Shown piece after piece: positions 1 through 42,384 of a DNA stretch of 42,384 bases. Origin of the DNA: Microcaldota archaeon. Its GTDB lineage: Archaea > Micrarchaeota > Micrarchaeia > Anstonellales > Anstonellaceae. Within the stretch, counting starts at the first letter, position 1. Every line of letters begins with the position of its first letter. The position numbers and the translations under genes are program-made. The notes beneath the pieces are model-generated. The model saw only the letters and a list, made by a program, of their open reading frames with translations. It did no database searches and was not told where the DNA came from. The stretch covers positions 1 through 42,384 of the forward strand of contig JAKAJC010000010.1 in the NCBI GenBank assembly GCA_021814005.1, given 5' to 3'.

Positions 1-32
1 ACTGAAAATTCATCGTCGTGCCGCCCTCCCCC

Positions 33-43
33 TTTTTATAATT
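33..43 (+). promoter_or_regulatory. TATA box for carAB
   Basis: A T-rich TATA element (tttttataatt) lies about 70 bases before the carA start. Archaeal spacing of 25-30 bases would put transcription start near 62-70, leaving a leader of about 45 bases that holds the hairpin at 82-109. Confidence 0.6.
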
Positions 44-81
44 TCGTCTCTCCCAGATTAGCCTGGGTTGCTCTTTTTGAG

Positions 82-109
82 TGCCCCCAAATCTCTCATG
101 TGGGGGGCA
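82..109 (+). promoter_or_regulatory. Leader hairpin abutting the carA start
   Basis: TGCCCCC at 82-88 pairs with GGGGGCA at 103-109, three bases before the carA ATG. The G-run in the right arm is the only plausible ribosome-binding sequence, so the stem would hide it. A smaller perfect stem, CCCAG/CTGGG at 52-56 and 63-67, lies just upstream, near the predicted transcription start. A regulatory role is inferred from position only. Confidence 0.45.
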
Positions 110-112
110 TAA

Positions 113-1207
113 ATGGACAGGCATAAGCGCGCAGTGTTGGTGTTATCCGACGGTTCAGCCTATTTCGGCGAAGCGTTGGGTGCAACCGGCATTCGCACGG
201 GCGAACTAGTGTTCAACACTGCCATGACGGGCTATCAAGAGGCTCTTACAGACCCGTCTTACGCCGGCCAGATTCTTCTCATGACCTATCCGCTCATAGG
301 CAACTACGGGCTCAACAAGGAATGGGTGGAAAGCGACAGGGTGCATGTGGAGGGCTTCTGCGTGCGCCAGAACTACAACTCCCCCCACCACGCCCGCGCC
401 TCTCTCAACCTCGACCGCTACCTGTCAGACAACGGCGTGGGCGGCATCTCGGGAATAGACACGCGCGCCCTCACCCGCATTATCCGCACGCATGGCGTCA
501 TGCCTGCCGCATTGGAAGTGTATGACGGCCACGATGCCGACATCGCGGCCTTGACTGCAAAAGCCCGCGCCACCGACTACTCAAAACTTGATTTCGTGGA
601 AAAAGTCACCTGCGGCCAGATGAAATCCATGAAGCCGACTGGCGCAGTCTCCTCCAACAAAAAAGTCGCATTGCTTGACTGCGGAGTGAAAGGCAACATC
701 ATCCGCGAGCTGAACAAAAGAGGGTGCGAAGTGATGGTCTTTCCAGCCTTCTCCACTGCCGAAGAAATCAAATCTTTCGGCCCAGCCGGCGTAGTCATTT
801 CCAATGGCCCCGGCGATCCGGCCCGCCTTTCCTCCATTGTAAAGCAGATGCACCTTCTCGCAAAAGATTATCCCCTCATGGGCATTTGCTTGGGCCACCA
901 GCTTATGGGCTGGGTTGCCGGCTCCAAAACCTACAAACTGAAATTCGGCCACCGCGGCGGCAATCATCCGGTATTGGACAAAAAGCTAAACAAGGTGGTC
1001 ATCACCACGCAAAACCACGGCTTTGCTGTAGATGAAAAAGGCCTTGGCCCTGACTGGGAAATCACACACACCAACCTCAACGACAAAACAAACGAAGGCA
1101 TTGCCCACAAGTCACTCCCAATCTTCTCGGTTCAATACCACCCTGAGGCGCATCCCGGCCCGCGGGATTCAATGTATCTGTTCGACAAGTTTGTCAAGAG
1201 TTTGTGA
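113..1207 (+). CDS. carA: Carbamoyl-phosphate synthase small (glutaminase) subunit
   Basis: This subunit hydrolyses glutamine and passes ammonia to CarB for carbamoyl phosphate, the precursor of pyrimidines and arginine. The 364 residues are close to the family norm. The N-terminal CarA domain covers about residues 1-150 and a class I glutamine amidotransferase domain covers about 185-364. The nucleophile is Cys259 in GICLGHQ, and His343 and Glu345 in QYHPEAHPG complete the triad. carB begins seven bases downstream, so the two are surely co-transcribed. The ATG at 113 follows the leader hairpin. No arginine or pyrimidine genes are adjacent, so the product's destination cannot be read from this window. 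Confidence 0.96.
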   Translation: MDRHKRAVLVLSDGSAYFGEALGATGIRTGELVFNTAMTGYQEALTDPSYAGQILLMTYPLIGNYGLNKEWVESDRVHVEGFCVRQNYNSPHHARASLNLDRYLSDNGVGGISGIDTRALTRIIRTHGVMPAALEVYDGHDADIAALTAKARATDYSKLDFVEKVTCGQMKSMKPTGAVSSNKKVALLDCGVKGNIIRELNKRGCEVMVFPAFSTAEEIKSFGPAGVVISNGPGDPARLSSIVKQMHLLAKDYPLMGICLGHQLMGWVAGSKTYKLKFGHRGGNHPVLDKKLNKVVITTQNHGFAVDEKGLGPDWEITHTNLNDKTNEGIAHKSLPIFSVQYHPEAHPGPRDSMYLFDKFVKSL

Positions 1208-1213
1208 TTTCAT

Positions 1214-4200
1214 ATGCCCCGCGACAATTCGATAAAAAAAGTCCTTGTAATCGGCTCCGGCCCCATCGTTATTGGACAATCTGCCGAATTCGACTACTCG
1301 GGCAGCCAAGCGTGCAAAGCATTGCGCGAAGAGGGCGTCAAAGTAATTCTTCTCAATTCCAATCCCGCCACAATTCAAACAGACCCGGCTCTTGCAGACC
1401 GAATCTACATCGAGCCATTGCAAACCGATGTTCTTGAGCGCATCATAAAAGAGGAGCGCCCCGACGGACTTATTGCAACCATGGGCGGCCAGACAGGCCT
1501 CAACTTGGCAATGGAGTTGCACCAGAAAGGCATCTTGGGCCGCTATGGGGTGCGCATGCTCGGAACCGGAGTGGAATCCATCGAGGCGGCCGAAGACAGG
1601 GGCGAATTCGCGCTTTTGCTAAAGAAAATCCATGAGCCAATTCTTGACAGCGTTGCGGCCAAAACATGGGAAGAGGCCGAGGAATTTTCCAAAAAGCATC
1701 CGTACCCTCTCATTCTGCGCCCTGCCTACACGCTGGGCGGAACAGGCGGCGGCATTGCGCGCAATTCAGAAGAATTCACAGACCTTCTCAAGCTCGGCTT
1801 CACACTTTCCCCAATCCACCAGATATTAATCGAGGAAAGCGTGCTGGGCTGGGGTGAATTTGAATATGAAATGATGCGTGACGCGCAGGACAACTGCATC
1901 ACCATCTGCAACATGGAAAATCTTGACCCCATGGGCGTGCACACCGGCGAGTCGGTGGTGGTTGCGCCCAGCCAAACTCTTTGTGATGACGAGCACCAGA
2001 TGCTTCGCTCCGCGGCCCTGCGCATCATCCGCGCGCTGAAAATCGAAGGAGGATGCAACATCCAGTTTGCGCTCAACCAAAAGACAGGCGAATACGTAGT
2101 TGTAGAAGTCAACCCGCGTCTCTCGCGCTCGTCAGCCCTCGCCTCCAAGGCAACCGGTTATCCGATTGCAAGAGTGGCGGCCAAGATTGCTTTGGGCTAC
2201 GCGCTTCACGAAATTCTCAACGCAGTCACCCAAACCACGCCCGCCTCTTTCGAGCCGGCGCTGGACTACTGCGTTGTCAAAATACCGAGATGGCCTTTTG
2301 ACAAAATGCCGAAAGCAAACCGCACGCTCGGCACCCAGATGAAAAGCACGGGCGAAGTGATGGCCATAGGCCGCACGCTTGAAGAGGCATATCTCAAGGC
2401 CGCCCGCTCGCTCGAGCAAAAGCCCCCGCGCGTTGACGACGAGCATCTTGAGCACCACATGACACAGCCGACCGATTTGCGCTTCCACGCAATCCTGCGC
2501 GCGCTTCATATCGGCTGGTCAACCGAGCGCCTTGTCTCATTAACAAAAATCCATCCCTGGTTTATCGACCGCTTTGCCAACATCGTGCAAATGGAAAAGC
2601 GCCTTCATGCAGACTCATTCTCAATCGAGCTTTTGCGCGAGGCAAAGCGCATGGGCTTCTCTGACGCAGACATCGCCCGCCTTTCGCGCCAGGAGGAACT
2701 TTCTGTCCGCTCGCTGCGCATAAAAGCCGGCATTCTGCCCACCTACAAAATGGTGGACACCTGCGCAGGCGAATTCGAGGCCAAGACTCCCTACTACTAT
2801 TCCACATATGAGGCTGAAAACGAAAGCGTCCGCTCAAACAAAAAGAAAGTAATCATCATCGGCTCCGGCCCGATTCGCATCGGACAGGGCATAGAGTTCG
2901 ATTACTGCGCCTGCCATGCCTCATTCTGCCTCAAACAAATGGGCATCGAATCCATTCTCATCAACAACAATCCTGAAACCATTTCAACAGACTTCGACAC
3001 GTCAGACAAACTCTACTTCGAGCCCCTCACATACGAAGAGGTGCTCAATGTAATTGAAAACGAAAAACCGGACGGCGTAATCGTGCAGTTCGGCGGGCAA
3101 ACATCCATCAATCTGGCCGAAAAGCTGCACGCAGTCGGCGTGCCGACATTGGGCACTTCAATTGACGGCATCGACATAGCCGAAGACCGCGAGCGCTTCC
3201 GCGAACTTCTGGGCAAACTCGGCATTGCGCAGCCAAAGAACGGCACCGCCCGCAACAAGGCCGAGGCATTGTCGGAAGCGGCGCGCATCGGCTACCCAGT
3301 GGTGGTGCGCCCCTCCTATGTAATTGCCGGCCGCGGCATGGCAATTGTTTATGATGAAGCTGAAATGAGCCGCTACATCGATGAGGCGGTGGACGTGTCT
3401 GAAAAGCGCCCCGTGCTCATCGACCAGTACATCGACCGCGCCATTGAATGCGAAATAGACGGCGTAGGCGACGGCGAAAACTTGTGGATTGCAGGCCTGA
3501 TGGAGCACATCGAGCGCGCGGGCGTGCATTCTGGCGATGCCTCATGCGTGGTGCCTCCGGTGCGCCTCAAAAAAGAAGTCCAGAAAAAACTCCTCGACTA
3601 TTCGCGCGCCATTTCGAAAGCATTGCATATCATCGGGGCAATCAACATCCAATACGTTGTGCGCGATGACGTCATCTATGTGCTTGAGGCCAACCCGCGC
3701 GCCAGCCGCACCATGCCTTTCCTCTCCAAGGCAACCGGCATTCCGATTTTGCAGCTTGCAACGCGCGTGCAGCTGGGCGAAAAGCTGAAAGACATCGCGC
3801 CGCCCGAGCCCCACCTCGACTTCTACGCAGTCAAATCCGTCGTCTTCCCGTTCCTCAAGCTGCGCGGCGCAGACTTTGTGCTGGGGCCTGAAATGAAAAG
3901 CACGGGCGAGAGCATGGGCGCTGACGCGGAATTCCCCCTCGCCTATTACAAAGCGCTTCGCGGCGCGAACCTGAAGTTGCCGATGTCTGGCACCATCGCC
4001 TTCTCGCTCAAAGAGGGCGACAAGGAGCGCCTGCCCCCCGTTGCTTCCAAGCTCATCGCACTCGGCTACTCTCTTGCGGCCACGCCGGGCACTGCCAAAA
4101 CTCTTGGCAACCTGCCGCACAAGGTGCTCAAGAAACTTGCTGACGGCACGCCCAACCTTGTGTCAGAACTGCGCGCGGGCCATGTGAATCTTGTAATCAA

Positions 4201-4387
4201 CACGCCGTCAAAAGGCGGGCGCGCGGATTCGGACGGATTCGCAATCCGGCGCGCCGCTCTGGAAGCAAATGTGCCCTGCATCACAAACTTCGAGGCTGCC
4301 GAGGCATTGGCAGAAGCGCTTGAGGCGGCAAAGAAGGGCGAAGTCGCGCCAAAATGTTTGCAGGAATATTGGGCTAAAAGAAACTAA
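1214..4387 (+). CDS. carB: Carbamoyl-phosphate synthase large subunit
   Basis: The 1057-residue synthetase subunit makes carbamoyl phosphate from bicarbonate, ammonia and two ATP in the cytoplasm. It has the usual duplicated architecture. Each half starts with a pre-ATP-grasp motif (VLVIGSGPIVIGQSAEFDYSG near residue 10, VIIIGSGPIRIGQGIEFDY near 545), followed by an ATP-grasp domain with conserved runs such as EVNPRLSRSSALASKATGYP and EANPRASRTMPFLSKATGIP. A C-terminal MGS-like regulatory domain covers about the last 130 residues. Full length with no disruption. It follows carA by six bases, with a weak GTGAT ribosome site at the end of carA. Confidence 0.97.
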   Translation: MPRDNSIKKVLVIGSGPIVIGQSAEFDYSGSQACKALREEGVKVILLNSNPATIQTDPALADRIYIEPLQTDVLERIIKEERPDGLIATMGGQTGLNLAMELHQKGILGRYGVRMLGTGVESIEAAEDRGEFALLLKKIHEPILDSVAAKTWEEAEEFSKKHPYPLILRPAYTLGGTGGGIARNSEEFTDLLKLGFTLSPIHQILIEESVLGWGEFEYEMMRDAQDNCITICNMENLDPMGVHTGESVVVAPSQTLCDDEHQMLRSAALRIIRALKIEGGCNIQFALNQKTGEYVVVEVNPRLSRSSALASKATGYPIARVAAKIALGYALHEILNAVTQTTPASFEPALDYCVVKIPRWPFDKMPKANRTLGTQMKSTGEVMAIGRTLEEAYLKAARSLEQKPPRVDDEHLEHHMTQPTDLRFHAILRALHIGWSTERLVSLTKIHPWFIDRFANIVQMEKRLHADSFSIELLREAKRMGFSDADIARLSRQEELSVRSLRIKAGILPTYKMVDTCAGEFEAKTPYYYSTYEAENESVRSNKKKVIIIGSGPIRIGQGIEFDYCACHASFCLKQMGIESILINNNPETISTDFDTSDKLYFEPLTYEEVLNVIENEKPDGVIVQFGGQTSINLAEKLHAVGVPTLGTSIDGIDIAEDRERFRELLGKLGIAQPKNGTARNKAEALSEAARIGYPVVVRPSYVIAGRGMAIVYDEAEMSRYIDEAVDVSEKRPVLIDQYIDRAIECEIDGVGDGENLWIAGLMEHIERAGVHSGDASCVVPPVRLKKEVQKKLLDYSRAISKALHIIGAINIQYVVRDDVIYVLEANPRASRTMPFLSKATGIPILQLATRVQLGEKLKDIAPPEPHLDFYAVKSVVFPFLKLRGADFVLGPEMKSTGESMGADAEFPLAYYKALRGANLKLPMSGTIAFSLKEGDKERLPPVASKLIALGYSLAATPGTAKTLGNLPHKVLKKLADGTPNLVSELRAGHVNLVINTPSKGGRADSDGFAIRRAALEANVPCITNFEAAEALAEALEAAKKGEVAPKCLQEYWAKRN

Positions 4388-4415
4388 CTTCTTTGCGCGA
4401 ATCAAAGGAAAGCGG

Positions 4416-4423
4416 TTTTTAAT
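4416..4423 (+). promoter_or_regulatory. TATA box for the Kazal/DUF333 gene
   Basis: The element tttttaat lies 37-44 bases before the ATG at 4460. Transcription would start near 4446 and give a short leader holding the GAGGTG ribosome site at 4448-4453. Confidence 0.5.
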
Positions 4424-4459
4424 CCACCGGCCCTACACTGTCTAATCGAGGTGTTAACC

Positions 4460-5248
4460 ATGAAAGCATATCTCCTGTTCCTGCTGGTTGCCGGCCTGCT
4501 GATAGCGTTCATCCTTCTCTTTGGACCATCACTCTATTGCCAGTATCTTGCTCCTTATCATTGTACGCTTGGGCCGGATTGCCTTGATTGCTACTCGAAC
4601 AAAACTACTGTAAAAAATAATACTCAACTATCCAATCCGGCTTCAGAATTTTGCATAAAAAACGGCGGCACGCTCGAAATGGCAAACGAGCCGGGCGGCC
4701 AGACCGGATTCTGCATTCTCCCGAACGGAACCCGCGTGGAGGAATGGAATTATTTCCGCGCAAAAGGCAACCTGTCTGAGCCGATTGCCTGCACCCTTGA
4801 ATACGCGCCGGTGTGCGGCTCTGACGGACACACATATGGAAACAACTGTCAGGCCCACGCGGCCGGCGCTGCCGTAGTCTCAACCGGTGAATGCGTTCCA
4901 AACCAGTCTTATTTCTCGACAAAACCGAACTGCGTTATCAACTTTTTGTGCATGCGCGGAACAGTCGCATTTTCCAACTCGTCGGGCTGCGGCTGCAAGT
5001 CAATCCCGCCAATGGACGAGGCGCTTTGCACCTCGGCGGACGGGAGCTGGGGCAAAGTCATCACCGACCCCCGCCGTGAATGCCTTGAGCGCGGCGAAAC
5101 AAACTGCCCCTATGCTCCGGTCAGCATCACCTATGTCTGCCACTGCGGCGGCATTGCGGGTTTCGGATGTCCTGCCGGTTATGCATGCACCGACTACCAG
5201 CCGCCAGATGCGGCCGATGCGATGGGAACCTGCGCCCGCACCGGCTAG
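4460..5248 (+). CDS. Exported Cys-rich protein with DUF333 and Kazal-type domains
   Basis: The 262-residue protein opens with a hydrophobic segment (residues 1-24) that should act as a signal anchor. Next comes a DUF333-like unit (ASEFCIKNGGTLEM, then GQTGFCILPNGTRVEEWNYF). A Kazal-type unit follows (YAPVCGSDGHTYGNNC, ending GEC), a fold best known from serine-protease inhibitors, then a Cys-rich tail of unknown type. The ATG at 4460 is preferred to a GTG at 4451 because the GAGGTG ribosome site overlaps that GTG. A likely role is an outward-facing protease inhibitor or surface protein; the inhibitory activity is inference. The stop codon lies inside the first of four 17-bp tandem repeats. 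Confidence 0.75.
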   Translation: MKAYLLFLLVAGLLIAFILLFGPSLYCQYLAPYHCTLGPDCLDCYSNKTTVKNNTQLSNPASEFCIKNGGTLEMANEPGGQTGFCILPNGTRVEEWNYFRAKGNLSEPIACTLEYAPVCGSDGHTYGNNCQAHAAGAAVVSTGECVPNQSYFSTKPNCVINFLCMRGTVAFSNSSGCGCKSIPPMDEALCTSADGSWGKVITDPRRECLERGETNCPYAPVSITYVCHCGGIAGFGCPAGYACTDYQPPDAADAMGTCARTG

Positions 5249-5309
5249 CGCGTTCCAGCGGTTAGCGCGTTCCACCGCTTCGCGCGTTCCACTGCCTAGC
5301 GCGTTCTGT
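5242..5309. repeat. Four tandem 17-bp repeats overlapping a stop codon
   Basis: Four imperfect copies with exact 17-base period start at 5242, 5259, 5276 and 5293. Each is close to CGGTTAGCGCGTTCCAC. The TAG in the first copy is the stop codon of the Kazal/DUF333 gene; the other copies are non-coding. Confidence 0.85.
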
Positions 5310-5340
5310 TACCTGACGGTAAGCATCTGTTTTTATCCTC
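5306..5340 (+). repeat. 35-bp repeat, copy 1, containing a TATA-like box
   Basis: This stretch matches 6499-6533 at 30 of 35 positions without gaps. Both copies end in TGTTTTTATCCTC, which holds a TATA-like TTTTTAT. In copy 2 that box is about 45 bases before the glutaredoxin gene, so the repeat is probably a duplicated promoter. Copy 1 would start transcripts near 5360, about 250 bases before the next gene. Confidence 0.7.
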
Positions 5341-5413
5341 CCCCATTCAACAGTCTGAACGTCCCATATGCGGTCCGCCGACCAGTCGGGCCGTTAACCT
5401 CGTATGCAACCTC

Positions 5414-5590
5414 TCAGTCAGACTCCCAACCGGCCAATCAAAAGCAGTCAAACTTCCAACCGGCCAGTCAAACCCACAACCACTAGTCGAACGTCCAACT
5501 GCCAGTCAAACTTCCAACCGGCCAGTCAAAAGCAGTCAAACCCCCAATCGGCCAGTCAAACGTCCAACCCGCAAATCAAACCCTCAATCA
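5414..5590. repeat. Irregular tandem repeat array (core CGGCCAGTCAAA)
   Basis: This is the main content of the 361-base gene-free stretch between 5249 and 5609. Copies of a CGGCCAGTCAAA-like core begin at 5431, 5461, 5500, 5519, 5549 and about 5569, separated by TCCAAC-type linkers. Spacings are 30, 39, 19, 30 and 20 bases. Because they are not all multiples of three, a repeated peptide is unlikely. There are no long inverted repeats and no unique spacers as in CRISPR. Confidence 0.8.
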
Positions 5591-5609
5591 ATGTCTTAGG
5601 TGTCACACT

Positions 5610-6515
5610 ATGAGCTCCACTCTGCGCAGCAAAGCCGGCATACTGCTGACCGCCTCCACGCTCGCGTTCGGGGCACTGGTTGTTTCACCCAACGCTCCAC
5701 GTTTTTTTGATAAAAATACCTCAAAGCCAGCCATCAGTTCAATCGAGCCCCTTGTCGGCGCATTGCCCTCCGAGCCTTCCATCCGTCTGAGCGATGGCCG
5801 GCTCATGGGCGGCGGGCAATTGCGGAGCCATAAGTTTGTTGAAGAATTTTCCGCTCTTATGGGCAAAGACAGTGCATGGGTTGACTCTGTGCTCAGCAAA
5901 AAGGCGGGCAGTATGCAGGAAGATTTTGACAAACTGGTCAATCTGCGCGACAACATCATAAGACAGGACGGCGCCCGCCTCGCCAGGCCCCGCGCGTTCA
6001 TCGGCGATTCCACTCTGGCTGCAGAAGTCGCGCTCATCCATCTTGGCGAAGAAATTTTCGCCATCCCCGCCTCAGTACTGATGGCATTCATGCTTGTCGA
6101 AAGCCACGCGCAGCCATATGCAAAAGGATTCGGCCGAGGACTATTCCAGATTACCCGCATCTCGCAGCGCTCGTCATGGGATTATGTCGACATGCAGCTC
6201 AACGCTCTGGGCAGGGACATCGTGGGCGGCAGGCTTTCGCATCTTGCCCGTGACAGAAAAGCCGTCCTCTCGCCCGCAGTCAACCTCTGCATGGCCTGCA
6301 AGGAGATATGGCGCAAGGGCTATCGGCACGGCGCCGGCGCGACGCGGGTGGAGCGGGTGGCTTTTCATTTCAACGGCGTGGAGGGCATTCAGGGCCCCTA
6401 CAGCCACTCGGTGAGGCGCCTGTGGGAGTATTTCTCGCAGGCTTCACCGGGCAAATCTCCCTCTCTGGAAAAACCTCTCTATTCTCTGGAAAATCTCCCT
6501 GTTACCCAGCAGTAA
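5610..6515 (+). CDS. Exported lysozyme-like protein, SLT (lytic transglycosylase) family
   Basis: The 301-residue protein starts with a hydrophobic export segment (about residues 9-26). A C-terminal domain of about 155 residues has the features of soluble lytic transglycosylases. The catalytic Glu is Glu164 in MLVESHAQPYAKG, followed by GRGLFQIT, a conserved helix (AVNLCMACKEIW), FHFNGVEG in the place of the usual YNaG motif, and a final YSHSVRRLWEYF helix. In bacteria such domains cut peptidoglycan. Archaea generally lack that polymer, so the target may be a bacterial neighbour or another glycan. The start at 5610 has an AGGTGT site six bases upstream. The long leader holds the repeat array. 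Confidence 0.72.
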   Translation: MSSTLRSKAGILLTASTLAFGALVVSPNAPRFFDKNTSKPAISSIEPLVGALPSEPSIRLSDGRLMGGGQLRSHKFVEEFSALMGKDSAWVDSVLSKKAGSMQEDFDKLVNLRDNIIRQDGARLARPRAFIGDSTLAAEVALIHLGEEIFAIPASVLMAFMLVESHAQPYAKGFGRGLFQITRISQRSSWDYVDMQLNALGRDIVGGRLSHLARDRKAVLSPAVNLCMACKEIWRKGYRHGAGATRVERVAFHFNGVEGIQGPYSHSVRRLWEYFSQASPGKSPSLEKPLYSLENLPVTQQ

Positions 6516-6533
6516 GCATTTGTTTTTATCCTC
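6499..6533 (+). repeat. 35-bp repeat, copy 2: likely promoter of the glutaredoxin gene
   Basis: This second copy of the 5306-5340 element overlaps the last 17 bases of the SLT-like gene. Its TTTTTAT box lies about 45 bases before the next gene, giving a predicted transcription start near 6551. Confidence 0.65.
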
Positions 6534-6570
6534 TCAAGCGGCATATAGTCAAAAGCTCGAAAAGGTGAGT

Positions 6571-6897
6571 ATGATGAACGACAACGACCTCATAGGTTTG
6601 CGTGCCCTCAAAGCGCAGCAGATGCGCATGGGCATGGACAAGCCCAAATCAACCCCGGCCAAGGCGCCAGTGGTAGAAGTGTATTCCACGCAAACCTGCC
6701 CCTACTGCCATATGGCAAAACAGTATCTCAATTCCAAAAAGGTTGCATTCAAGGACATCGACGTTTCGCGCGACGGGGCCGCCGCCCAGCGCATGATGTC
6801 GGAAACAGGGCAGACAGGCGTGCCGCAGCTTCGCATCAACGGCCAGTGGGTGCTCGGTTTCGACCGCCACGCGATTGACGAGGCATTGCAAAGCTAA
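6571..6897 (+). CDS. Glutaredoxin-like thiol-disulfide oxidoreductase
   Basis: The 108-residue cytosolic protein has a thioredoxin fold with the CPYC redox motif (VYSTQTCPYCHMAKQYL) after about 35 N-terminal residues that look like an added arm. Later landmarks are the cis-Pro loop (TGVPQLRING) and the C-terminal GFDRHAIDEAL helix. Two adjacent ATGs (6571, 6574) follow an AAAGGTGA site; the second has the better spacing, so the start could be three bases later. It lies 12 bases before the rhodanese gene, so both probably form a small redox/sulfur operon. The reductant cannot be told from the sequence. Confidence 0.85.
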   Translation: MMNDNDLIGLRALKAQQMRMGMDKPKSTPAKAPVVEVYSTQTCPYCHMAKQYLNSKKVAFKDIDVSRDGAAAQRMMSETGQTGVPQLRINGQWVLGFDRHAIDEALQS

Positions 6898-6909
6898 GGG
6901 GGCGCATCC

Positions 6910-7248
6910 ATGAAAAATCTTGAGCCGGCCCAGTATCTGCAATCGCCCGGAAACTATCTTCTAATCGACGTGCGCAGCGACATGGAATGGGATGCGGCCC
7001 ATGATGATTCCGCAGTGCACATCCCGCTCACCGAATTATTGGAAAAAGTGGCGCCATTGCCAAAAGACAAGCCTCTTACCCTCATCTGCCGCACCGGGGG
7101 CCGCTCTTTGCGCGCGTGCCAAATGCTCGAATCCAGCGGCCGCAATCTGTTCAATCTGGCGGGCGGCATGCGGGGTCTGGTCGAGGCCAAGAAAAACAAG
7201 GGAATTATTTCAGAACAGGAATTCGAGCAAATGATGGCCAAGCTTTAG
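6910..7248 (+). CDS. Single-domain rhodanese-like sulfurtransferase
   Basis: The 112-residue protein is one rhodanese domain. The N-terminal signature LLIDVRSDMEWDAAH and the active-site loop CRTGGRSLRAC are present, with the persulfide-forming Cys in CRTGGRS. The ending LAGGMRGLVEAK is typical. The family moves sulfane sulfur to thiophilic acceptors. The gene is preceded by GGGGGC and co-transcribed with the glutaredoxin gene, which could reduce its persulfide (inference). Its last codons and the terminator behind it form one copy of a direct repeat that reappears at 9565. Confidence 0.9.
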   Translation: MKNLEPAQYLQSPGNYLLIDVRSDMEWDAAHDDSAVHIPLTELLEKVAPLPKDKPLTLICRTGGRSLRACQMLESSGRNLFNLAGGMRGLVEAKKNKGIISEQEFEQMMAKL

Positions 7249-7272
7249 TTTTTTCCAGTTTCTTTCTTTAGT
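7232..7272 (+). repeat. Direct repeat with T-rich terminator, copy 1
   Basis: Bases 7232-7254 are identical to 9565-9587 (23 bases starting TGATGGCCAAGC and ending in T-runs). Resemblance continues through a CCAGTTTCTTT block after a 9-base length difference. Here the repeat encodes the last residues and stop of the rhodanese and the T-rich terminator. Confidence 0.85.
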
Positions 7273-7365
7273 TTCTTTTCATCATTTTCGGTTTTTCCCC
7301 TTTTTTCGGGATAAAACGGAGCCTATTTTAACCCCGGCGCCGAATGCGGACACGGGGTGTGTGGC

Positions 7366-9567
7366 ATGGCGTTTGTCGGCAGGTCGGGACTGGTTCTGAT
7401 TCTTGCAATTGTAATCCTCTCGGGATTTGTTTCTGCAGCCCTAACCGGCGCCAGAACAATCTCCGCCACAACAACAATCGTCTCAAACAACTCTTCAACC
7501 TCAAACAACACCTCCGCCACACGGGGTTCGGCCACAACCGGCACGCTCGGCACGCTGCTCAACAAAACATTCGGCTCAACCGGCAGCGGCAACACCTCAA
7601 GTGTGCTTCCGTCGCTTCTTATCGCTCCCTCCACCGGCTCGCTCAGCAGCGCAATGTACGAGGCCCTCAAAACCGGGCCGTACGCATATTCGGCCGAAGG
7701 TACTTTCATCCGCGTGATTGACACCTCCACGCGCAACGTTGTTTCAACAATCAAAATAGACCCGCCTCCAAAAGCGCAATCGGGAAGCCTTTATATCGGC
7801 GGCGTGGCGGTGTCAAAGGACGGCCAATATGTTTATGCGGCGTTCAAGTGGACCGAATATCAGGACACCGGATATTATGCCGGCGAGAATTTCTACTACT
7901 CGCGCGTGCTGCGCATCAACGCGTCCAGCCAGCAGACAATCGACTATTTCACTGTCGAGGAAATAAGGCCGACACACCTCGAGACCTCGCCCGACGGCAA
8001 GGTATATCTCGGCTACCAGAAAGCGCGCTATCCTGAAGATGCCGGCGTGTATATCATGGATTTCGCAGCCCAAAAATCCTGGAGCATAAAACTTGACAGC
8101 CCCATGATAATCAAGGACTTCGAATTCTCGCCTGACGGCAAGCAGATGTATTACGGCGCATGGTACGACTATGCGAAATTCTACAGCCTCGACTGGAACA
8201 CGAACAAGGGATATGCCTACTACACTTACGGCAACTATTCAGACAGCTACCAGTACACCCGAAGCATGGCTATGGGCAAGGGCGGCAAGATGCTGTATGC
8301 GGTCGTGAACCGCAACACCGGAATAATGGCAATGAACACAGAGGACAACGGCAAGCACAAGCTGCCCACCACCTACATCCCCGTCACGGTCGCCACATCC
8401 CCCGACGGCGAAACGCTTTACGCAATCGGCTATTTCAAAAATTCGGATGACAATCCGGTTTATGTTATCCACAAATATTCGGGCCTCAAGACAATCGGGC
8501 CCTCATACAACCCCGACTTTGACTATACCGTGATGTCCACGGCGGCTTTCTATGATGTCGATTCGATGAGTTACATCACCGCTCCAGACGGCAATTATCC
8601 GTCCATGCTCTCAATCACGCCTGATGGAAGGTTCGGCTATGTCACCACTTCGGAAGGCGACGGGGCAAGCTACGGCACCGGCAGCGGAATCATCATCTAT
8701 GATTTGGCCTATATGAATCAGGTAAAGACCATCTCAGGAAAGAAAATCATTCAGGGAGTTTCGATAAGCCCTGAAAAAATCGTTTATTCGCCCCCCGCAG
8801 ACCTCGCCTGGGCAAAACAGGTTGCCCCGTCATTCTCGGTTTCAGGGGCCAGCCTGCCTTCCAACCTGCTTTATCCGTCCAAGTTCTATCCGCCGAAAGG
8901 AGAATTTGCCAAAGACTACAAGCAGGACTTTTTCGTTGTTTATGCAAGCTTCAGCGATTATCTTGACAACAACACGGTCAGCAACGCCACCTTCTATCTT
9001 ACCACCAAATCCGGCCAGCCGGTTTCCGGCCATGCGCTGGCAGCCAGCAAACTCGCAATCTTTTCCGCTTCGGCGCAGCTTGCACCAGATACCGACTATG
9101 TGGCCCACCTCTCCAAGGCAATAAAGTCAAAGGGCGGCAATCCGCTCTACGCAGACGTTGCGTGGGAATTCACCACCCGCAACTCCAGCACTTCGCAGTT
9201 TATCCTGTCCAACACCACTCTGGCATCTTCAGCCGGAAGCGCGCTGTCGCTGGGCAATCTGGCGGTTTTGGGAACGCCTCCCTCAAACAACACTGGCCGC
9301 ACTATCGGCAACAAAAGCAGGGAATGGATGACCGAGCCGGGCCTGCCTATTATCGGCAGAAGCTTGGGCCAGACGGGCAACACCTCATCCGGCGGCAGCG
9401 GCGGCACCGAAACCACGGGCACCGGCTCGCAATCTGTGCAGGATGCGGTGCGTGATGCAGAACAGGCAACACAGCTCAATCCGCAGCCGGAACCGCCTGC
9501 GCCGCAAAAAAACATGTTTGGCGGCTTCATGGAACTGTTCAAAACATTTTCAAGCCTGAAAAGGTGA
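7366..9567 (+). CDS. Large exported beta-propeller surface protein
   Basis: The 733-residue protein has a signal peptide (about residues 4-25) and then a Ser/Thr/Asn-rich stretch with several N-glycosylation sequons. A YVTN/WD-like beta-propeller follows at about residues 95-480, with repeated blade-end phrases such as SPDGKQMYYGAWYD, TSPDGETLYAIGYF and ITPDGRFGYVTTS. Residues about 500-605 resemble an SbsA-type Ig-like domain (NTVSNATFYLTTKSGQPVSG). The end is a Ser/Gly/Thr linker with a short hydrophobic tail. The ATG at 7366 has a GGGGTG site six bases upstream; a TATA-like ctatttta lies near 7323. Likely an S-layer-associated or adhesive protein. The gene is flanked by the 7232/9565 direct repeats. 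Confidence 0.8.
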   Translation: MAFVGRSGLVLILAIVILSGFVSAALTGARTISATTTIVSNNSSTSNNTSATRGSATTGTLGTLLNKTFGSTGSGNTSSVLPSLLIAPSTGSLSSAMYEALKTGPYAYSAEGTFIRVIDTSTRNVVSTIKIDPPPKAQSGSLYIGGVAVSKDGQYVYAAFKWTEYQDTGYYAGENFYYSRVLRINASSQQTIDYFTVEEIRPTHLETSPDGKVYLGYQKARYPEDAGVYIMDFAAQKSWSIKLDSPMIIKDFEFSPDGKQMYYGAWYDYAKFYSLDWNTNKGYAYYTYGNYSDSYQYTRSMAMGKGGKMLYAVVNRNTGIMAMNTEDNGKHKLPTTYIPVTVATSPDGETLYAIGYFKNSDDNPVYVIHKYSGLKTIGPSYNPDFDYTVMSTAAFYDVDSMSYITAPDGNYPSMLSITPDGRFGYVTTSEGDGASYGTGSGIIIYDLAYMNQVKTISGKKIIQGVSISPEKIVYSPPADLAWAKQVAPSFSVSGASLPSNLLYPSKFYPPKGEFAKDYKQDFFVVYASFSDYLDNNTVSNATFYLTTKSGQPVSGHALAASKLAIFSASAQLAPDTDYVAHLSKAIKSKGGNPLYADVAWEFTTRNSSTSQFILSNTTLASSAGSALSLGNLAVLGTPPSNNTGRTIGNKSREWMTEPGLPIIGRSLGQTGNTSSGGSGGTETTGTGSQSVQDAVRDAEQATQLNPQPEPPAPQKNMFGGFMELFKTFSSLKR

Positions 9568-9609
9568 TGGCCAAGCTTTAGTTTTTTTTCATTTTCCAGT
9601 TTCTTTTTC
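9565..9609. repeat. Direct repeat, copy 2, with T-rich terminator between convergent genes
   Basis: Bases 9565-9587 repeat 7232-7254 exactly, and a CCAGTTTCTTT block follows. The TGA at its start is the stop of the propeller gene. The T-rich tract should end transcription from the left before the convergent DNA ligase gene. Confidence 0.85.
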
Positions 9610-11640
9610 TTATCTTCCTCTAGTCTTCTGCATCGAATACAGCTTTTCCACTTCGGCAGCAGTGGTGCATTCGGCTGGCCCCTTGTCCTCCCTCATCTGC
9701 ACAAGGCGCGGGAAGCGCAGTGCATAACCCTTGCCGTTCGCAAGGCCTGCGGTGTGCTGCGGAGAAAGCGAAATCTCGTCAGCCGACACTGTGCAAACAT
9801 ATTTCGGCTCCACCCAGAAGTCGGGCTCAATTCCTGATTCAAGCTCGGCCGGTTTTGTTTTTCTTTTCACCGCAGAAAGCATTTTCTCCAGCTCCACCAT
9901 CTCGTCTTCGGTAAAACCAGAGCCAACGCGGGCAACTGTCTGCAAATGCCCGCTCTCCTCGTTTCGAACCGCAACCAGAAGCCCGCCGAACCCGAAGCCC
10001 GTGCGCGCTCCCTCTCCCCTATAATAGCCGACAATAACAACATCAAGCGTGTCTGCCAGCGCGCCATAGCTTTTCTTCAATTTTATCCACGCCCAGTCGC
10101 GCGCGCCCGGAGTGTAGGGGGCGTTCAAATCCTTGGCAATTATTCCCTCAAGCCCAGCTTTCAGGCAGTGGTCAAAGAAATTCTCAAGCTCTGATGCGGT
10201 TTTCACCTGCTTTAGCGAGGACGGCTCAATCGCGCCCGCACCCGCCACAAGTTTTTCCAGCGCGTCGCGCCGCGAAGAATAAGGCTGCGTTGTCCAGTCC
10301 ACTCCGTCAGCATACATCAAATCAAATGCAAACAAATGCAATGGCAGCTCCTCGGCCATTTTCGCCACGCCGTGCTTTCTTTTGCGCTGAATAGTGGTTT
10401 GAAATGAGTAATACCTTTTCTCGCTGCGCGAATAGGCCAGCGCCTCACCCTCCAAAATGATATGCTGGGGCGGCAGTTTTCTTGCCGCCTCCACTATTTC
10501 GGGAAACGCGGCAGTCACTCTTTCCAATTTTCGCGAATAAAGCTCAACGCGCTCGCCTTCTTTGTGCACCTGCAGGCGGAAGCCGTCGTATTTTCCTTCC
10601 ACCGCGCACGGCCCAAGCTTTTCCAAAATGGCCGCCGCATCTGGCAAACGCTCTGCCAGCGCGGGCCTAATAGGAGAAAATAATTTGATTTTGAATCTCT
10701 CTATGCGTGCATAATCAAACAGCGCATATTCTGCCACCATGCCTAAATCTGAGCAGAAGTTGAACGCACGCTCAAGCGGCGCGCGCACCGCCTTTTTGAA
10801 TCCCATCACCTGCGCGCGGTAGTGATCGGGCTTGTCTTTGAGAGGCCTGATTTTCTGCAGTTTTATGCCGGCAAGAGGTGCAAACCCATCCACCTCAAGC
10901 CATATTGCCGAGCCGTCTGCCAGCGCCCCTATGCGGGCCGCGTCGTCACATGTGAAAACAAAATCAAGGGAAGCATCCGAATCTTCCATGTCAAGCGCTT
11001 TCTCCTTTTCTCTTGTCTCATAATCCCACAACGGCTTGATGCGGATGCCCTTGGCATCAGGCCTGCTTTTTATGCCGCTAATCTTATCGCGCACATTCGG
11101 CACGCGCAAAAGCGCCAGGCCGTCCAGAATGGTCGGCTCTGCCACTCCAAGCCGCAGCTTGCCGACGCAAAAACGCACAATATATTTTGCCTCAAGCGGA
11201 CTTGCAGAATTAAGCAGCTCTGCCAGCGTTTTTATTTTTCCATCCTGGCTGCCAGCACCCGAAAGTTTTGCGAGGCGCACAAGAGAATTATACACTCCGC
11301 CCAATTCCAGCTCTTCAGTGCCAAGGCTGGTCTGCTTTTTTTTGCTCAATGCCCATTCGGCCACGGCGCCCCAGTCTCCCGACTTTTTGAAATAATTCTC
11401 AAGCTCCTTCTCACTTCTTCCCGACACCAGGGCAATGGCCTGCTCAGCCAATTTTTCCCCCAGCCCCAATTCAAGCCCCATAAAAGGCGGGGCCAGCACT
11501 CCCTGACACAAACAGACCAGCGGCTGGGCTTCCGCCCTCTTGGCTTTTGCCAAAAGCTGGGCCAGGTGTCCGGCCATCTCGAGGCGGCCGGGCGCGGCCT
11601 CGACATCGGCCCACACAGCCGCCACATCCGCAAAACGCAT
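9610..11640 (-). CDS. lig: ATP-dependent DNA ligase with an inserted segment
   Basis: Replicative/repair DNA ligase of the archaeal ATP-dependent type. The start is placed at 11640 (MRFADVAAVW, matching the usual archaeal N-terminus), giving 676 residues. An N-terminal DNA-binding domain contains the conserved VGKLRLGVAEPTILDGLA. The nucleotidyltransferase domain has the AMP-accepting Lys350 in EGKYDGFRL, then EGEALAYS, EGIIAKDL and WIKLKK, and an OB-fold follows. Archaeal ligases are usually 550-600 residues with the lysine near 250. Here about 100 extra residues (roughly 186-285) sit between the DNA-binding motif and RAFNFCSDLG. It is divergent from asnS and probably leaderless. Confidence 0.92.
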   Translation of the reverse strand: MRFADVAAVWADVEAAPGRLEMAGHLAQLLAKAKRAEAQPLVCLCQGVLAPPFMGLELGLGEKLAEQAIALVSGRSEKELENYFKKSGDWGAVAEWALSKKKQTSLGTEELELGGVYNSLVRLAKLSGAGSQDGKIKTLAELLNSASPLEAKYIVRFCVGKLRLGVAEPTILDGLALLRVPNVRDKISGIKSRPDAKGIRIKPLWDYETREKEKALDMEDSDASLDFVFTCDDAARIGALADGSAIWLEVDGFAPLAGIKLQKIRPLKDKPDHYRAQVMGFKKAVRAPLERAFNFCSDLGMVAEYALFDYARIERFKIKLFSPIRPALAERLPDAAAILEKLGPCAVEGKYDGFRLQVHKEGERVELYSRKLERVTAAFPEIVEAARKLPPQHIILEGEALAYSRSEKRYYSFQTTIQRKRKHGVAKMAEELPLHLFAFDLMYADGVDWTTQPYSSRRDALEKLVAGAGAIEPSSLKQVKTASELENFFDHCLKAGLEGIIAKDLNAPYTPGARDWAWIKLKKSYGALADTLDVVIVGYYRGEGARTGFGFGGLLVAVRNEESGHLQTVARVGSGFTEDEMVELEKMLSAVKRKTKPAELESGIEPDFWVEPKYVCTVSADEISLSPQHTAGLANGKGYALRFPRLVQMREDKGPAECTTAAEVEKLYSMQKTRGR

Positions 11641-11660
11641 AGAAGCCCCTTGGACGGGAG

Positions 11661-11672
11661 CGATAAAAAGAG
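11661..11672. promoter_or_regulatory. Single TATA element between divergent lig and asnS
   Basis: The AT element gcgataaaaaga (cttttttatcgc-like on the other strand) is the only TATA candidate in the 61-base gap. Its centre is about 27 bases from the ligase start and about 35 from the asnS start. Confidence 0.5.
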
Positions 11673-11701
11673 TTTGCTTCCAAATGGTGACATTCGATTG
11701 A

Positions 11702-13027
11702 ATGCAGTTGATGCTCATGGACCCCCTTACCGGACATTTCACCCCCATTTCTGAAATCCTCTCGGGCAAATACGCCGGCCAACCTGTCTCAATCCGCGGC
11801 TGGGTGCACCGCGCGCGCAGCTCGGGCGGGCTTGCCTTCGTCGTGATGCGCGACTCGACCGGCATAATTCAGTGCGCAGTGAAAAAGGGCGTTGCGTCTG
11901 ATGCCGCCTTCGAGGCGGCCAAAGGCGTTTTCATCGAATCCTCCTGCACCGTTTCCGGCACACCGAAAAAAGACGAGCGCGCTCCGGGGGGCTGGGAAAT
12001 CGGTTCTTCAGACTTCGAGGTCATACATCAGGGCAAGCCCTTCCCTATCGCAAAAGACCAGTCAATCGAATTTCTCATGGACACGCGCCATCTCTGGCTC
12101 CGCTCGCAGAAGCTCACCAAAGTGATGAAACTGCGCGACTATGCCACCCGTTCATTGCGCAATTTCTTCAACGAGCGCGGGTTTTTCGAATGTGTTCCAC
12201 CCATCATCACCAAATCCGCATGCGAGGGCGGCTCCACCCTTTTCCAGCTCGATTACTTCGGCTCTCCGGCCTATCTTTCCCAGTCGGGACAGATGTATGC
12301 CGAGGTCTACATGACTGCGCTTGAGAAGGTCTACATTCTCGCGCCGTCATTCCGTGCCGAGCCCTCGCGCACCGTGCGCCACCTGGCCGAATACTGGCAT
12401 TTGGAGCCTGAGATGGCTTTCTACAACCAGAAAATGAACATGCAATTGCAGGAAGAGATGATTGTTCACGTGTGCCACGATTTGGGCAAAAACCATGCAG
12501 ACCTGCTCACCGACATCGGCCGCGACCCCGAAAAACTTTTGGCAGTCAAGGGGCCTTTCCCCCGCATTTCCTATGAAAAGGCAATCGAGAAATGCAAAGA
12601 GCTTGGCTGCAAAATCGAATATGGCCAGGATTTGGGCGCAGACGAGGAGGCGGTTCTCACAAAAGATGCTGCCCAGCCCATCTTCATCCACAACCATCTC
12701 AAGGCTTTCAAGGCATTTTACATGCGCGAGGACCCCAACGCCCCCGGCACCGTTCTTTCAGCCGATTTACTCGCGCCCGAGGGGCATGGCGAAATCATCG
12801 GAGGCAGCGAAAGAATCTGGGACAAAGACGAGCTGCTCGCCCGCATGAACGAGCAAAACCTCCCCTTGGCAGACTACCAGTGGTATCTTGACCTTCGCGA
12901 ATACGGCTCGGTGCCGCACTCGGGCTTCGGCCTCGGAATAGAGCGCCTCAGCAAATGGATGTTCGGCCTTGACCACATCAGGGACGCAATTCCGTTCCCG
13001 CGCACAATCAACCGAGTATATCCATAA
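11702..13027 (+). CDS. asnS: Asparaginyl-tRNA synthetase
   Basis: Class II synthetase that charges tRNA-Asn. The 441 residues hold an N-terminal OB-fold anticodon-binding domain (SIRGWVHRARSSGGLAFVVMRD) and a class IIb catalytic domain. Motif 2 is FRAEPSRTVRHLAEYWHLEPEMAF and motif 3 is HSGFGLGIERLSKW, followed by IRDAIPFPRTINRVYP. The LEPEMAF and PFPRT patterns favour AsnRS over archaeal AspRS, which normally has a GGFGLGLER and FPRD ending. Starts at 11702, 11711 or 11717 are possible; the first fits a leaderless or very short leader mRNA from the shared TATA. Direct charging would reduce the need for tRNA-dependent amidation of Asp-tRNA-Asn. Confidence 0.9.
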   Translation: MQLMLMDPLTGHFTPISEILSGKYAGQPVSIRGWVHRARSSGGLAFVVMRDSTGIIQCAVKKGVASDAAFEAAKGVFIESSCTVSGTPKKDERAPGGWEIGSSDFEVIHQGKPFPIAKDQSIEFLMDTRHLWLRSQKLTKVMKLRDYATRSLRNFFNERGFFECVPPIITKSACEGGSTLFQLDYFGSPAYLSQSGQMYAEVYMTALEKVYILAPSFRAEPSRTVRHLAEYWHLEPEMAFYNQKMNMQLQEEMIVHVCHDLGKNHADLLTDIGRDPEKLLAVKGPFPRISYEKAIEKCKELGCKIEYGQDLGADEEAVLTKDAAQPIFIHNHLKAFKAFYMREDPNAPGTVLSADLLAPEGHGEIIGGSERIWDKDELLARMNEQNLPLADYQWYLDLREYGSVPHSGFGLGIERLSKWMFGLDHIRDAIPFPRTINRVYP

Positions 13028-13030
13028 GGC

Positions 13031-13047
13031 ACTCTAGTTTTTTCTTA
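13031..13047. terminator. T-rich terminator between convergent asnS and peroxiredoxin genes
   Basis: A ctctagttttttcttatt tract follows asnS in a 21-base convergent gap. No hairpin is seen; archaeal terminators often need only the T-run. Confidence 0.5.
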
Positions 13048-13048
13048 T

Positions 13049-13504
13049 TCAAATTTTTCCCAGCACATCTGCCGCGTGGCCCAGCGGATTTACCCCATAC
13101 ATTGCCCGCTTTATTTTGCCGTCAGGCCCGATTACGAAAGTGGAGCGGTTGATGCCCTCAAACTCCTTGCCCATGAATTTCTTTTTGCCCCAAACCCCGT
13201 ATTTGTCTGCCAAAGCATGGCCCATGTCAATCAAAAGCGGGAAGTTCAGCGAATATTTTGATGCGAATTTTGTGTGCGAGCCGGCGTCATCAGGCGACAC
13301 TCCGAGCACAACAACCCCTTTTTTCGCTGCCTCTTCTTTCCTGTCGCGGAATTCACATGCCTCAGTGGTGCAGCCGGGCGTGTCGTCTTTTGGATAGAAA
13401 TAAAGCACAACTGTTTTGCCCGCATAGTCTGCCAGCTTGTAGCTTTTGCCGTGCGCGTCTGCCAGCGAAAATGCCGGCGCCTTCATCCCCTCTTTGAGTT
13501 CCAT
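13049..13504 (-). CDS. bcp: Peroxiredoxin, Bcp/PrxQ type
   Basis: Thiol peroxidase that reduces hydrogen peroxide and organic peroxides in the cytosol. The 151 residues start at the ATG at 13504, behind a GGGGGGA site; an upstream in-frame start is less likely. The peroxidatic Cys45 and the resolving Cys50 lie in YPKDDTPGCTTEACEFRD, the five-residue spacing typical of atypical two-Cys Bcp enzymes. VVLYFYPKDD and GINRSTFVIGPDGKI are further family signatures. It is divergent from the RibL-like gene, with a TATA region in the 97-base gap. The glutaredoxin at 6571 is a possible reductant (inference). Confidence 0.93.
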   Translation of the reverse strand: MELKEGMKAPAFSLADAHGKSYKLADYAGKTVVLYFYPKDDTPGCTTEACEFRDRKEEAAKKGVVVLGVSPDDAGSHTKFASKYSLNFPLLIDMGHALADKYGVWGKKKFMGKEFEGINRSTFVIGPDGKIKRAMYGVNPLGHAADVLGKI

Positions 13505-13546
13505 TGCAATCCCCCCTTCCCGATAATACAATATCATGACATTTTG

Positions 13547-13556
13547 GACTATAAAA
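13547..13556. promoter_or_regulatory. TATA element between divergent bcp and RibL-like genes
   Basis: The element actataaaat is nearly midway between the two starts (13504 and 13602). A second AT-rich block near 13527-13535 could instead serve bcp. Confidence 0.5.
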
Positions 13557-13601
13557 TTGGCTACTTACCGCGGGCATACAAACAAAAATCTGTTATGCAT
13601 C

Positions 13602-14111
13602 ATGCCGTTTATGGAAGAAGCAAAATCAGCCATGTCGCGCTATCTGGCCGCCATGCGCAGCGGCGCGGCCTCCAAATCCATTCTCTTTCCCGAGCACCGC
13701 CGCCTCTTCTCTGTTGTGCTCACGGGCGGGGTTTTCGACGTCATACATCCGGGCCATCTGCACACTTTAACAGAGGCAAAAAAGGCGGGCGCATTTGCCC
13801 ACAAGCCGGTGGTGCTTGTAGTGGTGGTGGCGTCAGATGAAAATGTGAAAAAGCGCAAAGGCCACGAGCCGCTTCACACTGCAGCCGAGCGGGCCGAGCT
13901 TGTCGGCTCCCTAAAACCTGTTGATTTGGCCATTGTCGGCGTGTCGCGCTGGCAGGACACCCTCGCGCGCGTGGGGCCGGACGTTGTTGTTTTCGGCTAT
14001 GACCAGACGCCGATGGAGCTGCCCGAAGGCATCAGAGTCGTGCATCTCACCTCGCACGGCGCCAATCCAAATTCAAAAACGGGCAAAGTGCGCGAAAGAC
14101 TGGGATTGTAG
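13602..14111 (+). CDS. ribL: Cytidylyltransferase-like enzyme, probable archaeal FAD synthase (RibL)
   Basis: Nucleotidyltransferase of the HxGH superfamily. The signature TGGVFDVIHPGHLHTL (His49 and His52) binds nucleotide. The run VVVVASDENVKKRKGHEPLH and LVGSLKPVDLAIVG match archaeal RibL, which adenylates FMN to FAD; glycerol-3-phosphate cytidylyltransferase is the main alternative. It has 169 residues from the ATG at 13602; a second ATG at 13611 is equally possible. About 38 residues precede the catalytic core, longer than the roughly 150-residue RibL norm. The last codons and stop lie in a 28-base tandem duplication. Confidence 0.75.
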   Translation: MPFMEEAKSAMSRYLAAMRSGAASKSILFPEHRRLFSVVLTGGVFDVIHPGHLHTLTEAKKAGAFAHKPVVLVVVVASDENVKKRKGHEPLHTAAERAELVGSLKPVDLAIVGVSRWQDTLARVGPDVVVFGYDQTPMELPEGIRVVHLTSHGANPNSKTGKVRERLGL

Positions 14112-14142
14112 AAGCATGCGCGAAAGACCGGGATTGTAGAAA
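14089..14142. repeat. Tandem duplication across the RibL-like stop codon
   Basis: The 25 bases from 14089 (TGCGCGAAAGAC through the stop and GAA) recur from 14117 with a single mismatch, an offset of 28 bases. The first copy encodes the C-terminus and stop; the second is non-coding. Confidence 0.85.
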
Positions 14143-14165
14143 ATTGTGCAATCTCGCGGGTTACA

Positions 14166-14175
14166 GATTATAAAT
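14166..14175 (+). promoter_or_regulatory. TATA box for the 14209 gene
   Basis: The element gattataaat is about 38 bases before the ATG. Transcription should start near 14196, just at the GGAGGT ribosome site (14196-14201). Confidence 0.55.
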
Positions 14176-14208
14176 TTGCGTGGCCTGTTCTTATCGGAGG
14201 TTGTATAC

Positions 14209-14529
14209 ATGAGCACCATCTCATTCGACATCAAGCAGACTCCCATGAGCGCAAAGAAGATTGCCGCCATGCGCAGGGAAATCAACGACTTTATCTCCAA
14301 TTACCGCGCCTCCTTCTCATTGATTGAAAGCGGTTTGCGGCACGGAGTTGTCACTCCCATCACCGACCGGAACAAAACGCCGATAGTGCCAGCCGAGAAA
14401 ATCATAGCTTATTGCAATTTCATCCGCGAATACGGCCTCAAGGCGCCGACCACGCCCGCAGCCTCTATCGACCATTACCCGACGGTCAGGTCATTTGTAA
14501 TCATGTCAGAGCCGCTCAGCAAGAACTGA
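14209..14529 (+). CDS. Small uncharacterised protein
   Basis: I do not recognise this 106-residue protein. It appears soluble, with no signal or membrane segment. A predicted helical middle (SAKKIAAMRREINDFISNYRASFSLIE) is followed by KTPIVPAEKIIAYCNFIREYG and a Pro/Thr-rich region. The ATG at 14209 is supported by a strong GGAGGT site and a TATA box. It precedes the winged-helix-like gene by 51 bases, but that gene has its own TATA box. Confidence 0.7.
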   Translation: MSTISFDIKQTPMSAKKIAAMRREINDFISNYRASFSLIESGLRHGVVTPITDRNKTPIVPAEKIIAYCNFIREYGLKAPTTPAASIDHYPTVRSFVIMSEPLSKN

Positions 14530-14552
14530 ACGGGCGCGCAAACCGCCTGTCT

Positions 14553-14564
14553 TTTATTTATCAT
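14553..14564 (+). promoter_or_regulatory. TATA box for the 14581 gene (leaderless)
   Basis: The element tttatttatcat is centred about 23-25 bases before the ATG at 14581. No ribosome site lies between, so the message is probably leaderless. Confidence 0.55.
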
Positions 14565-14580
14565 ATCAATAGACCAGACC

Positions 14581-15189
14581 ATGGGCGCCGACACTGACGT
14601 GGAAAGCGGGCAAATAGACGAAGAACAGGCAGACAACACAACTCCAACCCAGCCCCGCCCCTCCTCTTTGGCAAAAGCCGAGCGCACAATCGCAACCAGA
14701 GGCATTCCATCCGAAGAATCAATGTATCTTCCCCCACACGACTCGCCCGTCATCCGCTCATTTCAGGACGGGGGCGAAAATCCCACGCGCAACATGTGGG
14801 ACGTGGAAGAAGTTGTCACATTCGTTTTTCCAAGAAAATATCAGGCAACCTATCATTCAATTGCAGTCAAATTTTTGCGCCTGCTTGTGGCAAGAACAAA
14901 ACTGGAAGGCTCCGAGCTTTCCGACTTCATCTCGAAAAACGGCATCTCCAAGGCCACCTTCTACAACCGCGTGCTGCCCCGTTTGCGAAGAGTCGGCATG
15001 ATAAAAATCGAGCGCCACACCATTGTGGCAAAAGAGAGTTTGCGAAAATACAGGCCCATGACAATCCACTTGGGCAAAACATTCGGAAACTATTTGATGA
15101 AAATCGGCGACAGCTGGCTGGCCATTGTGGATGAGGCCAGAAGCAAATTCGACCAGCAAAAGAGACTGGGCCATTTTGAAGAAAAATAA
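14581..15189 (+). CDS. Possible winged-helix DNA-binding protein
   Basis: The 202-residue protein has a polar, probably disordered N-terminus (about residues 1-70). A helical region follows that looks like a winged helix: SIAVKFLRLLVARTKLEGSE, then LSDFISKNGISKATFYNRVL as a helix-turn-helix, RRVGMIKIERHTIVA as the wing. A C-terminal helical tail ends LGHFEEK. The DNA-binding role is inferred from pattern; no named family is recognised. It is convergent with the KaiC-like gene, with only a 20-base gap, and may or may not regulate it. Confidence 0.65.
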   Translation: MGADTDVESGQIDEEQADNTTPTQPRPSSLAKAERTIATRGIPSEESMYLPPHDSPVIRSFQDGGENPTRNMWDVEEVVTFVFPRKYQATYHSIAVKFLRLLVARTKLEGSELSDFISKNGISKATFYNRVLPRLRRVGMIKIERHTIVAKESLRKYRPMTIHLGKTFGNYLMKIGDSWLAIVDEARSKFDQQKRLGHFEEK

Positions 15190-15190
15190 A

Positions 15191-15225
15191 TTCAGAACCC
15201 TTTTCTTTTTCAGAACCCTTCTCTT
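15191..15225. repeat. Tandem repeat across the KaiC-like gene's stop codon
   Basis: Two 17-base copies of TTCAGAACCCTTYTCTT start at 15191 and 15209. The second covers the C-terminal codons and stop of the minus-strand KaiC-like gene; the first is in the convergent gap. Confidence 0.75.
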
Positions 15226-16007
15226 GACTTGAATTCCTCGAAAATGTCCTCGCCCGGATACACCCTCATTCCCGAGCCGGGCAAGAATTCGAAGGGGCAT
15301 ATTTTCTGCGAATGGTTTGTCCCCCTCATTTTGAGAATCTCAATCGCCCTAAACCTCACATTGCGCTGGCGAGGATGATGGAGCAGAATGACGGCATCGG
15401 ACAGATAGTCCATTCCGGCGGGCATGTGTCCCCCGATTTCGGCCGCCTCGCCCGAGAGCATGGTGGTGCAGCCCCATTTGCGCACAAGCTCGAAAAGATT
15501 TCTCTGCGCCTCGCGCGCCTGATACTGTGACTCGAACATGACAACATATGCCGAGAGCGAGTCGATGGCAATCCGTTTGGCCCCAGTCTCGGAAATAGTA
15601 TCCCAAATCATGCCGCCGCCCTCTTCGGCCAGCCGCTTCACTTCGTGGGGCTTGTAGTTGATGATTGCAACTGCGCCCTGCTTTTCCATCTCGGCCATGT
15701 CCCAGCCGAAAGACATCGAATGGCGTATAATCGACTCCTTGCTTTCCTCGAACGAGAGAAACACGCCGCCCTCGCCCTGCTGCAGCGCGCCGTTGACCAG
15801 AAACTGCGTCATCATCGTTGTCTTGCCCGCGCCCGGCTCGCCCATGCACAAAACAGAGGAGCCGCGCTCAAGGCCGCCCTCGCACAGCTCGTCAAGGCCT
15901 TCAATTCCCGTCGGCACGCGCTCTGACAAATCCGCCTGTGACGGCGGCTGCTTTGCGCCGGGGGCCTGCGCAGATGATGCTTTGGGCGGGGCGGCTGTCT
16001 TTGCCAT
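15210..16007 (-). CDS. KaiC/RecA-superfamily ATPase, intact motifs
   Basis: The 265-residue, single-domain KaiC-like protein has a low-complexity N-terminus of about 28 residues and then VPTGIEGLDELCEGGLERGS, the typical KaiC lead-in. Walker A is GEPGAGKT (residues 56-63), the paired catalytic glutamates are Glu87 and Glu88 in LSFEESKE, and Walker B ends at Asp149 in RIAIDSLS. The C-terminal half carries RAIEILKMRGTNHS, as in archaeal KaiC homologues. The family includes ArlH and many signalling ATPases of unknown output. It is divergent from a degenerate paralogue, with a single TATA element between them, and is probably leaderless. Confidence 0.87.
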   Translation of the reverse strand: MAKTAAPPKASSAQAPGAKQPPSQADLSERVPTGIEGLDELCEGGLERGSSVLCMGEPGAGKTTMMTQFLVNGALQQGEGGVFLSFEESKESIIRHSMSFGWDMAEMEKQGAVAIINYKPHEVKRLAEEGGGMIWDTISETGAKRIAIDSLSAYVVMFESQYQAREAQRNLFELVRKWGCTTMLSGEAAEIGGHMPAGMDYLSDAVILLHHPRQRNVRFRAIEILKMRGTNHSQKICPFEFLPGSGMRVYPGEDIFEEFKSREGF

Positions 16008-16027
16008 AACTCCCCTATCCTCCCCAA

Positions 16028-16037
16028 CCCTATAAAA
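16028..16037. promoter_or_regulatory. Shared TATA element of the divergent KaiC-like pair
   Basis: The element cctataaaaa is central in the 54-base gap between the start at 16007 (minus) and 16062 (plus), about 25 and 30 bases away. Both messages would be leaderless. Confidence 0.55.
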
Positions 16038-16061
16038 AACTGCTCCATGGTCATTAGTAGC

Positions 16062-16811
16062 ATGTCAGAGCGTCCTCTTCCCTCCAGCGGCATCCCGACA
16101 ACCGACCGGCCGATGGACCCCAACCGCATGCGCACCGGCGTGCCAGGTCTTGACACGCTGCTCGGCGGCGGCCTCTCGCCAAAAACCAACCTTCTGCTTT
16201 ACGGCGAGCCCATGTGCGGCAAAAAGCTCATGTCTATGCAATACATCTATCAGGGGCTGGTGGAGGACATCCCCGGCATATTCGTTCTGACCGACTTCGG
16301 CTATTCGGAATGGAAGGCCAAGATGGCGCACGCGGGCTGGAATCTCGCCCCTTACGAGCAGAGCGGCATGCTGCAGGTAATCGACTGCTACTCGCGCCAG
16401 CTCGAGCCCTCTTTGCAGGACGCGGGCGTCATTTCCTATGCCGACTCTCCGGCCGCGCTCTCCTCGATTTCAATGCACATCGCGCGCGTGCAGGATGAAC
16501 TGTTGAAATCCTTCCCCCAACACCGCCTCGCATTCCACTCGCTCTCGTCCATTCTCAAGGAAACCGACTCCGCCACCTTCTTCCGCTTCATGCAGTTCGT
16601 TGTCGGCAAATTCCGCCGCGAGGGCGCGACGGCCATGTATCTGATGGAAAAAGGCATGCATGACGAGAAGGACGTCAAGATGGTGGAGCATTTCATGGAC
16701 GGCGTGATTGAATTCGACGCCGGCAAGATGCGCATAAAGGGCCTGAACATGTCCACCGACACGTGGTATCACTATTACATTACAGACCAGGGCGTAATGG
16801 TGCGGATTTGA
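16062..16811 (+). CDS. Degenerate KaiC-like protein, likely not an ATPase
   Basis: The 249-residue paralogue of the divergent gene keeps the KaiC lead-in (MRTGVPGLDTLLGGGLSP) and fold pattern but has lost key residues. Its Walker A is GEPMCGKK (48-55), with Lys where Thr/Ser must bind magnesium. The paired glutamates are replaced in FVLTDFGYSEW. The Walker B aspartate is replaced in HRLAFHSLSS. It probably binds nucleotide weakly or not at all and may act as a regulatory partner. An ATG at 16047 is possible, but the TATA distance favours 16062. The membrane-protein gene follows 13 bases later with its own GGTG site. Confidence 0.75.
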   Translation: MSERPLPSSGIPTTDRPMDPNRMRTGVPGLDTLLGGGLSPKTNLLLYGEPMCGKKLMSMQYIYQGLVEDIPGIFVLTDFGYSEWKAKMAHAGWNLAPYEQSGMLQVIDCYSRQLEPSLQDAGVISYADSPAALSSISMHIARVQDELLKSFPQHRLAFHSLSSILKETDSATFFRFMQFVVGKFRREGATAMYLMEKGMHDEKDVKMVEHFMDGVIEFDAGKMRIKGLNMSTDTWYHYYITDQGVMVRI

Positions 16812-16824
16812 ATATGGTGTTTGA

Positions 16825-17394
16825 ATGGCGAAAACCTATATCTTCAAAAGCACTGACGATTTAATCGCATTCATCAAGTCCTCTGTCATCGGATTGTTTT
16901 TTTATATCACATTCAGCTTGGTCATCCCGGTCATCCCGTCCATCCTCGATAATCCGATTTCAATGTTTTTCTCCAATCCGTTCGAGATGTTCGTCATTTT
17001 CATTCTGCTGTATCTGGTTATCCGTTCGCTCTTTCTCCTCTGGAATCTGAACTACCGCGAACTGCGTTTCGAGCCTGAGCTCCGTCAGATAATTGTCTCG
17101 GAGCGGTTGACTAATCACCTGTTTATCAAGCAGGTGCGCACCCTCAGGCCTGAGGAAATAAAGGATATTGAGATGAAATTTGTAAAGAGCAACCTCCCCT
17201 ATCGTTCCGGATATCATCCGTACCCTGCGCTGGCCGTGATTCTACATCTAGTCAACAATTCCGAATACGTCGTCAAGCTACCGATTAGTCGCTTACCGAA
17301 TCAAGCACACTCAGCCGCAAAAATCCTTTCCGTCAAAGAGGCCGCTCAAGCGCTGAATATAACTCTCATCGACTCTACTTCTATGTCAAATTGA
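16825..17394 (+). CDS. Membrane protein with two helices and a cytosolic domain
   Basis: This 189-residue protein is not recognised. Two hydrophobic segments (about residues 18-41 and 53-73) are followed by a domain of about 110 residues rich in alternating hydrophobics (RELRFEPELRQIIVSERL, then ALAVILHLVNNSEYVVKLPI), which might be PH-like. It shares a transcript with the degenerate KaiC-like gene, with a GGTG site at 16816-16819. A link between the two (for example membrane recruitment) is inference. Confidence 0.7.
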   Translation: MAKTYIFKSTDDLIAFIKSSVIGLFFYITFSLVIPVIPSILDNPISMFFSNPFEMFVIFILLYLVIRSLFLLWNLNYRELRFEPELRQIIVSERLTNHLFIKQVRTLRPEEIKDIEMKFVKSNLPYRSGYHPYPALAVILHLVNNSEYVVKLPISRLPNQAHSAAKILSVKEAAQALNITLIDSTSMSN

Positions 17395-17447
17395 GCAGTA
17401 TTGCCGCGATTCGCCGCCTGCCGGCGTGAGACCGCTGTGCCTCTTTC

Positions 17448-18161
17448 TCACCAGGCTTCCTTGTGTATTCTCTCCTTGGCCACGCCCTCTCCCTCCAGCA
17501 TGGCCTGCATGGCGTCATTGAATGCCTTCGGCCCGCAGAAATAGAAATGCGAAAGCTCGAAATCCACTCCGTGCAGCCTGAGCATTTGTGTTGTAATGCG
17601 CCCGCACTCGCCTTCCCATCCTTTCGGCGGCACTTCACAGGTAAGCGTAGAGGCAAGCCGCAGATTCGGATTTTTGCCTGCGAATTCTGCCAGCAAATCC
17701 ATGAATGCGGCATCTGTCAATTCGCGGTTTGAATAAAACATGTGCGTCTGCCGCGAGTCTTTCTTCTGCGTCAGCTCCTCGGCCATGCACATAAGCGGCG
17801 TCACTCCGATTCCGGCCGCCAGAAGAACAATCGGGGCATTATTTTCAGCCAAGGTGAAGAACCCATATGGCCCCGAAATCTCAATCTTATCCCCCTGTTT
17901 TTTTTCGAAAAGCGCGTGCGTGAAATTCCCGTGCAATTTGATTCCGAAGCGAAGTTTGTCGGGCGTGTATGCGCGCGCGGCCGAGTAGGAGCGCATGGGC
18001 GGCTTCAAGCCCGGCACATCAGTAATTCTCAGCATGAAAAACTGGCCAGCCTTAAATGGCGGAACCGGCTGCCCGTCTGCGGGCGTGAAAACAAATGAGC
18101 GGACATCGTCTGCTTCATGCTTGACCTCGCTCAGCACATAGGGGCGGTAAGGGGCGGCCAT
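17448..18161 (-). CDS. FAD/NAD(P)H oxidoreductase, ferredoxin reductase-like
   Basis: The 237-residue flavoprotein moves electrons between NAD(P)H and a protein or iron-sulfur partner. The FAD-binding barrel has GQFFMLRI and the RSYS motif (57-60), which contacts FAD. The NAD(P)-binding half has LLAAGIGVTPLMCMAEEL and HFYFCGPKAFNDAM, and the protein ends in an aromatic residue (EAW). No 2Fe-2S or dihydroorotate-oxidase (PyrK) Cys cluster is present. The ATG at 18161 has a GGTGA site seven bases upstream. The partner and direction of electron flow are unknown. Confidence 0.88.
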   Translation of the reverse strand: MAAPYRPYVLSEVKHEADDVRSFVFTPADGQPVPPFKAGQFFMLRITDVPGLKPPMRSYSAARAYTPDKLRFGIKLHGNFTHALFEKKQGDKIEISGPYGFFTLAENNAPIVLLAAGIGVTPLMCMAEELTQKKDSRQTHMFYSNRELTDAAFMDLLAEFAGKNPNLRLASTLTCEVPPKGWEGECGRITTQMLRLHGVDFELSHFYFCGPKAFNDAMQAMLEGEGVAKERIHKEAW

Positions 18162-18264
18162 GAAAATCACCAATAATTCTGGTTAAGCTACTATCAAACT
18201 AATATACCAATTCCCAAATCACGCCTATTTTTCTCCCACGTTTTGCCGCCTGCGCCTAAAATAG

Positions 18265-18276
18265 CTTTATATAAAT
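18265..18276 (+). promoter_or_regulatory. TATA box of the ATPase operon
   Basis: The strong element ctttatataaat is 84-95 bases before the first ATPase gene. Transcription should start near 18297, giving a leader of about 60 bases. Confidence 0.7.
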
Positions 18277-18309
18277 TGCCGTCGATTGAAATGCCATCAA
18301 CGACATAGT

Positions 18310-18339
18310 GTGGGAAGTGGTTGAACACGCTTAGCCCAC
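18310..18339 (+). promoter_or_regulatory. Hairpin in the ATPase operon leader
   Basis: GTGGG (18310-18314) pairs with CCCAC (18335-18339), AA with TT, and GTG (18317-18319) with CAC (18326-18328) around a GTTGAA loop. Two-base bulges lie on the 3' side. It is 20 bases before the first gene's ATG and just downstream of the predicted transcription start. Confidence 0.45.
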
Positions 18340-18359
18340 CTGATATAGGGATGGTCTTG

Positions 18360-18695
18360 ATGGAAACCAAACAAACCTCTCATTCTTCTGCTCCCGATTT
18401 CTTGGCCGAAGTTCATGCCGTAGCCAAGGCGGAGCAGCTGGCGGCCGAGCGCATAACCCGCGCGCAGGCCGAATGCCAGCAGATACATGCCGAGGCGCAG
18501 GCGCAGGCTGTTGAAATAACCGCCAAGGCGTCCGAGCGCGCTGTCGAGGAGAAGAACAAAATCATCTCCGCCCGCCGCCGCGAAACCGACGCCAAACTGA
18601 AAAAGAGGATGGAACAGGCGGACAAGCTGGCATCCAATCTTGCCTCGCGCCGCCTCAGCGATTCGGCCATCCGCGAAATCTGCGAAAGAATCTGA
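18360..18695 (+). CDS. atpH: A-type ATPase subunit H (peripheral-stalk coiled coil)
   Basis: The first gene of the ATPase operon encodes a charged, Ala/Glu/Arg-rich coiled coil of 111 residues. With subunit E such proteins form the peripheral stalks. The heptad-like run covers about residues 15-85 (AEQLAAERITRAQAECQQIH, AKASERAVEEKNKIISARRR). An ATG at 18351 is also possible; 18360 is chosen because a GGGATGG sequence sits eight bases upstream. Position before the large I subunit, as in the Methanosarcina H-I-K-E-C-F-A-B-D order, supports the call. Confidence 0.78.
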   Translation: METKQTSHSSAPDFLAEVHAVAKAEQLAAERITRAQAECQQIHAEAQAQAVEITAKASERAVEEKNKIISARRRETDAKLKKRMEQADKLASNLASRRLSDSAIREICERI

Positions 18696-18721
18696 GTAGA
18701 GTTGCGAATCCGAGGTCACGT

Positions 18722-20617
18722 ATGCTCAAACCCGTCGCACTGCGAAAGATTTACCTCATCGGGCTCAAGGGCGCGCAAGCGCAAGCCCTCGGTCTTTGGC
18801 AGAAGATGGGTGTTATCCACATCGCGCCGTTGCCGGTTCAGGCACTGGGCCTGAGCGGCGGGCAGCCGCTTGCGGATTATGCAAAAGTCTCGCAGCAGCT
18901 TGTGCGCATCCGCGCCATTCTCTCACAGCTTGAGAAAACCGAAGTAAAGTCCGCGCCTATCCCCGGCGACCTTCTTGAAACCGCAAAATCTGTTCAAATC
19001 GACGCAGAGCTTCTTTCATTAAAAGAGGACGAGGAGCGCCTGAGCAAGCAGGCAGACGAATGGTCTTCGGCCGAAAAGCAGCTGCGCCGCCTTTCCAATT
19101 TCGAAATCGATTTCGGCGCATTGCCAACAAATCTTCATTACCAGCTTGTTGTCCTGGGCGACAAAGAAAAAGAAACATCGGCGGCGCTCAGCCATCTCAA
19201 GCGCACTCTCAAGCACTCCGAGATTCTCACAGCGCCGGACGGGCTTGACCCCAAATCCACCATCGCCCTTCTCGCATTCCCCCCTTCGCAAAACATCGCA
19301 TCAGCGCTTGCGGACGGAACAGAAAAACTCGAATGGCCGAAACTCGGCGGCAGTCCGGCGCAGGCGCTTCTTCGCGCTCAGGGCGAACTTGCCTCAATCC
19401 GCGAGGGGCTCAAATCAATTTCGCGCCGCCGCCACGACCTTTCTCTTGAATACTACCCTCTCTGCGCGCGGCTGGAGGAAGCCCTTTCCATCTCATCAGA
19501 CCTGGCCCGCGTGTCGTCCAGCATGGGCGAATCATCGGGCTGCTTCTTTGCCTCGGGCTGGGTGCATCCGGACAAACTGCCCCATCTTGAGCACGAGACG
19601 CGCCAGATGTTCGGCCGCAAGGTTGTCATCAAGCGCGCCCACATGTCTGCAGACCACCCCGACCCGGCGCAGCCAACGCTTCTTGACAATCCGCCCGTTG
19701 CCGCGCCCGCGCAATTCTTGGTCGAATTCCTCTCGATTCCGCGCGCAAACGAAATCGACCCCACCCTTATCACGTTCTTCACAATCCCGCTTCTCTACGG
19801 CATGATTGTGGGCGACGCGGGCTATGCGCTCATCAGCCTTGCACTCGCCCTTTTCCTCCGCTCCAAATCCGCCAAAGGCGGCCTGCTCTACAACATTTCG
19901 GGCCTCTGGATTCTTGGCGCAATCCCCTGCTTTATTTTCGGCGTGCTGTTTGACGAATACTTCGGCTACGGGCACGCGCACCTTCTCGGCACCACTCTTT
20001 ACACGGCGGTGGTGCACCGAGTCGAGAATGTGCAGCTTCTCTTGCTGCTCACCATTATCACGGGCTGGATTCATGTCGCGCTCGGCTTTGCATTGGGTGC
20101 TGTCAACGAGTGGTCGCATTCCAAAAAGCACGCCATTGCAAAATTGGCATGGCTGCCGATTCAGCTGGGCGGCACTCTGGCTGTTTCATTCTATCTTCTG
20201 CATGCGGTCAGCCCCGATGTGGGCATGGCCGGCGCAGCGCTGATGGTAATCGGCATGGGAATTCTCGGCTGGGCCGAAGGGCCTCTGGGGCTTGTGGAAG
20301 TTCCGGGCCTTGCGTCCAACATCATGTCCTATGCCCGTATCGCGGCGGTCGGAGTTGCAGGCGTTATTCTGGCCGAGGCCATCAATTCCATGGTGTCGCC
20401 GAATCCCAACCTGCTGAGCACGCCGATGGGCATTCTCACATTCATAATAATCGCAATCATCTATGTGCTGATGCACGTAATCAACACGTTCATCGCCATG
20501 TTCGAGGGCGTAATCCACGGGGCCCGGTTGAACGTTGTCGAGTTCTTCGGCAAGTTTTTCAGGGGCGGCGGAATGCCGTTCAAACCATTGGAGGAGAAGA
20601 GGCGCTTAAGCGCGTAA
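18722..20617 (+). CDS. atpI: A-type ATPase subunit I (a subunit)
   Basis: The 631-residue stator subunit provides the ion half-channels. The N-terminal cytosolic half (about residues 1-330) is hydrophilic with coiled-coil stretches. The C-terminal half has seven or eight membrane helices, beginning IDPTLITFFTIPLLYGMIVGDAGYALIS, a strong family signature. The channel arginine is in NIMSYARIAAVGVAGVILAEAIN. The start has a GAGGT site eight bases upstream. A long hairpin lies in the 89-base gap before the next gene. Confidence 0.95.
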   Translation: MLKPVALRKIYLIGLKGAQAQALGLWQKMGVIHIAPLPVQALGLSGGQPLADYAKVSQQLVRIRAILSQLEKTEVKSAPIPGDLLETAKSVQIDAELLSLKEDEERLSKQADEWSSAEKQLRRLSNFEIDFGALPTNLHYQLVVLGDKEKETSAALSHLKRTLKHSEILTAPDGLDPKSTIALLAFPPSQNIASALADGTEKLEWPKLGGSPAQALLRAQGELASIREGLKSISRRRHDLSLEYYPLCARLEEALSISSDLARVSSSMGESSGCFFASGWVHPDKLPHLEHETRQMFGRKVVIKRAHMSADHPDPAQPTLLDNPPVAAPAQFLVEFLSIPRANEIDPTLITFFTIPLLYGMIVGDAGYALISLALALFLRSKSAKGGLLYNISGLWILGAIPCFIFGVLFDEYFGYGHAHLLGTTLYTAVVHRVENVQLLLLLTIITGWIHVALGFALGAVNEWSHSKKHAIAKLAWLPIQLGGTLAVSFYLLHAVSPDVGMAGAALMVIGMGILGWAEGPLGLVEVPGLASNIMSYARIAAVGVAGVILAEAINSMVSPNPNLLSTPMGILTFIIIAIIYVLMHVINTFIAMFEGVIHGARLNVVEFFGKFFRGGGMPFKPLEEKRRLSA

Positions 20618-20652
20618 TTTCATGTATCATGCGTACCGAAACTAACAATTCT

Positions 20653-20686
20653 GGAAATATCGTCCGTATAGCGGACGAATATTTTC
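20653..20686 (+). promoter_or_regulatory. Long intercistronic hairpin before the c-subunit gene
   Basis: GGAAATATCGTCCG (20653-20666) pairs with CGGACGAATATTTTC (20672-20686) around a TATAG loop. That makes 14 base pairs with one bulged A and one G-T pair. It sits about 20 bases before the start of subunit K and just before its GAGGTG site. It could stabilise a processed message or adjust c-subunit translation. Confidence 0.7.
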
Positions 20687-20706
20687 AAGAAAAATGAGGT
20701 GTAGAT

Positions 20707-20988
20707 ATGGCAGTAGACACAGCAGCGGTTGCAGCAACCAGTACGTTCCTGACCCGTGACGCGGCCCTCGCCCTCGGCGCCGGCCTTGCGATGACGGGCG
20801 GCGCGCTGGCTACGGCGTGGGCGCAGGCCTCCATCGGCTCTGCGATTATGGGCGTGGTGGCTGAGAAGCCTGAAGAGGCATTCAAGCTCATCGTCTACAT
20901 GGCCCTGCCTGAATTGCTCGTGCTCTTGGGATTCGTCGTCGCCTTCCTGCTCATCGGGCAGCTCGGTGGCGAGGCCAAACCGGCTTAA
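20707..20988 (+). CDS. atpK: A-type ATPase subunit K (proteolipid c)
   Basis: The 93-residue protein is a single two-helix hairpin (helix 1 about 20-50, helix 2 about 58-84), one of the small type of c subunits that build the rotor ring. The ion-binding carboxylate is Glu69 in MALPELLVLLGFVV. Leu follows where Na+-binding rings often have Ser or Thr, which hints at protons; that is weak inference. GAGGTG stands before the ATG. Ring subunits are needed in many copies per enzyme, which may explain the separate hairpin upstream. Confidence 0.95.
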   Translation: MAVDTAAVAATSTFLTRDAALALGAGLAMTGGALATAWAQASIGSAIMGVVAEKPEEAFKLIVYMALPELLVLLGFVVAFLLIGQLGGEAKPA

Positions 20989-21045
20989 ACCGCCAGTTTA
21001 AGGCCAGAGAATCGGCAATTAGCAGCAGCGTAAGGAGGAGAGTTC

Positions 21046-21711
21046 ATGAGTCTCGAGCAGCTTTGCGTGGAAATCGAGGACCGCTCAAGCGAGCAGGCCG
21101 CAGCCCAGATTAAGGCGGCGGAAGACGCCGCCAAGCGAATCGTGGAGGCGGCCAAAGCCTCAGCCCAGGCCATACTCGAGGCGGCACGCGACGAAGCGCG
21201 CGCTTTCTCGGAGGCCGAAGGGCGCGAGCGCATGGCTGCGGCGAGGCTCGAGGCCTCGCGCGCAATGGGCGAAGCCCGCGACGAGGCTGTGCGCCAGTGC
21301 GTTGCTGCGGCGTGGGAATTTTACCGTGCCATGCCGCGCCGCGCCGGATACGGCGTGCGCCTGCGCTCATGGGCGAAAAAAGCCCTCGAGGAACTGGACA
21401 CTCCGGGCGCAGTGCTGCGCGCCAACCACGCGGACCTGAACATTCTGCGCTCTGCCGGCTTCAAGGTCGCCGCATCGCCAATCGAATGCTCGGGCGGCGT
21501 GCGCGCTGAAACAAGGGACGGCCGCATAGCGGTGGATTACACCCTCGAGGCGCTCTTCGAGCGCAAGCGCGAGGATTTGCTGCACCAAATCCACCAGCAG
21601 CTGTTCAGCGCCGAGGACGAAACCGCCTCGCTTGATTTCGGCGCCGAAACAAAGCAGTCCCGCGCCAGCGGCGGGAAAAAGGCCAAGGCAAAGAAAAAAT
21701 CCCGCAAATAA
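21046..21711 (+). CDS. atpE: A-type ATPase subunit E (peripheral stalk)
   Basis: The 221-residue protein pairs with H to form the stalk that links subunits A/B to I. The N-terminal two-fifths is an Ala/Glu coiled coil (AAAQIKAAEDAAKRIVEAAK). The C-terminal globular domain carries the family pattern GGVRAETRDGRIAVDYTLEALFERKREDL. A lysine-rich tail ends it. A strong AAGGAGGAGA site is 6-8 bases before the ATG. The DNA here is unusually GC-rich and repetitive, matching the alanine-rich helix. Confidence 0.92.
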   Translation: MSLEQLCVEIEDRSSEQAAAQIKAAEDAAKRIVEAAKASAQAILEAARDEARAFSEAEGRERMAAARLEASRAMGEARDEAVRQCVAAAWEFYRAMPRRAGYGVRLRSWAKKALEELDTPGAVLRANHADLNILRSAGFKVAASPIECSGGVRAETRDGRIAVDYTLEALFERKREDLLHQIHQQLFSAEDETASLDFGAETKQSRASGGKKAKAKKKSRK

Positions 21712-21769
21712 TTTTTTGCGAGATGTGAAATGAAATGCAGACAAAATGAAATTGCAGGTGAAATGAAAA

Positions 21770-22918
21770 ATGGCATCAGCAAAATCGACCACTTCCCGCA
21801 AAAAAAACGGCGGGCTGCTCTCGCGCCTGACTTTCAGGCCGCTGGTCTACGGCTATGCCAACGCCCGCGCGCACGGGCTCTACTCCCGCCTGCTTGACGA
21901 AGAAGAGCTGAAAAGCCTGCTGGCCGCGCCCTCATTCGACGCCATGGTCGAGGTGCTGGAGCGCACCCCCTACAAGGAGCAGCTTGTTGCCCTCTCTCTG
22001 CGTTTCAAGGGCGACGAGCTCATCGAGCTTGCTGTAAGCCGCCGCTTTGCCTATTTTGCCGCACAGCTTCTCAAAATCTGCCCGCCATCGGACAGGCCCA
22101 CATTGCAGGCATTGCTTGGCCGCTGGGATGCGCACAACCTCAAAGTTGTCATGCTCGCGCGCAGGCAGAAGGAGCCGTTTGAAAAAATCGCGCCATATCT
22201 TGTGATTGCCGGAAGTCTTCGCGAAAGCGACCTGCAGCAAATACACTCGGCAACCGATGCCGAGGACATTTTGCACCTTTTGCGCGTCTCAATGGGCGGC
22301 GAGGGAATGTCGGGCTCCATGTTCTCCTCACTTGGCGAGGCGGAGCGCTTCCGCAAACTGGTGCTGGCCGCAGACAAGGCAGCCACTCTCCAGCCGCTCA
22401 TGGACGAATTCGACCGCCTTGCATACAGCATGGCAGCATCAACCGCAGCCGCATACACCGCGGACGGCGGAGAAGTGCGCCGGCTTGTCCAGCGCGCGGC
22501 GGACGAGAAAAATCTTTCCACAGTGCTGCGCCTCAGCTCGGCCGGCTCCAAGCCAGCCGACATCCGCAACTACCTTGTTCCGGGCGGCTCTGTAACAGAT
22601 TCCAAATGGCTTTCGCTTCTGCGCGAGGGCGCCCTGACAACTTCCGCCTCACGCCTCGACTCGCGCTTGGGGTGGAAAGACGCGCTCGAGGCATATTCAC
22701 GCAATTCTTCAGCCGCACAGCTCGAAGTCGCGCTCGCGCGCTCGTCGGCCGCCAAGAACGTGCGCATCTTCCACCGCTCGCAGATGAATCTGGGAGTGCT
22801 GGTGGGCGCGCTCATGCTCAAAGAGCAGGAAATGGCCAACATCCGCAAAATCGTGCGCGCCAAATCCCTGCGCCTTTCCTCATCTGAAATCGAGAAGATG
22901 CTGGTGCAAGTCAGGTAG
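21770..22918 (+). CDS. atpC: A-type ATPase subunit C (socket, V0d-like)
   Basis: The 382-residue subunit couples the central stalk to the K ring. Family features include the N-terminal YGYANARAHGLYSRLLDEEELKSLL and the repeated helical-bundle architecture with LLGRWDAHNLKVVMLARRQK, typical of V0d/AtpC. The gap before it (21712-21769) is rich in repeats of GAAATGAAA and contains AGGTGA 11 bases ahead of the ATG. Confidence 0.92.
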   Translation: MASAKSTTSRKKNGGLLSRLTFRPLVYGYANARAHGLYSRLLDEEELKSLLAAPSFDAMVEVLERTPYKEQLVALSLRFKGDELIELAVSRRFAYFAAQLLKICPPSDRPTLQALLGRWDAHNLKVVMLARRQKEPFEKIAPYLVIAGSLRESDLQQIHSATDAEDILHLLRVSMGGEGMSGSMFSSLGEAERFRKLVLAADKAATLQPLMDEFDRLAYSMAASTAAAYTADGGEVRRLVQRAADEKNLSTVLRLSSAGSKPADIRNYLVPGGSVTDSKWLSLLREGALTTSASRLDSRLGWKDALEAYSRNSSAAQLEVALARSSAAKNVRIFHRSQMNLGVLVGALMLKEQEMANIRKIVRAKSLRLSSSEIEKMLVQVR

Positions 22919-22931
22919 ACGGTGAATGCTC

Positions 22932-23333
22932 ATGACTGAACAATCCATCCCGACCGAACAAATCGTTGTCATCGGCGACAGCGCTCTGCGCACAGGCTTC
23001 AGCCTCGCGGGGCTTACACACCTTCATCCGGCCGCCACTCCTGCAGAAGGAGAGGCGCTGCTGCAGAAATTCATGGCAGACCCGGCCGTCGGCATCATCA
23101 TTGTCGACGAGCGTTTGCTTGAGGCGGCCGACTGGCGCCTGCGCCGCAAAATCGAAATGGCGGCAAAGCCCGTCGTGGTGGCGGTGCCCGGAAGGGACGG
23201 CCCCGCCGAGCAGAGCGAGTCGATTTCGAAACTGGTGAAGCGCGCTCTGGGCTTTGATTTGATGAAACGCCCCGGCGCCAACGGCAAAAACGGCAACGGC
23301 AAGAATGGAAAAGAAAACAACGGCAAGAATTGA
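22932..23333 (+). CDS. atpF: A-type ATPase subunit F
   Basis: This small central-stalk subunit has 133 residues, longer than the usual 100-110. The Rossmann-like core has IVVIGDSALRTGFSLAG, then VGIIIVDERLLE and KPVVVAVPGRDG, all typical of F. An added Gly/Asn/Lys-rich tail of about 20 residues (GKNGNGKNGKENNGKN) comes from short DNA repeats. The ATG at 22932 is favoured over one at 22926 because GGTGA (22921-22925) is six bases before it. Confidence 0.93.
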   Translation: MTEQSIPTEQIVVIGDSALRTGFSLAGLTHLHPAATPAEGEALLQKFMADPAVGIIIVDERLLEAADWRLRRKIEMAAKPVVVAVPGRDGPAEQSESISKLVKRALGFDLMKRPGANGKNGNGKNGKENNGKN

Positions 23334-23372
23334 TTCATACTAACGTAAGTTCAACAACTGAGGTGAATTTCA

Positions 23373-25118
23373 ATGGGCAAACTCATCCGCATCTCCGGTC
23401 CGGTCGTCGAGGCAGAAGCCATGAGCGGCTCGGCCATGTATGATGTCGTCAAAGTGGGCAAGGAAGGGCTCATGGGCGAAATCATCAAAATTGTCGGCGA
23501 CCGCGCCATCATTCAGGTTTACGAGGACACGGCAGGTTTGCAGCCGGGCGAGCCGGTGGACGGCACAGGCCTTCCGCTCTCGGTCGAGCTCGGCCCCGGA
23601 CTTCTCACCTCAATCTACGACGGCATCCAGCGCCCGCTGGAGGCCATTGCCGAAAAAACCGGCTCGCTCTTTCTGCCCAGAGGAGTGTCGGTGCCGCCCC
23701 TTGACCGCGCCAAGAAATGGGATTTCAAGGCGGTAATGAAGGGGGGCGACAAGGTCAAGCGCGGCGATGTCCTCGGCACTGTTCAGGAAACCGACCTCAT
23801 CTTGCACAAAGTGCTCGCGCCCCGCGACGGCATTGTCAAATCAGTCAAGAGCGGCAAATTCACAATCGACGACACTGTTGCAGTCATCGAGTCGGCGGGC
23901 AAGAGCCACCCTCTCACAATGGTGGTGCGCCAGCCGGTGCGCAAAGCGCGCCAGTGCGCCGAAAAGCTCGACCCCACAATTCCTCTCATCACAGGACAGC
24001 GCGTGGTGGACATGTTTTTCCCGATTGCAAAGGGAGGCACATGCGCCATTCCCGGCCCGTTCGGCTCGGGCAAAACAGTCACACAGCACCAGTTTGCCAA
24101 ATGGTCTGACACCCAAATTGTGGTCTACATCGGCTGCGGAGAGCGCGGCAACGAGATGACCGACGTGCTGACAGAATTCCCGCACCTTGTCGACCCCAAG
24201 TCGGGCAAGCCGCTCATGCAGCGCACCATTCTCATCGCCAACACATCCAACATGCCGGTGGCGGCCCGTGAAGCCTCGATTTACACAGGCATCACAATCG
24301 CCGAATACTACCGCGACATGGGCTATGACGTCGCCCTGATGGCCGACTCCACCTCGAGGTGGGCCGAAGCCATGCGTGAAATCGGCGGACGCTTGGAAGA
24401 AATGCCTGGTGAAGAGGGTTACCCCGCTTACCTTGCGCGCCGTTTGGCCGAATTCTATGAACGCGCCGGCCGTGTCCGCACACTCGGCTCTGACGAGCGC
24501 TACGGCTCCATCACAATCATCGGCGCCGTCTCCCCGCCCGGAGGAGACATCAACGAGCCTGTCTCGCAAAACACCCTGCGTGTCACCAAAGTGTATCTTG
24601 CACTCGAGGCATCCCTTGCCCAGCGCAGACACTTCCCCGCCTTCAACTGGCTGCGCTCCTACTCGCTCTACACAGACACGCTCGACAAATGGTACACGCA
24701 AAACATTTCGGCCGACTGGACAAAACTGCGCGCCGAGTCGATGGCACTCTTGCAGAAAGAGGCCGAGCTGCAGGAAATCGTGCAGCTGGTCGGACCTGAC
24801 GCCCTGCCCGAAAAGGAGCAGCTGGTGCTTGCAACCACGCGCTCATTGCGCGAGGACTTTTTGCAGCAGTCGGCCTTCCACGAAATCGACACCTACTCGT
24901 CCATGCGCAAGCAGTATCTGATGCTGCGCAACATTCTGGCAGTGCACGCGCGCGCCACAGCCGCCCTCGACATGGGCCTGCAGCTCAAGCGTGTTCTTGC
25001 AATGCCGATTCGCGAAAAAGTGGGCCGCATGAAAGAGGTCAGCGAGGCCAACCTCGTGCAGCTCGAGCACATGCAGGGCGACATCGACAAGGCGTTCGAT
25101 GAAGTGGCCCGGCAATAA
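23373..25118 (+). CDS. atpA: A-type ATPase catalytic subunit A
   Basis: The 581-residue catalytic subunit carries the nucleotide site at the A/B interface. The N-terminal barrel ([14 protein letters not shown]) is followed by the non-homologous region (about 115-190) found in A/V-type but not F-type subunits. The P-loop is GPFGSGKT (228-235). Later come the signatures [32 protein letters not shown] and the C-terminal helices. No intein is present, unlike in some archaea. AGGTGA lies before the ATG. Confidence 0.98.
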
Positions 25119-25129
25119 AGGTGATGCTG

Positions 25130-26557
25130 ATGAAAGAATACAAAACAATCACCCAAATCGCAGGCCCGCTGGTATTCGTCTCCGACGTTTCCGGCGTGGG
25201 CTACAACGAAATGGTGGAAGTGCTTCTGCCCACTGGCGAGAAGCGCATGGGCCAAGTGCTCGAATCCGCCAAAGGCCTGGCCGTCATCCAGATTTTCGGA
25301 CCGACAGACGGCATCAACACCACGGGAACGCGCGTGCGCTTCCTTGGCGAAACCATGCGCCTTGGCGTGAGCACAGACATGCTTGGCCGCTCTTTCGACG
25401 GACTGGGCCGCCCGCGCGACGGCAAACCGCCGGTGACCGCAGAGAAGCGCATTGACATCAACGGCGCGGCTCTCAACCCCTTCATGCGCGACACGCCGTC
25501 CGACTTTATCCAGACCGGCATCTCCACCATTGACGGCCTCAACACTCTTGTGCGCGGGCAGAAGCTGCCCATCTTCACTGCATCAGGTCTGCCCCATTCG
25601 CAGCTGGCCGTGCAGATTGCGCGCCAGGCCCGCACTGTGTCCAAGCAGAAGGAGCCGTTCGCCGTCGTATTCGCCGCCGTCGGCATCACGCACGAGGAAT
25701 CGTCCTTCTTTATGCGCGAATTCCAGAACTCGGGCGCCCTTGAGCGCGCCGTGCTGTTTCTGAATCTTGCCGATGACCCGTCGGTGGAGCGCATCATCAC
25801 GCCCCGTCTTGCCCTCACAACAGCCGAATATCTGGCTTATGAGAAAGACATGCACGTGCTGGTCATTATCACAGACATGACCAACTACTGCGAGGCATTG
25901 CGTGAAATCGCCGCAGCCCGCGAAGAAGTTCCGGGCCGCCGTGGTTATCCGGGTTACATGTACACTGACTTGTCCAACATCTATGAGCGCGCCGGGCGCG
26001 TGAAGGGCAAGAAGGGCACCGTTACCCAGCTTGGTATTCTCACCATGCCGGGCGACGACATCACCCACCCAATTCCCGACCTGACCGGTTACATTACGGA
26101 AGGCCAGATTGTGCTGGGCCGTGACTTGCACCGCAAAAACATTTACCCGCCCGTGGACGTATTGCCCTGCCTTTCCCGTTTGATGAATCTGGGCATCGGC
26201 AAAGAGCGCACGCGCGAAGACCACCGCGGCATTGCCGACCAGCTCTACGCCGCTTACGCAACAGGCCGTGACTTGAGGTCTCTTGCGGCTGTCGTCGGGC
26301 AAGAAGCCCTTTCCGAAACCGACCGCCAGTATTTGTCATTTGCCGACTCGTTCGAGCAGCGCTTCATCAAGCAGGGCCACAACGATGACCGCACAATCGA
26401 GCAAACGCTTGATTTGGGCTGGGAGCTTCTCACAGTTTTGCCTGAGAGCGAGCTCAAACGCGTAAAGAAAGAGCACATCGAGAAATACGGCCGCAAGTTC
26501 AGGCACAAGAAAGAGGAGAAGAAAGAAACCGAAACTCCGGCCGCGCCGGCGCAATAG
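25130..26557 (+). CDS. atpB: A-type ATPase regulatory subunit B
   Basis: The 475-residue, non-catalytic partner of A is a full-length member. It opens [16 protein letters not shown], lacks a true P-loop ([18 protein letters not shown] replaces it, as normal), and has [35 protein letters not shown], the family hallmark. A Lys/Glu-rich tail ends it. The ATG at 25130 follows AAAGGTGA at a proper distance. The short gap to the D subunit contains a possible 18-codon reading frame. Confidence 0.97.
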
Positions 26558-26565
26558 GTGAAACT

Positions 26566-26622
26566 ATGAACAAACTCTCCCGCCGCGCACGCGCGCGCAA
26601 CCGCATAAATCTCGTGATTTGA
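26566..26622 (+). CDS. Possible 18-residue basic peptide between ATPase B and D genes
   Basis: Between the B and D genes an ATG at 26566 has GGTGA (26557-26561) only four bases ahead, and the frame runs 18 codons to TGA. The peptide would be MNKLSRRARARNRINLVI, very basic. It could be a real mini-protein, a translated leader coupling B and D, or chance. The low-complexity CGCGCG run inside argues for caution. Confidence 0.3.
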   Translation: MNKLSRRARARNRINLVI

Positions 26623-26642
26623 ACAGACAAGAGGAATAATCC

Positions 26643-27323
26643 ATGGCAGAAAACCCGAACCCGACCCGGATGGAGCTCATCAAGTCACGCGAGCGCATCA
26701 AGCTTGCCCGCAAGGGCCACAAGCTGCTCAAGCAGAAGCGCGACGTGCTGATTATGGAGTTCTTCAAAATCCTCTCGCGCGCGCAGGATTTGCGCGACGA
26801 GCTCAACACCCAGATGGCTGAAGCATACAAGGCCATGGCTGTTGCGCAGGCGCACCACGGGGTTGCCGAAGTCGAAGCAATTGCCATGTCGGTCGAGGGC
26901 GACCCATCGGTTTCCATCAACGTCAAAAACGTCATGGGCCTCAAAATCCCCTCAATCAAGGCCGAAGTGAGCGAGAAGCCGCTCATGGAGCGCGGTTATT
27001 CAATTATCGGCAGTTCTGCCAAAATCGACGAATCAGCCGCCGCCTTCTCATCCGCTCTGGTGATGATTGTCCGTTTGGCTGAAACAGAAAATGCAATCCG
27101 CAAGCTGATTCGCGAAATCGAGAAAACGAAAAGGCGCGTCAACGCACTTGAATATGTCATGCTGCCCCGCCTCGAATCTCAGGCATTGTCCATCTCATTC
27201 CGTTTGCAGGAAATGGAGCGCGACTCTTTCGTCATGCTCAAGACAATCAAGCGCAAGCTTGACCGGGCTGCAGAAGAGAAGGAATACGCCGCCGCAATGA
27301 AGAAGAGAAAGTCTGCGGCCTAG
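26643..27323 (+). CDS. atpD: A-type ATPase subunit D (central shaft)
   Basis: The 226-residue rotor shaft turns inside the A3B3 head. It starts NPTRMELIKSRERIKLARKGHKLLKQKRDVLI, a strong family signature. Two long helices follow, joined by a variable middle, with RRVNALEYVMLPRLESQALSISFRLQEMERDSFVMLKTIKRK at the C-terminal helix. AGAGGA precedes the start. It is the last gene of the operon; a separate TATA box drives the next gene. Confidence 0.95.
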   Translation: MAENPNPTRMELIKSRERIKLARKGHKLLKQKRDVLIMEFFKILSRAQDLRDELNTQMAEAYKAMAVAQAHHGVAEVEAIAMSVEGDPSVSINVKNVMGLKIPSIKAEVSEKPLMERGYSIIGSSAKIDESAAAFSSALVMIVRLAETENAIRKLIREIEKTKRRVNALEYVMLPRLESQALSISFRLQEMERDSFVMLKTIKRKLDRAAEEKEYAAAMKKRKSAA

Positions 27324-27327
27324 AAAA

Positions 27328-27338
27328 CCTAATTAATC
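27328..27338 (+). promoter_or_regulatory. TATA-like element for the flavoprotein gene (leaderless)
   Basis: The element cctaattaatc is centred about 26 bases before the ATG at 27359, with no ribosome site between. Confidence 0.5.
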
Positions 27339-27358
27339 TCACTTCCCTCTCTCCAGCC

Positions 27359-27934
27359 ATGGCACTCACCATCTCCATAATCCTCGGCACGGTCCGCGAC
27401 GGACGCTTGGGAATCCGCTATGCCCGATACATTGAGCAGGCGGTGAAGGCAAAAGGCCACAATGCCATTCTCATCGACCCGCTTGAATATGATTTGCCCC
27501 TTTTGCGCAAGCGCTATTCAGACTACAAGGCAGGCGAGCAAATCCCGCCGGCCGTCTCCAAACTGCATGACATCTTCCTCAGTTCCGACGCCTTCATTCT
27601 TGTTTCTGCAGAATACAACCACTGCCCGCCTCCCGCCATGCTCAATACCATAGACCACTTCTACACCGAATTCGCAAAAAAGCCGGCCGGAATCGCCTGC
27701 TATTCGGCAGGCCCGTTCGGCGGCGTGCGCGCCGCCTATGCCCTGCGCAACCTGTGCGGTGAAATCGGGGCTCTCTCAATCCAGAAAACAATGCCCTGCC
27801 CGGCAGTGCAGGACGCGTTCGATGAAAACGGCACGCCCAAGGATGCGGCAGCGTGGAAAAAACGCTCTGACGAATTCATCGAGCAGTTGGAATGGTACGC
27901 AGTTCCCCTCAAGGCCGCACGTGCGAAAAAATAG
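27359..27934 (+). CDS. NAD(P)H-dependent FMN reductase family flavoprotein
   Basis: The 191-residue flavodoxin-like protein is of the SsuE/chromate-reductase type. The FMN phosphate loop is GTVRDGRLGIRYA. The second flavin contact is the run SAEYNHCPPPAMLNTIDHF, matching the family's PEYN...LKNAID. A third region is SAGPFGGVRAAYALRNL. Such proteins reduce quinones, azo compounds, chromate or free flavin; the substrate here is unknown. It follows the ATPase operon but has its own TATA element. A hairpin terminator follows. Confidence 0.88.
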   Translation: MALTISIILGTVRDGRLGIRYARYIEQAVKAKGHNAILIDPLEYDLPLLRKRYSDYKAGEQIPPAVSKLHDIFLSSDAFILVSAEYNHCPPPAMLNTIDHFYTEFAKKPAGIACYSAGPFGGVRAAYALRNLCGEIGALSIQKTMPCPAVQDAFDENGTPKDAAAWKKRSDEFIEQLEWYAVPLKAARAKK

Positions 27935-27956
27935 TTTTCTTTTTCTTTCCCGGGGG

Positions 27957-27991
27957 TTTCTTTTTTCTTTTCCGCAGAAAAGAAAAAGAAA
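27957..27991. terminator. Bidirectional hairpin terminator between convergent genes
   Basis: A pyrimidine tract (27957-27972) and a purine tract (27977-27991) form about 15 base pairs around a CGCA loop, with T-runs on either strand. It lies between the flavoprotein gene (plus) and tRNA-Gln (minus). Confidence 0.7.
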
Positions 27992-27997
27992 GGCCCT

Positions 27998-28069
27998 TAG
28001 CCCCTACCGGATTCGAACCGGTGTCACCAGGTTCAAAGCCTGGTGTCCTTGCCGCTAGACGAAGGGGCT
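27998..28069 (-). tRNA. tRNA-Gln (anticodon UUG)
   Basis: The minus strand folds as a 72-base tRNA. The acceptor AGCCCCT pairs with AGGGGCT; the anticodon stem CCAGG/CCTGG encloses CTTTGAA, so the anticodon is TTG (UUG). The T-arm CCGGTTCGAATCCGG is intact. No CCA is encoded, no intron is seen. Confidence 0.95.
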
Positions 28070-28093
28070 GTTCCATCATTTATTTCAAGTTTC

Positions 28094-28103
28094 AAATTTA
28101 AAT
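28094..28103 (-). promoter_or_regulatory. TATA box of tRNA-Gln
   Basis: The element atttaaattt (minus strand) is centred about 29 bases before the tRNA 5' end. Confidence 0.6.
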
Positions 28104-28181
28104 AGCCATCAACGCGCCGCACTCGTCCAAATGTGCCAACTCTTTTATACTCCCTGCGCGTGAGCCGAGCCGGTGGTATTT

Positions 28182-29399
28182 GTGAAACCGGTTTTTGTCG
28201 TCCTCGTTCTTGCGTTCGGCCTTCTTCTGGCCGGCTGCGCTCAAAACCAGCCTGCTCAGAACAACCCGCAAGGCGCTTCAGCCGCCGGAGCGGCCGCGGC
28301 CTGCACGCCCTCGTGGCAGTGCGGCGACTGGAGCAACTGCACAAGCAGTTCCACCCAGACGCGCGAATGCACAGACAAGAATTCCTGCGGCACGTCAAGT
28401 GGCAAACCGGCCTCAAGTCAGGCCTGCACCTACGTTGCCCCGTTCCAGCCGGTTCATCTGACATACACTCTCAGCACGCCAGCCGGCCCAGGCGGAATCC
28501 AGTCGGTGCAAAGGGACTATTACTTGGACGAGAAAACCACATGCGACGGCAAGCCGGCGCTCAACGGTCTGATAAAAACCTCGCTTCCAAACGGCCCTGC
28601 CGAGGCATCGAGCTATGCCAAAGTCACCGTTTATCTTGACACCGGCGAGGCTGCATATTCCAACGACATGACAAGCAGCGACATCGGTTTTGACAGCGCC
28701 AGGCCGAGCATCGGCGACCTCGACATGGGATTCTACTTCTCCTCGCTCGTTGCCAAGGGCGGCAAGAACATGCTCTCGGCCGAGGTGTGGAATTCCACCC
28801 GCCCAGTCATCCTCAAAGGCGTAGGCGCTTTCGGCGGAGCCGGTGACTATTCCATAGTGCAGACCGGCTCCAGCTCAGCGGCAGGAGTCACATGCACGAA
28901 TTTCGTGCTCAGCGGCAAGGCCAGCAATTTCGGCGGGCAGATGGAGAGCTGCGTCCATCTTCTACCGGATTTGAACCTGCCGGTGATGACAGGCGCGGCA
29001 TACGGGCAGGGCGGCCCGTCCTGGTCTCTCTCATCCATTAAGCGCGAGAAGAGCCCAACCACCTATTACCCGCAGTGCCTCACGCCGATAAAATGCCCCT
29101 CCCTCTCAGCTCCGACCTATGAGGAATACGGCCAGTGCAACATGCAGAACAAGACCTACAACACCGAATACGACGCCAACGGCTGCGTGACCTCATTCAC
29201 CTGCACCACATTCGAGGCCCGCGCCCGCAGCGAAATAGCCTGGATGCAGCGCGGCGGCAACTGCCAGGTGAACGATGCATTGGTGCAGCAGGCGGCCGGC
29301 TGCTGGGCAAGGCAGGGCAACACCAACTTCCGCTCAAGCGGCCAGTCCAACTGCATCACCGAAGTGGAATGCATGATGCCGCAGCCCGGTCCCAACTAG
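28182..29399 (+). CDS. Lipoprotein with thrombospondin type 1-like Cys motif
   Basis: The 405-residue exported protein has a hydrophobic signal with a lipobox-like LLLAGC. A Cys-rich unit follows (CTPSWQCGDWSNCTSSS, then QTRECTDKNSCGT), the TSP1-like pattern often seen in archaeal surface proteins. The middle is a beta-rich region of unknown fold (VHLTYTLSTPAGPGG). The C-terminal Cys-rich end (residues about 290-400) has a YNTEYDANGCVTSFTC unit. Start: a GTG at 28182 with GGTGG five bases upstream is favoured over a GTG at 28173. A TATA element lies near 28142. The function is unknown; adhesion or ligand binding is plausible. Confidence 0.75.
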   Translation: MKPVFVVLVLAFGLLLAGCAQNQPAQNNPQGASAAGAAAACTPSWQCGDWSNCTSSSTQTRECTDKNSCGTSSGKPASSQACTYVAPFQPVHLTYTLSTPAGPGGIQSVQRDYYLDEKTTCDGKPALNGLIKTSLPNGPAEASSYAKVTVYLDTGEAAYSNDMTSSDIGFDSARPSIGDLDMGFYFSSLVAKGGKNMLSAEVWNSTRPVILKGVGAFGGAGDYSIVQTGSSSAAGVTCTNFVLSGKASNFGGQMESCVHLLPDLNLPVMTGAAYGQGGPSWSLSSIKREKSPTTYYPQCLTPIKCPSLSAPTYEEYGQCNMQNKTYNTEYDANGCVTSFTCTTFEARARSEIAWMQRGGNCQVNDALVQQAAGCWARQGNTNFRSSGQSNCITEVECMMPQPGPN

Positions 29400-29403
29400 G
29401 CAG

Positions 29404-29428
29404 GTCTTTTTTCTTTTAATTTTTTAGG
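29404..29428 (+). terminator. T-rich terminator between convergent genes
   Basis: Successive T-runs (cttttttc, ttttaatttttt) follow the lipoprotein gene in a 36-base convergent gap before proS. Confidence 0.5.
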
Positions 29429-29435
29429 TTTGGCT

Positions 29436-30890
29436 CTAGTATTGCCGCGCCACATACGCGAAATGCTTTGCCGCGTGGCCGCAATGCACGCATTTCTCGC
29501 CATGGGCCGGCGCAATCTCGCCGAATTTGATGCCGCGCACATCGCCGACAAGCTTTGCCTTTATCTCATCGGCGCAGGCCTTTCCTTCCGCCTTTTCCAT
29601 TGAGCAGTAGGGAACACGCACAATGGAGCCGTGTTCAAGTCCTGCTTTCAATTCATCCATTGTTTTTGCATGCGCAAGATGGGAATTGAAGTATTCATCC
29701 GCCTTTGCCGTCAGCCGCTTGGACAGCAGGCCGCCCTCATGCCTGATTGTTTCAACCGCCTTGTCAAGCGGCACAGTAGCTTTTGTTTTTGGCGGCGCGT
29801 CGCGCACAACAAGAGTAAGTGATTTCTGCTCCGCCTCCCGCCCGCCGACTTCAACGCGCATGGGCACGCCGTGCAGCTCCCAGTGGTTATACTTGAAGCC
29901 AGGCGTATTCGGCGTGTCGTCAATTTTGGCGCGAAGGCCCGCATGCTGGAGTTTGGCCAGCACCTCTTGTGTATATTTGCCGATGGCCGCCCCATCCTTG
30001 TCTTTGCCCAAAATAGGCACAATCACAACCTGAAGCGGGGCGAAATCAAAAGGCAGCACCAGCCCCTTGCTGTCGCCGTGCACAGAGAACATTGCTCCGT
30101 AGATGCGCGAGATGCAGGGGCCGTAGCACGTTTGCCATACGGGCGAGCGGTTTCCTTTCTCATCCTGATAATTCACGTTGAATGCCTTGGCAAAATTGGT
30201 GCCAAGCAAATGTGTGGAAGGCAATTGAAGCACTCTTCCGTCCGGCATCAATGTGTCTGCCGCATAAGTGTGAACCGCGCCGGGGAATTTGTCCCACTCC
30301 GGCCTCTGGAAGAAGAGGAAAGGTATTCCAAATTGCTGATGCACCACTGCCTCAGTCATCTCCATGTCCTCTTTCACCTGCCCCCTTGCTCCTTTCTCGT
30401 CTGCAAAGCAGTCATGGGCCTCAATCCAGTGGAATTCTCTTGAGCGGAAGAACGGCTTGGTGGCTTTTGTTTCATAGCGCCACACCTGACAAGATTGGTA
30501 AATTTTGAGTGGAAGGTCAGCGAGGCCTTGAATCCACAAGGCATACATCTGATACATAGCCGTCTCGGAAGTGGGCCTCATTGCAAGCCGCTCCTCAAGC
30601 TTGTTTGTGCCCGCCATGTCAACCCAGAACACCTGCGGCGTGAATCCCTCGACGTGCTCCCCCTCAATCTTGAAATTTCCTTCCGGAATCAGCGCGGGAA
30701 AGAGTGCGGGCGAATGGCCCTTTTTCTCCAGTTCAGCCTCGTAGGCTGAATACATCAGTTTCATGCTCTTGACAGACCACGGCCTGAATACAACAAAGCC
30801 CTTGACATTGTAGCGCAGGTCAGCCAAAGCAGCGTCCGAGATGATGGTGTTGAACCACTCTGAGAAGTTCTTGGATTTGTCGATGTTCAT
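29436..30890 (-). CDS. proS: Prolyl-tRNA synthetase, archaeal/eukaryotic type
   Basis: Class II synthetase charging tRNA-Pro; 484 residues from the ATG at 30890 (MNIDKSKNFSEWFN), a typical archaeal start. The catalytic domain has MRPTSETAMY, CQVWRYETKATKPFFRSREFHWIEAHDCF (motif 2 region) and VYGMFS-like motif 3 region. The anticodon domain follows (QVVIVPILGKD), then a C-terminal zinc-type domain with CVHCGH and the terminal Tyr, typical of the archaeal class; no bacterial-type editing insert is present. Divergent from the metalloprotease gene, with one central AT-rich TATA region. Confidence 0.96.
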   Translation of the reverse strand: MNIDKSKNFSEWFNTIISDAALADLRYNVKGFVVFRPWSVKSMKLMYSAYEAELEKKGHSPALFPALIPEGNFKIEGEHVEGFTPQVFWVDMAGTNKLEERLAMRPTSETAMYQMYALWIQGLADLPLKIYQSCQVWRYETKATKPFFRSREFHWIEAHDCFADEKGARGQVKEDMEMTEAVVHQQFGIPFLFFQRPEWDKFPGAVHTYAADTLMPDGRVLQLPSTHLLGTNFAKAFNVNYQDEKGNRSPVWQTCYGPCISRIYGAMFSVHGDSKGLVLPFDFAPLQVVIVPILGKDKDGAAIGKYTQEVLAKLQHAGLRAKIDDTPNTPGFKYNHWELHGVPMRVEVGGREAEQKSLTLVVRDAPPKTKATVPLDKAVETIRHEGGLLSKRLTAKADEYFNSHLAHAKTMDELKAGLEHGSIVRVPYCSMEKAEGKACADEIKAKLVGDVRGIKFGEIAPAHGEKCVHCGHAAKHFAYVARQY

Positions 30891-30911
30891 AAATGGGTTT
30901 TGCTTGCTCGG

Positions 30912-30928
30912 AGTTATTAATGTTATTA
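30912..30928. promoter_or_regulatory. Shared TATA region of proS and the metalloprotease gene
   Basis: The AT-rich block agttattaatgttatta, nearly symmetric, is central in the 62-base divergent gap. Its middle is about 30 bases from the proS start and 33 from the metalloprotease start. Confidence 0.5.
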
Positions 30929-30952
30929 CCAAAAGTTTGCCTGGCGAAATCA

Positions 30953-31924
30953 ATGTTTTTGTTCCAATCTCAAATGCAGAAAACGCCAACCGCGGCCGAA
31001 AAAGCGCCGCAAATTTATGATATGCTCACTATAAAAAGAGTCGAAATAACTGTAAGGAACGAAACTGAGGTTGAGGCTGCCATGCGCGGCACCTGGCTTT
31101 TTGACAGGACAATAAAGGCCCTGCGCAACGACGGCTATAATGGCAGTTTTTTCATAGATTCTGACATTAGTAAAGTGAAAGGATTGACCGAAAGCATGCT
31201 TACAAAGAATTATCTTGGGGATGCACTCTACGCTCATTCGCTCAAGTCGCCTCTCATGGTATTTGTCTTAGCCCCATATTTTTCAAGAGCCATGGAAGGG
31301 GGGTTCGGCCCTTCTATGACTGCAGGGTATTACGTACCCAATACAAATGCCATACTTCTTCGAGACCCGGAGGCGCTTGGCTCAAACGCCTTGGAATCCT
31401 TATGGAGGCTTGTTTTCCCCAAAGAGAATTTCCAGAGGGACGGGGCGAGTTATGATGAAAACGAGCTTACGCTCACCCGAATTCTCTTACATGAAGCGCA
31501 TCACAGATATTCGTACAGGCGCAGCGACATATTTGTTTCGTATGGGGGCAAAAAAGACGACCCCCCGAATTGGCTTGATGAGGGGATAACCGAATTTCTC
31601 ACCTTAAGGCTCATGGCCTCAAGCAAAATACCTGTTCCGAATTGTTCATATATCGGGGAAGTCGAAGCAATCCATCTTTTATCGCAGGTTGCTGACCCGG
31701 ATGTGATAAAACAGGCATATTTTAGCGGGGATTTCACTGTGGTGATGAAACAATTTGATGCCAAGCTCGGGCAGGGCGCGTTTAGGGAGCTTATGCGCTA
31801 CAATTATGCGGCAGATGCAATCGATTACCTTGAGAATTTGATGGATGACAAAAATATCAAGTATGATAATTGGGATGAAGACGCTGCAACCCTTGGAACG
31901 CGGATTGCAGGCGCTAGGAAGTGA
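30953..31924 (+). CDS. Putative zinc metalloprotease (HExxH, gluzincin-like)
   Basis: The 323-residue protein has the zinc motif HEAHH (180-184) in ILLHEAHHRYSYR. WLDEGITEFLTLRL follows about 25 residues later and supplies the third ligand, as in M1/MA-clan peptidases. No signal peptide is evident, so it is probably cytosolic. Starts at 30953 or 30974 are possible; the TATA distance favours the first. The DNA is AT-richer and uses AAA, ATA and TTA codons more than the neighbours, which hints at separate ancestry. The next gene starts six bases after its stop. The substrate is unknown. Confidence 0.72.
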   Translation: MFLFQSQMQKTPTAAEKAPQIYDMLTIKRVEITVRNETEVEAAMRGTWLFDRTIKALRNDGYNGSFFIDSDISKVKGLTESMLTKNYLGDALYAHSLKSPLMVFVLAPYFSRAMEGGFGPSMTAGYYVPNTNAILLRDPEALGSNALESLWRLVFPKENFQRDGASYDENELTLTRILLHEAHHRYSYRRSDIFVSYGGKKDDPPNWLDEGITEFLTLRLMASSKIPVPNCSYIGEVEAIHLLSQVADPDVIKQAYFSGDFTVVMKQFDAKLGQGAFRELMRYNYAADAIDYLENLMDDKNIKYDNWDEDAATLGTRIAGARK

Positions 31925-31929
31925 TTGGC

Positions 31930-32187
31930 ATGAAAAAAACAAGCGTCTCGGATATTCTCGTCAGCCAAGATTACAGGACTACAATTGAGTTTGCAAAACT
32001 TTGCGTCGAATCCTTAGATTTGAAAAAAGAGGAGGACAGACTTTGGATATCTAAAGAAATTAACAGCTACTTTACCTCGCTTATGCAAAACAATCCAAAA
32101 GTTTACTGCTACTTTAGGGCAACCCACACCGGACTTCTTGGGAAAATGTTAGGCGGCCCCGCAAAGAACGGAATAATATTTGATTAG
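31930..32187 (+). CDS. Small uncharacterised protein following the metalloprotease
   Basis: The 85-residue protein is not recognised. It is charged and probably helical (EFAKLCVESLDLKKEEDRLW) with a central Phe/Tyr-rich stretch (INSYFTSLMQNNPKVYCYFR). The ATG at 31930 is six bases after the metalloprotease stop with a GTGATTGG sequence ahead, so translation is likely coupled. It shares the AT-rich codon use of its neighbour. Confidence 0.6.
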   Translation: MKKTSVSDILVSQDYRTTIEFAKLCVESLDLKKEEDRLWISKEINSYFTSLMQNNPKVYCYFRATHTGLLGKMLGGPAKNGIIFD

Positions 32188-32278
32188 GCGGATTCTGAGA
32201 GAAGCTCGGCTTGAAAAGACTAATAAAGCTCGTCTCGGAATGCTCGAACGAAAGCGCGGCTAAAATGGGGTGCTGTCT

Positions 32279-33556
32279 ATGGCTTATGGCGGATATGGCG
32301 GTTATGTTCAACTAGGGCGTCAGCCTGACGAGGACGAAAATCTTCTTGCCACTTTCCGTGTGGTGCCCGGTCCGGGGCGCACGCTCCATCAGGCGGCCGA
32401 AGCTGTGGCGGCTGAGAGCTCGATAGGCACCTGGACGGCATTGTCCACAATGCAGCAGCGCGTTTTGTCAAAATTACAGGCCCGCATCTATTCCATCAAC
32501 AAGCGCACAGGCATTCTCAAGGCCGCATACCCTCTGGAGCTTTTCGAACCAGACAATTCCAGCCAAATCCTCTCCGACATTGCGGGCAACATTTTCGGCA
32601 TGAAAGAAGTGGCCGCCCTGCGCCTCGAGGATTTCGAAGCGCCAAAATCCTATCTCAACACCTTTGCCGGACCCGCATTCGGCATGGAGGGCGTGCGTAA
32701 GCTTGTCGGCACAGCCTCCAAATCCTCCCGCCGCCCGCATTTGGGCACCATTGTCAAGCCAAAAGTGGGGCTCACGCCAAAAGAGGGCGCAAAAGTCGCC
32801 TATGACGCATGGGCGGGCGGCCTTGACTTTGTAAAAGACGATGAAAATCTCACCAGCCATCCATTCTCCCGCTTTGAAGAACGAGTGGTCCGCTATTTGG
32901 AAGCAAGAGACCGGGCAGAAGAAGAAACTGGTCAAAAGAAAATCTATGCCCCAAACATCACCGCGCCTGCCGACCTGATGTTGAAAAGAGCGGAACTCGT
33001 TCGCTCTCACGGCGGCGAATGCATCATGATTGACGTCGTAACCGCGGGCCTCTCCTCGGTACAATTCATCCGCCACCAGAATCTCAAAATGCTCATCCAC
33101 GCGCACAGGGCAATGTATGCCGCCTTTGCGCGCAGCCACACCCACGGCATGTCCATGCGCGTTTTGGCAAAGCTCTGCCGTTTGTGCGGCACAGACCAGC
33201 TTCACATAGGCGCAATGCTTGGCAAAATGGAGGGCGCGGTCGAAGACGTCATGCAAATCCACAAAGACATAAACGGGGACGGCTACCGCAAACAGTGGAA
33301 AAACATCAAGCCCGTATTCTCCGTCTGCTCAGGCGGCCTCTCGCCTCTCCAAGTGCCCGGCCTTTACAAAATCATCGGCAACGAGGCGGTGTTCCAGTGC
33401 GGGGGCGGAGTGCACGGCCATCCGGGCGGCACCTATGCCGGCTCGCGCGCGCTGGTGCAGTCATTGGAGGCGGCCAAAAAAGGCGTGTCTTTGGAACAAT
33501 ATGCAAAAACCCATGTCGAGCTGGCGCAGGCATTGGCCAAATGGAAAAAGAAGTGA
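32279..33556 (+). CDS. rbcL: RuBisCO large subunit, archaeal form III
   Basis: Fixes CO2 on ribulose-1,5-bisphosphate; form III enzymes usually act in AMP/nucleoside degradation. The 425 residues keep the active-site set: Glu46 (ESSIGTWT), Asn104 (AGNIFGMK), Lys160 (GTIVKPKVGL), the carbamylated Lys186 with Asp188/Glu189 (GGLDFVKDDE), His276 (HAHRAMY), His309, loop-6 Lys316 (GAMLGKMEG), Ser351 (SGGLSPLQVP) and GGGVHGHPGG. The ATG at 32279 has GGGGTG six bases ahead. No small subunit and no AMP-pathway partner genes are nearby. Not a RuBisCO-like protein, since the catalytic residues are retained. Confidence 0.95.
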   Translation: MAYGGYGGYVQLGRQPDEDENLLATFRVVPGPGRTLHQAAEAVAAESSIGTWTALSTMQQRVLSKLQARIYSINKRTGILKAAYPLELFEPDNSSQILSDIAGNIFGMKEVAALRLEDFEAPKSYLNTFAGPAFGMEGVRKLVGTASKSSRRPHLGTIVKPKVGLTPKEGAKVAYDAWAGGLDFVKDDENLTSHPFSRFEERVVRYLEARDRAEEETGQKKIYAPNITAPADLMLKRAELVRSHGGECIMIDVVTAGLSSVQFIRHQNLKMLIHAHRAMYAAFARSHTHGMSMRVLAKLCRLCGTDQLHIGAMLGKMEGAVEDVMQIHKDINGDGYRKQWKNIKPVFSVCSGGLSPLQVPGLYKIIGNEAVFQCGGGVHGHPGGTYAGSRALVQSLEAAKKGVSLEQYAKTHVELAQALAKWKKK

Positions 33557-33644
33557 GTTGGCCAACCCATATCCAGCGCGTTCTGTGGCGATTGGTTTAA
33601 AATCCATGGCCGCCTTGTGCCCCTGTCTAATCCGGTGATGGCCT

Positions 33645-34445
33645 ATGCGTGCGTTCCTTGCCCTTGTGATTCTCGTATCGTCTCTTTCATTTCTGTTTGC
33701 AACACCGAGCGAAATAAACTATTCTGGCAATTCCAGCGCATGCCCGGCATGGACCGCTTATCAGCCGAGCCTGAGCAGGGATTACGTCCTTCGGGACGAG
33801 ATGGGTTATGCGCGCAAATGCCACAACGTAACCTACATTTCCTACTGCCTCTCCACAGACCCGACAATCATCAATTTCAACCTCTCCCGCACCTACTGGG
33901 ATATCGACTGCACAAATGCCGACTACTGCCAGGGCTGGACGCGTTTCTATATCGAGAAAAGCCGCAATTTCACAGAGCGCGACCCGACCACCAATCTCAG
34001 CCGCGCATGCACCTCCTCCACCTATGTGGCATGGTGCATCAAAGCCCCCTCAACCGTGAACTATGCCGTCGGCCACCGCTATTCCGAATTGAACTGCAGC
34101 GACTGGCAGCAGACCTGCGGCTTCAATCAAGCCGGAGTTGTAAAGAAACGGCTGGAGAAGGACCCGAGCGGCTACTGCCGCAGCTGCAGCGACACCACCT
34201 ACCGCTACTTCTGCAACACCAGCGGCAAAATTTCGTGGGGCCCCTCGCAGGTTCAGTCAATCTGCGGCAACTGGACCGTCTGCCCGGGTTACAACGCTTC
34301 CTCATCCACAACCGGTTCCACAACGGGCTCGTCTAACAACTCGCTTGGCGTGATAGACCCGTCCGTGGTCACGGTCACGGTGCTGGCAGGCGTGGTGCTT
34401 ACCTTCATCCTGATACTGGTGTTCGGCCGCTCAAAAGAGCAATAG
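33645..34445 (+). CDS. Type I membrane surface protein with three Cys repeats
   Basis: The 266-residue protein has a signal peptide (1-20) and a C-terminal membrane helix (about 238-260) with a short basic end. Between them lie three repeats of about 50-60 residues, each with a C-x4-TY-x3-C core (CHNVTYISYC, CTSSTYVAWC, CSDTTYRYFC) and a later C-x4/5-C pair (CTNADYC, CSDWQQTC, CGNWTVC). Several N-glycosylation sequons and a Ser/Thr/Gly-rich stalk follow. GGTGA is before the ATG. It is co-oriented with the next lipoprotein gene, 10 bases downstream. No known family is recognised. Confidence 0.72.
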   Translation: MRAFLALVILVSSLSFLFATPSEINYSGNSSACPAWTAYQPSLSRDYVLRDEMGYARKCHNVTYISYCLSTDPTIINFNLSRTYWDIDCTNADYCQGWTRFYIEKSRNFTERDPTTNLSRACTSSTYVAWCIKAPSTVNYAVGHRYSELNCSDWQQTCGFNQAGVVKKRLEKDPSGYCRSCSDTTYRYFCNTSGKISWGPSQVQSICGNWTVCPGYNASSSTTGSTTGSSNNSLGVIDPSVVTVTVLAGVVLTFILILVFGRSKEQ

Positions 34446-34455
34446 GTGTTTGACT

Positions 34456-35001
34456 ATGCGCTGGCTGATTATCCCTCTTCTGCTTGCAGCCATTCTCTTT
34501 TTCGGCTGTCTGGGCTCGTCAGCCCCGCCCGCGCCGCCCTACAAGGCGCCGGCCAAGCAGAATACCACGGTCACGCTCCCGGCCCAAAACACCTCGACAA
34601 CAACTCCTCCCGCCCCGCCTTCTCCGCCGGTTACGCCGCCAAAAAACACAACAAAGCCCGCCAACCAAACCACAACTCCGCCTGCAAAACCGCCCAACGC
34701 CACCTCGCCGGCAACCAATGCCACCCCTCCCGCGGTCAATAATACAACTTCCCAGCCGCCTTCTTCACTGGTGTGCGGCGGCTCGGGCAGCACTGCGATG
34801 CTTGAATGCATCGTAGACGAGGCAATCTCGCAGAAGAAGGTGAGCATCTGCACCCAGCTGACTTCGCAGGAAGACCGCTACAAATGCTTCACCCGCTGGT
34901 GCTACTCTCCCTCGAAGGACTACAAGCAGTGTCAGGCCCTTACCAACACCGACGACCGCCTCGGCTGTTTGAACAAGTGCAACCCGAACTTCAACACCTG
35001 A
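34456..35001 (+). CDS. Lipoprotein with Pro/Thr/Asn stalk and Cys-rich end
   Basis: The 181-residue protein begins with a signal and lipobox-like ILFFGC. A stalk of about 80 residues is Pro, Thr and Asn-rich with many N-x-T/S sequons, and a C-terminal domain has eight Cys (VCGGSGS, LECIVDEAISQKKVSICTQL, RYKCFTRWCY, QCQALT, GCLNKC). The ATG at 34456 has AGGTG eight bases ahead. It is transcribed with the preceding surface protein and may form part of the same exported complex (inference). Confidence 0.72.
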   Translation: MRWLIIPLLLAAILFFGCLGSSAPPAPPYKAPAKQNTTVTLPAQNTSTTTPPAPPSPPVTPPKNTTKPANQTTTPPAKPPNATSPATNATPPAVNNTTSQPPSSLVCGGSGSTAMLECIVDEAISQKKVSICTQLTSQEDRYKCFTRWCYSPSKDYKQCQALTNTDDRLGCLNKCNPNFNT

Positions 35002-35047
35002 GTTATTCGAACAAAAAAGGGCAGGAGATTTGGACAGAAAGGGGGTT

Positions 35048-35122
35048 TGGGCCCACTGAGATTTGAACTCAGGACCTTTCGATTATCAGTCGAACGCTCC
35101 AACCAGGCTAAGCTATGGGCCC
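35048..35122 (-). tRNA. tRNA-Ile (anticodon GAU)
   Basis: The minus strand folds as a tRNA with the acceptor GGGCCCA/TGGGCCC and discriminator A. The anticodon stem TTCGA/TCGAA encloses CTGATAA, so the anticodon is GAT (GAU). The T-arm is CTGAGTTCAAATCTCAG. No CCA and no intron. Confidence 0.95.
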
Positions 35123-35148
35123 AAACAGCCGAAACTATATGAGCCCTC

Positions 35149-35162
35149 ATTTTATTTAAATA
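35149..35162. promoter_or_regulatory. TATA region between tRNA-Ile and the DUF192 gene
   Basis: The AT block cattttatttaaat reads as a TATA box on both strands. It is about 33 bases from the tRNA 5' end and 45-50 bases before the DUF192 gene's ATG. Confidence 0.55.
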
Positions 35163-35202
35163 CTTCCTATGGTGCAGACGGACGGGTTTGAGAGGGAAAA
35201 AG

Positions 35203-35670
35203 ATGAACAAACACAGCATTTTCGCCGCATGCGTCCTCCTGCTGCTGGTTTTTTCATCCGGCTGCCTGTCTTTGCAGCCCGCCTCTTCCGCCCCGTCTTT
35301 TCGCACGCTCTCCTTCGCAAATGCCACCCTGTCTGTTGAAATGGCCGCAACCAAAGCGCAAATAGAAACCGGCCTGATGGGGCGCACTTCTCTGGGCGGG
35401 CGCAGCGGCATGCTTTTTGACATGGGTTCGGGCCGCACCGCCCCCTCTTTCTACATGTACCGCACATTAATCCCGCTTGACGCCATTTTCCTTGACGAAA
35501 ACATGTATGTTGTCGACATCCAGTCCATGACTCCGTGCGCAAGCGAAGACTCGCGCGCGTGCAAGATTTACACCTCGCGCGTGCCGGCAAGATATGTGCT
35601 TGAAGTCAATGCGGGGTTTGCAGACAAAAACGGGATAAAAATAGGCGACAAGGCAAACCTCAAAGATTAG
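35203..35670 (+). CDS. Lipoprotein of the DUF192 family
   Basis: The 155-residue protein has a signal with lipobox-like VFSSGC and then a DUF192 (COG1430) domain. Signatures: VEMAATKAQIETGLMGRTSL, RSGMLFDMG, LIPLDAIFLDENMYVVDIQSMTPC and ARYVLEVNAGFADKNGIKIGD. The function of the family is unknown; the fold is a small beta-barrel. The ATG at 35203 follows AGAGGGA. Convergent with the deoxyhypusine synthase gene (18-base gap). Confidence 0.88.
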   Translation: MNKHSIFAACVLLLLVFSSGCLSLQPASSAPSFRTLSFANATLSVEMAATKAQIETGLMGRTSLGGRSGMLFDMGSGRTAPSFYMYRTLIPLDAIFLDENMYVVDIQSMTPCASEDSRACKIYTSRVPARYVLEVNAGFADKNGIKIGDKANLKD

Positions 35671-35688
35671 AACACGCAGCCAGTTGCC

Positions 35689-36636
35689 TTATTCTTTGAG
35701 CATTCCAACCGCCAAAAGCGGGAAAACAATGGAGGCATCAGCCTCCACGTGCACTATTTTCGCTTTTGACGACACTTTGCCCCAAGACACGGCCTCGTTC
35801 ACACGCGCGCCAGAAAGCGAGCCGTCGAACGGCGTGCCTGTGGAAACATAAACAGCATAATCAAAGCCTTCGCGCAAAATGTTTGCCCCAATCGCATGGT
35901 GCTTGGCCACTCCGCCGCCAAGAATTATGCCGCCAGTCTTGTTTGCGTCAAGCACCAGCTGTCCAAGAGGCTTCAAATCACCCGCAACATCAATGCCGAA
36001 AGTGGGGTGCTTCTGTTTGAAGAAATAAAGCTGCAAGCCAAATGCGCCGTCGGTGGGCGCGGGGCAGAAGATGGGAATATTGTTTTTCGCGGCCCAATAA
36101 ATAATCGAGCGCTCGTCTTTCAGTTCCAGCCCCAAATCGCGGATAATCTCGTTCGGCGCCAGAAGCCGCCCCAGCTTCTGCTGTTTTTCAAACTCTTTTG
36201 CAAAAAACGGCTGCAGCGCTTTTTCAAGCTTGACATAAGCCTCGTTCGGGATGATGATGTTGCCCACCCTGTTGCGGCCCTGCTCGCGCAGCTGCCAGTC
36301 GTCGGCATCAAACGAACCCTGCTCAAAAGGCACAAGCGTTTTCATCAGGTCCTCCTCGACTGAGCCGATGGCGGTGATGATTGCGTGCACTTTCTTCTGC
36401 TTCACCAATTCGGCAAAAACCTCGCGCAGGCCTGAAGTGACGAGGTTTGTCGTAAACGTAAGAATAATCACTGCCTTCTCTTTCTGCATCTCCTCAATAA
36501 CTTCAGCCGCCTGCCCCACCTGCGTTGCCTGCAGGCCCGCGTGGCGCATCTGGCCCACAAGCTCACGCACGCTGGTGCTGCCTGAGAGGGAGAATCCGCC
36601 AATCGAAGCCGTGCTGGCACTCTTTTTCTTCGTCAT
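35689..36636 (-). CDS. dys: Deoxyhypusine synthase
   Basis: Transfers a butylamine group from spermidine to a lysine of aIF5A, the first step of hypusine formation. The 315 residues have the NAD/spermidine-site signatures LTFTTNLVTSGLR, GGIILGGGVAKHH and the catalytic Lys287 in NEAVSWGKV, plus the conserved PTDGAFGLQLYFF. The gene is probably leaderless: a TATA-like cctttttattcata (minus strand, 36655-36668) is centred 26 bases before the start. A homospermidine-synthase-like role is a lesser alternative. The aIF5A gene is not in this window. Confidence 0.93.
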   Translation of the reverse strand: MTKKKSASTASIGGFSLSGSTSVRELVGQMRHAGLQATQVGQAAEVIEEMQKEKAVIILTFTTNLVTSGLREVFAELVKQKKVHAIITAIGSVEEDLMKTLVPFEQGSFDADDWQLREQGRNRVGNIIIPNEAYVKLEKALQPFFAKEFEKQQKLGRLLAPNEIIRDLGLELKDERSIIYWAAKNNIPIFCPAPTDGAFGLQLYFFKQKHPTFGIDVAGDLKPLGQLVLDANKTGGIILGGGVAKHHAIGANILREGFDYAVYVSTGTPFDGSLSGARVNEAVSWGKVSSKAKIVHVEADASIVFPLLAVGMLKE

Positions 36637-36718
36637 AATCTAATTGGGGCCGACTATGAATAAAAAGGCGCATTATGGGAAAATCGCCGGCTCTAAGCAT
36701 AAAACGCGGGTCTGTGGC

Positions 36719-37786
36719 TCATCTTCCGAACAGGTCATCCACTTTCTCTTTTCCGAAGCGTTGGACTCCTTCCATGTGCAGCTTGAACATTTCCTCGTCG
36801 TTGACGAAATCCACGAAAAAGTCCTGCACGTTCAGCATGAACTTGACATAAAGGTAATAGCTCTTGAAATCCGCATTCTCCTCATATCCGCGCGCGTATT
36901 CCGCCCGTTTCTTGTCAAAGAGCGTCCGGGCGGCTGCTTCCCCGCCTTTTTCTGATTCTGTCACGAGCGCATCCAGGTCATGAAGGTATTCGGTTCCATA
37001 CTGCGAGGCTTTCTTCCCCCCGGTCCCGCTCTTTTTCTTCATGTTCTCCAATATCTTCTCCATGCGGTTGATGATTTCCCATCCAGTGCTTCCGTCCCTC
37101 GGGTCAACTATCTGGACATCTTTATAGAATGCCTCGAACTCTTCTGGCGTCCGAAGGGTCTTCTGCAGGACGAATTCGCGCACTTTCGCCGTATTGGGGA
37201 GTTTGGGCGTGGGAATCAAAAGGACCGTGTCAATGAACAGGCTCGGTTTGCCATCCAGCCCGATTGCTACGGCGGCAAAATGGGCTTCACCTGAGGGAGT
37301 CGTGACGTGGGCGCCGACCAGGCGGCACCCCTTGCTTTCGGCGAACTGGATTAACATGAGTGAAGCCAGATCGCAATCTATCTTTTTTTCGAGGAGCGTG
37401 GCATGGGGATTCGACCCGAACCGGTATTCGAACGGGCCGGGCGGCGATGCGCGCAGCGCCTCATAATAAGCTTCAATCAGGCGGCGCAGGATGGGCTTCT
37501 TCGAATCAGTGGCATCGAATGCCCTGTCAAACGCGCTTTTCAGCTCCGCCAGCACCTCAAGCGCTTTGAGGGCGCTCTCCCCCATCGCCAGCGGGTCCGC
37601 TCCGTTCTTCCTGTCAATCTTCCACTGGGCCATGAGTATGCGGCCATAAACCCCGGAAAGGAGAGCGGCGGCATCCGGCACTTTCTGCAGCCGGGGCTGC
37701 ATGAATCCCAAATCGAACGCGCCCAGCGTCTTTTTCAGCATGTATTCGGCGGGCGTTTCCATCTGTTCGGTCTTCTGTGCCGCCAT
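36719..37786 (-). CDS. Uncharacterised protein with a transglutaminase-like Cys/His/Asp pattern
   Basis: The 355-residue, soluble protein is not firmly recognised. The middle has Cys in KKIDCDLASLMLIQFAESKGCRLVGAHVTT, His in EAHFAAVAIGLDG and Asp in PSLFIDTV, an order and spacing like a papain/transglutaminase-like triad. The N-terminal 130 residues are helical and the C-terminal 150 are charged and helical (YEENADFKSYYLYVKFML). The ATG at 37786 follows AAGGTTGGAG. It is downstream of the coiled-coil gene, 37 bases away, on the same strand, so both may be co-transcribed. Confidence 0.65.
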   Translation of the reverse strand: MAAQKTEQMETPAEYMLKKTLGAFDLGFMQPRLQKVPDAAALLSGVYGRILMAQWKIDRKNGADPLAMGESALKALEVLAELKSAFDRAFDATDSKKPILRRLIEAYYEALRASPPGPFEYRFGSNPHATLLEKKIDCDLASLMLIQFAESKGCRLVGAHVTTPSGEAHFAAVAIGLDGKPSLFIDTVLLIPTPKLPNTAKVREFVLQKTLRTPEEFEAFYKDVQIVDPRDGSTGWEIINRMEKILENMKKKSGTGGKKASQYGTEYLHDLDALVTESEKGGEAAARTLFDKKRAEYARGYEENADFKSYYLYVKFMLNVQDFFVDFVNDEEMFKLHMEGVQRFGKEKVDDLFGR

Positions 37787-37823
37787 GCTCCAACCTTCCC
37801 GCAGTCCGTCCCGCCAAGATATT

Positions 37824-38777
37824 TTACGAATTCGGCATTGTGGGCCCCAAATCAATGGTGGGCACGCCCGCTCTCTCTGGCGGCTTTTCCACTTTGGCCA
37901 GACTCACCGACATTGCCGGCTTTGCTCCGGCAATGGACAGCCGCCTGTTTCTCAATTCAAGATAAATTTCCTGCAATGAGTCGAATTCCTTTTGCTCAAC
38001 CTCGTTGAGGCTGGCCGCCTGGCTCTGGGCCAGCTTCATCTGGATTTTGCGGCCCACTTCCTGCATGTGCTTCTCGTTCTCTTCCCACTCTTTGAGCTTG
38101 TTCTTGTTTACCCAAAAAAGCATTCCCGGACTGCCCGAATTGCCGACGCTCATCGACACCTCTCCGGGCCAGCTCAAAAAGTCCCGGCTGTCAACTTTTT
38201 TTTTATCTAAAGTGAGAAGATTGTCAGACACATATGCCATGACATTGAGGCGGCCCAAAAGAGTCACCATCTCCTGCTGCTGTTCGGGCGTGAGCGAGGC
38301 AATCGTAACCTCGTGCATGGAGTTGGATTCAACAAGAGTGCGCAATGATTCAGCCTCGGGACGGGGCAGCATGTTGAGCAGAATCGTCAGCCTTGCGATT
38401 TCCTCGCGCCGCTCATAATTCTGCTTTGTGATTTCAGCCCTCTTGCGCAAAAGCTCGAACACCGCGCCCGAGCGGCTCTTTAGGGCCGCATCAAGCGCCT
38501 CGCGCGAATGCTGGTTTATTTCAGCGTTAATGGAAATGAGGTCGGCGCGCTTGGGCACCACCATCACCAAATCCACTTGGCGTATGCGCTCCTCAATCGG
38601 TTTGAGGCGTGATTCGACGTCGGAAAGCTGAGTATTCAATGCAAGCACGGCCGGATCGTCCGCGCCGGTGCCGTGCCGCGCCAGAAAATCGCGGCGGAAA
38701 ATAGTCTCCTTCTGCTTCCGGTACAGAACGGTGTAATCCACCAGCTCTGAACTCGTAATCACGATAGGTGCATCCAC
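37824..38777 (-). CDS. Uncharacterised coiled-coil-rich protein
   Basis: The protein (317 residues from a GTG at 38777) is not recognised. Two long coiled-coil regions (LSDVESRLKPIEERIRQVD through NYERREEIARLTILLNML, and LKEWEENEKHMQEVGRKIQM) surround a smaller beta-rich part (SMSVGNSGSPGMLFWVNKNK). No signal or membrane segment is visible. The start is uncertain: a TATA-like ttaaatac (38799-38806, minus strand) lies 25 bases before the GTG at 38777, but a GTG at 38762 or an upstream ATG at 38864 are possible. It leads the pair with the 36719-37786 gene. Confidence 0.6.
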   Translation of the reverse strand: MDAPIVITSSELVDYTVLYRKQKETIFRRDFLARHGTGADDPAVLALNTQLSDVESRLKPIEERIRQVDLVMVVPKRADLISINAEINQHSREALDAALKSRSGAVFELLRKRAEITKQNYERREEIARLTILLNMLPRPEAESLRTLVESNSMHEVTIASLTPEQQQEMVTLLGRLNVMAYVSDNLLTLDKKKVDSRDFLSWPGEVSMSVGNSGSPGMLFWVNKNKLKEWEENEKHMQEVGRKIQMKLAQSQAASLNEVEQKEFDSLQEIYLELRNRRLSIAGAKPAMSVSLAKVEKPPERAGVPTIDLGPTMPNS

Positions 38778-38890
38778 GTCAACGCATGGGGCGGCAAGGT
38801 ATTTAATGCCTTCACAAAACCAAAAACCAAAATTCGCGCCGCTTTTTTTCCGTCTTTTCACCAATCACGCTCGCGCTGGGGAAAAATAAT

Positions 38891-39107
38891 TTCCTGGCGG
38901 CCCAGCCGGGCCGGAAACAAAAAGACGAAATGGTGTGGGAGGTGAAAGTTCCCAACCGGGCCGGACCGCCATGAATGCGAGTGGCGACCATATTTCATTG
39001 GCAACCCGGGAGCGGGCAAAATTATGAGGTGTGGGAGGTATTGACCCAACCCCCGGGTTGCCATGAAGATGAGGGGGTTTGCGTGCCAACACAACCCCGC
39101 TCTTTTT
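38891..39107. ncRNA. Twin related long hairpins and a third small hairpin with T-run
   Basis: This stretch fills most of the gene-free region 38778-39180. Hairpin 1 (38896-38970) has GGCGG/CCGCC at its base and about 17 pairs in a 23-position, indel-free register, extended outward by TTC/GAA. Hairpin 2 (39000-39062) has 11 perfect pairs, GGCAACCCGGG/CCCGGGTTGCC, then scattered pairs. Both carry GGTGTGGGAGGT in the loop and ATGAA just after the stem. The stem bases differ but pairing is preserved. A small hairpin GGGGTT/AACCCC (39074-39098) with TTTTT after it could end a plus-strand transcript. Expression and strand are unknown; a repeat remnant is the alternative. Confidence 0.45.
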
Positions 39108-39180
39108 GGTCGCCTTGCCATTTGCGCCCCGAAATTTTAGCGCATATGTCAAGCATGATATTTGGATGAAACGGCAATTC

Positions 39181-39621
39181 TCATGCCGTTCTCATCCGAT
39201 AGTAAACCACCCGGCCTGCCTGCGCCTTTTCGAGCAAGCCCAATTCATAGAGCCTGCTCAGGCGCGCCGAGGCCGCATTCCTGCCTTTGTATTTGAACTT
39301 GACCTGAACATCAGAGGCGCACACGTTTCCGCGCGCGCGAATCAGCTGCACAATCTGCTCGTCAGCCGGCGCGAGCATCAATTCGCGCTCGCCGGCCCCG
39401 AACGTTGTCGGGCTGCCCGACATGCTGATGCTTACACCGGCGCTTTCCAGAACGCCGGGCGCGGCAGCCTGCGGGCCGGACGCCATCGCCGGCAGTTTGG
39501 ACACTTTCTGCTCCACCCTTTCCAGTCTTTCTTCCAGGGACTGCAGCCGCGTGAGCATTTCGCGCATCAGACCGGACAGCTCCGCCGCCGTCTGCAAAGT
39601 TTTATATTCCCCAGACCCCAT
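39181..39621 (-). CDS. Coiled-coil and winged-helix protein, possible regulator
   Basis: The 146-residue protein has an N-terminal coiled coil (MREMLTRLQSLEERLERVEQ) and a C-terminal winged-helix-like domain (ADEQIVQLIRARGNVCASDV, then NAASARLSRLYELGLLEKAQ and GRVVYYRM as the wing). That fits a MarR/ArsR-like or replication-associated small DNA-binding protein; the target is unknown. The ATG at 39621 has AAGGT seven bases ahead. An internal ATG at 39567 is possible because an aatataaaac sequence lies 30-40 bases before it. Confidence 0.65.
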   Translation of the reverse strand: MGSGEYKTLQTAAELSGLMREMLTRLQSLEERLERVEQKVSKLPAMASGPQAAAPGVLESAGVSISMSGSPTTFGAGERELMLAPADEQIVQLIRARGNVCASDVQVKFKYKGRNAASARLSRLYELGLLEKAQAGRVVYYRMRTA

Positions 39622-39697
39622 GCCGATACCTTGGTGTTGGATTTTGATTCGCGCCCATCTTCGGCCCGTCTATTTTGGACGGCCTATGATGGACACA

Positions 39698-39734
39698 TGA
39701 ATCATTCACGATCCCGTCATGACTCTATCATGAT
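39698..39734. promoter_or_regulatory. Three palindromes upstream of the ERCC4 nuclease gene
   Basis: TGAATCATTCA (39698-39708), GTCATGAC (39717-39724) and ATCATGAT (39727-39734) precede a TATA-like ttttttaaacc (39737-39747). They could be operators, but no regulator is identified. Confidence 0.4.
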
Positions 39735-39838
39735 TGGTTTTTTAAACCTATCTTTCATCCGACGACAAGTCACCTCCAAAAATTTACACGCAAAAGTCCG
39801 GCAGACAACAAAACAATCAGGCGCACGACGGTGGGCAC

Positions 39839-40510
39839 ATGACAGACGAAACCCCTCTCAAAGCTCACATTGTTATCGACGAGCGCGAGTCAAGGGAATA
39901 TGACAAACTGCTCGAGGCTGCGGGCTGCTCAACCGAGCGCAAAACACTTTCCATCGCCGACTTCGTTCTCTCCGAACGTCTTGCAGCCGAGAGAAAAAGC
40001 CGCGCAGACTTCGAGGCATCCATTATCGACGGTCGGCTCTTTGAGCAGGCCGCGCGCCTTATCTCGGCCTATCCAAGAGTTGTAATGATTATAGAGGGGG
40101 ACAGAGACGACGGGCGTTCCAACCGCGTCTCGCGCTCCGCCCTTCTCGGTGCCTATTCCTCCCTTGTTTCCGACCTGGGTATAAGCATTTTTTTCACAAA
40201 AAGCCCCCCCGCCACCGCCGAGCTTCTGGCAGCTTTGGCGCGCCATGACCAGCTGGCCAAAAAGGTTCCCATGCGCGTGATGTCCAAGCCCAAAAGCATC
40301 ACTCTCGAGCAGACGCAGCGCTCCATCGTCGAAGCCCTGCCCGGCGTCGGCCCGCAGATGGCCAGGCGCCTTTTGAGCCATTTCGGCACTCCGGCACGTG
40401 TTTTTTCGTCATCTGTCAAACAATTGCAAGAAGTAGAGGGTATGGGGCCCAAAAAAGCCAAGCTAATCTATAAAGTATTAGATAGCCTTTGGGAGCAAAA
40501 GCAAGAATAG
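39839..40510 (+). CDS. ERCC4/XPF-family structure-specific nuclease
   Basis: The 223-residue, helicase-free archaeal XPF cuts branched DNA in repair or at stalled forks. The nuclease domain has IDERESREYDKLL, the signature AERKSRADFEASIIDGRLFEQA (ERKxxxDF), and GISIFFTKSPPATAELLA. A C-terminal tandem helix-hairpin-helix (ALPGVGPQMARRLLSHFG, QEVEGMGPKKAKLIYKVL) binds DNA. Lacking the Hef-type helicase domain, it resembles crenarchaeal XPF. The ATG follows GGTGGG. The catalytic set appears intact. Confidence 0.92.
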   Translation: MTDETPLKAHIVIDERESREYDKLLEAAGCSTERKTLSIADFVLSERLAAERKSRADFEASIIDGRLFEQAARLISAYPRVVMIIEGDRDDGRSNRVSRSALLGAYSSLVSDLGISIFFTKSPPATAELLAALARHDQLAKKVPMRVMSKPKSITLEQTQRSIVEALPGVGPQMARRLLSHFGTPARVFSSSVKQLQEVEGMGPKKAKLIYKVLDSLWEQKQE

Positions 40511-40573
40511 TTTTAGACACAGCCCGCAAAGTTGTGGATGCGAATGACATATGAGGTAAAAACAGGTATCAGG

Positions 40574-40598
40574 TTAATATATATCCTTTATAAAAAAC
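40574..40598 (+). promoter_or_regulatory. Strong TATA region for the 40655 gene
   Basis: An AT-rich run with two TATA-like cores (aatatatat and tttataaaaaa) is 57-81 bases before the ATG. Transcription should start near 40618, leaving a leader with GAGTGAGGG before the start. Confidence 0.6.
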
Positions 40599-40654
40599 AT
40601 TTCAGATGAAACGACTGTTTCTAGACGGCAAAACACGCGATATGGAGTGAGGGC

Positions 40655-41155
40655 ATGGACGAAACCATTATCAAAATTGTCAAAGCGCGCCTAAAGCGCT
40701 GGGAAGGCCAGACTCTGGACAAGACGAAACTGGACTCTTTGCGCACCGAGATTTACGAGAAAACAAAAACAAACAAATTCGCGCCTTTCTCCAACATCAA
40801 GAAATGGGTGCACGAAGCCCGCAAGCAGATGGCAGCCGACGCGAAAGCGGCCGCCAAATCAGGCGCGAAGAAATCAGCCCCCTCCTCGAAATCAAAATCG
40901 CACGCCCCCGCGCCGGCGCACGTTCCGTCTGTGGCGCCCGCGGTGCAGAACAGTCTCGACGACATCAAGAGCGAGATGGATTTGACGCCCCGCCAAGAAG
41001 TCGTCATGCCCAAGGCGCCCGTGGTGCTGGACAAGGTCTATTTGCAGTCAATCAGCTTCGAAATAGCAGCCATGCGCTCGGCAATGGACCGCATCGGCCG
41101 CCAGCTCGACAAGCTCGAGCGCGAGCTGAACCAGCACAGGCAGATGGCGGAATAA
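40655..41155 (+). CDS. Uncharacterised basic protein with helical ends
   Basis: The 166-residue protein is not recognised. An N-terminal helical domain (about residues 1-60; IVKARLKRWEGQTLDKTKLDSL) is followed by a Lys/Ala/Ser/Pro-rich low-complexity linker (about 60-95), and a C-terminal helix (SFEIAAMRSAMDRIGRQLDKLERELNQHRQ) looks like a coiled coil. A DNA- or RNA-associated structural role is possible from the basic linker, but nothing shows it directly. It has a strong promoter and a T-rich tract follows. Confidence 0.65.
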   Translation: MDETIIKIVKARLKRWEGQTLDKTKLDSLRTEIYEKTKTNKFAPFSNIKKWVHEARKQMAADAKAAAKSGAKKSAPSSKSKSHAPAPAHVPSVAPAVQNSLDDIKSEMDLTPRQEVVMPKAPVVLDKVYLQSISFEIAAMRSAMDRIGRQLDKLERELNQHRQMAE

Positions 41156-41156
41156 G

Positions 41157-41186
41157 TTTCTTTTTCATTTTTTAATCTCATTTTCT
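41157..41186. terminator. T-rich terminator between convergent genes
   Basis: Successive T-runs (gtttctttttcattttttaa and catttt) fill the 30-base gap between the 40655 gene and the toxin gene. Confidence 0.5.
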
Positions 41187-41434
41187 CATTCGTAAACGTC
41201 TTTGCGGTGCCGCACGCGGACCACCGTGACATCTTTTCCAACGACGATATAGACCACGCGGTATTTCCCGACATGGATGCTGCGCTTGTTCTTGAGCATG
41301 TTGGAGAGCGGCTTGCCGAGTTGGGGATGCTCGGTCAATTGGAGAATCTTCTTCAAAATGGGAATCTGCACCGATTTGTCCAGCACCTTAATCTGCCGGC
41401 ACGCTTCTTCGGTGTAAAACAGCTCATAGCTCAT
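41186..41434 (-). CDS. RelE/ParE-family toxin
   Basis: The 82-residue toxin has the RelE-fold signature: YELFYTEEACRQIKVLD, helices, then PLSNMLKNKRSIHVGKYRVVYIVVGKDVTVVRVRHRKDVYE. The basic residues and the end HRKDVY are typical of ribosome-dependent mRNA interferases. Its ATG overlaps the antitoxin's final codons by 11 bases, so the pair is translated in coupling. RelE versus ParE cannot be told by eye. Confidence 0.85.
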   Translation of the reverse strand: MSYELFYTEEACRQIKVLDKSVQIPILKKILQLTEHPQLGKPLSNMLKNKRSIHVGKYRVVYIVVGKDVTVVRVRHRKDVYE

Positions 41435-41654
41435 GCTTCAAACCCAGGCTCTTGACAAGCTTGGAGTGGGTTAAAACCTTGCCGGATTTGTACGCCTTCT
41501 CGCCGCGTTCGGCCGCCTTGATGTCCTCGATGATTTCGGCCTCTTCCAGCTTCTGCAGAATGGCGCGCCGCGCCACTTCGCTCCAGCGGAATTCGGAATG
41601 CCGGCGCATGCGGGCGTAAACTTCTTCAGGGACGCTTAAGGTGAGGTTGGCCAT
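41424..41654 (-). CDS. Antitoxin, ribbon-helix-helix type
   Basis: The 76-residue protein begins ANLTLSVPEEVYARMRRHSEFRWSEVARRAIL, a ribbon-helix-helix-like DNA-binding N-terminus, and ends in a charged tail (KAAERGEKAYKSGKVLTHSK) that would bind the toxin. AGGTGA is before the ATG at 41654. It overlaps the toxin gene by 11 bases and probably represses the operon through the palindrome at 41670-41687. VapB-like and RelB-like labels are both possible. Confidence 0.82.
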   Translation of the reverse strand: MANLTLSVPEEVYARMRRHSEFRWSEVARRAILQKLEEAEIIEDIKAAERGEKAYKSGKVLTHSKLVKSLGLKHEL

Positions 41655-41669
41655 GTGAAATCACCTGTT

Positions 41670-41687
41670 TTATGTGAAAGCACATAA
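41670..41687. promoter_or_regulatory. Palindromic operator and TATA region of the toxin-antitoxin operon
   Basis: TTATGTG/CACATAA is a perfect 7-base inverted repeat with an AAAG spacer. It overlaps the AT-rich TATA zone (to about 41693) for the minus strand. A second short palindrome, GTGA-AA-TCAC at 41656-41665, overlaps the ribosome site. Autoregulation is the expected role. Confidence 0.6.
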
Positions 41688-41755
41688 ATATAAATCCGCC
41701 TGATTTGGCCGGCCGAAAGTCAAAATGCCGGCATGGTTTTTTGGCCCATAGTCGT

Positions 41756-41767
41756 CTATTTATTTTC
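41756..41767 (+). promoter_or_regulatory. TATA box of the beta-CASP gene (leaderless)
   Basis: The element ctatttattttc is centred about 25 bases before the ATG at 41787, and no ribosome site lies between. Confidence 0.55.
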
Positions 41768-41786
41768 TCCCTCCGTTCTGCACCTG

Positions 41787-42384
41787 ATGGGCAATGAATT
41801 GGTTGTGCGCCTGGGCGGCAGGCGCATCGGCATGGACGTTACGGGGGGCGAGCTTGCCTACATCTCGCACGCCCACACGGACCACACACAAGCGTTAGGC
41901 GGCCCGCTGCCGATTTTCTGCTCCAGCATAACCGCCGATATTCTTGGTTTGGAAAAACAAAACAAAAAACAGGAGCCGGAACTCGCAGCAAACGCCGCCC
42001 TGCAGCCATCCGCGCCCGCCGAAACAAAAAAAGAAAAAAAATATTCCCGCCGCAGAAAATCAGGCCCCCTTTCCTCAATCGAGCCGCCCGTGAAAATCCT
42101 GCCGGCCCTGATTGACGTGCCGGAAGGCATCTCGCTGCATGACGCGGGCCACATTCTGGGCTCGACTCAAATCAGCGCCCAGAGCGAGCAGTGGGGAAAA
42201 CTTGTTTACACCGGCGATTTCAAATGCCGCGCAGGCCTCACCGTGAGCGCGGCCCCAATTCTGCCGTGCGACACGCTCGTAATCGAGTGCACCTACGGCG
42301 ACCCGCGCGTTTCATTCCCGCCGATGGACGGCGTGCTGGACGGCATGGAGCGCTGGGCGCGCCAGAACCGCGACGCGGTGCAGC
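41787..42384 (+). CDS. Beta-CASP metallo-beta-lactamase nuclease (partial, cut by window end)
   Basis: The visible 199 codons start a metallo-beta-lactamase/beta-CASP nuclease of the CPSF/YSH1-like archaeal class, which processes or degrades RNA. The metal motif HAHTDH appears in AYISHAHTDHTQALGG. Later come LHDAGHILGSTQI, VYTGDFKCRAG and DTLVIECTYGDPRVSFP, all typical. A low-complexity, charged insertion of about 40 residues (from KQNKKQEPE to RRRKSG) separates the first two motifs. The ATG at 41787 (MGNELVVRLGG) fits the TATA distance; an in-frame ATG at 41733 is less likely. The C-terminal part lies outside the window. Confidence 0.85.
   Translation, partial: MGNELVVRLGGRRIGMDVTGGELAYISHAHTDHTQALGGPLPIFCSSITADILGLEKQNKKQEPELAANAALQPSAPAETKKEKKYSRRRKSGPLSSIEPPVKILPALIDVPEGISLHDAGHILGSTQISAQSEQWGKLVYTGDFKCRAGLTVSAAPILPCDTLVIECTYGDPRVSFPPMDGVLDGMERWARQNRDAVQ

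Follow-up and report, generated by a model that had tools for sequence, protein, structure and literature searches.

The window, that is, the whole 42,384-nucleotide stretch of DNA that was analysed, comes from a Micrarchaeota archaeon and carries on its minus strand a gene for a winged-helix protein and, directly behind it, a structured element whose start is at most ~20 nt from this gene's stop codon. The protein, with the signature Y[KR]GxNAAS[AS]RLxRL, matches no Pfam or NCBIfam family at the cut-off and is conserved both in Altiarchaeota and in the majority of the genomes of the order. Read along the minus strand, the element consists of a small hairpin ending in GCAAGGCGACC, a linker hairpin and two long hairpins with large loops. 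The features of the locus are as follows:

39181-39621, minus strand: winged-helix protein gene (coiled coil plus wHTH, ArsR/MarR-like), directly upstream of the RNA and its conserved partner across the order
39108-39160, minus strand: 5' part of the RNA, a short hairpin in which CTTG... pairs with GCAAG and whose end is GCAAGGCGACC, with the motif at 39108-39118
39071-39102, minus strand: variable linker hairpin (GAGCGGGGTTG...CAAACCCCCTC), whose count (0-3) and sequence vary among genomes
38994-39067, minus strand: anti-Shine-Dalgarno (anti-SD) loop hairpin, first RNA copy (hairpin 2 of the sequence-only reading), with loop ACCUCCCACACC, equal to plus strand 39028-39039
38983-38989, minus strand: GGUCGCC, which by pairing with GGCGACC (39108-39114) is predicted to close a branched domain round the first copy
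38895-38971, minus strand: anti-SD-loop hairpin, second RNA copy (hairpin 1 of the sequence-only reading), with loop UUUCACCUCCCACACC; its block is plus strand 38932-38943
37824-38864, minus strand: downstream gene with no assigned function, next in line in many genomes but not in all

The two long hairpins are present where the sequence-only reading had placed them (38896-38970 and 39000-39062), and the loop block that it described as shared, the 12-nt GGTGTGGGAGGT, is indeed identical at 38932-38943 and 39028-39039 (plus-strand coordinates). The stem changes it gave for the two copies, GGCGG/CCGCC in one and GGCAA/TTGCC in the other, are also correct. The hairpin at 39000-39062 is built on a perfect 12-bp inverted repeat (38999-39010 / 39052-39063). 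While that reading was right about the two hairpins, it did not list the 5' part, with GCAAGGCGACC at 39108-39118 and its upstream hairpin. A third small hairpin followed by TTTTT, which it also described, exists as the variable linker, but is not the terminator of a minus-sense RNA, where the tract reads AAAAA. The GGUCGC at the predicted domain-closing site is retained in the genome of a relative, G003.

A TATA-like box, recognised by eye, lies just ahead of the likely leaderless start of the downstream gene at 37824-38864, and suggests that this gene is transcribed separately. The next downstream gene differs between genomes, while the RNA stays with the winged-helix gene; the element is thus not the leader of one downstream gene. 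A role as 5' leader of the downstream gene was rejected both because that gene changes among genomes and because the by-eye TATA-like box intervenes in several.

Conservation, covariation and sense strand

A DNA search returned an 82% match within the same genus and weaker matches further out. The same architecture is found family-wide, namely GCAAGGCGACC, 0-3 variable hairpins and then the long hairpin with its near-invariant loop, and the 5' motif GCAAGGCGACC with its upstream hairpin occurs in all members of the window's family and also in several other families. Two copies of the long hairpin are present in the window's genome and in G003, and one in most relatives. No aligned copy (18/18) departs from the loop core ACCUCCCACA, whereas the stems are almost wholly different between genera; a variant loop, ACCUCCCACC, occurs in two further members of the family. 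The search of related archaeal genomes with a covariance model, which had been proposed as the check on the two hairpins, yielded additional members, including two from other families, and homologues with conserved pairing were found.

The winged-helix gene is present in 71 of the 84 genomes of the order. For these 71 loci (one per genome), the 330 nt past the stop codon were searched for an ACCUCC/CCUCCC-type motif between complementary arms, which was found in 52 as compared to 1 of the 123 other gene ends of the same loci (Fisher p = 6.5e-30, a value that overstates independence, as the genomes are related). The count of 52/71 is conservative, since the 5' arm in family f11 overlaps the coding end and was missed. 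By family, the test was positive in 19/19 loci of the window's family, in 29/37 of the best-sampled sister family and in 0/5 of f8, where the winged-helix gene is kept and the RNA is absent by the motif-and-arms test. Each genome has one RNA locus, at the same gene.

The sister-family unit is composed of GGCAAG, a hairpin with the loop ACCUCCCGCCUC, and CUUGUUAUCCUCCC, and stands in tandem as two units in some genomes and three in one. In alignment A6, which covers the sister family, 94% of the cells pair and 11 of the 21 pairs are changed on both sides, with a covariation score above that of all shuffles (0/500); pairing falls to 38-48% when slid by one column. The alignment of the window's own family (A3, nine distinct copies) agrees, with 3 compensatory pairs out of 18, though its copies are too alike for power. 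Compensatory changes that keep the structure, as required of a structured RNA, are found. The original proposal of a new structured RNA in tandem was borne out by paired homologues in many related genomes, tandem copies in the sister family and the lack of an Rfam match.

Sister family f7 (L150, L268, L100, L265, L266, L271 and others) has a second conserved hairpin, CUAGA..UCUGACCAGGG..UCUAG with the loop UGACCAGGG, which is located ~100-230 nt past the winged-helix stop in nine RNAs and is part of the f7 RNA. In Altiarchaeota (L178, L217, L224, L208, L172, L196, L228), the C-rich CAACCACCYC is repeated beside hairpins directly after the stop of the orthologous winged-helix gene, and these repeats may correspond distantly to the Micrarchaeota RNA. 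Micrarchaeaceae-type genomes (L187, L202, L209, L210, L230) have a plain GC-rich hairpin behind the winged-helix gene, without a C-rich loop.

The folding energy is -117.8 kcal/mol on the minus strand (z = -7.19), a value equalled by 0 of 200 shuffles, and weaker on the plus strand, at -100.2 kcal/mol (z = -2.95). Within the delimited stems there are 29 G-U and 0 A-C positions, a count biased by the partial use of sense-strand folds to delimit the stems; a recount in symmetric windows gave 53 against 32 (p = 0.03). Two G-U pairs are also conserved in the outer helix of the sister-family alignment. This asymmetry, the conserved outer-helix G-U pairs and the position behind the winged-helix gene together point to the minus strand as the sense strand of the RNA. 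An RNA from the plus strand was rejected on account of its weaker fold and the G-U/A-C asymmetry. Of the nine sister-family RNAs that have the 3' UGACCAGGG hairpin, seven carry a U6-7 tract behind it, which is a plausible transcript end on the minus strand. Taken on conservation, covariation and synteny, a structured, minus-strand RNA conserved across the order is very probably real.

Anti-SD likeness and candidate targets

The 3' end of the 16S rRNA of the window's genome is GAUCACCUCC, and UCACCUCC is common to it and to the RNA loop in most members. The loop core conserved across families, ACCUCC/CCUCCC, is the anti-SD itself, and the C-rich motif is followed by a U-tract in 36/40 loops. 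Among the genes of the window, some starts are apparently leaderless and others are preceded by SD sites of the AGGUGA type. As the loop carries the UCACCUCC of the 16S tail and SD-led starts exist, an RNA with a free loop would be expected to compete for SD sites.

Across 20 genomes of the family, extended loop complements were not enriched over a reversed control. Three near-matches in the window's genome lie exactly at start sites of thioredoxin-fold-like (thiol-oxidoreductase-like) genes, so named from the CxxC motif and their mutual homology; two are DsbA-like (GGUGUGGGAGGUCAUUUC-AUG, UUGUGGGAGGUAAAACAU-AUG) and the third has WCPHC. The SDs of the dsbA-like genes in the family are stronger, GGGAGGU being found in 7/18 of them compared to 3/41 other genes in the fetched DNA (p = 0.006), a difference that was noticed post hoc and concerns paralogues. 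For the best candidate, a dsbA-like gene on contig C10, the loop-complement extension is absent from the nearest relative, G003, where CGGGAGGU alone is kept. In the sister family, none of the matches examined was an exact complement of the loop GGCGGGAGGU at a convincing start site outside the RNA. The dsbA-like mRNAs may be targets of the RNA, as a lead only.

In the window's genome, DsbA-/thioredoxin-like genes with start sites complementary to the loop over 9-11 nt lie at L296 (1104-1934, minus strand), L297 (ATG behind TTGTGGGAGGT) and in the L298 region. Other exact loop matches, such as L041-L048, fall in coding or unrelated sequence and were set aside. The recurrence of GTGTGGGAGGT in one conserved coding sequence in several genomes of the family (L048, L034, L043, L047, L028) is explained by the protein sequence, a Gly-Val-Trp-Glu-Val motif. 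The likeness to an ATPase leader that the sequence-only reading had pointed out (GTGTGGGAAGT) proved to be at chance level, with GTGTGGGAGGT occurring 15 times in the genome at <=1 mismatch as against 23 for the reversed control; pairing with this leader was discarded accordingly.

Known RNAs and competing explanations

At gathering score, Rfam 15 gave no family match and found tRNAs alone, and a permissive Rfam search of the locus returned only sub-threshold chance matches, the best scoring 16.5 bits where the cut-off is 100. The RNA is previously undescribed. Mechanisms are known for few archaeal small RNAs, and the literature searched contained nothing relevant on regulatory RNAs of Micrarchaeota or DPANN.

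The bacterial "cuckoo" RNAs have a C-rich loop motif. In Rhodobacter sphaeroides, the cuckoo RNAs CcsR1-4 form a homologous cluster at the CIN1 locus, directly downstream of and co-transcribed with ccaF1 (DUF1127), and their processing by RNase E has been shown (PMC10253847). They are the nearest genomic precedent, as an RNA behind a small regulatory protein gene with which it is kept together across a lineage. Their upstream protein, however, is a small RNA-binding DUF1127 rather than a winged-helix, ArsR/MarR-like protein, RNase E processing is a feature of the bacterial RNAs whereas any processing of the archaeal RNA is inferred, and no sequence relation was seen. The nearest mechanistic precedent is NfeR1 (alpha-r14) of Sinorhizobium meliloti, whose hairpins display the identical anti-SD motif CCUCCUCCC unpaired on unrelated stems, and which uses these redundant motifs to cover the ribosome binding site at the start and so silence mRNAs (PMC10746234). 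The archaeal RNA shares the variable stems and ultraconserved loop motif. However, NfeR1 is bacterial, was not found by the Rfam search of the archaeal locus, and its CCUCCUCCC is not in the archaeal loops, where the invariant ACCUCCCACA is an analogous anti-SD of other sequence; the archaeal element is also located behind a winged-helix gene, carries CACCUCCCAC with a U-tract as well as the GCAAGGCGACC hairpin on its 5' side, and has putative targets. Among archaea, sRNA162 of Methanosarcina mazei, which lies beside an ArsR-type winged-helix regulator gene, comes closest as a precedent for the masking of a ribosome binding site (PMC3510493). This RNA pairs by its single-stranded linker, not by repeated anti-SD loops, and was likened by description, not sequence. 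In design, the archaeal RNA appears to resemble alpha-r14 and the cuckoo RNAs, with no evidence of sequence kinship.

The likeliest single mechanism, if one held at somewhat under even chances, is that of an anti-SD regulatory RNA encoded in the 3' untranslated region of the winged-helix gene. The minus-strand transcript would be the 3' untranslated part of the winged-helix mRNA, or a small RNA processed out of it, whose long, sequence-variable stems would display one to three large loops with the near-invariant anti-SD ACCUCCCAC, usually followed by a U-tract. By copying the 16S 3' tail (UCACCUCC), the loop would pair with the SD sequences of leadered mRNAs and bar ribosome access, giving a translational repressor co-expressed with a transcription factor. 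In its favour are the minus-strand fold, the near-invariant loop, the recurrence behind the winged-helix gene, the covariation, the sequence shared with the 16S 3' end, the sister-family U6-7 tracts and the stronger SDs of the dsbA-like genes. Against such a repressor stand the lack of genome-wide enrichment of extended loop complements, the sister-family complements examined, none at a convincing start, and the absence of the best candidate target's extension in the nearest relative; many genes of the lineage also look leaderless, and would hence be immune. The first of these points speaks for a protein-binding 3' untranslated region or RNA sponge. Its C-/U-rich loops would capture an RNA-binding protein, which may be of the Lsm/Alba-like kind or the winged-helix protein itself, and so serve autoregulation or titration, the anti-SD likeness being secondary. 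The GGA-loop RNAs of bacteria serve such a role for CsrA. The constancy of the RNA beside the winged-helix gene while the downstream gene changes, the tandem repetition of the loop motifs, the U-tracts behind them and the Altiarchaeota repeats, C-rich yet less complementary to SD sites, all fit a sponge, but the core conserved between families is precisely the anti-SD, the protein partner is putative, and f8 has the winged-helix gene without the RNA. This explanation is judged rather unlikely, second to the anti-SD repressor.

Less probable again is an element that serves only the 3' end of the winged-helix mRNA, as a stability or transcript-end structure without function in trans. Its position directly after the stop codon, the U-tracts of the loops, those that follow the last hairpin in the sister family, and the plain GC hairpin at the same place in Micrarchaeaceae-type genomes agree with this, but a terminator or stability structure needs no near-invariant 10-nt C-rich loop, 5' GCAAGGCGACC motif or two to three tandem copies, and such hairpins are lacking at control gene ends (1/123 positive). 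High-GC palindromes on both strands, and open frames of 87-95 aa that cross the region, might recall a mobile palindromic repeat, chance palindromes or a repeated peptide; covariation and the single locus per genome, at an orthologous position across families, make these highly improbable. The palindromic repeat family left open by the sequence-only reading, REP-like and expected in many dispersed copies, is rejected on that single locus, and the repeated peptide that it had disfavoured is rejected because close relatives differ by indels whose lengths break the reading frame, not being divisible by three.

The broader form of the anti-SD repressor, an RNA of the 3' untranslated region of the near-universal winged-helix regulator that is order-wide and, through the Altiarchaeota C-rich repeat, possibly phylum-spanning, controls a set of SD-led mRNAs and is convergent with the alphaproteobacterial anti-SD RNAs, is a possibility put at roughly one in three. 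If so, one locus would act on transcription via its protein and on translation via its RNA. SD masking, if true, would mean that bacteria and archaea each evolved repeated anti-SD hairpins behind a regulator gene on their own, and would separate the control of leadered from that of leaderless mRNAs in lineages that use both. The RNA family is compact, deeply conserved and supported by covariation, and its loop is immediately testable. Elsewhere in the window, a ParE-type toxin gene lies at 41186-41434 on the minus strand, and the small gene upstream of it (41424-41654) looks like its antitoxin.
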